From: Intrasporangiaceae bacterium
Lineage (GTDB): Bacteria; Actinomycetota; Actinomycetes; Actinomycetales; Dermatophilaceae
Assembly: GCA_021324575.1 (NCBI GenBank)
Contig: JAJPIW010000032.1
Span: 1-64,000, forward strand
DNA length: 64,000 nucleotides
Direction of reading: 5' to 3'
Positions 1 to 64,000 of this stretch are shown here, one piece after another. How positions within the stretch are numbered: position 1 is the stretch's first letter; each line of letters begins with the position of its first letter. The notes below the pieces were generated by a model. That model was not told the origin of the DNA, did not search any database, and saw only the letters and a program-made list of their open reading frames with translations. The position numbers and the translations under genes are program-made.

Positions 1-108
1 CACCCGCCGCGTCTTCGGCGGCAGCGACGGACGACCTCGTCGAGCAGTCATTGCTCCAAACCCCATCTCTGAACAGGGGTGTTGCACTAACCGCGTGAGC
101 CCGCCTAC

Positions 109-149
109 TTCCCTCTGCACCCGAATTTCGTTGTCGGGTGCAGAGGGAA
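109..149. repeat. Perfect inverted repeat (16-bp arms TTCCCTCTGCACCCGA / TCGGGTGCAGAGGGAA, 9-nt loop); terminator-like or palindromic element
   Basis: Arms 109-124 and 134-149 are exact reverse complements. Confidence 0.85.
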
Positions 150-218
150 CTTGTCGGGTGCGCTCGCACAGGTGACCGGGCGGCCGCTCTGTTCGGTCGA
201 GAGAGCTCCCCCTCGGGG

Positions 219-265
219 TACTTCCCTCTGCACCCGAGAAGACTTCTCGGGTCCACCGGGAAGTA
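219..265. repeat. Second hairpin element sharing the 19-nt arm TACTTCCCTCTGCACCCGA with the one at 106-124
   Basis: TACTTCCC/GGGAAGTA outer arms and ACCCGAGAAG/CTTCTCGGGT inner arms; direct repeat of 106-124 at 219-237. Confidence 0.8.
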
Positions 266-377
266 GTCCGAGAACCCGATAATTGTGGGTGGGGCGAAGG
301 GCCTGAACCTGCCGTCCGTATGCCGGGTGGACCGCATCGCAGCAGACCCCTGCGGGCCGCTAGACTCCCGAGGACAG

Positions 378-417
378 ACATCCTTTAACGACCTGTCCTG
401 TGAGGCAGGGAAGGAGG
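378..417 (+). promoter_or_regulatory. Candidate PyrR-binding RNA leader with sequestered Shine-Dalgarno upstream of carB
   Basis: CCTG-[TCCTGTGAGG]-CAGG hairpin matches the PyrR loop pattern UCCNGNGAGG; lower stem TCCTT(381-385)/AAGGA(411-415) covers the AAGGAGG SD. Confidence 0.7.
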
Positions 418-425
418 TCCGGACC

Positions 426-475
426 TTGCGTCCTGACATCGCCATGCGTCCCGGCGGCCGCGGAGAGCACACCTG

Positions 476-476
<1 letters not shown>
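426..476 (+). CDS. Putative 16-aa leader peptide (TTG start), translationally coupled to carB by a TGATG overlap
   Basis: AAGGAGG at 411-417, 8 nt before TTG 426; reads [16 protein letters not shown]; stop overlaps the carB ATG at 476. Confidence 0.45.
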
Positions 477-3804
<3,328 letters not shown>

Positions 3805-3808
<4 letters not shown>

Positions 3809-4677
3809 GGGACGTCGTCCAGGTCGACGCGGAGGTCATCGCGACCCGCCGGGTCGGCGCCTACCACCACATCACCTTCGTCGCGCCCGGCGTCGCCGAG
3901 CTGGCCCGACCCGGTCAGTTCGTCGCCCTCTCGGTCGGCGGCGACTCCAGCGCCAACCTCCTGCGGCGCTGCTTCTCGATCCACAAGGTGAGTCCCTCGG
4001 GCACCTACGGCGGAACGGTCGACCTCGTCATCTCCGCCGTCGGCCCGGGTACCGAGTGGCTCAGCGGCCTCCGGGCGCACGACACCACCTCGATGGTCGG
4101 TCCGCTCGGCCGGCCCTTCCCCCTGCCCAAGGAGCCGGTCGCGACCGTGCTCGTCGGCGGAGGCTACGGGTCGGCGCCGCTCTTCTGGCTCGCCGAGGCG
4201 CTCCGGGAGCGCGGCTGCCGGGTCGACATGGTCCTGGGGGCCGCGACCGAGAGCCGGCTGTTCGGCGTCGTCGAGGCCCGTCGCGCAGCCGACGGCGTGA
4301 CCGTGACGACCGACGACGGGTCGATGGGACACCGGGGCTGGGTCTCCGACGTCCTGCCCGCGATCATCGCCGACCACGGCGTCGGGGTCGTCTACGCCTG
4401 CGGGCCGATGGGCATGCTCAAGTCGGTCACCGACGTCGCCGCGGCCGGGGGAGCCGTCGCCCAGGTCGCGGTCGAGGAGTCGATGGCCTGCGGCGTCGGC
4501 GTCTGCATGACCTGCGTCATGCCGGTCGCCGGCAACGACGGCGTCACCCGGATGGTCCGCTCCTGCGTCGAGGGTCCGGTCTTCCGGGGGGACCGGGTCC
4601 GCTGGGACGCCTTCGAGGGCGGCGTATGCCGGGTGCCCGAGGATGCGCTCGGCGCGACCGCGATGAGGGCACACTGA
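3805..4677 (+). CDS. pyrK: Dihydroorotate dehydrogenase electron-transfer subunit
   Basis: FAD/NAD-binding and C-terminal Cys cluster ([13 protein letters not shown]...C); ATGA overlap with carB. Confidence 0.9.
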
Positions 4678-5657
4678 TGGCGACCGACACGATCGGCGGG
4701 TTCGACGCCTCGACCGAGCTGGGCGGCATACGCCTCCCGAACCCGGTCATGACGGCCTCCGGCTGCGCCGCGAACGGCAAGGAGCTGCAGCGGTTCTTCG
4801 ACGTCGCCCAGCTCGGAGCATTCGTCACCAAGACGGTCATGCTCGAGCCGCGCTCCGGGCGGGGCACGCCCCGGATGGCCGAGACCCCGAGCGGCATGCT
4901 CAACTCGATCGGCCTGCAGGGCCCGGGGATTCGCGCGTTCTGCGAGCAGGACCTGACCTGGCTCAAGGCTCGGGGAGCGCGCGTCCTCGTGTCCATCGCC
5001 GGAGGGACGGCGGGGGAGTTCGCCGACGTGGCGGCCCACCTGCGGGCCAGCGACGCGTGGGATGCGGTGGTGGGCGTGGAGGTCAACATCTCCTGCCCCA
5101 ACGTCGCCAACCGCGGCCAGGTCTTCGCCTGCGACCCGACCACGTCGGCCAAGGTGATGACCCTCGTCCGCGAGCAGCTGCCCCGTGACACCCCGATCAT
5201 CGCCAAGCTGAGCCCCGACGTCACCGACATCGTGTCGATCGCGGCCGCCGTCCTCGGCGCCGGCGCCACCGGCCTGACGATGATCAACACCCTGCTCGGT
5301 GTGGTCATCGACACCGACCTGCTCCGGCCGCAGCTCGGCGGGCTCACCGGGGGCCTGTCCGGCCCCGCCGTCCGCGCGGTCGCCGTGCGGGCCGTCTGGC
5401 AGGTCCGTGCCGCCATGCTGGCCGGGCAGATCCCCACCGCTCCGATCATCGGGGTCGGCGGCATCGCCACCGGCCGCGACGCCCTCGAGCTGGTGGCCGC
5501 CGGGGCGAGCGCCGTCCAGGTCGGCACCGTGACCTTCCACGACCCGAGCGCTCCCCTGCGGGTGCGTGACGAGCTCACCGCCCTGGTCCGCGCCAAGGGG
5601 TTCAGCCAGTTCACCGATGTCATCGGCATCGCCCACGAAAGGATCGCCCGCCCATGA
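4677..5657 (+). CDS. pyrD: Dihydroorotate dehydrogenase (class 1B)
   Basis: [30 protein letters not shown]...NISCPN...; overlaps the pyrK stop. Confidence 0.95.
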   Translation: MATDTIGGFDASTELGGIRLPNPVMTASGCAANGKELQRFFDVAQLGAFVTKTVMLEPRSGRGTPRMAETPSGMLNSIGLQGPGIRAFCEQDLTWLKARGARVLVSIAGGTAGEFADVAAHLRASDAWDAVVGVEVNISCPNVANRGQVFACDPTTSAKVMTLVREQLPRDTPIIAKLSPDVTDIVSIAAAVLGAGATGLTMINTLLGVVIDTDLLRPQLGGLTGGLSGPAVRAVAVRAVWQVRAAMLAGQIPTAPIIGVGGIATGRDALELVAAGASAVQVGTVTFHDPSAPLRVRDELTALVRAKGFSQFTDVIGIAHERIARP

Positions 5658-6529
5658 CGACCACCGAGCCGTTCGGGGTACGCCTCCAGGCCGCCACCGC
5701 GGCATACGGACCGCTCTGCGTCGGGATCGACCCGCACCGGTCGATCGTGGAGGAGTGGGGGCTGACCTACGACGTCGCCGGGCTCGAGCGGTTCGCCATG
5801 ACCTGCGTCGAGGCGTTCGCCGGCCAGGTGGCGATCGTCAAGCCGCAGTCGGCCTTCTTCGAGGTCTTCGGGTCGCGCGGGATCGCCGTCCTGGAGCGGA
5901 CGATCGCCGGCTTCGCGGGGTCGGGGACCCTCACCCTGCTCGACGCCAAGCGCGGCGACATCGGCAGCACGATGGATGCGTATGCCGAGGCCCTCCTGGG
6001 CAAGGACGCCGTCGCTCCGGCCGACGCAGTGACGGTGAGCCCGTTCCTCGGCTACGGCTCGCTCCGGCCGGCTATCGACCTGGCCGCCCGGACCGGTCGC
6101 GGGGTGTTCGTGCTGGCCCTGACCTCCAACCCGGAGGGACCGTCGGTCCAGCACGCCGTGCATGACGACCGCACCGTCGCGCGCGCCATCGTCGAGGCGG
6201 TGACGGCCGACAACGCCGACGCGACGGCCGCGGGTCACCTGGGCCATGTCGGCATGGTTGTCGGCGCCACTGTCGGCTCGGCCGTGCAGGACCTCGGTCT
6301 GGACCTGGCCGCTGCCAACGCCCCGCTGCTCGCTCCGGGGTTCGGTGCTCAGGGCGGAACCGCCGACGACCTTCGGCGGGTCTTCGCCGACGCCTGGCCG
6401 CACGTGTTGGCGAGCAGCAGCCGAGGGGTCCTCGCAGCCGGTCCGGACGTGCTGGCACTCCGGGCAGCGGTGGCGCGCGCAACAGAGTCGCTGTGGCCCC
6501 GGTCCGATCCGGGGCAGCGGTCGGACTAG
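5654..6529 (+). CDS. pyrF: Orotidine 5'-phosphate decarboxylase
   Basis: CVGIDPH, LLDAKRGDIGST motifs; operon position. Confidence 0.95.
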   Translation: MTTTEPFGVRLQAATAAYGPLCVGIDPHRSIVEEWGLTYDVAGLERFAMTCVEAFAGQVAIVKPQSAFFEVFGSRGIAVLERTIAGFAGSGTLTLLDAKRGDIGSTMDAYAEALLGKDAVAPADAVTVSPFLGYGSLRPAIDLAARTGRGVFVLALTSNPEGPSVQHAVHDDRTVARAIVEAVTADNADATAAGHLGHVGMVVGATVGSAVQDLGLDLAAANAPLLAPGFGAQGGTADDLRRVFADAWPHVLASSSRGVLAAGPDVLALRAAVARATESLWPRSDPGQRSD

Positions 6530-6614
6530 GTTGGGCCCTCGGGGCGCGGCCCGGCAGCGGACCCCGCCAGTGGCATGATGCCCCGATTGGACCGAGTACC
6601 AGAGGAGTCAAGAA

Positions 6615-6935
6615 GTGGCCCTTCCCGAACTCACGCCCGAGCAGCGCTCCGCCGCCCTCGAGCGTGCCGCCGTGGCCCGTCGTGAGCGGGCGACCGTCAA
6701 GAACCGTCTGAAGCACTCCAGCGGCTCGATCGCCCAGGTGATCAGGGACGGCAAGGACAACGAGGCGATCGGCAAGATGCGTGTCACCGCCCTGCTGGAG
6801 TCGATGCCGGGTGTCGGGCGGGCGCGGGCGCGGCAGATCATGGACGAGGTCGGCATCGCCCACAGCCGCCGGGTGCGCGGTCTTGGCGCCAACCAGATCT
6901 CGGCCCTGCTGGCCCGCTTCGGGGCGACCGACTGA
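6615..6935 (+). CDS. mihF: Integration host factor, actinobacterial type
   Basis: MALPELTPEQRSAALERAAVARRERATVKNRLK...SMPGVGRARARQIMDEVGIA. Confidence 0.95.
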   Translation: MALPELTPEQRSAALERAAVARRERATVKNRLKHSSGSIAQVIRDGKDNEAIGKMRVTALLESMPGVGRARARQIMDEVGIAHSRRVRGLGANQISALLARFGATD

Positions 6936-6995
6936 CCGGCCGGCCCGCGCCGGCGACTACGCTCCCGGGGATGCAACCGGTCACCCGAGCCCACC

Positions 6996-7556
6996 GTGCC
7001 TGACGCGCACCGTGCCGTCGTCCTCGCCGGACCGACGGCCGTCGGCAAGGGGACCCTCGCCGCGCACATCCGCGAGCACCAGCCCGACGTGTGGGTGTCG
7101 GTCTCGATGACGACGCGGGCCCCTCGCCCCGGCGAGGTCGACGGCGTCCACTACCACTTCGTGAGCCCCGCGCAGTTCGACGACCTCGTCGCTCGCGGCG
7201 AGCTGCTCGAATGGGCGGTCGTGCACGGCCGCAACCGCTACGGGACGCCTCGCCAGCCGGTGCTGGACGCGTTGGCGGCCGGTCGGATGGCCCTGCTCGA
7301 GATCGACCTGCAGGGCGCGCGACAGGTTCGACGGACGATGCCCGAGGCGCTGTTCGTCTTCCTCGCCCCGCCGAGCTGGGAGGAGCTGGTCCACCGGCTC
7401 GTCGGCCGGGGCACCGAGGACGCGGCCGAGCGGGAGCGGCGCCTGGCCACCGCCAAGGTCGAGCTGGCCGCCCAGCGGGAGTTCGACGTCACCATCGTCA
7501 ACGACGACGTTCGGCGGGCCGCCGACGAACTCGTACACTTGATGCGAACCCACTGA
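6996..7556 (+). CDS. gmk: Guanylate kinase
   Basis: [13 protein letters not shown]-loop, [21 protein letters not shown]. Confidence 0.95.
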
Positions 7557-7577
7557 ACAAGACAAAGGAACACAGCT

Positions 7578-7841
7578 GTGTCCGGAACCAAGGCTGAGCC
7601 CATCGGCATCACCAACCCGCCGATCGACGACCTGCTGACCAAGGCCGACTCCAAGTACGCGCTCGTCCTCTACAGCGCCAAGCGGGCCCGGCAGATCAAC
7701 GCCTACTACAGCCAGCTCCAGGAGGGCCTGCTGGAGTTCGTCGGCCCGCTCGTCGACGCCCAGGTGCACGAGAAGCCGATGTCCATCGCGCTGCGTGAGA
7801 TCGACCGCGGCCTGCTGACCAGCACCCCCACCGAGGGCTGA
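7578..7841 (+). CDS. rpoZ: DNA-directed RNA polymerase omega subunit
   Basis: [32 protein letters not shown]; between gmk and coaBC. Confidence 0.95.
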
Positions 7842-7852
7842 GCACACCCCAC

Positions 7853-9118
7853 GTGAAGGTCGTCCTCGGCGTCGCGGGCGGGATCGCGGCATACAAGGCT
7901 GCCTCCCTGCTGCGGCTGTTCACCGAGGGCGGCCACGACGTGACGGTCGTCCCGACCGCGGCCGCCCTGCACTTCGTCGGGGCACCGACCTGGTCGGCAC
8001 TGTCCGGCAAGCCGGTCGCCACCGAGGTGTGGAGCGACGTCCACGAGGTCAAGCACGTCCGGCTCGGCCAGGAGGCCGACCTCGTCGTCGTCGCCCCCGC
8101 GACCGCCGACCTCATCGCGCGGGCCGCGCACGGCCTCGCCGACGACCTGCTCACCAACGTCCTGCTCACGGCCTCCTGTCCGGTCGTCCTCGCCCCGGCG
8201 ATGCACACCGAGATGTGGGAGCACGCAGCCACCCAGGCCAACATCGCCCTGCTCTCCGAGCGGGGCGTTCACATCGTCCCGCCCGCCTCGGGACGGCTCA
8301 CCGGCAAGGACTCCGGTCCGGGTCGCCTGCCCGAGCCCGAGGACCTGTATGCCGTGTGCCTGCGCGAGCTGGCCCGCGCCGGCTCCCGCGCGGCGGCCTC
8401 GGGCGTCTCGGCCGCACCGGCAACGGGGGTTCGCGGCCCGCTGGCCGGGCGACGAGTGGTCATCACCGCCGGTGGCACCCGGGAGCCGCTCGACCCGGTC
8501 CGCTACCTCGGCAACAACTCCTCGGGCAAGCAGGGCTACGCCCTGGCCCGGGTCGCAGCGTCCCGCGGTGCGGTGGTCACCCTCGTGGCCGCCCACACCG
8601 CCCTGGCGGACCCCGCCGGTGTCCAGGTCCAACGGGTCGGGACCGCGCTGGAGCTGAAGGCCGCTGTCGAGGCGCTGGTCCCCGAGGCCGACGTCGTCGT
8701 GATGGCGGCGGCCGTCGCGGACTTCCGGCCCGCGGCATACGCCGACCACAAGATCAAGAAGACCCACGACCCGGCCGACCCCGACGCGGCTCCGACGATC
8801 GACCTCGTCCGCAACCCCGACATCCTCGCCGGCATCGTGGCGGTGCGGGGGAGCACGGTGAGCCCGGTCGTCGTCGGCTTCGCGGCCGAGACCGGCGACG
8901 GCGAGCACGCGGTGCTCGACCTGGGTCGGGAGAAGCTGGCCCGCAAGGGCTGCGACCTGCTCGTCGTCAACGAGGTCGGCGCCGACAGGACGTTCGGCAA
9001 GGACGACAACCTCGTCCACATCCTGCGGCAGGGCAGTGACGACGTGACCGAGGTCGGGCCCGCCAGCAAGGACGACGTGGCGGCGGCCGTCTGGGACGCC
9101 GTCCAGTCCCTTCTGTAG
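7853..9118 (+). CDS. coaBC: Bifunctional phosphopantothenoylcysteine decarboxylase/phosphopantothenate-cysteine ligase
   Basis: VVLGVAGGIAAYKA; ITAGGTREPLDPVRYLGNNSSGKQG. Confidence 0.96.
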   Translation: MKVVLGVAGGIAAYKAASLLRLFTEGGHDVTVVPTAAALHFVGAPTWSALSGKPVATEVWSDVHEVKHVRLGQEADLVVVAPATADLIARAAHGLADDLLTNVLLTASCPVVLAPAMHTEMWEHAATQANIALLSERGVHIVPPASGRLTGKDSGPGRLPEPEDLYAVCLRELARAGSRAAASGVSAAPATGVRGPLAGRRVVITAGGTREPLDPVRYLGNNSSGKQGYALARVAASRGAVVTLVAAHTALADPAGVQVQRVGTALELKAAVEALVPEADVVVMAAAVADFRPAAYADHKIKKTHDPADPDAAPTIDLVRNPDILAGIVAVRGSTVSPVVVGFAAETGDGEHAVLDLGREKLARKGCDLLVVNEVGADRTFGKDDNLVHILRQGSDDVTEVGPASKDDVAAAVWDAVQSLL

Positions 9119-9226
9119 CCGGCACCGACGGCTCCGCGACGGGGGTCACCGGCAGGTCCTGGCGGCCGGTGCAGCTAGACTCCATGCCGTTTGCATCCCG
9201 TTGTCGCATCTGTCAAGGAGTTCCGC

Positions 9227-10450
9227 GTGTCCGGACGCCTGTTCACCTCCGAGTCGGTCACCGAGGGTCACCCCGACAAGATCTGTGACCAGATCTCGGA
9301 CTCGATCCTCGACGCGATCCTCGAGGACGACCCCCATGCGCGGGTCGCTGTCGAGACGATGGTGACCACTGGCCTGGTCCACGTCGCCGGTGAGGTGACG
9401 ACGACGGCATACGTGGAGATTCCCCGGATCATCCGCGAGCTGGTCGCCGGTCACATCGGCTACGACGACTCGGCCAAGGGCTTCGACGGCCGGTCCTGTG
9501 GCGTCGAGGTCTCGATCGGCGCCCAGAGCCCCGACATCGCCCAGGGCGTCGACACCGCATACGAGAGCCGCACCGGCACCATCGACCCGCTGGACAAGCA
9601 GGGCGCCGGCGACCAGGGCCTGATGTTCGGCTACGCCTGCGAGGACACCGCTGAGCTGATGCCGCTGCCGATCTTCCTGGCGCACCGGCTGGCCGAGAAG
9701 CTCACCGAGGTCCGCAAGAACGGCGACGTCGCCTACCTGCGTCCCGACGGCAAGACCCAGGTCACCATCGAGTACGACGGGGACAAGGCCGTCCGGCTCG
9801 ACACCGTCGTCCTGTCCACCCAGCACGCCGACGGGATCTCGCTGGACGGCCTGCTCACCCCGGACATCGAGGAGCACGTCATCAAGCCGGTGCTCGCCGA
9901 GCTGGCCGACAGCGGCACCGTGCTCGACACGGCCGGCTACCGCACGCTGGTCAACCCGACCGGCAAGTTCGTCATCGGCGGCCCGATGGGCGACGCCGGC
10001 CTCACCGGCCGCAAGATCATCGTCGACACCTACGGCGGGATGGCCCGTCACGGTGGTGGCGCCTTCTCCGGCAAGGACCCGTCCAAGGTCGACCGCAGCG
10101 CCGCGTATGCCATGCGCTGGGTGGCCAAGAACGTCGTCGCTGCCGGGCTGGCCGCCCGCTGTGAGGTCCAGGTCGCCTACGCGATCGGCAAGGCGCAGCC
10201 GGTCGGTCTCTACGTCGAGACCTTCGGCACCGAGAAGGCCCCGATCGACAAGATCCAGGCCGCCATCAGCTCGGTCTTCGACCTGCGGCCCGCGGCGATC
10301 GTCCACGACCTGGACCTGCTGCGCCCGATCTACCGGCCGACGGCCGCCTACGGCCACTTCGGCCGGACCAAGGCCGACGGCGTGGAGAACCCGTTCACCT
10401 GGGAGCGCACCGACCGCGTCGAGGCCCTCCAGAAGGCCGTCCACGGCTGA
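9227..10450 (+). CDS. metK: S-adenosylmethionine synthase
   Basis: GTG start after [28 protein letters not shown]. Confidence 0.97.
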
Positions 10451-10519
10451 CCCGCGCCGCCTTCGGACCGGCCCAGGGATCTCCCGGGCCTGTCCGGGTC
10501 GGCCGATAGGTTCGCCAGC

Positions 10520-12724
10520 ATGACCGATGTCGACAGGGGTGAGCAGCTCGAGCTGCTCACCCCTGTCGTGTCCGCCCGTTCGGCCGCCCGCGACGGAGCC
10601 GCAGCAGCCAAGCGCAAGGCGGCGGCGCCACTGGCGGCGGTCGACCCGGTCGCCTCGGTCTGGGTCGACACCGGGCTGGCCCACCTCGACCGGCCGTTCG
10701 ACTACGCGGTGCCCGCGTCGATGACAGCCGATGCCGTGCCCGGCGCCCGGGTCAAGGTCCGGTTCGCCGGTCAGGACCTGGACGGGTTCGTCGTGTCCCG
10801 GTCCGCCGTGGCCGCTCACGACGGTCGGCTCACGCCGATCCGCAAGGTCGTCTCACCCGAGCCGGTGCTCACCCCGCATCTGCTCGCGGTCGCGCAGGCC
10901 CTCGCCGCCGACAAGGCCGGGACGGTCGGGGACGTCCTGCGGCTCGCGATCCCGCCGCGTCATGCGGCCGCCGAGAAGGCACTCCCCGTCGAGCCGCCCG
11001 CGTCCCCCGGCGGAGGGTCGGAGGTCTCCGCCCACCTGTCCGGGTCCTCACCCTGGCTCCCGTATGCCGCGGCGCGCGCCTTCCTGGGCCACCTCGCCTC
11101 CGGGGGCGCGCCCGGGGCGTCCTGGCTGGCCCTGCCCGGCGTCGTCGACCCGCTGTCGGACTGGCCGGCCGCCCTCGCGGACGCCGCCGTCACTGCCGCT
11201 GCCGCGGGCCGAGGGGTGGTGGTCGTCCTCCCGGACCATCGTGACGTGACCCGGGTCGAGGCGGCGCTCAAGGCGCTCCCGGGCTGCCCGGCATACGTCC
11301 GGCTCACCGCTGACCAAGGACCTCAGGCGCGGTGGACCGCGTGGCTGAAGGCCCTGCGCGGGCACGTCCGGATCGTCGTGGGGACGCGGGCCGCGGCCTT
11401 CGCGCCGGTGCGCGACCTCGGGCTGGTCGCGTGGTGGGACGACGGCGACGACCTGCTCGAGGAGCCGCGGGCGCCCTATCCGCACGTGCGTGACGTCCTC
11501 ACGACCCGGGCGCGCGAGGCGGGCGCCGCTGTGCTCTCGGCCGGGTTCAGTCGCACGGTCGCGGTCGAGGCGCTCGTCGAGTCCGGTGCGCTGGCCCGTC
11601 TCGAGGCGCCGCGCGAAGCCGTGCGCCGGGCCGCGCCGCTCGTCCGGGTTGCCGGCACCGAGGCCGACCTCGCCCGCGACCCGGCCGCGGCCAGTGCGCA
11701 CCTGCCATCGGTGGCCTGGGAGGCCGCCCGGGCGGCCCTGGCCGTCGGGCCGGTCCTCGTCCAGGTTCCGCGGCGCGGCTACCTCCCCTCGATGTCCTGC
11801 CTCACCTGTCGCCGGCCGGCTCGGTGTGCCGTCTGCGCCGGTCCGGTCGGGCTGACGTCCGGCTCCTCGGTGCCGCAGTGTCGGTGGTGCGCCCGCCCGG
11901 TCGTCGAGTTCACCTGCCCGCACTGCGGTGGCCACGGCCTGCGGGCCGCGGTGACGGGCGCGCGACGGACGGCCGAAGAGCTGGGCCGGGCGTTCCGCGG
12001 AGTCCCGGTCCACACCAGCGGCTCGGGTCAGGTGCTGGCCTCGGTGGCCGCCGCACCATCGCTCGTCATCGCCACACCGGGGGCCGAGCCGGTCGCCGAC
12101 GGAGGGTATGCCGCGTGCCTCCTCCTCGATGCCTGGGCCAGCCTGGACCGACCGACCCTCGACGCAGGGGAGGAGGCGCTGCGTCGGTGGCTGGCCGCGG
12201 CCGCCCTGGTCCGTCCTCGTGGCGGGTCGCCGAGGTCGCCGGAGGGTCGGGTCGTCCTCGTGGGGGCGCCCACCCACACGCCCGTTCCTGCGGTCGAGGC
12301 GCTCGTGCGCTGGGACCCGGGCTGGTTCGCCGGGCGCGAGCTGGCCGACCGTTCGGCGCTGGGGCTGCCCCCGCGTCGACGAGCGGCCGTCGTGCAGGGC
12401 GAGCGTTCGGTCGTCGCCGGGTTCCTCGAGGGGCTGGACCTGCCGGGCGAGGTCGTCGTCCTCGGACCGACGCCGGTGGGGGAACCTGCTGGTCAGGCCG
12501 CAGGACGGCCGACCCCGCCGCAGGCCCGGGCGACCCTCCTCGCCCCGCGTGCCGCGTCGCCGGACCCAGGTTCACCCGCCGGCGCTCCAAGCGCTGGTCC
12601 ACACGCCGGCGCTGCGGGCGGCGACGCCCTGGCGGCCGCCCTCCGCCGGGGGAGAGCCGCCCGCAGCGCCCGCAAGGAGGGCGGCGGTCTCACCGTCCGC
12701 CTCGACCCGCGCGACCTCGGCTGA
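10520..12724 (+). CDS. priA: Primosomal protein N' (probable PriA)
   Basis: Zn-binding CLTCRRPARCAVC...CRWC...CPHCGGHGLR; actinobacterial position before def/fmt. Confidence 0.85.
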   Translation: MTDVDRGEQLELLTPVVSARSAARDGAAAAKRKAAAPLAAVDPVASVWVDTGLAHLDRPFDYAVPASMTADAVPGARVKVRFAGQDLDGFVVSRSAVAAHDGRLTPIRKVVSPEPVLTPHLLAVAQALAADKAGTVGDVLRLAIPPRHAAAEKALPVEPPASPGGGSEVSAHLSGSSPWLPYAAARAFLGHLASGGAPGASWLALPGVVDPLSDWPAALADAAVTAAAAGRGVVVVLPDHRDVTRVEAALKALPGCPAYVRLTADQGPQARWTAWLKALRGHVRIVVGTRAAAFAPVRDLGLVAWWDDGDDLLEEPRAPYPHVRDVLTTRAREAGAAVLSAGFSRTVAVEALVESGALARLEAPREAVRRAAPLVRVAGTEADLARDPAAASAHLPSVAWEAARAALAVGPVLVQVPRRGYLPSMSCLTCRRPARCAVCAGPVGLTSGSSVPQCRWCARPVVEFTCPHCGGHGLRAAVTGARRTAEELGRAFRGVPVHTSGSGQVLASVAAAPSLVIATPGAEPVADGGYAACLLLDAWASLDRPTLDAGEEALRRWLAAAALVRPRGGSPRSPEGRVVLVGAPTHTPVPAVEALVRWDPGWFAGRELADRSALGLPPRRRAAVVQGERSVVAGFLEGLDLPGEVVVLGPTPVGEPAGQAAGRPTPPQARATLLAPRAASPDPGSPAGAPSAGPHAGAAGGDALAAALRRGRAARSARKEGGGLTVRLDPRDLG

Positions 12725-12785
12725 GCGCCCCCTCCCGGTGTCCGCCGGACCGCAACCGGGAGGCTTTCTGCGCCGGGGCGCGCAA

Positions 12786-12825
12786 GCCGACCACCGGCGC
12801 GGAGGTCTCTGCGCCGGTGGTCGGC
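12786..12825. repeat. Perfect 15-bp inverted repeat (GCCGACCACCGGCGC / GCGCCGGTGGTCGGC, 10-nt loop) between priA and def
   Basis: Arms 12786-12800 and 12811-12825 are exact reverse complements; flanked by GCGCCGGGGCGC on both sides. Confidence 0.85.
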
Positions 12826-12935
12826 CGTTGCGCCGGGGCGCAGAAGAGCGAGCACCCGCGGGGTGTCAGGCGTGGCTGCCGCGAGGCCCGAGGGTGCTGG
12901 GTAGGCGCGGCCCCGGTCGACCTAGACTGACCGCC

Positions 12936-13481
12936 GTGTCGATCCAGAACATCCGTCTCTTCGGCGACCCAGTCCTGCGGACGCCCGCGGACGAGGTCGT
13001 CACCTTCGACAAGGAGCTGCGCACCCTCGTCAAGGACCTCACCGACACCATGCTCGACGCCCCGGGCGCCGGCCTGGCCGCCCCGCAGATCGGGGTCGGC
13101 CTGCGCGTCTTCACCTACAACGTGGACGGGATCGTCGGCCACCTGATCAACCCCGACCTGACGCTCTCGGAGGAGGAGCAGTTCGGGCCCGAGGGGTGCC
13201 TCTCCTTCCCAGGGATGAAGTTCGACTGCCGCCGGGCCCTGTCCGTCGTGGCACGCGGAGTCAACCAGTGGGGCGAGCCGGTGTTCCTCGAGGGCTCCGA
13301 GCTGCTCGCCCGAGCCGTGCAGCACGAGACCGACCACCTCGACGGGATCCTGTTCATCGACCGGCTCGACGCGGTGGCTCGCAAGGAGGCGATGCGGATG
13401 ATCCGGGAGGCGCGAACCATCGGCCAGGCCGCCCCGACGGTCAGGGTGAGCCCGCACGCGACCTTCGGCCGTGGGCTGTAG
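12936..13481 (+). CDS. def: Peptide deformylase
   Basis: GAGLAAPQIGV, EGCLSFPG, HETDHLDGILF motifs. Confidence 0.96.
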   Translation: MSIQNIRLFGDPVLRTPADEVVTFDKELRTLVKDLTDTMLDAPGAGLAAPQIGVGLRVFTYNVDGIVGHLINPDLTLSEEEQFGPEGCLSFPGMKFDCRRALSVVARGVNQWGEPVFLEGSELLARAVQHETDHLDGILFIDRLDAVARKEAMRMIREARTIGQAAPTVRVSPHATFGRGL

Positions 13482-13487
13482 GTCCCG

Positions 13488-14426
13488 GTGCGTCTCGTCT
13501 TCGCTGGAACCCCGGCACCTGCCGTTCCCTCCTTGCTGGCCCTGCTCGACTCCTCGCACGAGGTCGTGGCCGTCGTCACCCGGCCCGACGCGCCCGCCGG
13601 TCGCGGGCGCCGGCTCCAGCCCTCGCCGGTCCGGGAGACTGCGGAGGCGCACGGCATACCGGTCCTCGCCCCGACGTCTCCCAAGGACGGGGACTTCCAG
13701 GCCACCCTGCGCGACCTGGCTCCGGACGTCTGCCCGGTCGTCGCCTACGGCGCGCTCATCCCGCCGCCCGCGCTCGACATCCCGCGGCACGGCTGGGTCA
13801 ACCTGCACTTCTCGCTGCTGCCCGCGTGGCGGGGTGCGGCACCCGTCCAACGGGCCGTCATCGCCGGCGACGAGGTCACCGGGGCCAGCACCTTCCGGAT
13901 CGAGGCGGGCCTGGACACCGGTCCGGTCTTCGGCGCGATGACCGAGACGGTGCAGCCGAGCGACACCGCCGGCACCTTGCTCGGGCGGCTGGCCGAGCGG
14001 GGAGCCGGGCTGCTCGTCGCCACGATGGACGGGATCGCCGACGGCTCCCTCATCCCCGTGCCGCAGCCGGGGGAGGGCGTGTCGCTGGCCCCGAAGATCG
14101 AGGTCGCCGACGCCCAGATCCGGTGGGCGGTTCCGGCGTATGCCGTGGACCGGCTGGTCCGTGGCTGCACGCCGGCGCCCGGTGCCTGGACCACCCTGCG
14201 CGGGGAGCGGGTCAAGGTCGGTCCGGTACGGGTCGACGGCGGACTCGGCCTTGCGCTCGCCGCTGGCGAGCTCGGCGTGACCAAGTCGGCGGTGCGGGTC
14301 GGGACGGGGTCCGGCGTCGTCGTCCTGGGCGAGGTGCAGCCGCATGGCAAGCGTCCGATGCCGGCAGCCGACTGGGCACGCGGGGTCCGGATCGAGCCGG
14401 GGGAGAGGTTCCAGGCCGATGCCTGA
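13488..14426 (+). CDS. fmt: Methionyl-tRNA formyltransferase
   Basis: [14 protein letters not shown]...; [17 protein letters not shown]. Confidence 0.96.
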
Positions 14427-15915
14427 GCGTCCTCGGCGGCCACAGCGGTCTGCGACCCGGCCCACCGACCGCGGGCGACGCGGCGACCCGGCCCGGCTCG
14501 CGGCATACACCCTGCTGCGGGCGGTCGACGACGGTGCCTACGCCAACCTCGAGCTGCCACATGTGTTGCGCCGCAACCGGATCGACGGCCGCGACGCGGC
14601 GTTCGCGACCGAGCTGGCGTTCGGGACGATCCGCTGGCAAGGGCTCTACGACCGGTTCATCGCGCTCGCCGCCAACCGCCCCGTGGAGCGACTCGACCCC
14701 GGGGTTCGCGACACGCTCCGGCTCGGCGCGCACCAGCTCTTCGGGATGCGGGTGCCCGAGCACGCCGCCGCCGACCAGACCGTCGCGCTCGCGCGCCAGG
14801 TCAACGGCGCCGGCGCCGCCGGCCTGGTCAACGCCGTCATGCGGCGTCTGTCCGAGCGGTCGCGGGAGGCCTGGGTGGCCACCGTCGTCACCGAGACGGA
14901 CCCGGTGACGGCACTCGCCGTGCGCGAGTCCCACCCCGAGTGGCTCGTCCGTGCCCTCCGTCAGGCGCTGCTCGGCCACGGAACCTCGACAGCAGAGTCC
15001 GTTGGCGATGACCTCGCGCGGCTCGTCGAGGTCGACAACGAGGCGCCCAAGGTGTCGCTCGTCGCCCGGCCAGGACTGGCGACGGTGGATGAGCTCGTCG
15101 ACGGGGGCGCCGAACCCAGTGCGCTGTCCCGGGTGGGTGCCGTTCTCCCGCAAGGCGATCCGAGCTCGCTGCCCGGTGTCCGGGACGGGCGGGCTGCCGT
15201 TCAGGACGAGGGGTCCCAGCTGGTCGCGCTCGCGCTGGCAGCTGCGAGCACCTCGGTCTCCGGGTCGGCGGCCGGACGCTGGCTCGACCTGTGCGCGGGT
15301 CCGGGCGGCAAGGCCGGGCTACTCGCAGGGCTCGCCGCCGAAGCCGGCGCCGATCTCGTGGCGAACGAGGTGAGCCCACACCGCGCGGACCTCGTCCGGC
15401 AGTCGCTGCGCGCCGCCACCGCCGCGGCTCGACGTGTGGGCCGGACCGTCGAGGTGCGCACGGGAGACGGGCGGCTGATCGGCGAGGACGAGCCCGCGGC
15501 ATACGAGAGGGTGCTCGTCGACGCTCCCTGCACCGGACTGGGCGCGCTCCGGCGTCGGCCCGAGGCCCGCTGGCGACGGCAGCCCGCCGATCTCGCCGAG
15601 CTCGGCCCGCTGCAGCGCGACCTGCTCGCCTCGGCCCTGGACGCCACGGCCTTGGGCGGGGTGGTCGGCTACGCGACGTGCAGCCCGCACCTGTCCGAGA
15701 CGACGTTCGTCGTGCGCGACACGGTCAAGCGCCGCGACGACGTCGAGATCGTCGACGCGCGACCCCTCTTCACCGCTACTGACGGGTTGCCGATCCCGGA
15801 GCTGGGGGAAGGGCCGTTCGTCCAGCTCTGGCCGCATGTCCACGGGACGGACGGGATGTTCTTCGCCCTACTCCGCAAAGTCGTTCCGGGCGCGCCGCGG
15901 GACTCGCGCCGATAG
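14419..15915 (+). CDS. rsmB: 16S rRNA (cytosine-C5) methyltransferase, NusB-domain type (RsmB/Fmu)
   Basis: N-terminal NusB-like region; [40 protein letters not shown]. Confidence 0.9.
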
Positions 15916-15924
15916 GGTGGCGCC

Positions 15925-16581
15925 GTGTTGATCTCCCCGAGCATCCTGTCCGCAGACTTCGCCAACCTCCAGGCCGAGCTGGACCTCATCTCGACCGCGG
16001 ACTGGGCGCACGTGGACGTCATGGACAACCACTTCGTCCCCAACCTGACCCTCGGGCTGCCGATCGTCGAGGCGCTGCTCAAGGTGTCGCCGATCCCCCT
16101 CGACTGTCACCTGATGATCGACGACCCCGACCGCTGGGCCCCGCCGTACGCGGAGGCCGGCGCGAAGTCGGTGACCTTCCACATCGAGGCCGTCAAGGAC
16201 CCCGTCGCCACCGCCCGGGCGATCCGCGCGGCCGGTGCGCGCGCCGCGATGGCGGTCAAGCCCGGGACCCCGTTCGAGCCGTATGCCGACCTGTTGCCCG
16301 AGCTGGACATGGTTCTTGTCATGACGGTGGAGCCGGGCTTCGGCGGCCAGTCGTTCATGGCCGACCAGATGCCCAAGGTGCGGGCCGTCCGCGAGGCGGT
16401 CAGCCGGCACGGCGGTGACATCTGGATCCAGGTCGACGGCGGGGTGTCCGCCAAGACCATCGAGCAGTGCGCCGAGGCCGGCGCCGACGTGTTCGTCGCC
16501 GGGTCCGCGGTCTACGGGGCCGCCGACGCCATCGAGGCGATCAGCACGCTGCGCCAGCTCGCCACCAGCCACGCGCACTGA
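15925..16581 (+). CDS. rpe: Ribulose-phosphate 3-epimerase
   Basis: [34 protein letters not shown]. Confidence 0.96.
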
Positions 16582-16660
16582 CCGCCCGGGTCCGCCCGAA
16601 GGGTGAGAACCCGGACACACGGCATACGGGCTGCCCACGAGGCGGCATACGATGTCGGCA

Positions 16661-16785
16661 CGTGCTCCGGGGTCGGTGCAACTCCGAACCGGCGGTAACA
16701 GTCCGCGACCCGGCCGCAGCCAGCGGCCGGTTGACGAGGTGCAACTCCTCGACCGACGGTGAAAGTCCGGATGGTAGGCAGCACG
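16661..16785 (+). ncRNA. FMN riboswitch (RFN element) upstream of ribD
   Basis: Canonical blocks CTCCGGGGTCGGTGCAA, CCGAACCGGCGGTAACAGTCCGCGAC, CCGACGGTGAAAGTCCGGATGG; closing stem CGTGCT/AGCACG. Confidence 0.97.
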
Positions 16786-16894
16786 AGCCCGAGGCGCGTT
16801 GGCGTCGCGGGTGGGTTCGGCAGCGTCATCCGGCGACGCCGACCCACCGTCCACCTCCCGGAGCCCGACCGCAGATGTCGAGGCACGAGGACAG

Positions 16895-17902
16895 ATGGAC
16901 GACCAGGAAGCCATGCGCGAGGCGCTGCGCGCTGCCCGGCTCGGGGTCGAGGCGGACCCCAACCCGCGGGTGGGCTGCCTCATCGTCCCCGATGACGGGA
17001 CGGCGCCGGTGCTCGGATGGCACCAGGGTGCAGGTACCCCACACGCGGAAGCCGACGCGCTGTCGCGTGCTGGAAGGCGAGCACGAGGGGCCACGGCCTA
17101 CGTCACCCTCGAGCCCTGCGCCCACCACGGGCGGACCGGTCCCTGCGCCGGGCAGCTTGTGGCCGCCGGGGTCCGACGGGTCGTCTACGCCGTTCCTGAC
17201 CCGAACCCGCAGGCGGCCGGCGGCGCGGCGTACCTGCGGGCACATGGTGTGGAGGTTCTCGAGGGCGTTCTCCGGCTGGAGGCCGAGGAGGTCAACGCCA
17301 GCTGGCTGCACCTGCAGCAGACCGGGCGCCCCTGGGTCGTGGCCAAGACCGCCTGCTCGCTGGACGGCCGGGTGGCCGCAGCCGACGGCTCGAGCCGATG
17401 GGTCACGGGGGCCGCCGCGCGAGCCGATGCCCATCGACTCCGGGCGCGAAGCGGGGCCATCGTCGTCGGCTCCGGGACCGTCGTCGCCGACGACCCGCAC
17501 CTGACCGTCCGAGGCCCGGACGGAACCCTCGCAGACCGGCAGCCGTTGCGGGTCGTCGTCGGCCACCGTCCGCCTGCCGCCGGCGCCCGGATCCTCGACG
17601 ACGCCGCCAGCACCCTGCACCTGCCGACCCACGACCCGGTCGCCGTCCTCGCGGCCCTGACCGCCCGCGGCGTCCACCGGGTCCTCGTCGAGGGCGGCCC
17701 CACCGTGACGACAGCCTTCCTGCGCGCCGGCCTCGTCGACGAGGTCGTCGCCTACGTGGCGCCCGTCCTGCTCGGTGCCGGGCCGCTCGCCGTCTCCGAC
17801 CTGGGCATCACGACCATCACCGACGCCGTCCGGCTCACCCCGACCGACGTCACCGTCCTGTCGCCCGATGTCCGCATCACCTCCCGACCAGAAAGGACCT
17901 GA
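16895..17902 (+). CDS. ribD: Riboflavin biosynthesis deaminase/reductase
   Basis: HAEADAL, VTLEPCAHHGRTGPC; reductase domain. Confidence 0.96.
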   Translation: MDDQEAMREALRAARLGVEADPNPRVGCLIVPDDGTAPVLGWHQGAGTPHAEADALSRAGRRARGATAYVTLEPCAHHGRTGPCAGQLVAAGVRRVVYAVPDPNPQAAGGAAYLRAHGVEVLEGVLRLEAEEVNASWLHLQQTGRPWVVAKTACSLDGRVAAADGSSRWVTGAAARADAHRLRARSGAIVVGSGTVVADDPHLTVRGPDGTLADRQPLRVVVGHRPPAAGARILDDAASTLHLPTHDPVAVLAALTARGVHRVLVEGGPTVTTAFLRAGLVDEVVAYVAPVLLGAGPLAVSDLGITTITDAVRLTPTDVTVLSPDVRITSRPERT

Positions 17903-17906
17903 CCGC

Positions 17907-18521
17907 ATGTTCACCGGAATCGTCGAGGAGCTCGGCTCCGTCACCGAGATCTCGCCGGCAGCCGACTCCAGCCGGCTCACCGTGCGGGGGCAGCTCGTCA
18001 CCTCCGACGCCCAGCCCGGGGCATCGATCGCCGTCAACGGTGTCTGCCTCACGGTGACCCGGCTGGACGGCGCGGACTTCACCGTCGACGTGATGGCCGA
18101 GACGCTGAGGCGTTCCACGCTCGGCAGCCTGCGGGCCGGTGACCCGGTCAACCTCGAGCGGGCGATGCGCGCTGACGGCCGGTTCGGCGGTCACGTCGTC
18201 CAGGGGCACGTCGACGGCACGGCGACGCTCCTCGAACGGGAACCCGGCGACCGGTGGGAGGTCGTGCGACTGTCCCTGCCGGGTGCCCTCGCGGCATACG
18301 TCGTGGAGAAGGGCTCGGTGACCCTGGATGGGGTGAGCCTCACCGTGGCCGCCGTCGACGACGAGTCCCTGATCGTCTCGCTCATCCCCGAGACGCTCGC
18401 CCGGACGACCCTCGGGGCCCGAGCCGTCGGTGAGCAGGTCAACGTCGAGGTGGACGTTCTCGCCAAGTACGTCGAGCGCCTCCTCGCCGCCCGCTTCGAG
18501 GCGACGGGAGCACCGCAATGA
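17907..18521 (+). CDS. ribE: Riboflavin synthase alpha chain
   Basis: MFTGIVEELG...; internal lumazine-binding repeat. Confidence 0.96.
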   Translation: MFTGIVEELGSVTEISPAADSSRLTVRGQLVTSDAQPGASIAVNGVCLTVTRLDGADFTVDVMAETLRRSTLGSLRAGDPVNLERAMRADGRFGGHVVQGHVDGTATLLEREPGDRWEVVRLSLPGALAAYVVEKGSVTLDGVSLTVAAVDDESLIVSLIPETLARTTLGARAVGEQVNVEVDVLAKYVERLLAARFEATGAPQ

Positions 18522-19810
18522 GCACCCGGACGAGCGCAGGGAGCACGATCGGCGACGCGCTCGACGCGCTCCGCAACGGGCGCCCGGTGCTCGTCAGCGA
18601 CGACGCCGACCGCGAGAACGAGGGCGACGTCGTGCTCGCGGCGGAGGGCCTGAGCACCGAGTGGCTGGGGTGGACCGTGCGGCACACCTCGGGGTACCTG
18701 TGCGCCCCGATGCCCGATGACGTCGCGGACCGGCTGGAGCTGCCGCTCATGGTGGCCCGCAACGAGGACAGCCTGCGCACGGCATACACCGTGTCCGTCG
18801 ACGCGCGCGAGGGGGTCACGACGGGCATCAGCGCCGCCGACCGCGCCCACACCGCGCGCCTGCTCGCGGACCCGGCGACCACCCCGGAGGATCTCGTCCG
18901 GCCGGGGCACATCCTGCCGCTTCGCGCCCGGCCCGGCGGCGTCCTCGAGCGACGCGGTCACACCGAGGCCGCCGTGGACCTGTGCCGGCTCGCCGGGCTG
19001 GCACCCGTCGCGGTCATCGGCGAGCTCGTCGAGGACGACGGATCGACGATGCGCAGCCCCGCGATCCACGACCTCGCTGCGGCGCATGACCTGCCGGTCA
19101 TCACGATCGCCCAGCTGGTCGTCCACCGGCTCCGCCACGACCGGGTCGAGCACGTGACGACGACGTCGCTGCCGACGCGGTACGGCGCGTTCACGGCCCA
19201 CGGCTTCCGCGACCTCCTCACCGGTGCCGAGCACCTGGCCCTCGTCGGCCCGGCCGGACTCACGGACCGCCCGCTCGTCCGGGTCCACTCCGAGTGCCTC
19301 ACCGGGGACGTCTTCGGGTCCCAGCGCTGCGACTGCGGGCCCCAGCTCGACGCCGCGCTGGGGATGGTGGCCGCCGAGGGCGGCTGCGTCGTCTACCTCC
19401 GCGGCCACGAGGGCCGGGGCGTCGGCCTGCTCGACAAGCTTCGCGCGTATGCCGTGCAGGACGCCGGTGCGGACACCGTCGACGCGCAGCTGGAGCTCGG
19501 CCTGCCGGTCGACGCGCGGGAGTACGGCGCCGCCGCCGCGGTCCTCAGCTGGCTCGGAGCCAAGTCGGTCCGTCTGCTGTCGAACAACCCCGCAAAGACC
19601 GACGGGCTCCGGGACCACGGCATCGCCGTCGCCGAGGTCGTGCCACTGCGCACGGCGCCGACCACGACCAACGCCCGGTACCTGCGCACCAAACGGGACC
19701 GGATGGGACACAACCTCGGGGCGATCGACCGCGGCCCCGACCGGCAGCCCGGCCCCGAGGCGGACCAAGGCGGTCACCACGCCGCACGACACGAGGAGCA
19801 CATCGCATGA
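18518..19810 (+). CDS. ribBA: Bifunctional DHBP synthase/GTP cyclohydrolase II
   Basis: [45 protein letters not shown]. Confidence 0.96.
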
Positions 19811-20271
19811 GCGGCCACGGAGCACCCACGATCGCCGTCGACGGGACCGGCCTGCGCGCCGCGGTGGTCGCCGCCTCCTGGCACGAGCAGGTCATGGCCG
19901 GCCTGCTGGACGGCGCGGCCAGAGCACTGGCCGAGGCCGGTGTCGTCGACGTCACGACGGTCCGGGTCCCGGGAACCTTCGAGCTGCCCGTCGCCGCAGC
20001 CAGGCTCGCGGGAACCCACGACCTGGTCGTGGCGCTCGGGGTGGTCATCCGCGGTGGCACGCCGCACTTCGACTACGTCTGCCAGGCCGCAACGCTGGGC
20101 CTGACCGAGGTCGCCGTCCGCACCGGGGTGCCGGTGGGCTTCGGGGTCCTCACCTGCGACACCGAGGACCAGGCCCTCGACCGTGCCGGCCTGCCGGGCT
20201 CGGTCGAGGACAAGGGCCACGAGGCGGCCACCGCAGCGGTGGCGACAGCGCTCGCCCTGGGCACGGCCTGA
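19807..20271 (+). CDS. ribH: 6,7-dimethyl-8-ribityllumazine synthase
   Basis: [26 protein letters not shown]. Confidence 0.96.
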
Positions 20272-20331
20272 GCCCCGAGCCACTCAGGCCGGCCTACCCG
20301 ATCACCCGGCGCGCGGCATACGATGTCCTCA

Positions 20332-20456
20332 CGTGCTCCGGGGTCGGTGCAATTCCGAACCGGCGGTAACAGTCCGCGACCCGACCGCAGCCAGCGGCCG
20401 GTTGATGAGGTGCAAGTCCTCGACCGACGGTGAAAGTCCGGATGGTAGGCAGCACG
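20332..20456 (+). ncRNA. Second FMN riboswitch, upstream of pnuC/ribM
   Basis: Same RFN blocks; I count 4 substitutions over 125 nt relative to 16661-16785. Confidence 0.97.
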
Positions 20457-20566
20457 TATGCCGCTTCGGCACCGTGGTCCTGGTGGCCCGGGGTCTCCCG
20501 GCGCGGCATGCACGTTCCCCGGAGTTCGTCCCTGCACCACGACAACTCCAAGGACGAACACCTCTC

Positions 20567-21328
20567 ATGGTCACCCAGGTCATCACCGCCGCGACGTCGT
20601 CCGGCAACGTCTTCCAGCGGCTGCTCGATGCCGCGATCCCGTTCGGCAAGTACCAGCTGCACTGGCTGGAGCTCATCGGCGTCCTGATCGGCGTCGTCTC
20701 CGCGTGGTACGGCATGAAGCGCCGCGTATGGGCCTGGCCGATCGGCATGGTCGCCAACGTCATGCTCTTCTTCGTCTACATCGGGGCGGCGTTCGGCGCC
20801 GACTCGCGGATCCCCCTCTTCGGCCAGTCCGGCCGGCAGGTCTTCCTCTTCCTCACCAGCGTCTACGGGTGGTGGGCGTGGCTGCAGTTCCGCCGGGCCA
20901 ACGGTGCGGGCGCCGCCACGCCGGCGGTCAACCCGCGCTGGGCCACGACGCGCGAGCGCCTCGCGCTCGCCGCCACCTGGCTGGTCCTCACGGTGGTCGC
21001 CCACCAGGTCTTCGTCTACCTGACCAACCTCGCGCCGAACCCGTACTGGACGCCGCAGTGGTGGTACTTCTGGTGCGACGCCTGGGTGTTCGTCGGCTCG
21101 ATGATGGCGACGTACGCGATGGCCCGCGGCTGGAACGAGTTCTGGCTGTGCTGGATCGTCGTCGACCTCGTCGGCGTCCCGATGGGCTTCGCCACCGGCT
21201 ACGTCCCGACCGCCGTCATGTACATCTTCTACGGCGCCTTCGTCCTCTACGGCTTCAGCCAGTGGGTCAAGGTGACCCGCGAGGCCAAGGCCGCCCCGCA
21301 CCGAGACACGGTCCAGGCCAACGTCTGA
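20567..21328 (+). CDS. PnuC/RibM-family riboflavin transporter
   Basis: [38 protein letters not shown], multiple TM, FMN-riboswitch controlled. Confidence 0.88.
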
Positions 21329-21347
21329 GTCCCCGTACCCTTGGAGC

Positions 21348-21611
21348 GTGAAGTCCTTCGACACGCTGTATGCCGAGCTGGCCGACAAGGCGGTGACCCG
21401 GCCCGAGGGGTCCGGGACCGTCCGGGCGCTGGACGCCGGCGTGCATGCGATCGGCAAGAAGATCGTGGAGGAGGCGGCCGAGGTCTGGATGGCGGCGGAG
21501 TACGAGGGCCGCGACAAGACGGCCGAGGAGATCAGCCAGCTCCTCTACCACCTCCAGGTCCTCATGGTCGCCTGCGACCTCACCCCCGACGACGTCTACA
21601 CCCACCTCTGA
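21348..21611 (+). CDS. hisE: Phosphoribosyl-ATP diphosphatase
   Basis: 87 aa; [17 protein letters not shown]...[13 protein letters not shown]; next to hisG. Confidence 0.94.
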
Positions 21612-21633
21612 GACTCTGCAAGAAGGCTCCACC

Positions 21634-22479
21634 ATGTTGCGAATTGCCGTGCCCAACAAGGGTTCCCTCGCCGACGCCGCGGGGGAGATGCTGCACGAGG
21701 CGGGCTACCGCACGCGCCGCGACCCCAAGGAGCTGATCGTCTCCGACGCCGACAACGACGTCGAGCTGTTCTACCTCAGGCCCCGCGACATCGCCGTCTA
21801 TGTCGGGTCCGGAACGGTCGACGCCGGGATCACCGGTCGCGACCTGCTCCTCGACTCCGGTTCGTCGGCCGCCGAGGTCATGACCCTCGGTTTCGGACGC
21901 TCGACCTTCCGGTATGCCGCGCGCCCGGGTGAGGTGTCGACGGTCGCCGACCTGGACGGCAAGCGGGTGGCGACCTCGTATGCCGGTCTCGTCGACAAGC
22001 ACCTCGCCGACCTCGGCATCCGGGCCCAGGTCGTGCGCCTCGACGGTGCGGTCGAGACGGCGATCACGCTCGGGGTCGCCGACGCGATCGCCGACGTCGT
22101 GGAGACCGGGACGACGTTGCGGCAGCAGGGGCTGGCGACCTTCGGGGACCCGATCCTGCGCAGCGAGGCCGTCCTCATCCGGCGTGAGGACGTCAGCGAG
22201 ACCAACGGGTTCGCCGTGTTGCGGCGCCGGCTGACCGGCGTCATCACCGCACGCCACTACGTCATGCTCGACTACGACGTGCCGGCCGAGCTCGTCGAGC
22301 AGGCCTGCCGGCTGACGCCCGGTCTGGAGTCGCCCACCGTCGCGCCGCTCGCGAACGGGACGTGGTGCGCCGTCCGGTCGATGGTGCCGCGGGCTCGGAC
22401 CAACGCGATCATGGACGAGCTCTGGGACCTCGGCGCGCGGGCGATCCTCGTGACGGACATCGCCGCCTGCCGGCTGTGA
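21634..22479 (+). CDS. hisG: ATP phosphoribosyltransferase
   Basis: MLRIAVPNKGSLADAAGEMLHEAGY; VDAGITGRDLL. Confidence 0.96.
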   Translation: MLRIAVPNKGSLADAAGEMLHEAGYRTRRDPKELIVSDADNDVELFYLRPRDIAVYVGSGTVDAGITGRDLLLDSGSSAAEVMTLGFGRSTFRYAARPGEVSTVADLDGKRVATSYAGLVDKHLADLGIRAQVVRLDGAVETAITLGVADAIADVVETGTTLRQQGLATFGDPILRSEAVLIRREDVSETNGFAVLRRRLTGVITARHYVMLDYDVPAELVEQACRLTPGLESPTVAPLANGTWCAVRSMVPRARTNAIMDELWDLGARAILVTDIAACRL

Positions 22480-22946
22480 GCCGACCGAGCGGCGCGTTCG
22501 CGCCGTTCCGCCCCCGCCGCGGTCGGGCCGTGGCGACGACCGCGGCCGTCGTCGTGGTGCTCGTCTTCGCGGTCGTCGCAGTCTTCCTGCCCGGGCCTCG
22601 GGACGCCGGGAACTGGACACCGTTGGACCGGGTCATGCTCATCGGGCTGGCCCTGGCGATCGCCTGGTTCCTCCTGCGCTATGCCTCGATCAAGGCGGTC
22701 CCGACCCGGGAGAGCCTCACGGTGCGCAACCTGCTCACCAGCCGGACCGTGGAGTGGAGCGAGATCGTGGCAGTGCAGTTCGCCGGCGCCGACCCGTGGG
22801 TCACCCTCGACCTGGCCGACACCGACTCCCTGGCGGTGATGGCGATCCAGAAGGCCGACGGGCCTCGCGCCCGCGCCGAGGCGGGCCGGCTGGCCGCGCT
22901 TGTCGCCGGCCTGGGCGAAGCCGGCGAGTCGGGTGGGTCGGGCTGA
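22476..22946 (+). CDS. PH domain-containing membrane protein
   Basis: Two TM segments then SLTVRNLLTSRTVEWSEIVAVQF; overlaps the hisG stop. Confidence 0.75.
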   Translation: MSRPSGAFAPFRPRRGRAVATTAAVVVVLVFAVVAVFLPGPRDAGNWTPLDRVMLIGLALAIAWFLLRYASIKAVPTRESLTVRNLLTSRTVEWSEIVAVQFAGADPWVTLDLADTDSLAVMAIQKADGPRARAEAGRLAALVAGLGEAGESGGSG

Positions 22947-22950
22947 CGCG

Positions 22951-22994
22951 GTGGGGTGCCGAACGCGCGGTATGCCGCGCCTTCGGCACCCCAC
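22951..22994. repeat. Long hairpin (19 of 20 bp paired) with TATG tip formed by the GTATGCC word; terminator/REP-like
   Basis: GTGGGGTGCCGAACGCGCGG-TATG-CCGCGCCTTCGGCACCCCAC. Confidence 0.9.
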
Positions 22995-23150
22995 CCGGAG
23001 CCGGGCAGCACCTCAGATGAGCTTGACCATCGCCTGGCGTGGCCATCGGTCGAGGCCCATCGCGCGAGCTGGCGACTGCGGGCAGCTCGCCTGACGCCGC
23101 CACCCGAATCCTGATCACATCCACCATCCTGCCGAGTTGGCCGACGGACT

Positions 23151-23227
23151 CTGCCCGTACGGCATCCCAGGAGGCTGGGGGATACCGAACGGGCGGCATA
23201 CTGCCCGTACGGCATCCCAGGAGGCTG
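23151..23227. repeat. 27-nt direct repeat CTGCCCGTACGGCATCCCAGGAGGCTG, period 50
   Basis: Identical copies at 23151-23177 and 23201-23227. Confidence 0.9.
23179..23218. repeat. Imperfect hairpin with GGCATAC word in loop
   Basis: GGGATACCGAACGGGC / GCCCGTACGGCATCCC, 14 of 16 paired. Confidence 0.75.
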
Positions 23228-23261
23228 AGGGATGTCGAACCGGCACCCATCCGTGACGCGT

Positions 23262-23301
23262 GGGATACGTGACGCGCGGCATACCGCACGTTCGGTATCC
23301 C
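23262..23301. repeat. Imperfect hairpin with CATA tip within the GGCATAC word
   Basis: GGGATACGTGACGCGCGG-CATA-CCGCACGTTCGGTATCCC. Confidence 0.75.
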
Positions 23302-23316
23302 TGCACTTCGGTGCAG
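23301..23316 (-). terminator. CTGCAC-TTCG-GTGCAG tetraloop hairpin downstream of the MFS gene
   Basis: 6-bp perfect stem with TTCG loop immediately 3' of the - strand MFS stop. Confidence 0.6.
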
Positions 23317-23327
23317 TGCCAAGCGGG

Positions 23328-24539
23328 TCAGCTGACCTTGGTGCGATCGGGGCGCAGGGCCAAGGCCGAAGCCACCTGGGGCACCATCACCGCGACGAGG
23401 ACGGCCCAGATCCACCGGTCTGTCCCGGTGGCGTCGCGCACCGCCCCGAGCGCGGTCGGCCCGACGGCCGCCGTCGTGTAGCAGAGCAGGAAGCACATCG
23501 CCGTGAACCGCGCACTGGCCGCCGCATCCACGGCATACCGGACGAGCAGCACCAGCCCGAGGGCGAACGCAGCGCCCTGACCGATACCGAGCAGGAGCGC
23601 CCAGACCCACGGCGCGGCGGTCGGGGCGAGCCAGATGCCCAGCTCGCCCGCCAGGCCGGACGCACAGGCGGCGAGCAGGAGGACCCGTTCGTCACGGACC
23701 TTGTCGGTGAGCCACGGCCCGACCAGACCGGAGACGAGCTGGGCACCGGTGAAGAGGGCGAGGAGAAGTCCGGAGCCGGCCGGCGTCCAGTGCTCGTCGA
23801 CGTAGGTGGGGGCCAGCCACGCCAGCGAGGAGTAGAACTGCACCGACTGGCAGGCCATGAACGCGGCGACGAGCAGCGCCGTCGCCGAGCGCCACGGAAG
23901 CCGGCCCGAGGCGGTCTGCGGCCGGTCGGTGGCGACGTGTCGGCGGTGGGCGATCCGGGCGACGGGGAGCCACGCGACCAGGCCGAGGGCCGCGACGACC
24001 CCCCACAGTCCGAGCGACAGCGGCCAGGAGCCGAGCGCATCGGCGACGGGCACCGTCACGGCCGAGGCCACACCGGCGCCACCCATCATGGCGAACATCG
24101 TCAGCCCGGTCGCCAGGCCGGTGCGGTGGGGCGGGAAGAACCCCTTGACCAGTCCGGGCATCAGGGTCCCGGCGAGCGCGATCCCGACGCCGGCGACCAG
24201 GGTCCCGAGGAAGAGCGGCCAGGTGAGGTCGCCCAGCCCGCGCAGCAGGTTGCCGACGACGACCAGCGCGACGGCCGCTGCCACCACCCGCCCGGCGCCG
24301 AACCGGTGCCCGACGCGGGCGGCGACCGGCGCGAACAGACCCATGCACAACACCGGAACCGTTGTGAGCACACCGATCTCGGCGCCGGACAGCCCGAGGT
24401 CGGTGCGCAGCGCCGGCTCGAGCGGCGGAAGCGACGCCATCAGGGTGCGCAGGGAGAAGCCCACACCGACGAGTCCCGCGACGACCACGGCGAGCCGTAC
24501 GGTCGGGCCCGCGGTGCGGCTCGGTGAGGTCGTCGACAT
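23328..24539 (-). CDS. MFS transporter (CynX/NimT-like)
   Basis: 403 aa, 12-TM pattern, GVGFSLRTLMASLPPLEPALRTDLGLSGAEIG. Confidence 0.85.
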   Translation of the reverse strand: MSTTSPSRTAGPTVRLAVVVAGLVGVGFSLRTLMASLPPLEPALRTDLGLSGAEIGVLTTVPVLCMGLFAPVAARVGHRFGAGRVVAAAVALVVVGNLLRGLGDLTWPLFLGTLVAGVGIALAGTLMPGLVKGFFPPHRTGLATGLTMFAMMGGAGVASAVTVPVADALGSWPLSLGLWGVVAALGLVAWLPVARIAHRRHVATDRPQTASGRLPWRSATALLVAAFMACQSVQFYSSLAWLAPTYVDEHWTPAGSGLLLALFTGAQLVSGLVGPWLTDKVRDERVLLLAACASGLAGELGIWLAPTAAPWVWALLLGIGQGAAFALGLVLLVRYAVDAAASARFTAMCFLLCYTTAAVGPTALGAVRDATGTDRWIWAVLVAVMVPQVASALALRPDRTKVS

Positions 24540-24549
24540 CAGTCGATCA

Positions 24550-25128
24550 TCACCCCGTCCGCTCGCTCCAGGCCGTCGTGTCCACGACGACGTCGGCGCG
24601 GTCCCGGACGTGGTCGGCGCCGAACAGCTCCTCCTCGTGCCCCGCCCAGCGGTCCCACTCCCGGGCGAAGACGTCGCCGTCGCGGCTCAGCGCACGCTCC
24701 TTGCGGACCGCGTCGTCGGCCTCCAGCCAGACCACGACGGCGGCGTGGTCGCCGGCGGGATGGGCAGCGGCGCCCACGCCCTCCAGGACGAGCACCTCGG
24801 TCGCGGGGACCACTACCGACGGCCCGGGACGCTCGTCGGTCCAGTTCCATGTCTCGTATGCCGCAGGCCCACCGGCCGCGAGGGGCGCCAGGACGTCGCG
24901 TTCGACCGTCGTCACGGCCGCCGCGAGGCCGTCCCAGCCCGGGTAGACGTCGTCGAGGTGCAGGACCGGCGCGCCGAGAGCGGCAGCCAGCAGCCCGGCA
25001 TACGTCGTCTTGCCCGTTCCGCTCCGCCCGTCGATGGCGATGACTTTCGTTGCCCCACAACGGGGTTGGGCCGACCGGACAAGAGAGACAACACGGTCGA
25101 CGGCATCCGTCAGGCGGTCGGTGGGCAC
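24550..25128 (-). CDS. Uridine kinase-like P-loop NTPase
   Basis: [23 protein letters not shown]. Confidence 0.75.
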
Positions 25129-25159
25129 GCCGACACGCTACGCGGCATACCCTCGGCGC

Positions 25160-25915
25160 ATGAGTCTGGCCGTGCGGGTGATCCCGTGCCTCGACGTCGA
25201 CGCGGGGCGTGTGGTCAAGGGTGTGAACTTCGAGAACCTGCGCGACGCTGGCGACCCGGTCGAGCTGGCGCGGGCGTACGGCGAGCAGGGCGCCGACGAG
25301 CTGACCTTCCTCGACGTGACGGCAAGCAGCGGCGACCGGGAGACGACCTACGACGTGGTCCGGCGGACCGCCGAGGAGGTCTTCATCCCGCTCACGGTCG
25401 GCGGGGGAGTGCGGACCGTCGACGACGTGGACCGGTTGCTGCGCAACGGTGCCGACAAGGTGGGCATCAACACCGGGGCCATCGCCCGGCCGGAGGTCAT
25501 CGCCGAGATCGCCGACCGCTTCGGGGCTCAGGTGCTCGTCCTGTCGGCCGACGTCCGGCGCGCCCCCGACGGCCATTTCGAGGTGACGACGCACGGTGGC
25601 CGGAAGTCGGCCGGGCTGGAGGCCGTCGCCTGGTGCGTGCGGGCCCAGCAGCTCGGCGCCGGTGAGATCCTGCTCAACTCGATGGACGCCGACGGCACCA
25701 AGGCGGGCTTCGACCTCGACCTGATCCGCGCGGTCCGGGCCGAGGTGTCGATCCCGGTCATCGCCAGTGGTGGCGCCGGGCGGGTGGAGCACTTCGCGCC
25801 GGCCGTCGACGCCGGAGCCGACGCCGTGCTGGCCGCGAGCGTCTTCCACTTCGGCGAGCTGTCGATCGCCGACGTCAAGACCGCTCTGGCTGCCGCCGGG
25901 CACCCCGTGCGCTGA
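25160..25915 (+). CDS. hisF: Imidazole glycerol phosphate synthase subunit HisF
   Basis: [37 protein letters not shown]. Confidence 0.97.
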
Positions 25916-25942
25916 GCGCCCTCGGCTGCCCGCGGCCCCAGG

Positions 25943-26593
25943 TCAGCCGCCGAACCCCAGGTCCGCGGCGCTGAGGGCGGCGATGGCCTCCTGGCTCCCG
26001 GTCGCCTCGACCCGAGCGACCCGGATCCGACCGTATGCCGCGAGCAGGAGCTCCCCGACGGGGCCGGCCAGGTGGACCTCGCCGAGGTCGGTCGGTGGGT
26101 GGACGGCATACGGCGTGCGACCGGTCGGCTCGAGTGTGACGCCGACCGGGGAGCTGCGGAACATCAGCACGCCCAGCCGCTTCAGGGTCCGGCCGAGAGC
26201 CCGCTCGACGTCGGCCGGCAGGGTGCGCGGCTCCTGGCCGTTGGCGCGGCGGATGTCCTCGGTGTGGACGTAGAACTCGACGAGGTTAACGGCGTCGTCG
26301 ACGAGGGCCAGTCGCGCTGGGCTCCAGACGGGCGGACCGTTGCGCACGCGGTCCACGAGGGCTGCGAAATCGATGCCGGCCAGCTCGGTCTGGGCCCGTT
26401 CGAGCCGGCCGGCCAGGGCTGGGATCATGATGCCGGGGGCCACGTCCGGCCGCGACTCGCGCAGCACGATGTGGGCGCTGAGCGCGGCGACGTCCCACGG
26501 GTCGCACAGGGTCGCGCCGTGAGCACCGAACTCCTCGGCGGCTGCCACGTAGGCCAGGCGTTCGGAGCGGGCCGGGTTCGTCATGGTCGCCAT
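25943..26593 (-). CDS. TIGR03085-like / maleylpyruvate isomerase N-terminal domain protein
   Basis: MATMTNPARSERLAYVAAAEEFGAHGATLCDPWDVAALSAHIVLRES. Confidence 0.7.
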   Translation of the reverse strand: MATMTNPARSERLAYVAAAEEFGAHGATLCDPWDVAALSAHIVLRESRPDVAPGIMIPALAGRLERAQTELAGIDFAALVDRVRNGPPVWSPARLALVDDAVNLVEFYVHTEDIRRANGQEPRTLPADVERALGRTLKRLGVLMFRSSPVGVTLEPTGRTPYAVHPPTDLGEVHLAGPVGELLLAAYGRIRVARVEATGSQEAIAALSAADLGFGG

Positions 26594-26632
26594 CGTGCCG
26601 CATGCCTCGATACCTCGCGCCTCGCGCCTCCC

Positions 26633-26707
26633 GGCTCCTCGTTCCCCGGCTCCTCGTTCCCCGGCTCCTCGTTCCCCGGCTCCTCGTTCCCCGGCTCCTC
26701 GTTCCCC
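26633..26707. repeat. Tandem repeat, 15-bp unit GGCTCCTCGTTCCCC x5 (VNTR-like)
   Basis: Exact units at 26633, 26648, 26663, 26678 and 26693. Confidence 0.97.
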
Positions 26708-26878
26708 GCACGTGCGGGGTTGTTCAGACCTACCCGCCGGTAACCCCGCCATAACCCCGCACGTGCGGGCTCGGTTGGGCGGGCCCCGCACCGGCGGGCC
26801 CGGTTGGCTGACCCCGCACGTGCGGGGTTGTTCAGACCTACCCGCCGGTAACCCCGCCATAACCCCGCACGTGCGGGG
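26704..26878. repeat. Palindrome array: four CCCCGCACGTGCGGG(G) units, with an exact 66-bp direct repeat (period 108)
   Basis: 26704-26769 and 26812-26877 identical; related palindrome CCCCGCACCGGCGGGC at 26784. Confidence 0.93.
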
Positions 26879-26956
26879 ATAGGCGGGAGTCGGGGGACCG
26901 GCACGTCGGTTTCGCACGGTGAACCGGCGCGGGGACGGCATACGACACCGGGCAGA

Positions 26957-27355
26957 ATGGCCGTCATGCCCCCGCTCGACCCGGCCATTGCCGCGCGCCT
27001 CAAGCGTGACGACTCCGGTCTCGTCGCCGCCGTCGTCCAGCAGCACGACACCGGCGAGGTGCTCATGCTCGGTTGGATGGACGACGAGGCACTGCGGCGC
27101 ACCCTGGTCGAGGGCCGGGTGACGTTCTGGTCGCGCAGCCGGCAGGAGTACTGGCGCAAGGGCGACACCTCCGGCCACGTGCAGTGGGTCCGGTCGGTGG
27201 CCCTCGACTGTGACGGCGACGCACTCCTCGTGCGCGTCGACCAGGTGGGCGCGGCCTGTCACACCGGCGACCGCACCTGCTTCGACGCCGGCGACCTCGG
27301 CGCCACCGCGGGTGAGCAAGTCGGACACGACACCCAGCAGGGGGGAGCGGCGTGA
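26957..27355 (+). CDS. hisI: Phosphoribosyl-AMP cyclohydrolase
   Basis: [56 protein letters not shown]. Confidence 0.97.
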
Positions 27356-28896
27356 GCGTTCCCGACCTCGGGTTCGGCCGCACCTGGCCGGACCTGAACC
27401 AGTTCCAGGTCCTCGCCGAGGACCGCCGGGTGATCCCGGTGGTCCGCCGGCTGATGGCAGACGCCGAGACCCCGATCGGGGTCTACCGCAAGCTGGCCCG
27501 CGACGAGCCCGGGACCTTCCTCCTGGAGTCCGCCGAGCATGGCGGCGTCTGGTCGCGGTACTCGATCGTCGGGGCGCGCAGCAGCGCGGTCCTCACCGAG
27601 CAGCGGGGCGAGGCGCACTGGCTCGGCACGCCGCCCGTCGGCGTCCCGACCTCCGGCGACCCGCTCGACGCCGTCCGCGACACCCTCTCGGCCTTGGCGA
27701 CCGACGCCATCGCAGGCCTGCCACCTCTCACCGGCGGCCTCGTCGGCGCGATCACCTACGACGCGGTCCGGCACTGGGAGAAGGTCCCCGACACCAACCC
27801 CGACGTCCTCGGCATCCCGACCATCGCTCTCATGCTCGCCACCGACCTGGCCGTCCTCGACCACGCCGACGGCTCGATCCTCCTCGTCGCCAACGCGGTC
27901 AACTACGACGCGACCGACGAGCGGGTCGACGAGGCTTGGGCCGACGCGGTCGCCCGGCTCGACGCGATGACCGACGCCCTGCGCGCGCCGGCACAGAGCA
28001 CGGTCGCCGCCATCGATGAGATGGTCCGCGACCGGGCCCTGGAGGAGGTGACGAGCAACCTCACCGAGGACGCCTACCTCGCCATGGTCGATGCCGCCAA
28101 GGAGGACATCCGCGCCGGTGAGGTGTTCCAAGTCGTTCTCTCGCAACGGTTCTCGATGCCGTGCCCGGCCGACGCCCTCGATGTCTACCGCGCCCTCCGC
28201 GCCAGCAACCCCAGCCCCTACATGTACCTCTTCCGCTTCCCGCACCCCGACGGTTCGACCTACGAGGTCGTCGGGTCCTCGCCGGAGGCGCTCGTCCGGG
28301 TGGAGGGCCGCCGCGCCATCACCCACCCGATCGCCGGCTCACGGCCCCGCGGCAAGACCCCCGAGGACGACGTCCGGCTCGGCGACGACCTCCTCGCGGA
28401 CCCCAAGGAGCGCTCCGAGCACGTCATGCTCGTCGACCTCGGCCGCAACGACCTGCAACGCGTATGCCGGCCGGGTACCGTCGACGTCGTCGAGCTCATG
28501 CACCTGCGCCACTACAGCCACGTCATCCACATCGAGTCGACCGTGGCAGGTGAGCTCAGGGACGGCAGCACGGCATACGACGCGCTCGTCGCGACCTTCC
28601 CTGCGGGAACCCTCAGCGGTGCACCCAAGCCGCGGGCGATGGCGCTCATCGAGCACTACGAGCCGACCCGCCGCGGCATCTACGGCGGGGTCGTCGGCTA
28701 CCTCGACTTCCACGGCAATATGGACATGGCGATCGCGATCCGGACCGGCCTGCTCAAGGACGGCCTGGCGCACGTGCAGGCCGGCGCCGGGATCGTCGCC
28801 GACTCGGTGCCGCAGTCCGAGCACGACGAGTGCCGCAACAAGGCGGCCGCGGTGCTCCGGGCCGTCGCGTCGGCCCGAGGGTTCACGGCCCCGTGA
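27352..28896 (+). CDS. trpE: Anthranilate synthase component I
   Basis: [33 protein letters not shown]. Confidence 0.97.
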
Positions 28897-29486
28897 GCCG
28901 TCTCCTGTCGCGGCTGCTCCGTCCCTCCGGCGTCGTCCTGCTGACTCTCCTCGCAACCCTCGTCATCGTGGCGAGCGGCTCGCGCACGTGGGTCACCGGT
29001 ACGACCGCCGACGCCGTCCTGGGGTCGGCCAGCGTCGCCGCGACCGGGACCGAGGTGGTGGCTGGGCTCGTGGCGCTCGCCCTTGCGGGCGCGGCTGCGG
29101 CCATCGCGGCCGCGACGGCGGGGCGGGTCGGGCGCTGGCCGGCGGTCGTGGTCCTCTGCCTGGTGGCCGTCGGGCTCGCCGTCCAGCTGGGTCGCTTCGT
29201 CGTCGCCCCGGGGGACGCACTGGGTCGGGTGGCTGCCAAACAGCTCGGCCGGACCGGGTCGCTGGGGACCCACCCCACCCTCGGCACCTGGCCGTGGGTC
29301 GCGGTCGGCGCCAGTGTGCTGCTTCTCGCCGCCGCTGCTCTTGCCGTCATGGGGGCGCGCCAATGGGGAGGCCTCGGCCGGCGCTACGAGACTGGCGACA
29401 CCGACGCGGCCGGCCCGCGCGGGCAGCGGGTCCGCAGCGACTGGGACCGGCTCGACGCAGGTGAGGACCCGACCGAGCCCTCCTGA
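28893..29486 (+). CDS. Trp biosynthesis-associated membrane protein
   Basis: Four TM segments between trpE and trpC; SGSRTWVTG near the N-terminus. Confidence 0.8.
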   Translation: MSRLLSRLLRPSGVVLLTLLATLVIVASGSRTWVTGTTADAVLGSASVAATGTEVVAGLVALALAGAAAAIAAATAGRVGRWPAVVVLCLVAVGLAVQLGRFVVAPGDALGRVAAKQLGRTGSLGTHPTLGTWPWVAVGASVLLLAAAALAVMGARQWGGLGRRYETGDTDAAGPRGQRVRSDWDRLDAGEDPTEPS

Positions 29487-29523
29487 CCGGCAGCCCTCAC
29501 CTGGGCCGGCGCTGCGCCCCAGA

Positions 29524-29609
29524 ACCCAGCTTCTGCTAGCAGAAGCTGGGTCACTCAGCACACGTTGCAACCTCTGCTGAGTGACCTAACCGCTGCTAGC
29601 AGAAGTTAG
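29524..29609. repeat. Cluster of three palindromes including a perfect 28-bp palindrome
   Basis: ACCCAGCTTCTGCTAGCAGAAGCTGGGT (29524-29551); CACTCAGCA/TGCTGAGTG (29552-29583); CTAAC-CGCTGCTAGCAGAA-GTTAG (29586-29609). Confidence 0.93.
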
Positions 29610-29764
29610 CGGAGGGGGTGGCCGGGGCGCCGACCCGAGCGCCGGAAAGCCTGAGACGGGGCCGGATGAGGTGTCGCGGGGACAGCGTCAGCCCGGGCCT
29701 GCCACAATGGCCCGCAAGCAAGTTCCCGACACGACCTAGCACCGCGACCCAAGGAGGCCGGCAG

Positions 29765-30001
29765 ATGGCCGAGCACGACCCCCACGACAGCCATGGTCAC
29801 AGCGTCGCCGCCTGGACGGCCGTGGGCATCCTCCTCGTCGCCTCCACGGTGATGTCGGCCGCGGTCCTGTGGCCCAACGTCGCCGTGTTCGTCGTCGGAA
29901 TGGTCATCGCCGTCATCGGTGTCGTCGCGGGCAAATGGCTGTCGATGGCCGGCTATGGCTCCAAGCCCCCCACGCCGCGTGAGACCGTCGAGCTCCACTG
30001 A
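29765..30001 (+). CDS. HGxxPAAW-family small membrane protein
   Basis: DSHGHSVAAWTAVGILLVAS, 78 aa, 2 TM. Confidence 0.75.
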   Translation: MAEHDPHDSHGHSVAAWTAVGILLVASTVMSAAVLWPNVAVFVVGMVIAVIGVVAGKWLSMAGYGSKPPTPRETVELH

Positions 30002-30068
30002 CCTGACGGTCTTCCAGGTCGTCCCGACCGGACCCCCGGGCGGGGAACCCGCGCACCCGCAGGCCGGG

Positions 30069-30464
30069 ATGCTGCGGCGGCTCGCAGGTCCTGCAGCGGT
30101 CGGGCTCGCCGCTGCCGGCCTGGCCACCGCCCTCGCCGTTCGCGACCCGCACGTGAGTGGGTCATGGGGCTACTGCCCGTTCCTCCTGCTCACCGGCCAC
30201 CCGTGCCCCGGCTGCGGCGGTCTGCGGGCCACGAACGACCTGCTCCACGGTGACGTCGCCGCCGCGCTGTCGTCCAACGCGTATGCCGTGCTGTCTCTCG
30301 CCCTGCTCGCCGGCCTTTGGGCGGTCTGGGTCGTGCGGCGGACCCGGGCCACGACGACGGCGCTGCCCATGGCCAGCGGCCGGCTGGGCCTGTGGTGGCT
30401 CGCCGGCCTGCTGGCGTTCGGCGCCCTGCGCCTGCTGCCCGGCCTGTCCGCACTCCAGCCCTGA
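30069..30464 (+). CDS. DUF2752-family membrane protein (start uncertain)
   Basis: [27 protein letters not shown]. Confidence 0.8.
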
Positions 30465-30500
30465 CCGAGGCCTACCAGCCCAGCCGGATACCCTTCCTCC

Positions 30501-31292
30501 ATGCCCACCGTGCTCGACGACATCATCCTCGGCGTCCGGGAGGACCTCGCGGCACGGACGGCGCAGGTGAGCCTCGACGACCTCCAGCGGCGCGTCGACG
30601 CGGTCGCCCCGGCGATCGACGCCGACGCCCTCCTGCGGCGCGAGGACCTCTCGCTCATCGCCGAGGTCAAGCGGTCCAGCCCGAGCAAGGGCGCCCTCGC
30701 GACCATCGCCGACCCGGCGGCCCTCGCGACGGCATATGCCGCGGGCGGCGCGACCGCGATCAGCGTCCTCACCGAGCAGCGCCGCTTCGGCGGGAGCCTC
30801 GCCGACCTCGACGCCGTCCGCGCCGCCGTGTCGATACCGGTGCTGCGCAAGGACTTCATGGTCACCGACTACCAGATCTGGGAGGCCCGGGCCCACGGCG
30901 CCGACATCATCCTGCTCATCGTGGCGGCCCTCGACGACACCGACCTGGCCCGGATGCTGGGCCTCGCCGGACAGCTCGGCATGACCGCGCTCGTCGAGGT
31001 CCACGACGAGGCCGAGACCCAGCGCGCGGTCGACGTCGGAGCCACCGTCATCGGGGTCAACGCGCGCAACCTGAAGACCCTCGAGGTCCACGCCGACACC
31101 TTCTCCCGGCTCTCGCCGCTCATCCCGGCCGGCGTGGTCAAGGTGGCCGAGTCCGGCATACGAGGAAGCAGCGATGCCGCGGCGTATGCCGCCCAGGGGG
31201 CCGATGCGCTCCTCGTCGGCGAGGCCCTCGTCACCGGCGCCGACCCGGCCCAGGCCGTGCGGGACCTCTTCGCCACGAGGGTGGCGTCGTGA
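30501..31292 (+). CDS. trpC: Indole-3-glycerol phosphate synthase
   Basis: [33 protein letters not shown]. Confidence 0.97.
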
Positions 31293-32482
31293 CCGAGGGA
31301 CGCTTCGGCGACTTCGGCGGACGCTACGTCCCCGAGGCGCTCATCCCGGCCCTGGAGCAGCTCGACGAGGCCCGGTCCAAGGCGATGGTCGACCCTGCGT
31401 TCCTCGGCGAGCTCGAGCGCCTGCACCGCACCTACACCGGCCGCCCGAGCATCATCACCGAGGTGCCGAGGTTCGCGGCCTACTGCGGCGGCGCGCGGGT
31501 CATCCTCAAGCGCGAGGACCTCAACCACACCGGCTCGCACAAGATCAACAACGTCCTGGCCCAGGCGCTGCTCACCCAGCGGATGGGCAAGACTCGGGTG
31601 ATCGCCGAGACCGGCGCCGGCCAGCACGGTGTCGCCACTGCCACGGCCGCTGCCCTGCTCGGCCTCGAGTGCAGGATCTACATGGGCCGGGTCGACACCG
31701 AGCGGCAGGCCCTCAACGTCGCCCGGATGAAGATGCTCGGCGCCGAGGTCGTCCCGGTGAGCCACGGCAGCGCCACCCTCAAGGACGCCATCAACGAGGC
31801 CCTACGCGACTGGGTGACCAACGTCGAGAACACCCACTACCTCATCGGTACCGTCACCGGCCCGCACCCGTTCCCGGAGATGGTCCGCGACTTCCACCGG
31901 ATCATCGGGGTCGAGGCCCGCGCCCAGGTGCTCGACCTCACCGGCCGGCTCCCGGACGCCGTCATCGCCTGTGTGGGTGGCGGCTCCAACGCGATGGGCA
32001 TCTTCCACCGGTTCATCGACGACCCCGGGGTCCGGCTGATCGGGGTCGAGGCCGGCGGGTCGGGCATCGAGTCCGGGCGGCACGCCGCCCGCTTCGCCAG
32101 CGCCGAGCCCGGCGTCCTGCACGGCACGTTCAGCTACCTCATGCAGGACGAGGACGGCCAGACGATCGAGTCGCACTCGATCTCGGCGGGCCTGGACTAC
32201 CCGAGCGTCGGGCCCGAGCACTCCTTCCTCCGCGACAGCGGACGCGCCGAATACCTTTACGCCACAGACGAGCAGGCGATGCGCGCGTTCGAGCTGCTCT
32301 GCAAGACCGAGGGCATCATCCCGGCCCTCGAGTCGGCCCACGCCCTCGCCGGGGCGATGATGGTCGGCACCGACCTCGGCCCCGAGGCGCTCCTCCTGGT
32401 CAACCTCTCCGGCCGCGGCGACAAGGACGTGCACACCGCCGCTGAGTGGTTCGGCCTCCTCGACGAGGAGGCGGGTTCATGA
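31289..32482 (+). CDS. trpB: Tryptophan synthase beta chain
   Basis: [34 protein letters not shown]. Confidence 0.98.
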
Positions 32483-33315
32483 CGTCGTATGCCGGGGAGC
32501 CGGCATACGCAGGCACCTCCCTCGGCGCCGGCGACGTCCTGCGTCGTTGTCGCGAGGAGGGGCGTGCCGCGCTCGTCGGCTACCTGCCGGTGGGCTTCCC
32601 CGATGTCGAGACCTCGGTCCGCGCGGTCGAGGTGCTCGTCGAGTCCGGGGTCGACATCGTCGAGGTGGGTATCCCCTACAGCGACCCGCTCATGGACGGC
32701 TCGGTCATCCAGAACGCCGCGGCGCGGGCACTGGCCGGCGGGGTCCGCGTCGCTGACGTCTTCACGGCGACGGCTGCCGTCCGGGCCAAGGGCGCTCCGC
32801 CGCTCGTCATGACCTACTGGAACCTCGTCCTGCGGATGGGCGTCGACACCTTCGCCGACCGGTTGGCTGCGGCCGGGGGAGCGGGCCTGATCACCCCCGA
32901 CCTGGTTCCGGACGAGGCCGGGGACTGGATCGCGGCGAGCGAGCGCACCGGCCTGGACCGGGTCTTCCTCGTGGCCCCGAGCTCGACCGAGGAGCGGCTC
33001 GCGTGGGTGACGAGCAGCTGCCGCGGCTTCGTGTATGCCGCCTCGACGATGGGCGTGACCGGCGCCCGGACCGCTGTGGGTGGGGGTGCCAAGGAGCTCG
33101 TCGAGCGGACCAAGGCGGTCACCGACCTGCCGGTGTGCGTCGGCCTCGGTGTCTCCAACGGCCAGCAGGCGGCAGAGGTCGCCTCCTTCGCCGACGGCGT
33201 CATCGTCGGGTCGGCCCTCGTGGCCTGCCTCACCGACCGGGAACCCGAGGAGGGGTTGGCGGCGTTGAGCACCCTGACCCGTGAACTGGCCGAAGGCGTG
33301 AGGAACCGCAGGTGA
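32479..33315 (+). CDS. trpA: Tryptophan synthase alpha chain
   Basis: [32 protein letters not shown] overlap with trpB. Confidence 0.97.
32486..32509. repeat. Perfect 10-bp inverted repeat CGTATGCCGG-GGAG-CCGGCATACG inside the trpA 5' end
   Basis: Arms 32486-32495 and 32500-32509 are exact reverse complements; each contains the 7-mer word. Confidence 0.95.
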
Positions 33316-33845
33316 CCACAGAGCGCGACCACCGCATGGTGGTCGACGACGACCTGGACGTCGCACCCGACGCGAGCAGCCGGCATACGGCGCTCCTGGA
33401 CGTCGTCGGACTGCTCGCCCGGCTGGTTCTCGGTGGCGTCCTCATCGTCGCCGGCGCCCTCAAGATGGGCAACCCCGAGGGGGCCGCGCGCGCGGTGCAG
33501 GCCTACCGGGTGATGCCCTACGAGGTCGCCACCTACGTCGGATACGCCCTGCCCTACGTGGAGATCATCGTGGGCGCACTGCTCGTCGTGGGTCTGTTCA
33601 CCCGGGTCACGGCGGCGATCGGCGGGATCCTCATGTTCGCCTTCATCATCGGCATCAGCCAGGCCTGGGCTCGCGGCTTCACCATCGACTGCGGCTGCTT
33701 CGGCGGCGGCGGGCAGGTGGCCGCGGCGCAGACGAAGTACCCCCAGGAGATCGCTCGCGACATCGGCCTGGCCCTCTGTGGTGCCTGGCTGGTCCGGCGC
33801 CCGCGATCCTTGGCCAGTCTCGACCGAGCCCTCTTCGGGGCCTGA
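33312..33845 (+). CDS. MauE/DoxX-family membrane protein
   Basis: ARLVLGGVLIVAGALKMGNPEGAARAVQAYRVMPYEVATYVGYALPYVEIIVGALLVVGL; DCGCFGGGG. Confidence 0.85.
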   Translation: MTTERDHRMVVDDDLDVAPDASSRHTALLDVVGLLARLVLGGVLIVAGALKMGNPEGAARAVQAYRVMPYEVATYVGYALPYVEIIVGALLVVGLFTRVTAAIGGILMFAFIIGISQAWARGFTIDCGCFGGGGQVAAAQTKYPQEIARDIGLALCGAWLVRRPRSLASLDRALFGA

Positions 33846-33861
33846 CCCACCAGCCCCACCC

Positions 33862-33919
33862 AGCACTGCCCGACCTAGCACTGCCAGACCCACCACTGCC
33901 GGACCCACCACTGCAGGAG
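33862..33919. repeat. Degenerate ~15-bp tandem repeat (about 4 units)
   Basis: AGCACTGCCCGACCT AGCACTGCCAGACCC ACCACTGCCGGACCC ACCACTGCAGGAG. Confidence 0.8.
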
Positions 33920-33930
33920 ACGCACGAACC

Positions 33931-34767
33931 ATGGCCCAGCGCCCGGACGAGAAGGCCGCCAACGCGCGGCAGGCCAAGATCGACGCCGCCCGCAAGGCGA
34001 GCAAGACCGGTCCCAACAGGATCATTGTCGCCTCGGTGGTCGCCGTCGTCGCCATCATCGCCGTGGTCGCTGGTGTCATCATCAACAGCGAGGCCAGCAA
34101 GAACGCCATCACCCAGGGCGGCAAGGCGCTCCCCGCTGGTGTGAGCGCGATGGGTCAGGGCTGGGTCGCGAACGCCGCGGTCGCCAAGCCCGACGCGCCG
34201 ACATTGTCGATCTACGAGGACTTCCGCTGCCCGGTCTGCCAGGAGCTGGAGAGCGCGTTCGGCTCCGAGATCGAGAAGGCGGCCCAGGCCGGCACGGTCA
34301 AGGTCGCCTACCACTTCAAGACCGTCATCGACAGCCACTACCCGACGGGCAACAGCCAGCAGGCCGCCTCCGACGCGCTGTGTGCCGCCGACGCGGGGGC
34401 CTTCTGGAAGTACCACGACGCCCTCTACGCCAACCAGCCGACGGAGGGCACCGACTTCACCGCCGCCCAGTTCCTGTCCTTCGCCGAGCAGGCCGGGATC
34501 AGCGGCGACAAGCTGAAGACGTTCCAGGCGTGCGTCAAGGCGGGCAAGTACATGAACTACGTCAAGTCGACCGAGGATGCGTCCTTCAAGAACGGCATCA
34601 CCGGCACGCCCGCGGTGTTCCTCAACCACAAGGCCGTCAAGTGGACCGCCTTCCAGACCTCCGCCGGCGACCCGGACCCGGCTGCCTTCGCCGCCATGCT
34701 CACCTCCGGGACGGTGCCGGCCGGCAAGGTCGATGCCGACCTGGCCAAGGCAAAGGACGTCAGCTGA
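33931..34767 (+). CDS. DsbA-family thioredoxin-like protein
   Basis: LSIYEDFRCPVCQELESAF (CPVC), N-terminal TM anchor, GITGTPAVFLN. Confidence 0.9.
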   Translation: MAQRPDEKAANARQAKIDAARKASKTGPNRIIVASVVAVVAIIAVVAGVIINSEASKNAITQGGKALPAGVSAMGQGWVANAAVAKPDAPTLSIYEDFRCPVCQELESAFGSEIEKAAQAGTVKVAYHFKTVIDSHYPTGNSQQAASDALCAADAGAFWKYHDALYANQPTEGTDFTAAQFLSFAEQAGISGDKLKTFQACVKAGKYMNYVKSTEDASFKNGITGTPAVFLNHKAVKWTAFQTSAGDPDPAAFAAMLTSGTVPAGKVDADLAKAKDVS

Positions 34768-35659
34768 CCACGTATGCCGCGCTGCTCCCGGTCTCGATCC
34801 CGAGCCCGACCGTCGGTGCGTTCCACGTCGGGCCCCTCGTCGTCCGGGGTACGCCCTGTGCATCCTCGCCGGCATCGTCATCGCGGTCTGGCTGACCGGC
34901 CGCCGCCTGGAGGCCCGCGGGACGCCGGCGTCCAAGTCCCTGGACATCGCGGCATACGCCGTCCCGTTCGGGATCGTCGGTGGCCGGCTGTACCACGTCA
35001 TCACGAGCTGGCAGCCGTACTTCGGTGCGGGCGGGCACCCGGTCGACGCGTTCAAGATCTGGCACGGCGGCCTGGGGATCTGGGGCGCCATCGCGCTGGG
35101 CGCCCTGGGTGGCTGGCTCGGCTGTCGCCGGTTCGGGGTGCCGTTCCGTGACTACATCGACGCGGCCGCGCCCGGCGTGGCCTTCGCCCAGGCGCTCGGC
35201 CGGTGGGGGAACTGGTTCAACAACGAGCTCTACGGCCGCTCGACCTCGGCGCCCTGGGGGCTGACCATCCACCAGTGGGACGAGGGGCAGGGCAGGGCGG
35301 TCGTCAACGCGGCGGGCAAGCCGGTCGTGCTCGGGACCTTCCAGCCGACGTTCCTCTACGAGTCCGTCTTCCTCGTCGTGCTCGGCCTGCTCCTGCTCCG
35401 GGTCGACAAGGTCCGCTCGCTGCGCCCCGGTCAGCTGTTCGGGCTCTATGTCGCCGGCTATCCGGTCGGTCGGGTGGTCATGGAGTTCCTCCGATCGGAC
35501 GAGGCCAACCACATCCTCGGGCTGCGGGTCAACGTGTGGACCTGTCTGGTCGTGTTCGTCCTGGGTGTCGTCATCTACCGCCGATCCGGTCGGTCGAACG
35601 GGCCCACACCGCCCTCGCCGACGTCGCAGGCGGAGACCGCCGACCACGATGTGAGATAG
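34764..35659 (+). pseudogene. lgt: Prolipoprotein diacylglyceryl transferase with an apparent 1-nt deletion frameshift at the GGGG run 34846-34849
   Basis: N-terminal LLPVSIPSPTVGAFHVGPLVVRG in one frame; YALCILAGIVIAVWLTGRRLEARG...GRWGNWFNNELYGR in the next; only a CTG start visible (34764). Confidence 0.8.
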
Positions 35660-35709
35660 ATTCTCCCGCATAGCGGGACGACTAGGGCCTCGGATACCAT
35701 TCGGGGAAC

Positions 35710-38700
35710 GTGGTCGAAGGCGCCCACTCCCTTCCCGATGTCCGCCCGCAACGCCCCGCCGCGGTCGGCCCGAATCCTGCGAGGACGGTGACCCAGCCCG
35801 TGTCCGCGACGCACTTCTCATCGCACCCGGCCGACACCGGCCTGTACCGCCGCGAGCTCGAGCACGACGCCTGTGGCGTCGCGCTGGTCGCGACGATGCG
35901 TGGCCACGCCGGGCACGACATCGTCGAGCACGCGCTCACGGCGTTGCGCAACCTGGACCACCGCGGTGCCACCGGCGCAGACCCGCTCGTCGGCGACGGC
36001 GCCGGGATCCTCACCCAGGTGCCCGACCGGTTCCTTCGGGCGGTCACCGACTTCGACCTGCCGAGCACCGGCTCGTATGCCGTGGGCATGGCCTACCTGC
36101 CCGTCGACAGCGCGGACCGAGCCGAGGCGGAGAGCCGGATCGAGGCGATCGCCGCGGAGGAGGGCCTGCGCGTCCTCGGGTGGCGCGACGTCCCGGTCAC
36201 CCCCGAGCTGGTCGGCGACGCAGCCCGTGCCTGTATGCCGTTCTTCCGGCAGCTGTTCGTCGCACCCACCGGCCCACCGGTCGTCGGCGTCGCCCTGGAC
36301 CGCCTCGCCTTCTGTCTGCGCAAGCGCGCCGAGCACGAGCTGGAGGTCTACTTCCCCTCGCTGTCCAGCCGGACCCTGGTCTACAAGGGGATGCTGACGA
36401 CCGGGCAGCTCGAGCCGTTCTTCCCTGACCTGTCCGACGAGCGTTTCGAGAGCAGCCTGGGCCTGGTCCACTCGCGGTTCTCGACCAACACCTTCCCGTC
36501 CTGGCCGCTCGCGCACCCCTACCGGTTGATCGCCCACAACGGCGAGATCAACACGGTCAAGGGCAACCGCAACTGGATGGCCGCGCGGGAGAGCCAGATC
36601 CAGACCGACCTGATCCCCGGTGACCTGAACCGGCTCTACCCGATCTGCACCACGGGCGGCTCGGACTCGGCGTCCTTCGACGAGGTCCTGGAGCTGCTCC
36701 ACCTCGGGGGACGCTCGTTGCCGCACTCGGTGCTGATGATGATCCCGGAGGCCTGGGAGAACCACGAGCACATGGACGAGGACCGCAAGGCCTTCTACGA
36801 GTTCCACTCGACGTTCATGGAGCCCTGGGACGGCCCGGCGTGTGTGGCGTTCACCGACGGCACACTCATCGGCGCAGTGCTCGACCGCAACGGACTGCGC
36901 CCCGGTCGGTTCTGGGTCACCGACGAGGGCCTGGTCGTCCTGGCGTCCGAGGCCGGCGTCCTCGACCTGCCCGCCGAGTCCGTCGTCCGCAAGGGCCGGC
37001 TGCAGCCGGGTCGGATGTTCCTCGTCGACACCGCTGAGGGCCGCCTCGTCGACGACGAGGAGGTCAAGGCCGGCCTCGCGGCGCAGAACCCGTATGCCGA
37101 GTGGCTGCACGGCGGGATGCTGCACCTCGACGACCTGCCCGACCGCGAGCACATCCTGCACACCGCCGCCTCGGTCGCGCGCCGCCAGCAGACTTTCGGC
37201 TACACCCAGGAGGAGCTCAAGATCCTCCTGACGCCGATGGCGAAGACCGGTGGCGAAGCGCTCGGCTCGATGGGCACCGACACCCCGATCGCTGTCCTGT
37301 CGGCCCGTCCCCGGCTGCTCTTCGACTACTTCATCCAGCAGTTCGCCCAGGTGACCAACCCGCCGCTCGACGCGATCCGCGAGGAGCTGGTCACCTCACT
37401 CGGGTCGACCATCGGGCCCGAGGGCAACGTCCTCTCCGCGAGCCCGTCCCACGTGCGACAGCTCGTCCTGCCGTTCCCGGTCATCGACAACGACGAGCTC
37501 GCCAAGATCGTCCACGTCAACGCCGACGGCGACCTGCCCGGCTATGCGACCGTCGTCGTCCGCGGCATCTATGACGTGACCGGGGGAGCCGACGCCCTCC
37601 GGGCTCGCCTGGACAAGATCTGCAGCGAGGTCTCCGAGGCGATCGAGGACGGCGCCCGGTTCATCGTGCTGTCCGACCGCGACAGCGGTCGCGACCTCGC
37701 GCCGATCCCGTCCCTCCTGCTGACCTCCGCCGTCCACCACCACCTCATCCGGGAGAAGACCCGCACCCAGGTCGGGCTCGTCGTCGAGGCCGGCGACGTC
37801 CGTGAGGTCCACCACGTGGCGCTGCTCATCGCCTACGGCGCGGCCGCGGTCAACCCCTACCTGGCGATGGAGTCGGTCGAGGACCTGGTCCGGTCAGGGG
37901 CGATCGAGGGGGTGTCGGCCGACAAGGCCGTCAAGAACCTGATCAAGGCGCTCGGCAAGGGCGTCCTGAAGGTCATGTCGAAGATGGGCATCTCCACCGT
38001 GGCGTCCTACCGCGGCGCCCAGGTCTTCGAGGCGATCGGCCTGTCCCAGGATCTCGTCGACCAGTACTTCACCGGCACCGTCTCCCAGCTGGGCGGCGTC
38101 GGGCTCGACGTCATCGCGGCCGAGGCCGCGGCCCGGCACGCCTACGCCTACCCGCCGGACGGCATACGCAACCCGCACCGCAAGCTCGCCATCGGCGGAG
38201 AGTACCAGTGGCGTCGCGAAGGGGAGCCGCACCTCTTCGACCCCGACACCGTGTTCCGGCTGCAGCACGCGACCCGCAACCGTCGCTACGACATCTTCAA
38301 GGAGTACACCCAGCGGGTCGACGACCAGGCCCAGCGCCTGATGACGCTCCGGGGTCTCTTCGAGCTCGGTGGCGAGAACCCGCGCGAGCCGATCCCGCTG
38401 GCGGAGGTCGAGCCGGTCGCCGACATCATCGCCCGGTTCAACACCGGTGCGATGAGCTACGGCTCGATCAGCATGGAGGCCCACGAGACCCTCGCCATCG
38501 CGATGAACCGGATCGGCGGGCGGTCCAACACCGGCGAGGGCGGGGAGGACCCCGAGCGGCTCCTCGACCCCGAGCGCCGGTCCCGGATCAAGCAGGTCGC
38601 GTCCGGCCGGTTCGGTGTCACCTCGCTCTATCTCACCGAGTCCGACGACATCCAGATCAAGATGGCCCAGGGCGCCAAGCCGGGCGAGGGCGGCCAGCTG

Positions 38701-40344
38701 CCCGGACCCAAGGTCTACCCGTGGGTGGCCAGGACCCGGCACGCGACGCCGGGCGTCGGGCTGATCAGCCCGCCGCCGCACCACGACATCTACTCGATCG
38801 AGGACCTCGCCCAGCTCATCCACGACCTGAAGAACGCCAACCCGGCCGCCCGGATCCACGTCAAGCTGGTGTCCGAGGTCGGGGTCGGCACGGTCGCCGC
38901 CGGGGTGAGCAAGGCACACGCCGACGTCGTCCTCATCTCGGGCCACGACGGCGGCACAGGTGCCTCGCCGCTCACCTCGCTCAAGCACGCGGGCGGGCCC
39001 TGGGAGATCGGCCTGGCCGAGACCCAGCAGACCCTCGTCCTCAACGGGCTGCGCGACCGGATCGTCGTCCAGGTCGACGGCCAGATCAAGACCGGGCGCG
39101 ACGTCGTCATCGCCGCCCTGCTCGGTGCCGAGGAGTTCGGCTTCGCCACGGCGCCGCTCGTGGTGAGCGGTTGCATCCTGATGCGCGTCTGCCACCTGGA
39201 CACCTGCCCGGTCGGGATCGCGACCCAGAACCCCGAGCTGCGGGCGCGCTTCTCCGGCAAGCCGGAGTTCGTGGAGACCTTCTTCGAGTACATCGCCGAG
39301 GAGGTCCGTGAGCACCTGGCCGCCCTGGGCTTCCGGAGCATCGCCGAGGCCGTCGGTCAGATCCAGAACCTCGACGCCGGCAAGGCGATCGAGCACTGGA
39401 AGGCGAGCGGGCTCGACCTCTCGCCGATCTTCACCCAGGTCGAGAGCCCGGACGGCTCGCAGATCCGGCAGACCATCGCCCAGGACCACGGCCTGGAGAA
39501 GGCCCTGGACCACCAGCTCATCGTCATGGCCCAGGACGCCATCCGCGACGGCAATGCCGTCAGCGGCACGGTGGCCGTCCGCAACGTCAACCGCACGGTC
39601 GGCACGATGCTCGGCCACGAGGTGACCAAGGCCCACCACGACGGCCTGGCCGACGGCACCATCGACCTCACCTTGACCGGGACCGGCGGCCAGTCGTTCG
39701 GCGCGTTCCTCCCGCGCGGCGTGCACCTGCGCCTGCTCGGCGACGCCAACGACTACGTCGGCAAGGGCCTGTCCGGCGGAACCGTCTCGGTCCGTCCGCC
39801 CGAGGGTTCACCGCTGGTCGCCGAGGACAACGTGATCGCCGGCAACGTGATCGGCTACGGCGCCACCTCCGGGCGGATCTTCCTGCGCGGCCGGGTCGGC
39901 GAGCGGTTCTGCGTCCGCAACTCGGGAGCCACCGCCGTCGTCGAGGGCGTCGGCGACCACGGGTGCGAGTACATGACCGGCGGCGCAGTCCTCGTCCTCG
40001 GTCCGACCGGGCGCAACTTCGCCGCGGGGATGTCCGGCGGAACGGCATACGTCCTGGACCTCGACCCGACCCTGGTCAACGCCGAGCTCGTCGACCTGTC
40101 CCCGCTCCGCGAGGGTGACGTCGCGGTCGTCAAGAACCTCCTCGAGCAGCACCGCAACGCGACCGACTCGGCCGTCGCCGGCAGGCTGCTGGAGGACTGG
40201 GAGGCGGCGCGAGAGCGCTTCACCCTCGTCCTTCCGCGTGACTACCAGCGTGTCCTCGACGTCCGCGCCCAGGCGCAGACCGAGGGCCTCGACCCCGACG
40301 GCGCCGAGGTCTGGAGCCGGATCATGGAGGCGTCCCGTGGCTGA
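35710..40344 (+). CDS. gltB: Glutamate synthase large subunit (start uncertain; GTG 35788 or 35800 possible)
   Basis: [15 protein letters not shown]...; [30 protein letters not shown]. Confidence 0.97.
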
Positions 40345-41797
40345 CCCCCAAGGCTTTCTCAAGGTTCGCGAGCGCGAGCTGCCGACCCGCCGACCGGTTT
40401 CGGTCCGGATCAAGGACTGGCGCGAGGTCTACGAGGAGCAGTCCGTTGCCCAGCTCCAGCTTCAGGCCGGGCGCTGCATGGACTGCGGAATCCCGTTCTG
40501 CCACAACGGTTGTCCGCTCGGCAACCTCATCCCGGAGTGGAACGACCTGGCCTGGAAGGGCGACTGGTCCGAGGCCATCGAGCGGCTCCACGCGACCAAC
40601 AACTTCCCGGAGTTCACCGGCCGGCTCTGCCCGGCGCCCTGCGAGACGGCCTGCGTCCTCGGCATCAACCAGCCGGCCGTGACGATCAAGCAGGTCGAGC
40701 TCACGACGATCGAGCGCGCCTTCGAGGCCGGGGCAGTGACACCGCAGCCGCCCGAGCGCCTCTCCGGCAAGACGGTCGCCGTCGTCGGCTCCGGCCCGGC
40801 CGGTCTGGCCGCCGCCCAGCAGCTGACCCGTGCCGGCCACACCGTCGCGGTCTACGAGCGGGCCGACAAGCCCGGCGGGCTGATGCGCTACGGGATCCCC
40901 GAGTTCAAGATGGAGAAGGCGGTGCTCGACCGCCGGATCGCCCAGATGGAGGCCGAGGGCACCCGCTTCCGCAGCGGGGTCAACGTCGGCGTCGAGGTGA
41001 CCGGCGAGCAGCTCCGCAGCCGCTACGACGCCGTCGTCCTCGCGATCGGTGCCACCGTGCCGCGCGACCTGCCCGTCCCCGGACGCGAGCTGGACGGGGT
41101 GCTCCAGGCCATGCAGTTCCTGCCGCCGGCCAACAAGGTGGCGCTCGGCGAGGCGGTCGAGGGCCAGGTCACCGCCGAGGGCAAGGACGTCATCGTCATC
41201 GGCGGCGGCGACACCGGCGCCGACTGCATCGGCACGTCGCACCGGCAAGGTGCCCGCTCGGTCACCAGCCTGGAGATCATGCCGCAGCCCGGCGAGGTCC
41301 GGCCGGCCAGCCAGCCGTGGCCCACGTACCCGATGATCTTCCGGGTCGCCTCCGCGCACGAGGAGGGCGGCGAGCGGCTGTATGCCGTGAGCACCAGTGC
41401 GATCGTCGGTGACGAGGAGGGGCGCGTCCGCGGGCTCCAGCTCCACGACGTGGTCATGGGCGAGCGCGGCTTCGAGAAGGTCGAGGGGACCGAGCGTGAG
41501 CTCCCGGCGCAGCTCATCCTGCTCGCCATGGGCTTCCTCGGTCCGCAGGGCCCCGGCGTCGTCGAGCAGCTCGGTGTCGACCTCGACGGTCGGTCCAACG
41601 TCGTCCGCGACGCGGCATACATGACGTCGGTCCCCGGAGTGTTCGTAGCCGGTGACGCCGGCCGCGGCCAGTCGCTCATCGTCTGGGCGATCGCCGAGGG
41701 CCGCTCGGCGGCCAATGGTGTCGACGCGTGGCTCAACGGCACCGCTTCGGCCCTGCCGCGTCCGATCAACCCCACCGACCGCCCCCTCGTCGTCTGA
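40337..41797 (+). CDS. gltD: Glutamate synthase small subunit
   Basis: [28 protein letters not shown](P)-binding motif [15 protein letters not shown]. Confidence 0.97.
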
Positions 41798-42119
41798 GCT
41801 CGGCGCCCGTCGAGCTCGGCTGACTGGTCGACGTCGGGTGGCACTGGCCACCGGAGGCTCTGCTGGCCAGTCGACTACACGGGAGACCAGTCCGAGCGCG
41901 CCCTGGCGACCGGGTGCCGCGGCCCCCGGTGAGGGCATGGGTGGGGCGACGGCAACACCCGGACGGGTTACCGGACCGTAGATGTCGTGACCACGACACC
42001 CACGGTCGGGTAACCGGCTCGGTAACCCGTCGTCGGGGTGCTCGACGACCTCCGGCGCGGCTCGGCCGGGGGTGGTCGCACCGGCGGCAGGGGACGACGA
42101 TTGACATCGTTGTCCGGAC

Positions 42120-42135
42120 TGTGACCGCGCTCACG
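42120..42135. promoter_or_regulatory. CRP/GlxR-like operator TGTGACCGCGCTCACG upstream of pyk
   Basis: TGTGA-N6-TCACG matches the CRP-family pattern; TTGACA at about 42101. Confidence 0.45.
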
Positions 42136-42166
42136 CGTAAGCGCTACCGCGGCTAGGGTTTGACGC

Positions 42167-43621
42167 ATGCGTCGCGCGAAGATCGTCTGCACCCTCGGCC
42201 CTGCCACATCCACTCCCGAGCAGATCCGCGACCTCGTCGCGGCCGGCATGGATGTCGCCCGGCTCAATCTGTCCCACGGGTCCTATGAGGACCACAAGGT
42301 GACCTACGACGCCGTGCGTGCGGCGACCGACGAGCTCGGTCACGCGGTCGGGGTTCTGGTGGACCTGCAGGGCCCCAAGATCCGCACCGGCCGGTTCAGC
42401 GGCGGCCCGATCCTGCTGGCCCCCGGCGACGTGTTCACCATCACCAACCGTGACATCGACGGCACCCAGACCGAGGTCGGCACGACCTACAAGGGTCTGC
42501 CCGGCGACGTCAGCCCCGGCGACCGGCTGCTCATCGACGACGGCAAGATCGCGCTCGTCGCGACCGATGTCACCGACACCGACGTCGTCTGCCAGGTCGT
42601 CGAGGGCGGACCACTGTCCAACAACAAGGGCATCAACCTGCCCGGTGTGGCCGTGTCGGTCCCCGCGATGTCGGAGAAGGACAAGGCCGACCTGCGGTTC
42701 GGCCTGGCGCTGGGGGCCGACGTCATCGCCCTGTCGTTCGTCCGCAACGCCAGCGACGTCACCGACGTCCACGCGATCATGGACGAGGTCGGGCGCCGGG
42801 TGCCGGTCATCGCCAAGATCGAGAAGCCGCAGGCGGTCGACAACCTCGCCGAGATCATCGACGCGTTCGACGGGATCATGGTGGCCCGCGGCGACCTGGG
42901 CGTGGAGCTGCCGCTGGAGCAGGTGCCGCTGGTCCAGAAGCGGGCCATCGAGATGGCCCGTGGCCAGGCCAAGCCGGTCATCGTGGCAACCCAGGTCCTG
43001 GAGTCGATGATCGAGAACTCGCGCCCCACCCGCGCGGAGGCGTCGGATGCCGCGAACGCCGTGCTCGACGGTGCCGACGCGCTGATGCTGTCCGGGGAGA
43101 CCAGCGTCGGCAAGTACCCCATCGCGACGGTGCGGACCATGAGCCGGATCATCGAGAGCACCGAGGAGCACGGCCTGGACCGGATCCCCAAGCTCAAGAA
43201 CTCCCCGCACACGATGGGAGGCGCCGTCGTCAAGGCCGCGGCCGAGATCGGGGCGACGCTCGGGGCGCGCTACCTCGTCACGTTCACCCAGTCCGGTGAC
43301 TCGGCGCGCCGGCTGTCCCGCCTGCGGCCCCGGCTGCCCATGCTGGCGTTCACCCCCCTCCAGTCGACCCGCTCGCAGCTCTCGCTGACGTGGGGTATCG
43401 AGACCTACCTCGTGCCGATGCAGCGCCACACCGACCAGATGGCGATGCTCGTCGACGAGGTCCTCCTCGCCGAGGGCATGGCCGAGGAAGGCGACCTCGT
43501 GGTCATCGCGGCCGGGTCGCCCCCCGGCATACCGGGCTCCACCAACGCGGTGCGGGTCCACACGATCGGCGACGCGAAGAACCGGGTGGCGCCGGCATAC
43601 GAGGACATGGAAACCCCGTAG
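42167..43621 (+). CDS. pyk: Pyruvate kinase
   Basis: [39 protein letters not shown]. Confidence 0.97.
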
Positions 43622-43655
43622 CACGACGGCACAGGTATGCTGTCCGCCGCACCCT

Positions 43656-43741
43656 GCCGGGATGGTGGAATGGCAGACACGGAGCACTCAAAATGCTTTG
43701 CCCGCAAGGGCGTGCGGGTTCAAGTCCCGCTCCCGGCACCA
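43656..43741 (+). tRNA. tRNA-Leu (anticodon CAA), CCA encoded
   Basis: Acceptor GCCGGGA/TCCCGGC, anticodon loop CTCAAAA, long variable arm, GGTTCAAGTCC T-loop, ACCA end. Confidence 0.95.
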
Positions 43742-43776
43742 CACCAGATCACTGACGACACGGAGAGGCGCTGGCG

Positions 43777-44403
43777 ATGACCGAGGGGACGTCCGACGGC
43801 ACGACACAGGTTCAGCACCCGGCCGGAACCCCCACGCGGGTGCTCGTCGCCGAGGATGAGGCGCTCATCCGGCTCGACCTGGCCGAGATGCTGACCGACG
43901 CCGGCTACGAGGTCGTCGGTCAGGCCAGCGACGGGCAGCAGGCCGTCGACCTGGCCACCCGGCTCACACCCGACCTGGTCATCATGGACGTCAAGATGCC
44001 CGTGCTCGATGGTCTCGGTGCTGCCGAGCAGATCGGTGAGCAGCGGATCTGTCCGGTCATCATGCTCACGGCGTTCAGCCAGACCGAGCTGGTGGAGCGG
44101 GCCCGTGACGCCGGCGTCATGACCTACCTCGTCAAGCCGTTCACGTCCTCCCAGCTGCTCCCGGCCATCGAGATCGCCCTGTCCCGCTGGTCCGAGCTGA
44201 CCACGCTGGAGGCCGAGGTGGTCGACCTCGGCGAGCGGCTCGAGACCCGCAAGGCCGTCGAGCGCGCCAAGGGCGTCCTCATGAAGAAGCTCAAGATCTC
44301 CGAGGCCGAGGCCTTCCGCTGGATCCAGAAGACCGCGATGGACCGGCGCATGGGCATGCGCGAGGTGTCCGACGCGGTCGTCGAGCAGATGGGCAAGGCC
44401 TGA
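43777..44403 (+). CDS. ANTAR-domain response regulator (PdtaR-like)
   Basis: Receiver VLVAEDEALIRLDLAEML...MDVKMP; ANTAR C-terminus RKAVERAKGVLMKKLKISEAEAFRWIQKTAMDRR. Confidence 0.93.
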   Translation: MTEGTSDGTTQVQHPAGTPTRVLVAEDEALIRLDLAEMLTDAGYEVVGQASDGQQAVDLATRLTPDLVIMDVKMPVLDGLGAAEQIGEQRICPVIMLTAFSQTELVERARDAGVMTYLVKPFTSSQLLPAIEIALSRWSELTTLEAEVVDLGERLETRKAVERAKGVLMKKLKISEAEAFRWIQKTAMDRRMGMREVSDAVVEQMGKA

Positions 44404-44408
44404 CCGAC

Positions 44409-44432
44409 CGGCATACGACATCGCGTATGCCG
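44409..44432. terminator. Inverted pair of the 7-mer word (C-GGCATACG-ACATCG-CGTATGCC-G) between convergent genes
   Basis: 9-bp perfect stem, 6-nt loop, located 6 nt after the + strand stop and 8 nt before the - strand stop. Confidence 0.75.
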
Positions 44433-44439
44433 CGTGCTC

Positions 44440-45261
44440 TCACCGCAGCAGCACGACCAGCTGGGTCAGCAGTGGAGCGACGATCAGTGCCGGGAGCATG
44501 TCGCCCACCGGAACATCGCGGATTCGTAGGAGCCGCAACCCGATTCCCGCGAGCATGAGGCCGCCGGTGGCGGTGAGTGCGGCGACGTGAGCGTCGGGCA
44601 GGACCGAGCCCAGGACCACCCCGACGAGGGTCAGGCTGCCCTGCACCACGAGAACCGAGGCCGCCGACAGGAGGACCCCCACGCCGAAGGACGACGCGAA
44701 GGCCATGGCGGCGAAGCCGTCGAGGACCGACTTGAGAGTCAGCTGCTCGATGCCGTGACCCATCCCGTCCGACAGCGCTCCGAGGATGGTGAGCGGGCCG
44801 ACGCAGAACAGGAGCGAGGCGGTCAGCCAGCCCTCGATGAAGCGTTCGCGGGCGTCGGCCTCAGGCAGGGTCGTCGCGGCGGCAACCGCGTCGCCGCCGG
44901 TGTCGTCAACAGCCTCACCAGCCGCGCGGCCGCGCCGGGTGAGGCGGGTCTGGAGGCGGCCGGCCAGCTCCTCGAGCCGCGCCTCGATCCGCAGCAGCGA
45001 CCCGACGATCGAGCCGATGAGGAGCGACCCCAGGACGACGAGGACCGGCGCGCCGCTGCCGACCGCGGCCTTGAACGACGGGTCGGTGACGCTGGCCGCC
45101 GACAGCGCGGCGATGAGGATCGTGGTGAGCCCGAGGACGTCGGTGACGACATGCCGGACCCGGTCCGGGAAGCGGTTGCCGACCGCGATCCCGGCACCCG
45201 CACCGAGGAGGACGGTCGCGACATTGAGGGCCGTTCCGAGGCCCGGCACTCCCGCAGACAT
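44440..45261 (-). CDS. DUF554-family membrane protein
   Basis: GTALNVATVLLGAGAGIAVGNRFPDRVRHVVTDVLGLTTILIA. Confidence 0.85.
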   Translation of the reverse strand: MSAGVPGLGTALNVATVLLGAGAGIAVGNRFPDRVRHVVTDVLGLTTILIAALSAASVTDPSFKAAVGSGAPVLVVLGSLLIGSIVGSLLRIEARLEELAGRLQTRLTRRGRAAGEAVDDTGGDAVAAATTLPEADARERFIEGWLTASLLFCVGPLTILGALSDGMGHGIEQLTLKSVLDGFAAMAFASSFGVGVLLSAASVLVVQGSLTLVGVVLGSVLPDAHVAALTATGGLMLAGIGLRLLRIRDVPVGDMLPALIVAPLLTQLVVLLR

Positions 45262-45409
45262 GCCCGCCACCCTATGAGGCGCAAGCCGACCGGCCGGACC
45301 CCCTTCCACCGGCCGGGCACCGACCCCTATTGTCTGGAGTGCGGCGACCCCTGCGCCGCAGAGCGAGCCGTGGCTTGCTTCCGCCCGTCCGTAGTGGAGG
45401 ACCCCGCCC

Positions 45410-45979
45410 GTGTCCCGCGCCCCGATCGTCGTGCACCCGGTCTCACCTGATCGACCGGATGCCTTGGTGGGCTTGTGGGTGGCGGGTCGGGTCGAGCAGG
45501 GCGCCAGCCTGGAGGCCGCGAGTCGGTATGCCGCGGACGGCCGGATCGCCTCGGCCCTGGCCAGGTCCGAGGTCCACGCGTTCGTCGCCACCCGTGATGA
45601 CGTGCCGCTCGGCTACGTCGTGCTCATCGACCGGATCTTCGGGCTCTCGGACACGACCGAGCTGGCCATCGACCAGCTGTACGTCACCAAGGAGGCCCGC
45701 CGTCAGGGTGTGGCCCGGCAGCTGCTCACGGCGGTCGTCGCACAGGCCGAGCGGATGGGCAGCGAGCGGATCATCAGCAACGTCCCGGCACAGGACCGCG
45801 AGGCCAACCGGTACTTCGCCCGGCTCGGCTTCGGCTCCGCGGTCACCCGTCGGGTGACGACGACTGCCCAGCTGCGGCGCAAGGTGCTCGGCGGCGCCGA
45901 CGTGTCGACGTTCGAGAACGTCCTGCGGCGGCGGCGCACCCTACGCGCCCAGCGCAGCGCGCGCAGCGCCTCGGCCTGA
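45410..45979 (+). CDS. GNAT-family N-acetyltransferase
   Basis: DQLYVTKEARRQGVARQLLTAVVAQAERMG. Confidence 0.85.
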   Translation: MSRAPIVVHPVSPDRPDALVGLWVAGRVEQGASLEAASRYAADGRIASALARSEVHAFVATRDDVPLGYVVLIDRIFGLSDTTELAIDQLYVTKEARRQGVARQLLTAVVAQAERMGSERIISNVPAQDREANRYFARLGFGSAVTRRVTTTAQLRRKVLGGADVSTFENVLRRRRTLRAQRSARSASA

Positions 45980-47083
45980 CCCAGCTGCTCGACGCGACCC
46001 GGCCCGTTCGCGCCGGGCGATGTGGTCGGCCACCCGGGCCGCGTCGCGTCCAGCGCCACCGATGAGCATCGAGTAGAAGCCGCTCTGGAAGAGCAGGCCG
46101 ACGAAGTAGAGCCCCGGCAGGTCGGGCATGACGCCCCCGTCGTCGCGGGGCCAGCCGGACTCGCCGAGCGGCGACGGCACGATGAACGAGAAGTCCTGAC
46201 GGAACCCGGTGCACCACAGCACGTTCGCCACGTCCAGGACGGTGCCGTCGGCGAGGGTCGGCAGGCCCCCGGTGGCGCCGACCGTGCGGGCCGCAACGCG
46301 CCGGACACCGGCGGCGTCCAGGTCCGTGGTGCGGTGCCGCACGAGCGGGGTTCCGCCCGCGCGGATCTGGCTCTGCATCCGGCGACCCACCGGGGTTCGC
46401 ATGGTGAGGACGTGGTTGGCGAGGAACCACAGGACCGGCGCGGCGACCCGGGCTCGACCGGACTCGAGGTCGAAGGGGATCTGCCCCTTCACCGCGCCGG
46501 ACAGCCACGTCTGGTGACCCGAGGCGACCGACTCCATGGCGAGGTCGGCGCCGGACTGGCTCGCGCCGACGACGAGGACCGGGCCCGGCAGCAGCTGGCC
46601 GGGGTTGTGGTAGTCCGAGGAGTGCAGCTGGCGGATGCCCGGGTCGAGCTGGTCGGCCACGTCGGGAACGCGCGGGTGGTGCTCGCCCCCGGTGGCGATG
46701 ACGACGTTGCGGGTTTCGAAGTGCTCGCCACGCGCGGTCACCGCCCATCGCCCATCGGCGCACTGCTCGACCCGGCTCACCGGCATACCGCAGCGGACGT
46801 CCAGACCCGTCGTCGCGGCATACGACTCGAGGTGGTCGCCCATGTCGCGGCCGGTGGGCCAGCCCGCCCGAGGCCCCGGGAACGGCCGCCCGGGAAGGCC
46901 GTCCCACATCGCGGGTGTGTTGAGGCGCAGCGAGTCGTAGCGCTGCCGCCACTGGTCGCCGACGCGGGGGTCCTCGTCGAGGACGATGCACGGTATGCCG
47001 TGCTGCCGGAGGACGTAGGCCGTCGACAGACCTGTCTGGCCGGCGCCGACGACGATCGTGGCGAGGTCCTGGTTGTTTGTCAT
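45941..47083 (-). CDS. Flavin-containing monooxygenase-like oxidoreductase
   Basis: VVGAGQTGLSTAYVLRQHG; VVGASQSGADLAME. Confidence 0.88.
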   Translation of the reverse strand: MTNNQDLATIVVGAGQTGLSTAYVLRQHGIPCIVLDEDPRVGDQWRQRYDSLRLNTPAMWDGLPGRPFPGPRAGWPTGRDMGDHLESYAATTGLDVRCGMPVSRVEQCADGRWAVTARGEHFETRNVVIATGGEHHPRVPDVADQLDPGIRQLHSSDYHNPGQLLPGPVLVVGASQSGADLAMESVASGHQTWLSGAVKGQIPFDLESGRARVAAPVLWFLANHVLTMRTPVGRRMQSQIRAGGTPLVRHRTTDLDAAGVRRVAARTVGATGGLPTLADGTVLDVANVLWCTGFRQDFSFIVPSPLGESGWPRDDGGVMPDLPGLYFVGLLFQSGFYSMLIGGAGRDAARVADHIARRERAGSRRAAGSGRGAARAALGA

Positions 47084-47170
47084 GTCCTTGACCGTAGGGA
47101 GCCGGCGGCACCGACCGCATCGGGCGGATGATGCATCCGCACGCTGGGCGGTATGGGTCGAACGGTGCAG

Positions 47171-48787
47171 TCAGAGCAGGCCGTGGTCATAGGCGTATGC
47201 CGTGGCGCCGGATCGCGAGGTGAGGTCGAGCTTGGCGTAGATGTTGCTGAGGTGCCGTGCCACCGTCTTCTCGCTGAGCACGAGCTCGGCGGAGATGGCG
47301 CGGTTGGACAGTCCGCGGGCCAGGAGGCGGACCACCTCGATCTCGCGGGGCGTGAGGCTGCCGGGGGCTTGGGCGACCCGGCCAGTGAGGTCCTCGACGG
47401 CCTTGAGGTCGGGCCGCGCGCCGAGCTGCTCGAACACCGCCCGGGCGGCCTCGAGCTCGAGCGTGGCCCCCTCGTCGTCGCCCAGCGCCCGGAGACAGCG
47501 CGCCATGAGGACTCTCGTCCGGGCGCCGTGGTGGGGCATCTCCAGGGCGCGCCACGTGCGGCAGGCCCGTTCGGCCGAGATGAGGGCCTCGGCGGGGGAG
47601 CCGCCGGCCAGGGCGACCGCGGCGGCGGCGTCGTCGGCGAGGCCTCGCACCATGGGCGCGTCGAGGGTTGCCGCGATCTCGGCCAGGGCGTCAGCGGCCT
47701 CCCTCGCGCCGCCGAGGTCGGACACGGCGAGGTGGGCGGCGACAGCGGCCGCCAGCAGGTCGGCCCGGTCGGCCGGAGCCCGGTCCTCGGCGCACAGCCG
47801 CCGGAGGGTCACGACGACGCGGTCGGCCCGGCCCTGGGCGATGCGCAGGAGCGACAGGCCGGGTTCTGGCTGTCGGCCGGCGCGGTTGGCCCGCCGGTAC
47901 CCCGCCTCGGCCAGGTCGAAGCGGCCCGCGAGGCGGTCGAGCTCGGCACGCGCGTAGTGGGCGTCGCCGGCCAGGTGGCCGGGCAGCTGGGCGCAGGCGC
48001 GCACGGTGTCGTCCACCGCGGTCGCCCAGTCGCCGCGCAGGGTGAGGACGGTCGCGCGGTCGACGAGGCACACGCCGCGGTAGGGCACCAGGTCGGGGCG
48101 GGCAGCGCACCAGCCCGTGAAGGTCGAGGTCCACTCGGCCGCCCGGTCCAGGTCCCGCAGCCGGATGCAGGCACCCACGACCGAGCAGTAGAGCAGGCCG
48201 GCGATGCTCGGGGCCACCTCACCGGACGAGACAGCCACCATCACCTCGTCGAGGGTGACCAGGGCCGACGCGCGCCGGCCGGCACCCAGGTCGGCCCAGG
48301 CGAGGGTGAGCCGGGCGAGTGCCACGACGTCGGGGTCGGAGACCGCCAGCCCGAGCGACTCGGCCCGGCGGGCGGCCCCGACCGCCGCCTCCACCCGGCC
48401 TGCGACCAGCAGCCCGTGGGCGTCGAAGGCGACGAGGTGCGCCTCCTCCGATCCGCCGAGGCGGTGCTCCTCCACGAGCGTTCGGGCGCGCGCTGCCCAC
48501 CCGGCGGAGCGGGCCGGCTCCCCGGTGTTGCCATAGGTGAAGGCCACCCAGAAGGCAGCTCGTGCGGCCACCCGGTGCTCGCCGGCCGCGAGGAACCGGT
48601 GGTAGGCGCGCTCGCTGACGGCGATGCACTCCTCGTCCCGGCCCAGGAGGTGCGCGCACTCCGCGAGGGCGGCGACGTCCCGCGCCGGCAGGTCACCGGA
48701 GGGCTCGGCTGCGGACAGGGTCTCGTATGCCGCGGCCCAGTGGCCGTCGCGGAAGAGTCGCCCGCCGGGGGACAGGGCGTCGGCGGT
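47171..48787 (-). CDS. LuxR-family transcriptional regulator with TPR-like N-terminus (start uncertain)
   Basis: C-terminal LTPREIEVVRLLARGLSNRAISAELVLSEKTVARHLSNIYAKLDL. Confidence 0.85.
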   Translation of the reverse strand, partial: TADALSPGGRLFRDGHWAAAYETLSAAEPSGDLPARDVAALAECAHLLGRDEECIAVSERAYHRFLAAGEHRVAARAAFWVAFTYGNTGEPARSAGWAARARTLVEEHRLGGSEEAHLVAFDAHGLLVAGRVEAAVGAARRAESLGLAVSDPDVVALARLTLAWADLGAGRRASALVTLDEVMVAVSSGEVAPSIAGLLYCSVVGACIRLRDLDRAAEWTSTFTGWCAARPDLVPYRGVCLVDRATVLTLRGDWATAVDDTVRACAQLPGHLAGDAHYARAELDRLAGRFDLAEAGYRRANRAGRQPEPGLSLLRIAQGRADRVVVTLRRLCAEDRAPADRADLLAAAVAAHLAVSDLGGAREAADALAEIAATLDAPMVRGLADDAAAAVALAGGSPAEALISAERACRTWRALEMPHHGARTRVLMARCLRALGDDEGATLELEAARAVFEQLGARPDLKAVEDLTGRVAQAPGSLTPREIEVVRLLARGLSNRAISAELVLSEKTVARHLSNIYAKLDLTSRSGATAYAYDHGLL

Positions 48788-48915
48788 CACGACGCCTGGT
48801 TCGGTGACCGGGTCATGACCCCAAGCATGCTCCACCCGGCGGTGGTTGCACGCCGTCGTCGCGCTGAGTCCGCGAAACGCCTCGCACGCCAACTCTATAC
48901 AGATAGACTTTCCCC

Positions 48916-49242
48916 ATGGGCAGGCGACTCTCACCGCAGTCCAGTGGCGTCCTGGACGCGCTGGCGGACGATCCGATCACGTGGCGCTACGGCTACGAGC
49001 TGGGGCAGCAGGTCGGTCTCCGGGCCGGCACGCTGTACCCGATCCTGATGCGCCTCAGCGAGGGAGGCCTGCTCGAGGACTCCTGGGAGAGCGATCCGCC
49101 CGCAGGGCGGCCGCCGCGCCACCTCTACCGGCTCACGGCACTGGGCCAGCAGGCAGCGGCGGAGCTCGGGTCGGCGTCGAGTGACGCAGCCACGCACTCG
49201 GTGCGTGGGATCCAGGGACTCGCGACGCGGAGCGCATCGTGA
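48916..49242 (+). CDS. PadR-family transcriptional regulator
   Basis: GTLYPILMRLSEGGLLEDSWE...RPPRHLYRLTALGQQA. Confidence 0.9.
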   Translation: MGRRLSPQSSGVLDALADDPITWRYGYELGQQVGLRAGTLYPILMRLSEGGLLEDSWESDPPAGRPPRHLYRLTALGQQAAAELGSASSDAATHSVRGIQGLATRSAS

Positions 49243-50265
49243 GCCGCTGGTGGGCGGGCGACCGACGCGATGCCGCCGCCCTTTTCCTCGACTGGACCGT
49301 TCCCCTCCTGCCCGACACCCGCCGGCAGTGGGGTCGAGCCATGCAGGCCGAGCTGGCCGGCCTCGGCCCCTCGGCCGATCGGTGGCGGTTCGCCGGAGGC
49401 TGCGCACTGGCCATCCTGCGGCGCCCGTCACTCGGCGCGCTCGGGGCGCTGCTGGTTCCGGTCGGGTTCGTCGTAGCGACGGTCCGGCTCACCGCCGGGA
49501 CGGCATACCTTCCTCTTCACCTGGTCCTCATTGCGATGGTGATCGTGCTGGCGGCGCTCTACCTGTGCGGCGATCGCGTCGAGCTCTTCGTGCCACGGCG
49601 CACGGGATCGCACGTGGCCGGCGCGGTCCGAGTCGGCGGTGCGCTGACTCTCGGGTGGCTCGCCCTGGGCATCGTGCTCAGCCACCGCTCCGGCGACGGC
49701 AACGTCGTGGACCGCGCCAGCACCGGCGTGCCCATCTTCACCGTCCTGCTCGGGCTCTGCCTCGTCGGGTTCCTGGCGCTGACGTCGCCCGCGCTCGCTG
49801 ACAACCGCGTTCTGACGCGCGGCGTCGGTCTCGGCGTCCTGGCGGCGGTCGCCTGGCTGGCGACGGCTCTGGCGGCTCTGCCGATCCCCCCTGTCAAGTG
49901 CGTCGGCGTTCCTGATCCTGGCGGCCGCGATCCTGACCGGAGCGGGCCTGGGCGCGCGACGCGGTGATGCAGCGATCACGGCGCTGTGCGTGGCCCTGGT
50001 CGGGTCCCTGTCGATCTTCGTCGTCGTCCAGCTGGCACTGGCCTTCGGCCCGGCGGGCTGGATCCCGTCGGACACGGCAGCCCTCACCCCGGCTGCTCGG
50101 CTCGCGCAGAGCCGGGTCGAGGCGTTGGAGAGCTATCTCAGCCTCATGCTGGTGGGTGTCGCCGCGGCCGTGACGATCCTCCTCCGGGCCATGAACCGCC
50201 ACCCCTGGGCCCAGCCGGCACCGCAGCCATCCGCCGCGGCCACCGTCGTCGACCCGATCGGCTGA
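49239..50265 (+). pseudogene. Multi-TM membrane protein encoded with the PadR regulator; apparent +1 frameshift at the C6 run near 49895
   Basis: Removing one C gives ALAALPIPLSSASAFLILAAAILTGAGLGARRGDAAITALCVALVGSLSIFVVVQ, joining ORFs 49239-49967 and 49990-50265. Confidence 0.7.
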
Positions 50266-50268
50266 CGC

Positions 50269-50688
50269 TCAGGCGCCCGGCGGCTTGTCGCGGATGAGAC
50301 AGGTGATCCGCGACGTGCAGATCCGGCGGCCCTGCCCGTCGGTGATGACGACCTCCCAGCAGGCCAGGGTGTTGCCGAGGCTGAGTGGTGTGGCGACCCC
50401 GGTGACCCATTCACCCTGCCCGGCGCGGTGGTGGGTGGCGTTGATGTCCAGGCCCACGGTGATCCGCTCCGGACCGGCGTGGATCGCCGACCCGATCGAG
50501 CCGAGGGTCTCGGCGAGGACGACCGACGCGCCACCGTGGAGCAGCCCGTAGGGCTGGGTGTTGCCGGCGACCGGCATCCGGGCCACCACCCGCTGGGTCG
50601 AGCCCTCGAGGAACTCGATCCCCATCCGCTCGCCGAGGGTTCCCCGGTTCAGCTCGGTCAGCTCCTCCACCGTGAGCGAGGCAGTCAT
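50269..50688 (-). CDS. PaaI-family hotdog thioesterase
   Basis: GLLHGGASVVLAETLGSIGS. Confidence 0.9.
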   Translation of the reverse strand: MTASLTVEELTELNRGTLGERMGIEFLEGSTQRVVARMPVAGNTQPYGLLHGGASVVLAETLGSIGSAIHAGPERITVGLDINATHHRAGQGEWVTGVATPLSLGNTLACWEVVITDGQGRRICTSRITCLIRDKPPGA

Positions 50689-50734
50689 CGTGGTCCCTTC
50701 GGTCGTGTCCCTGGTCTCGCCTAGGCTGCCATGC

Positions 50735-53410
50735 GTGAGTCGACTTCTGTTGCTGGACGGGCACTCCCTTGCCTACCGTGCGTTCTTCGCCCTCCCGGCC
50801 GAGAACTTCTCCACCAGCACCGGCCAGCACACCAACGGCGTCTACGGGTTCACGGCGATGCTCATCAACGTGCTGCGCGACGAGCAGCCCACCCACGTCG
50901 CCGTCGCCTTCGACGTCTCCCGGCAGACCTTCCGGACCGAGGCGTATGCCGAGTACAAAGCCGGGCGTTCGGCCACCCCGACCGAGTTCTCCGGGCAGAT
51001 CCCGCTGCTCAAGGAGGTGCTCGACGCGCTGCGGATCCGGCACGTCGAGGTCGACGGCATGGAGGCCGACGACATCATCGCCACCCTGACGACGCGGGGC
51101 GAGGAGGCCGGGATGCAGGTGCTCATCTGCTCCGGCGACCGCGACACCTTCCAGCTGGTCAGTGACGACGTCACCGTCCTCTACCCGATGCGTGGGGTCT
51201 CGGAGATGGCGCGGATGACGCCCGACGCGGTCGAGGCCCGCTACGGCGTGCGGCCCGACCGCTACAGCGACCTGGCGGCACTGGTGGGGGAGAGCAGCGA
51301 CAACCTGCCCGGTGTGCCCGGGGTCGGGCCCAAGACGGCGGCCAAGTGGATCAACCAGTTCGGAGACCTCACCGGCCTGGTCGCCCACATCGACGAGATC
51401 AAGGGCAAGGCCGGCGACTCGGTCCGTGCCCACCTCGACGGGGTCCTGCGCAACCGCCGGCTCAACCAGCTCGTCAAGGACGTCGACACGGGTGTGACCC
51501 TCGAGGACCTCGAGCGGGTCAACTGGGACCGCGAGCAGGTCCACACCGTCTTCGACGGCCTGGAGTTCCGGGTCCTGCGCGACCGGCTCTTCGACTACCT
51601 CTCGCCGGTCGAGGACGAGGCGGCCGAGGGCGGGTTCGACCTCGACGGCAACATCCTCGCCAGCGAGGACGTCCCCGGCTGGCTGGCCCACCATGCACCG
51701 GCCGGTGCCACGGTCGGCGTCCACGTCATCGGCTCCTGGGGCGCGGGCCGCGGCGACACGACAGCCGTCGCGCTGGCCACCGAGGCCGGCTCCGCGGCAT
51801 ACATCGACGTGACCGCCCTGGAGCCCGGCGCCGACGCGGCCGTCGCCGACTGGCTCGCCGACCCGGACCGGCACAAGGTGCTGCACGACGCCAAGGGCCC
51901 CATGCACGCGCTCGCGGCGCGCGGCTGGTCGCTGAAGGGCGTCACGACCGACACCGCCCTGGCGGCCTACCTGGTCCGGCCCGACCAGCGGTCCTACGAC
52001 CTTGCCGACCTCGTGCTGCGCCACCTCGGCCGTGAGCTCAAGGCCGAGACCGAGGCGACCGGTCAGGGGCTGCTCCAGTTCGACGACACCGACGACGCGG
52101 CGGCCGACGACGCCATGGTCCGTGCCCGGGCGGTCCTCGACCTCGCCGGCGCGCTCGCCGAGCAGCTCGAGGCGACCGGCGGCACCGAACTGATGCGCAC
52201 GGTCGAGCTGCCGCTGGAGGAGGTGCTCTTCGACATGGAGAGCACCGGGATCGCCGCGGACATGTCCGGGCTGGTCGAGCTGGAGAAGGACTTTGCCGGC
52301 AAGATGGCCCGCGCCCAGGCCGATGCGTATGCCGCGATCGACGGCGAGCAGATCAACCTCGGCTCGCCCAAGCAGCTGCAGGTCGTCCTCTTCGAGACCC
52401 TCGGTATGCCGAAGACGAAGCGGACCAAGACCGGCTACACGACCGATGCCGACGCGCTCAACGACCTCTACGCCAAGACCGAGCACCCGTTCCTGGAGGC
52501 GCTGCTCCGGCACCGCGACAACGCCCGGCTGCGGGTCACCGTCGAGGGGCTGATCAAGTCGGTCGCCGACGACGCGCGGATCCACACCACCTACATCCAG
52601 ACGATCGCGGCCACCGGCCGGCTCTCCTCCACCGACCCCAACCTGCAGAACGTCCCGATCCGCACCGAGGAGGGCCGCCGGATCCGCGAGGCGTTCGTTG
52701 TGGGTGACGGGTTCGAGTCGCTCATGTCGGCCGACTACAGCCAGATCGAGATGCGGATCATGGCGCACCTGTCCGGCGACGCCGCGCTGATCGAGGCGTT
52801 CCGGTCCGGGGAGGACCTGCACCGCTTCGTCGGGTCCCGCGTCTTTGCCGTGGAGCCCGCCGACGTCACCGGCGAGATGCGCAGCAAGATCAAGGCGATG
52901 TCCTACGGCCTGGCCTACGGGCTGTCGGCCTTCGGGCTGTCCAAGCAGCTCACCATCTCCACGTCCGAGGCGAGCGGGCTCATGGACATGTACTTCGAGC
53001 GGTTCGGCGGGGTGCGCGACTACCTGCGCGACGTCGTCCTCGAGGCCGGCAAGAACGGCTACACCTCGACCATGCTCGGCCGTCGCCGCTACCTTCCCGA
53101 CCTGACGAGCGACAACCGCCAGCGTCGCGAGATGGCCGAGCGGATGGCTCTCAACGCCCCGATCCAGGGCTCGGCCGCCGACATCATGAAGGTCGCCATG
53201 CTCGGTGTGGACGCGGCGTTGCGGGCCTCCGGTGCCAGGTCCCGCATGCTGCTCCAGGTCCACGACGAGCTCGTCCTGGAGATCGCGCCAGGGGAGCGGG
53301 CCGACGTGGAGGCGTTGGTGCGCAAGGAGATGGGCTCTGCCGTGACGATGGACGTCCCGCTCGACGTCAGCGTCGGCGTCGGCCAGTCCTGGCACGCCGC
53401 CGCCCACTAG
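50735..53410 (+). CDS. polA: DNA polymerase I
   Basis: LLLLDGHSLAYRAFFALP; SADYSQIEMRIMAHLSGD; LLQVHDELVLE. Confidence 0.97.
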   Translation: MSRLLLLDGHSLAYRAFFALPAENFSTSTGQHTNGVYGFTAMLINVLRDEQPTHVAVAFDVSRQTFRTEAYAEYKAGRSATPTEFSGQIPLLKEVLDALRIRHVEVDGMEADDIIATLTTRGEEAGMQVLICSGDRDTFQLVSDDVTVLYPMRGVSEMARMTPDAVEARYGVRPDRYSDLAALVGESSDNLPGVPGVGPKTAAKWINQFGDLTGLVAHIDEIKGKAGDSVRAHLDGVLRNRRLNQLVKDVDTGVTLEDLERVNWDREQVHTVFDGLEFRVLRDRLFDYLSPVEDEAAEGGFDLDGNILASEDVPGWLAHHAPAGATVGVHVIGSWGAGRGDTTAVALATEAGSAAYIDVTALEPGADAAVADWLADPDRHKVLHDAKGPMHALAARGWSLKGVTTDTALAAYLVRPDQRSYDLADLVLRHLGRELKAETEATGQGLLQFDDTDDAAADDAMVRARAVLDLAGALAEQLEATGGTELMRTVELPLEEVLFDMESTGIAADMSGLVELEKDFAGKMARAQADAYAAIDGEQINLGSPKQLQVVLFETLGMPKTKRTKTGYTTDADALNDLYAKTEHPFLEALLRHRDNARLRVTVEGLIKSVADDARIHTTYIQTIAATGRLSSTDPNLQNVPIRTEEGRRIREAFVVGDGFESLMSADYSQIEMRIMAHLSGDAALIEAFRSGEDLHRFVGSRVFAVEPADVTGEMRSKIKAMSYGLAYGLSAFGLSKQLTISTSEASGLMDMYFERFGGVRDYLRDVVLEAGKNGYTSTMLGRRRYLPDLTSDNRQRREMAERMALNAPIQGSAADIMKVAMLGVDAALRASGARSRMLLQVHDELVLEIAPGERADVEALVRKEMGSAVTMDVPLDVSVGVGQSWHAAAH

Positions 53411-53423
53411 ACACCTGAGGCGG

Positions 53424-54749
53424 TCAGCGGATCGCGGGCTGCTCCGGTGACGTGAAGTCCTCGGCGAGCGGCGGGGCCAGCTTGGCTACCTCCAGCTCCT
53501 GGGCCTTGGCAGCACCCAACAGCACGAAGGTGGCGAGAGCGACGAGCAGCGTCAGGTCCACAGCGAGCTTGAGGCTCAGCAGCCCGTTGACCGAGTGAAC
53601 CCCGACGAATCCGGTGGTCATGACAACGAGAGCCCCCCAGATGAGCCATACGGACCGCTGGTGCTCCTGGGCAAGGGCGCTGTAGACGAGCAGCTGGATG
53701 AGGCTGAGCACGGAACCCAAGGCAGCGAACACCCAGAGTCGGTCCTGGACTTCCGAATAGCTGGGCCCACCCACGAAACCGAGCGCCGGGCCGGATAGCA
53801 CGCTCACGACAGCCGTCGCCGACGCCCCCATGGCGAGGACGACACCCAGACCGAGCAGGTGCGTCCGTGGTCCACCCCGGCTGCGGGCCAACGCCGGGAA
53901 GGCCACGATGACGACGAACTGGGGCAGGAAGAGGACGGCCTTGGTGAGCACCAGCCCCGCGGCATACAGGCCGGCACGATGGTCATCGAGAGTGGCGCGA
54001 GCAACAACGACGTCGATGTTGCTGACGGCGAAGAACGCCAACAGCACGTGGGCGCTGTGTGCGACCTCGCGTGCGATGCTGCCGCCTTCCCAGGTCGACC
54101 AGGTCGACTCGGGTTCGGCTCCGACCGGTGGTTCAGGTGCGCCCCGGACGGGGCGTCGCAGTGCGAACCACCCGACGACGGCCGGAACTGCAGCGCCCAG
54201 TGCGACTCCGAACATGGCGCCTAGCGTCGAGCGGTCGACCAGCAGCGCCGCACATCCCAGGATGAGGCGGGCCACGCCCATCGCGATGTAGACGGACGAC
54301 ACTGACCCCCAGCGGCGTTCGCCTTGCAGGATCCCGACCTGCCCTCCCATCAGGCAGAGAAAGCCGGCGGAGACGGCCATCAACGCCGCGCTCAGCCAGG
54401 AGTCCAGCCGCAGAACTCGGGTGATGAGGGGTACGGCGAGGAGGCAGATAACGGTCACGCCGACTGCGGCACGACGACTCGCCCGAAGAACGGAGTCCTC
54501 GATCTGGTGCCGGTCCTCTGGGGACCGAGCGACGCGGCGGGCGCCTGTGGTCTGCAGTCCGAGCGAGACGACGTTGACGACGATGAGGACACCGAGAATC
54601 GAGGAGAACTGGCCGAACTGCCCGGGGCCGAGCCAGCGGGCCATCACAATCGTGAGGCCGTATGTCGTGACGTTCATGATCGCGATTGCTGCTGCCACGA
54701 TGGCGCCGCCGAGCATCGACCGGATTCGGGAGCTGGCGCGCACCGGCAA
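53424..54749 (-). CDS. Polysaccharide flippase/oligosaccharide translocase (Wzx-like)
   Basis: 441 aa, many TM; LGPGQFGQFSSILGVLIVVNVVSLGLQTTGARR. Confidence 0.8.
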   Translation of the reverse strand: MPVRASSRIRSMLGGAIVAAAIAIMNVTTYGLTIVMARWLGPGQFGQFSSILGVLIVVNVVSLGLQTTGARRVARSPEDRHQIEDSVLRASRRAAVGVTVICLLAVPLITRVLRLDSWLSAALMAVSAGFLCLMGGQVGILQGERRWGSVSSVYIAMGVARLILGCAALLVDRSTLGAMFGVALGAAVPAVVGWFALRRPVRGAPEPPVGAEPESTWSTWEGGSIAREVAHSAHVLLAFFAVSNIDVVVARATLDDHRAGLYAAGLVLTKAVLFLPQFVVIVAFPALARSRGGPRTHLLGLGVVLAMGASATAVVSVLSGPALGFVGGPSYSEVQDRLWVFAALGSVLSLIQLLVYSALAQEHQRSVWLIWGALVVMTTGFVGVHSVNGLLSLKLAVDLTLLVALATFVLLGAAKAQELEVAKLAPPLAEDFTSPEQPAIR

Positions 54750-54797
54750 AGGTTACTGGCTGGTCAAGATCGGTGGCGGGTGGTTGTGAGACCCGCT

Positions 54798-55460
54798 TCA
54801 GAACGGGTCATACGGACCGAGGTGCCCGGCGAGCGCCGCCACCCGACGAAGGCGCAGCCTGAGCAGGATCTTGATACCGACGTTGCGCAGCCACCACGGA
54901 AGCTGACGGACGATCGCCCACCGCGACGAGGGCGTCGGTCGCATGACGCGAAGGGTGGCCAACGACCCGGCGCGACCTTCATATGCCAGGTGCCGGCTCG
55001 GCAGGATGTGGCGCAGAACCGCGAGCGTCACACCGATCGAGGAGAAGCAGTCGTGCAGTAGCAAGCGGCCTCCCTCGGGGAGGAACTGCGCCCAGGCCAG
55101 GTCGTCGCTGACGGTCCAGTAGTCGTGTTTTCCGTCGACGTAGAGCAGGTCGATCGAGTCACCCCACGCCGGTCGGAGCTCGTTACTGCGCCTGGTGATG
55201 AGTCGCACCCGGTCACGGACACCAGCGGCCCCGAGGTTGCTCTCGAAGACGTCACGCGTGGTGGGACCGCCGAACAGGCGCCCGCCTACGAACGGGTCGA
55301 TGGCAGTCACCCTTACGTCGACGCGTCCAGCGAGCACGACCGTCGAGCGTCCCCGGTGTGAGCCGATCTCGACCACATGCGCACCAGGCGGCAACGCGGC
55401 TGCACAGTCGTAGAGGACCTCGGCCTGCGCGCGGGTCAGCCAGCCGCCGATCATCTCGGC
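54798..55460 (-). CDS. Class I SAM-dependent methyltransferase (start uncertain)
   Basis: HVVEIGSHRGRSTVVLAGRV...DLLYVDGKHDY. Confidence 0.75.
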   Translation of the reverse strand, partial: AEMIGGWLTRAQAEVLYDCAAALPPGAHVVEIGSHRGRSTVVLAGRVDVRVTAIDPFVGGRLFGGPTTRDVFESNLGAAGVRDRVRLITRRSNELRPAWGDSIDLLYVDGKHDYWTVSDDLAWAQFLPEGGRLLLHDCFSSIGVTLAVLRHILPSRHLAYEGRAGSLATLRVMRPTPSSRWAIVRQLPWWLRNVGIKILLRLRLRRVAALAGHLGPYDPF

Positions 55461-55566
55461 GTTGTTCCACACCTCACGGAAGCCCGGTCGGCCGGCGTCG
55501 GACGCCAATGCCCCTCCCGTCAGATCATCTAGGGTGTGCGAGTCCCGACAGCATAGAGAGGTCCCC

Positions 55567-57312
55567 GTGCCTAGCACCCCGCCTCGCGTCGTCACTGCGG
55601 CGTTGGACGGGTGGGTCACTGTCGTGGCTGGGTTCCTCGTGTGGCCCCTGCTCGTCCGCACGGGTTACCCGTTTGCCCGGGACCTTGTGTTCACACCCAA
55701 GCTGCCCCTGCGCCCCGAGACGCTGGGCCTTGGCACCTCTTCCCCTCGGGCGGCTCCGCTCGACGCGATCGTTGCCGTTGCATCAACCATCGTCGACGGG
55801 GGTGTCCTCGCGAAGGTCCTGGTTCCAGGAGCACTTCTGCTGGCGGGTTGGGGCGCCCACCGACTGGCGTCGCCGCTCGCCTGGCCGGCTCGTATGGCAG
55901 TCGCGGGTTTTGCCGTCTGGAACCCGTTCGTTGTCGAGCGGCTGGGTCTAGGGCAATGGGCCTTGCTCTATGCGTATGCCGCGCTGTTCTGGATGGTCCC
56001 GCTCCTCTCGCCTGAGGGTGGGCGTGGCCGGCAGCCGCGGCGCGGCCCCGTGGCGGCCAGTGCACCCTGGCTGGCGATCGCCGCCATCACTCCGACCGGC
56101 GCCGTCCTGGCGGGCAGCTTCGCCCTCGCCGTGGGGCTGAGGCGCGGCCGTGGACAGATAGGGCGCAACGGTCGCCTGATCCTGCTCGTGACTCTGGTGC
56201 AGCTGCCCTGGCTGGTGCCGGCTGCACTGGGCGGAGCCGCCGCGCTGTCCGACCCGGCCGGTGTTTCAGCCTTCGCGGCTCGATCCGAGCGGCCCGGCCC
56301 GGCATTTTTTTCCCTGGCGGGGCTCGGCGGCATCTGGGATCGGCTGAGTGCTCCTGGCACTCGGTCCGGCGTTCTCGGCTTCGCGACGTCGATCGTCGTC
56401 GTGGTGGCTGTTGGGCTGGTGGCGCTGCGCCCGAGGCGCCTTGGTCTTCCGGCCAGGCTGCTCCCTGTAGGCATCGCGTCCCTGCTCCTGGCCGGCCTGA
56501 CCAGCCTTCCCGGCGGGGCCGCCGCGATGGGCGACCTCACCTCCGTCATACCGGGCCTTGGCCTTCTTCGCGACGCGCAGAAGTGGCTCGCCGCCTTCGT
56601 CGTCCTCGCCGTCCTCTGTGTCGGGCTCGTGCTGGATCACATCCTTCCGCTCCTGCGTCGTGCCGCGCCCGCAGTCGGGATCGGGGCTGCGGCTGTCGGT
56701 GTTGGCCTGCCGTGGTTGCTGCTTCCCGACGGCATGGCGGTCGTACACCGCGTTGTCCAGCCGCAGTCCTACCCGCCCGCGTTCGAACAGGCTGCCCGGG
56801 TCATTGCTGCCGATCCCGGACCCGTCATCACGCTGCCCTGGAGCCTGTACCGGGTCTTCCCATGGGCGGGTCCGTATGCCACGTACGACCCCGCATCGCG
56901 CTGGTTCGACGCGCCGGTCGTGACCGATGACACCCTTCGGGTTGGCTCGATCACCATCGGCGGGGAGGACCCCGTCGCCTCCCGGGTCGGCACCGTTGTG
57001 CAGAGTCCTTCGCGGGGGACGGGCGCCCAGCTCAGCGCTCTGGGAGTGCGCTACATCGTGGTCTACACCGGCGTGCAGGGTGCCGTAGGGATGGCCGACG
57101 AGATCGGTTCAGGGCCCGGAGTCCAGACCCTGGTGGCGGCAGACGGACTGTCGCTCCTGCAACTGCCCGGGGGGACGGAGTCAGCGGGAGCGAGCACGTA
57201 CGCGGCACCCGTGGTGGCTGCCGTCGACCTCGCCGTACTGCTGGCCATCATTGTGGCGTCCACCGGACTAGCGTCAGGTCGGAGACGCGACCGCTCTGTT
57301 ACCCTTTGGTAG
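55567..57312 (+). CDS. AftD-like polytopic membrane protein (putative arabinofuranosyltransferase/GT-C)
   Basis: About 580 aa, multi-TM; TSVIPGLGLLRDAQKWLAAFVVLAVL resembles GT-C membrane enzymes; followed by a DUF2613-like peptide. Confidence 0.55.
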   Translation: MPSTPPRVVTAALDGWVTVVAGFLVWPLLVRTGYPFARDLVFTPKLPLRPETLGLGTSSPRAAPLDAIVAVASTIVDGGVLAKVLVPGALLLAGWGAHRLASPLAWPARMAVAGFAVWNPFVVERLGLGQWALLYAYAALFWMVPLLSPEGGRGRQPRRGPVAASAPWLAIAAITPTGAVLAGSFALAVGLRRGRGQIGRNGRLILLVTLVQLPWLVPAALGGAAALSDPAGVSAFAARSERPGPAFFSLAGLGGIWDRLSAPGTRSGVLGFATSIVVVVAVGLVALRPRRLGLPARLLPVGIASLLLAGLTSLPGGAAAMGDLTSVIPGLGLLRDAQKWLAAFVVLAVLCVGLVLDHILPLLRRAAPAVGIGAAAVGVGLPWLLLPDGMAVVHRVVQPQSYPPAFEQAARVIAADPGPVITLPWSLYRVFPWAGPYATYDPASRWFDAPVVTDDTLRVGSITIGGEDPVASRVGTVVQSPSRGTGAQLSALGVRYIVVYTGVQGAVGMADEIGSGPGVQTLVAADGLSLLQLPGGTESAGASTYAAPVVAAVDLAVLLAIIVASTGLASGRRRDRSVTLW

Positions 57313-57331
57313 CCCTAGCCGAGGAGTTTTG

Positions 57332-57472
57332 ATGCTGAAGACCGTTGTCGCCCCAGTCGTCACGGGGATCGTGCTGGCGGCTCTTTCTCTTTTCGGTCTT
57401 GTGCAGTCACAGACGTCGGCCCCGGCCAAGAACCCCGCCAGCCAGGCGATCATCTCTTACGGCGACCGCTGA
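57332..57472 (+). CDS. 46-aa DUF2613-like single-TM peptide (absent from ORF track)
   Basis: GAGG RBS then ATG: MLKTVVAPVVTGIVLAALSLFGLVQSQTSAPAKNPASQAIISYGDR*. Confidence 0.7.
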   Translation: MLKTVVAPVVTGIVLAALSLFGLVQSQTSAPAKNPASQAIISYGDR

Positions 57473-58580
57473 CCGCTTCTCGCGGTCGAGAGTTGCGTTC
57501 CCACACGCGGAGAAGCGCCTGAGCGGAGTCGTCCCAGTCCACATTCGTGGACCGTTCGCGAGCGGCTTGTGACATCTTCTCGGCCATTGGACCATCAGCG
57601 AGCAGCACCTCGATGGCAGCGACAAGGGCGTCGAAGTCATCCACGACCAGACCGGTGACGCCATCCACGATCGACTCGTTGAGCCCGCCGCTGGAGCGGT
57701 AGCCCACTGTCGGTGTCCCCTGCGCTGCGGCCTCGGTCACAGCCAGCCCCCACCCTTCCTTGGCAGAAGGCAGAACCATGACCCTGGCGCCCGCGAGCAG
57801 GCGATCGCGCTCGTCGTCGCTCACCCGCCCATGGAACTTCACCATGTCTTCCACGCCGGCTTCGTGGGCGACCGCCTCCAGACGGTCTCGCCACCATCCG
57901 TCGCCGATGAGGTCGACCCCGAGGTCGGGAATGGTGGCACGCAGCCGAGCGGCGGCGAGAACGACATGTTCGATCTGCTTGTGCGGAACCAGTCGGGCCA
58001 ACACCGCGATCCGCCGGGCGCGCAGCTCGATCGGACCGCCCTGGTTTGGCCGAGAGGTCAGGCCGTTGGGCACGATGTTCACATCGGCCGGAGGCACGCC
58101 CAGGGCGATCAGGTCGTTGCGCGAAGTCTGCGACACGGTGACGTAGGGGCGACCGCGGTAGAGCCGCGTCGCGAGCCGTGACTCCAGAAACCAGCCAAGC
58201 CGGCCCTTCATCCCGGGGTAGATGATCTGCCACTGTGTCCGGTGCACGTGGTGGACCAGGGCGATGACTCCCCGCCGCCGCACCAGTGGAGTTCCGAACG
58301 GAATGCCATTGATGACGTCGACAACCAGGTCGGTGCTCCGCCTGCGCGTCATTGCGTAACCCAAACCGTGCAGATAGACCGTGAGCCGACCCCCCGCCCG
58401 CCGACAGCGGATTCCGTCCACCACCTCCCGCCGGGCGGCACCCTGTGCCCGGGACGTGACGACGATGACGTCGTGACCGGCGGACACCCAACGTCGGCCC
58501 AGCTCGTGGAGGTAGACCTCGGAGCCGCCTGCCTCGGGATGCCGAATGTCGCGCCACGTCAGGATGAGAATGCGCATCAT
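57450..58580 (-). CDS. GT4-family glycosyltransferase
   Basis: PEAGGSEVYLHELGRRWVSAGHDVIVVTS; PSAKEGWGLAVTEAAAQGTPTVGY. Confidence 0.9.
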   Translation of the reverse strand: MMRILILTWRDIRHPEAGGSEVYLHELGRRWVSAGHDVIVVTSRAQGAARREVVDGIRCRRAGGRLTVYLHGLGYAMTRRRSTDLVVDVINGIPFGTPLVRRRGVIALVHHVHRTQWQIIYPGMKGRLGWFLESRLATRLYRGRPYVTVSQTSRNDLIALGVPPADVNIVPNGLTSRPNQGGPIELRARRIAVLARLVPHKQIEHVVLAAARLRATIPDLGVDLIGDGWWRDRLEAVAHEAGVEDMVKFHGRVSDDERDRLLAGARVMVLPSAKEGWGLAVTEAAAQGTPTVGYRSSGGLNESIVDGVTGLVVDDFDALVAAIEVLLADGPMAEKMSQAARERSTNVDWDDSAQALLRVWERNSRPREAVSGRRKR

Positions 58581-60631
58581 GGGTTCCGCTTCAGCGCGAT
58601 CAGGTGCTCGCAAAGGGATGCCGGCCCTCGTCCCGCCGACGTCACCTGAATGCCGAGGCGAGCCGCGTTCGACCTGGCATTCTCAGCACTGCTGATGACT
58701 CCCGGTCGGACGACCCAGTTGGCGTCCCACCTGGTCCATGGCACGTAGGCCACGTGACCCCCGGGCGTGGTGCTCACCTCCGCGTATCCCAGCTCGGACC
58801 GGACCCCCAGTCCCACTCGGACCGGAAAACCGGAGTAGAGCGGGAACCATGGGCCGTCGACCCGACCCTGCGAGTCCTGAACCACCAGACGGGCGTAGCG
58901 GTCTGCCCGCACGTCTATCGCAATCTCCCGCGTGGTGTTGGACTCGACGCGAAAGAGGACCACGAGGCCAGGGCGCACCGATGCATCAGCGGTCACCGTG
59001 TAAACCAGACTGCGCTGTTGGACGAGAACCCATGGCTCGTACGTGTCTCCGGATCCGAGATATAGGGCATCGCAGTCACCGAGGACCTGGATCTGGTCGG
59101 TGGGAGCGGCGTCTGGTAACCGGTCCGACCGATGAACCAGAGCCGCAGTTCGGACGGCTGCCCTCGGACCCCACGTCAGCTGGTGCTCGATGTAGGCCTC
59201 CAGCCGATCCCCTCGCCACGTGACCGCGGCTGTGGCGTAGGCCAGCAGCATTTGGGCAACGAGGGAGAAGACTGCTCCGGACACGACGAGCGCCATTGCG
59301 GCGGCCCGGATGCCAACCCTGCAACGCCCCAGCCAGGTGTCCAGGACGATCAGCCCGACGGAACCGAGCACCACAAGCGCTGGGACGAACTCGGACGTAT
59401 AGCGATTGCACACATAGCCATACATGAGGACCGGCCCGATCAGCAGCACGGCAGCTAGGGCAGCGGGACGCAGACGGGTCGTCCCGGTCCGCCCCCGGGG
59501 CCACAGCAGGGCTACCAAGCCAAGGACCGACAGTACGGTCAACAGGGGCTCGAATGCCGTGACGCTTCCGGTGCGATACGACTGATCCAGGTAGGCACCC
59601 GCGAGCGCTGGTGGCGGACTGGAAGGGAGCGTCACCCAGGGGAAGTGGTCGACGAAGCGAATCCCGGTGGGATCAAGGTATGCCGAGAGCATTGTCGGGA
59701 CGAACTGTGGCCCGGTGATGGTCCCGCCATTGTGCGCGAGGGCCATTCGACGATGCTCGTTGACCGAGGTCCAGACCTGGTCAGCAAGGGGAAACAGGTA
59801 CGGGTGTCCGAACTTGTACTCGTTGAGCGCGACGGAGGCCAGGTTCGGCAGGGCCGCTGCAGCAGCCAGAACCAGACCCGGCCCTCGCCACCATCGGGCC
59901 CTGGGAGCCCTTCGAGCGCGACTACGCAGCAGCAGGAACGCGGCCACCAACAGGCCGGCGCCACTGAGCGCGAAGCCGCTGGTCGATCGCGTGAAAATCG
60001 CGGCCGTGGTGCTAGCGGTGAACCAGGCAAGCGCCGACCCTCCTGGTGCGATCAAGAACCTGGTCAACCAGTAGACGCCAGCCATCATCATCGCGAGAGA
60101 CCAGGCGTAGACCTCGTGATAGACCCACGGCAGCGCCGCATCAAAGGTCACGGCGGTGCCGCCGGTCGCAGCGGCCAGCACGACCGCAGCGCCGGCGGTC
60201 TCACGCCAGGTCACGGGATCGTCGGGGCGGAGAAGGCTGCGGGCGAGCCATAGGAACCGGGCGCTCATCACGGCAAACACGAGCCAAGCTACGGCCATCG
60301 AGGCCACTGTCAGTCGGCCGTCGAACTCATGCGTCACGAGGAAGACGGGGAGGCGAACAAGGGCGGGGAAGGGTGGGAAGTACATGTAGGTGTGCCCATG
60401 GATGACGAACCCTTCGATGCCGAGGGAACCGTCAGGGACGGCCAACCGACCGGACATGAGCGCGCGGGCCTGGAGATCGAAGAAGTTTGAGCCATACCCC
60501 AGCGCGTTTGCCGTACGTCCGGGCTCGAAGCCGAAGCCGAACAGGACCGTCAAGTAGGCGGCGGCACCCGTGAGGATTCCCACCGTTGACCCCGCGACGA
60601 CCCGGCCACGTGCCCCGCCGTCTGCGATCAA
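58577..60631 (-). CDS. Polytopic membrane protein (GT-C-like)
   Basis: Multi-TM, about 680 aa, GYGSNFFDLQARALMSGRLAVPDGSLGIEGFVIHGHTYMYFPPFPALVRLP; overlaps the neighbouring stop. Confidence 0.75.
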   Translation of the reverse strand: MIADGGARGRVVAGSTVGILTGAAAYLTVLFGFGFEPGRTANALGYGSNFFDLQARALMSGRLAVPDGSLGIEGFVIHGHTYMYFPPFPALVRLPVFLVTHEFDGRLTVASMAVAWLVFAVMSARFLWLARSLLRPDDPVTWRETAGAAVVLAAATGGTAVTFDAALPWVYHEVYAWSLAMMMAGVYWLTRFLIAPGGSALAWFTASTTAAIFTRSTSGFALSGAGLLVAAFLLLRSRARRAPRARWWRGPGLVLAAAAALPNLASVALNEYKFGHPYLFPLADQVWTSVNEHRRMALAHNGGTITGPQFVPTMLSAYLDPTGIRFVDHFPWVTLPSSPPPALAGAYLDQSYRTGSVTAFEPLLTVLSVLGLVALLWPRGRTGTTRLRPAALAAVLLIGPVLMYGYVCNRYTSEFVPALVVLGSVGLIVLDTWLGRCRVGIRAAAMALVVSGAVFSLVAQMLLAYATAAVTWRGDRLEAYIEHQLTWGPRAAVRTAALVHRSDRLPDAAPTDQIQVLGDCDALYLGSGDTYEPWVLVQQRSLVYTVTADASVRPGLVVLFRVESNTTREIAIDVRADRYARLVVQDSQGRVDGPWFPLYSGFPVRVGLGVRSELGYAEVSTTPGGHVAYVPWTRWDANWVVRPGVISSAENARSNAARLGIQVTSAGRGPASLCEHLIALKRNP

Positions 60632-62088
60632 GCGCGTTCCAACCGATAGAGGAACTGGTAGCCGAACATCGTCGGCCAGACGCGCGTGGCGGCACGGTCC
60701 GCAGCCCCGGCGCGCTTGATCATGTTGGTGGCCAGCGTGGGGGCGTCGGCGCGGTCCAGAACGTCGATCGGTGACCCCACGACCGCGCGCTCGACAATTC
60801 TCAGGCCGCAGCCCTGAATGAGGCGCTCGAAGCTGCGCCGGGTGAAGAAGCGCACATGGCCCTGGTCCAGCGGTCCTCGCTGGTCGTAGTCGAAAAGGCC
60901 GAGCGCCGTGCGGGTGCGTGGGTACCAATGGGCGAAGTTGGGCACGGACACCAGGATCTCTCCGCCCTGCGTGGTCCGCGCGGCAAGCTCAGTCAGCAGC
61001 CGCTTGGGATCGATCACGTGCTCTAACACGTCACCGGCGACAACGACGTCGTAGTCGGCGCCGGCCTCAGCGGGAAGCGGGTCGTTCAGGTCCGCCTCGA
61101 CGAACTCGTCCAGGCGGTCCGCCACCCCATCGTGCTTGACGACGTCCAGGCCAGTGACCTGGTGACCCATCGCTCGGGCGACGGCGCCGAACCGTCCGTC
61201 GGAGCAGCCGGCATCCAGAACCCGCCCGCGACGGGTCTCGTCGAGCCAGCGAAGCAGTACGCCGTGCGACGAGTGCGCTGACGGTTTCAGCTCGTATGCC
61301 GTGTCATCGACGCCCATGGAGCCATGCCCGAGACCGATCCGGGTCGCCCGATGGCGGAGTACGTCACCGACGACATCCTTCGCGTACTTCAGACCGTTGA
61401 CGTGGCAGATCTCGTCGCCGTAATACGTCGGAATGGGGACCTCCGCGATGCGATAGCCGGCGTCGTGCAGGCCGAGAATCACTTCGGTGTCGAAGTCGAA
61501 GTCGTTGGTGTAGTCGCCAAGGGGAAGGTTGCGCAGCGCCTCCACCCGGTAGGCCCGGTAGCCGCTGTGCCACTCCGACAGACCCAAGCCCGTTAGGCGG
61601 TTCTGAACCGTGGTCAGGATCCGGTTGCCCACGAGCTTATAGATGGGCATCCCGCCACGGCGAGCCGCTCCACGCACCATCATCCGAGATCCGAAGACGG
61701 CGTCCGCCGTGCCGTCCACCAGAGGTTGAACCACATCCTCGATGACCTCCGGCGCGTACTGCCCGTCGCCGTGCAGGAGTACGACGATGTCCAGGCCATG
61801 GCTGATTGCCCACGCGTACCCGGCCTTCTGGTTTCCGCCGTAACCGAGGTTGCGTTCGTGCCGCAGGATGGTCAACGGCATGGTGGCGTCATCGCGATAG
61901 GCGAGGCCGATTTCGTAGGTCTCGTCCTGGCTCGCATCATCGGCGATCAACACGTGATCGACCTTGGCCTTGAACGACCCGGGGATTCGATCAAGGGTCT
62001 GTGCGAGGGTGTTGGCGGCGTTGTAAGCGACGACGAGCACCCCTATGCGAAGGTGCGGCTGGCGCGTATCGCTCGGGCAGTCTGGCAT
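60628..62088 (-). CDS. Bifunctional GT2 glycosyltransferase / class I SAM methyltransferase
   Basis: N-term VLVVAYNAANTLAQTLDRIP...HGDGQYAPE; C-term RVLDAGCSDGRFGAVARAMGHQVTGLDVV. Confidence 0.9.
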   Translation of the reverse strand: MPDCPSDTRQPHLRIGVLVVAYNAANTLAQTLDRIPGSFKAKVDHVLIADDASQDETYEIGLAYRDDATMPLTILRHERNLGYGGNQKAGYAWAISHGLDIVVLLHGDGQYAPEVIEDVVQPLVDGTADAVFGSRMMVRGAARRGGMPIYKLVGNRILTTVQNRLTGLGLSEWHSGYRAYRVEALRNLPLGDYTNDFDFDTEVILGLHDAGYRIAEVPIPTYYGDEICHVNGLKYAKDVVGDVLRHRATRIGLGHGSMGVDDTAYELKPSAHSSHGVLLRWLDETRRGRVLDAGCSDGRFGAVARAMGHQVTGLDVVKHDGVADRLDEFVEADLNDPLPAEAGADYDVVVAGDVLEHVIDPKRLLTELAARTTQGGEILVSVPNFAHWYPRTRTALGLFDYDQRGPLDQGHVRFFTRRSFERLIQGCGLRIVERAVVGSPIDVLDRADAPTLATNMIKRAGAADRAATRVWPTMFGYQFLYRLERA

Positions 62089-62201
62089 GGCACTCCGTGG
62101 GCAGCCTGGTCTCGGCCGATCCCGGGACTCGCACAAGTTATACGTGACTTGCCAGTAACTTTCTAGTTTCGACGTCGTGGGACATCTGCCATCATGTCGC
62201 C

Positions 62202-63062
62202 ATGACCAGCCGGACCAGCCTCGAAACTGTGGACTACGCGGCTCTTGAAGCGACGCTTTCAACCGATGCTGCGGCGTACGCCGCTGGGGTTCCGTTCCCG
62301 CACATTGTGCTCGACGACGTTCTCCTGCCGGCAGTCTTCAGTGCGGCGGCGGGGGAGTTCCCGCGCAGAGATGATCCGCTGTGGAAGGGCTATCTGCATG
62401 TCAACGAGACGAAGTACTCCAACACCAGGCCCGACTTCTGGGGGCCGACCTTGCAGTCGGTTGCCCGCGAGCTGTGTTCGGACCGGTTCGTCGCCTACCT
62501 GACGGCCCTCACCGGGATCGAGGCGCTTCTTCCGGACTGGTCGATGGACGGTGGTGGCCTCCATCAGACCCTTCGTGGTGGCCATCTGAACATCCATGCT
62601 GACTTCAGCACCCACCACAAGACGACGAACTGGTCGCGCCGGGTGAACGTCCTCCTGTACCTCAACGAGTATTGGGACGACAGCTGGGGCGGGGACCTGG
62701 AGCTATGGCCCCAGGACATGAGCGCGCGCACTAGATCCGTAACTCCTGCGCCGAACAGGATGCTCGTCTTCACCACCAGCGAGACCAGTTTCCACGGCCA
62801 TCCCGACCCGCTGCTCGTGCCCGAGGGCCATGCGAGGCGGTCGATGGCCCTGTACTACTTCACCGTGGAGGACGAGGTGGTGCGTCGGGCCACCAACTAC
62901 CAGCCGCGTCCCGGCGATGGCCTCAAAGGGATCGCCATACGGGCGGACCGCCGGGCACTCGACCTCTATGACCGAGCGAAGGTACGCCTGGGGATCGACG
63001 ACGAACGCATCCATAGTGTCCTGCGCCGCGTCCACCGGATCCGGCGGGGCCGTCAGCCCTGA
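62202..63062 (+). CDS. 2OG-Fe(II) oxygenase
   Basis: HLNIHADFSTH...WGGDLELW...FHGHPDPLLVPEGHARRSMALYYF (HxD...H...R). Confidence 0.85.
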   Translation: MTSRTSLETVDYAALEATLSTDAAAYAAGVPFPHIVLDDVLLPAVFSAAAGEFPRRDDPLWKGYLHVNETKYSNTRPDFWGPTLQSVARELCSDRFVAYLTALTGIEALLPDWSMDGGGLHQTLRGGHLNIHADFSTHHKTTNWSRRVNVLLYLNEYWDDSWGGDLELWPQDMSARTRSVTPAPNRMLVFTTSETSFHGHPDPLLVPEGHARRSMALYYFTVEDEVVRRATNYQPRPGDGLKGIAIRADRRALDLYDRAKVRLGIDDERIHSVLRRVHRIRRGRQP

Positions 63063-64000
63063 GCCGGGGCCGGCTCCGTAGTCATCACTGAGGATCGACG
63101 AGTCCAACGCCAGGTCTCCAACGCGCGCAGCAGCGGACGATCGACGACTCGATCCATGACCATCGCCACGGCCAGTGAAAGGCCCATCCCAAGCACGGTA
63201 CGAGCCGGCCAGGACCACGTCTCGGTGTGGAAGGCCACCAGCCAGAAGATTGGGTAGTGCCAGATGTAGAGCGGCAAGGAGACTCGGCCAAGCCACACCA
63301 GCGGCGCGCATGCGAACGCATGCCGGCTGGCCGCACGGTCAGGAAGCAGGACCACGCCCGCGACCAACGCACAGGTGGACAGAGCGATCGCCTCGCCGGG
63401 CCAGGAGAGATACGTCGGGTCGTTGCCAATCGCGAACAGCAGGCAGGTCAGCGCCGTAGCGCCCACTGCCAGAATCGCCGCCGCGTACCGCCTGGCTCGT
63501 TCCAGCAGGGGCTCTGCACAGGCCAGTAGTCCGCCCCAGAGCATGCCGTCCATCCGCGTCGTCGTCCGAAGGAGCGGACGGTACCAGCCCTCCACCGCCA
63601 TGGTGTGGTGGCGCCAGGCGATCACGGCTACGAGTGTCACGGCCAGAACACCTGTCAATAGCCACACCCGACGACCGAGCAGTGCGACAAGGGCTATCAG
63701 CACGAGCGTGACCTGAAGGAACACCGAGATGTACCAGAGGTGGCCCATGTCGCTCCTGGCCTTGAGGGGGTTGTCCTCGAGGTACCAGTTCCAGGTGAAC
63801 GTGGCGAGGTGCTCGGCTGTGGCCCGCGTCATTGCGTCGTCGAAATCTGGTCGGGGGTCAAGGACGGCAGCTGCGAACATGGCGGCGATGAGAAGGTAGA
63901 CGGGCGCGGCGACGCGCACTGTCCGGCGGATGGCACTTCGGACCGGCTCTCCCGGACGACGCGCCGGGCGGTTCATTGCTGCCAGCTCGCCGCGAACAAG
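63053..64000 (-). CDS. Acyltransferase 3 family protein, N-terminus beyond window
   Basis: LWYISVFLQVTLVLIALVALLGRR; PLYIWHYPIFWL; frame open to the window end. Confidence 0.8.
   Translation of the reverse strand, partial: LVRGELAAMNRPARRPGEPVRSAIRRTVRVAAPVYLLIAAMFAAAVLDPRPDFDDAMTRATAEHLATFTWNWYLEDNPLKARSDMGHLWYISVFLQVTLVLIALVALLGRRVWLLTGVLAVTLVAVIAWRHHTMAVEGWYRPLLRTTTRMDGMLWGGLLACAEPLLERARRYAAAILAVGATALTCLLFAIGNDPTYLSWPGEAIALSTCALVAGVVLLPDRAASRHAFACAPLVWLGRVSLPLYIWHYPIFWLVAFHTETWSWPARTVLGMGLSLAVAMVMDRVVDRPLLRALETWRWTRRSSVMTTEPAPAQG

Follow-up and report, generated by a model that had tools for sequence, protein, structure and literature searches.

The hairpins described here belong to an Intrasporangiaceae bacterium and lie within a 64,000-nt stretch of its DNA (the window, meaning the whole stretch that was analysed), where they sit in a 381-bp gap separating a PH-domain gene on the plus strand from a convergent MFS transporter gene on the minus strand (Table 1). 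Gene positions come from a simple finder based on codon usage that was made for this analysis. Three hairpins related to one another lie in the gap between positions 22951 and 23316, together with a 27-nt exact repeat of period 50 and a small TTCG hairpin, all intergenic.

Hairpins between two converging genes

The three related hairpins recorded in a first-pass annotation of this DNA are real. Their 40-mers align at 75–80% identity, and the identity is higher when hairpin 1 is taken on the minus strand. Hairpin 1 begins 6 bp past the PH-domain gene's stop codon, with a stem that reaches 22950-22995, and its predicted fold is far stronger than expected by chance (z −7.7, with 0 of 200 shuffles as good). 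Its homology to a copy at C39:8734 extends over ~95 bp at 84% identity, exceeding the hairpin itself. The folds of hairpins 2 and 3 are weaker (z −2.8 and −2.7, respectively). The stop of the MFS gene is 26 bp away from hairpin 3, whose left arm is degenerate because it is overlapped by a 16-bp tandem repeat (23248-23284).

The 27-nt direct repeat is likewise present as described and is nested in a longer repeat of 44 nt and 91% identity with the same period of 50. The placement of GGCATAC or GTATGCC across the apex also holds for all three window hairpins. The small CTGCAC-TTCG-GTGCAG element had been called a terminator; the hairpin exists, but it has no T-run, and a scan of 22800-23500 for intrinsic terminators (a GC-rich stem followed by a T-tract) returned none. 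Rfam matches at or above the gathering score in the window comprise FMN riboswitches and one tRNA only, with none for the array. The two FMN riboswitches (20329-20459 and 16659-16787) lie 3.7 kb apart in 144-bp direct repeats that are 96% identical. Two other repeat tracts were observed in the window: at 26630-26878, a 15-bp tandem repeat (5.3 copies) precedes two identical 66-bp blocks that hold four CCCCGCACGTGCGGG(G) palindromes, and at the window start (105-266) there are two inverted-repeat hairpins based on TTCCCTCTGCACCCGA.

Table 1. Coordinates of the array and its neighbour genes in the window.
Feature	Position	Strand	Remarks
PH-domain protein gene (PF10756)	22530..22946	+	after hisG; upstream neighbour of array
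Type B element, hairpin 1	22953..22992	-	GGGGTGCCGAAGGCGC-[GGCATACC]-GCGCGTTCGGCACCCC, read on - strand
Hairpin 1 arms	22953-22968/22977-22992		
27-nt exact direct repeat	23151-23177 = 23201-23227	+	period 50; half-site and spacer duplicated
Type A element	23153..23244	.	four 16-bp half-sites, orientation < > < >, spacers 10/8/10 bp
Half-site a1 of type A	23153..23168	-	GCCCGTACGGCATCCC on +
Half-site a2 of type A	23179..23194	+	GGGATACCGAACGGGC
Hairpin 2 arms	23179-23194/23203-23218		
Central spacer of type A, 8 bp	23195..23202	.	GGCATACT; tip of hairpin 2; sequence variable among copies, length fixed
Half-site a3 of type A	23203..23218	-	
Half-site a4 of type A	23229..23244	+	
Type B element, hairpin 3	23262..23301	+	17 bp after type A element
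Hairpin 3 arms	23262-23277/23286-23301		
Small hairpin CTGCAC-TTCG-GTGCAG	23301..23316	+	CTGCACTTCGGTGCAG; without T-tract
MFS transporter gene (PF07690)	23328..24539	-	convergent neighbour of array

A dispersed element of four half-sites

Hairpin 2 is the mere centre of a larger, 92-bp arrangement, here termed the type A element, which is completed by two flanking half-sites (a1 and a4) absent from the first-pass annotation. The half-site of the window copy reads GCCCGTTCGGCATCCC, and successive half-sites follow in steps of 26/24/26 bp. At this four-half-site geometry the window copy attains a complementarity score of 54/64. Twenty dinucleotide shuffles gave maxima of 35-39 per 64 kb at the same geometry, and the next-best value in the window itself is 35.

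A covariance model of the three window hairpins (R1), the check proposed in the earlier annotation, matches the window's own draft genome (4.24 Mb, 103 contigs) at about 15 places or more. They divide into at least 10 type A elements and about five single hairpins (type B). Since genome searches scored the best candidates only, all copy numbers given here are lower bounds. A second model (R2), built from the ten own-genome type A copies, recovers all ten on that genome and adds none, and where the own genome matches the half-site with no more than one mismatch, the match falls inside a type A or B element in nearly every case. A type B element stands next to a type A element, 17-20 bp apart, at three loci: in the window (17 bp), on C24, and on C39 (19-20 bp). 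The pair on C24 adjoins a phage-type tyrosine integrase gene (PF00589; L264 2010-3158). No transposase-like gene was recognised in the ORFs between two elements that lie 1.2 kb apart on C52, and there were no plasmid, phage, or viral contig matches.

The HisG sequence, 80% identical to that of Pedococcus, places the genome in the Dermatophilaceae/Intrasporangiaceae. Type A elements also occur in relatives, with at least 14 copies in G017 and at least nine in G041, which represent two further genera, and three degraded ones in G001; weak matches are found in G013, and G021 has a variant layout with a period of ~62. The R2 search of the other sampled families gave zero matches. The earlier proposal of a dispersed palindromic repeat family, rather than a unique terminator, is thus borne out by the ~15 own-genome places and the further copies in relatives. 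In both G017 and G041 the half-sites have diverged to GTGCGTCTGGCACCTC-like sequences, with the layout of 16-10-16-8-16-10-16 common to these two genomes and the own genome. Spacer length is kept in 97 of 99 type A spacers, although spacer sequences are mostly unrelated among copies; information content is mostly 0.1-1.0 bit per position in the spacers versus up to 2 bits at arm positions.

Repeated and palindromic, all 33 type A copies are extragenic by our own gene calls. When type B copies are included, the neighbouring genes are co-directional in 16 cases, convergent in 12, divergent in two, and undetermined in two, and the elements sit mostly downstream of genes. No flanking locus common to elements of different genera was found. 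The order hisG-PH/MFS is kept in relatives, where the gap is 0-154 bp and holds no such element, versus 381 bp here; the cluster was therefore gained in this genome or lost elsewhere.

Stems, half-sites, and rival origins

The first-pass annotation treated the hairpin as the functional unit. Were the stems kept as stems, partner arms from the same copy should pair better than arms drawn from different copies. Arm pairing within each of 26 non-redundant type A copies was compared, on this basis, with pairing to partners from other copies of the same genome. No same-copy advantage emerged (P = 0.53 for a1:a2, 0.32 for a3:a4, 0.77 for a2:a3, and 0.08 for a1:a4), complementarity of the variable core columns was at chance level only, and type A arms showed no G-U preference, C-A and T-G mismatches being equally frequent. 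The copies were retrieved with arm-based models, so the sample is biased toward fixed spacing and conservation of the arms. Taken by themselves, the ten own-genome copies show weak covariation for the pairing a1:a2 plus a3:a4, with 14-19 of 500 shuffles equalling or exceeding the observed score or percentage. A structure combining an inner hairpin with an outer stem was rejected for type A, as covariation for it was absent from the same ten copies. The absence of pair covariation and of a G-U excess favours independent protein half-sites over RNA or single-stranded DNA hairpins, and spacers of mostly unrelated sequence but constant length are what one would expect if a protein that requires fixed spacing read each half-site on its own. 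The conserved unit is, accordingly, a set of four half-sites at fixed spacing rather than the hairpin of the earlier description.

These tests bear directly on the possibility that the palindromes fold into RNA stems where converging transcripts have their 3′ ends, serving either as bidirectional terminators or as mRNA stabilisers. The location behind genes with few divergent sites, the closeness of hairpins 1 and 3 to the two flanking stop codons, and the very stable folds are all consistent with such a role, as are near-perfect 16-bp, type-B-like stems with compensatory changes in G008 and G016. In these two genomes, judging from the stem sequences, a hairpin role may apply. As a general account of the elements, however, it appears rather unlikely: a T-tract is absent, the 26 type A copies lack pair covariation and G-U preference, a terminator would not need constant loop and linker lengths, and the same two genes end without an element in relatives.

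In a distinctly unlikely account, mobile DUF222-HNH (REP13E12-like) units would use the element as their recognition sequence or end, and solo copies would be empty sites or remnants. The basis of this account is largely in G017, where nine of 14 type A copies lie near the left end of a repeated unit of ~1.9 kb. Most copies of this unit are 85-90% identical to one another, the DUF222-HNH gene starts ~105 bp downstream of the element, and homology stops near the stop codon of that gene. One of the three degraded type A copies in G001 is similarly linked, standing 87 bp before a DUF222-HNH gene that is ~36-44% identical where alignable. Yet neither of the two DUF222 genes in the own genome nor any of the eight in G041 is adjacent to an element, and several HNH genes of G017 lack one. 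The G017 cases are, moreover, explicable by hitch-hiking within a duplicated unit, which is the simplest reading of that link; it is possible that the HNH protein recognises the element. One to two copies of AGTCGAGTGGCCACTTTCGTAC were observed to precede the type A element in the repeated G017 unit (L244, L245, L248, L250, L251, L252, and L262). The presence of type A within a multi-copy DUF222-HNH unit in G017 recalls the REP13E12/DUF222-HNH repeats of Mycobacterium tuberculosis (named in PMC10589994), from which the type A and B copies of the window differ in having no DUF222-HNH gene link.

In layout and location the elements are REP-like: as in the GTAG-tagged REP, BIME, and REPIN sequences of E. 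coli and Pseudomonas (PMC3733652, PMC3116915), short extragenic palindromes alternate in orientation, cluster near gene ends, and are lineage-specific. A classical REP/BIME or REPIN moved by a RAYT (Y1, TnpA_REP) transposase would account for small extragenic palindromes that alternate, cluster, and are patchy across species. The elements nevertheless fail the defining tests of REPs. RAYTs accompany GTAG REPs, and REPs have a GTAG or CGTC foot (PMC3733652, PMC6006769); none of the ten own-genome type A copies has GTAG/GTRG or CGTC flush with the palindrome foot. The association with RAYT/Y1-transposase genes suggested earlier was not borne out, as the search for PF01797 found none in 38 genomes (own plus 37 relatives), with E. 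coli and other controls positive. REPs usually number more than 100 per genome (PMC2817692), against ~10-15 places, a lower bound, in the own genome. REPINs are doublets with compensatory stems (PMC3116915), and REP/BIME/REPIN arrays are open-ended; type A, in contrast, comprises exactly four half-sites at fixed spacing, without stem covariation in its arms and with unlike spacers in most copies. RAYT-driven movement is thus very improbable and largely refuted here. CGTC-tagged REPs, which have no dedicated transposase (PMC3733652), offer another likeness: this family too lacks one, and in three of five type B copies (hairpin 1 of the window, C39, and C31) a CGTC lies ~4 nt beyond the hairpin foot. 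Stems of 8-9 bp, loops of 4-5 nt, and a CGTC at the foot characterise those REPs, whose reported occurrence covers five phyla, Actinobacteria not among them (PMC3733652), whereas type A carries no such tag.

The word at the hairpin tips proves to be a phenomenon separate from the element family. GTATGCCG occurs 76 times in the window versus 1.9 expected (~40-fold enrichment) and 4,724 times in the genome versus 388 for the reversed control, or ~1 per 900 bp on both strands. Roughly half of the genera of the family show this enrichment, none outside it does, and in two relatives (G038 and G039) GTACGCCG is enriched in its place. The word lies mostly in coding DNA, its variable base falling mostly at the third codon position (46 of 59 share one phase). 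Its density, strand equality, and variants recall DNA-uptake or HIP1-type words. An origin of the word solely by C-to-T change of GTACGCCG was rejected, given that GTATGCCG far exceeds the loss of GTACGCCG and that two relatives enrich GTACGCCG. At L063 1501-1563 in a genus-mate (G002), the sequences GGACACGCGGCATACGG...CCGTATGCCGCGTGTCC form a long inverted repeat, each of whose arms contains the word. The separation of word from element follows from the loops and from the genomes: only five of ~15 own-genome element loops carry GGCATAC, the elements of word-poor G017 and G041 have unrelated 8-bp loops, and G017, G041, and G021 bear elements with almost no word. The association with the word proposed earlier is consequently unsupported, and despite three of three window tips and the enrichment in window and genome, it is scarcely credible that the hairpins serve as carriers of the word (for example, as inverted uptake-type signals) when most other members have other loops, the element occurs in nearly word-free genomes, and the word is mainly coding.

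A putative nucleoprotein site and its significance

The best explanation, in which we place about even confidence on sequence grounds, is that the array represents a cluster from a lineage-specific family of dispersed intergenic repeats whose half-sites would be read by a putative protein. An RNA hairpin or a classical mobile REP seems to fit the 92-bp elements less well than a docking site for such a protein. They are dispersed, extragenic, and mainly 3′ to genes, and they combine fixed geometry with variable spacers; the binding protein, its oligomeric state, and its effect are what we infer. Most likely, each half-site would be recognised in double-stranded DNA by one subunit of the putative protein, and four bound subunits would assemble behind genes into a single complex. 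Half-site inversion would then give rise to hairpins as a by-product, and the type B single hairpins are relatives with two half-sites. Candidate effects include chromosome organisation, control of transcription ends, or service as a recognition site for a mobile system.

Operators of the CIRCE type are a useful point of reference, being paired inverted half-sites at promoters with a fixed spacer of variable sequence. Type A resembles them in its inverted half-sites and in spacers of fixed length and variable sequence, but has four half-sites rather than two and lies behind genes rather than at promoters. A more specific proposal is offered tentatively: the element may be a fixed-geometry 92-bp nucleoprotein site of four half-sites (26/24/26-bp steps) for a putative protein, possibly tied to DUF222-HNH genes, with half-sites that drift between genera at constant spacing; this would give Actinobacteria a route to REP-like repeats that needs no RAYT.

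REP-like repeats are known mainly from Proteobacteria, where RAYT transposases are the usual explanation, and a literature search on REPs in Micrococcales and on RAYTs or uptake sequences in Actinobacteria found no relevant report among the papers covered. The family is new: lineage-specific and REP-like, without the transposase of REPs. Patchy in Actinobacteria, strict in geometry, drifting in its half-sites, and unaccompanied by a RAYT, it parts "REP-like" from "RAYT-moved." The type A element provides a defined bait with which to find the protein responsible for maintaining or spreading such repeats, and the DUF222-HNH link in one relative gives a testable role to a large, unexplained actinobacterial gene family.
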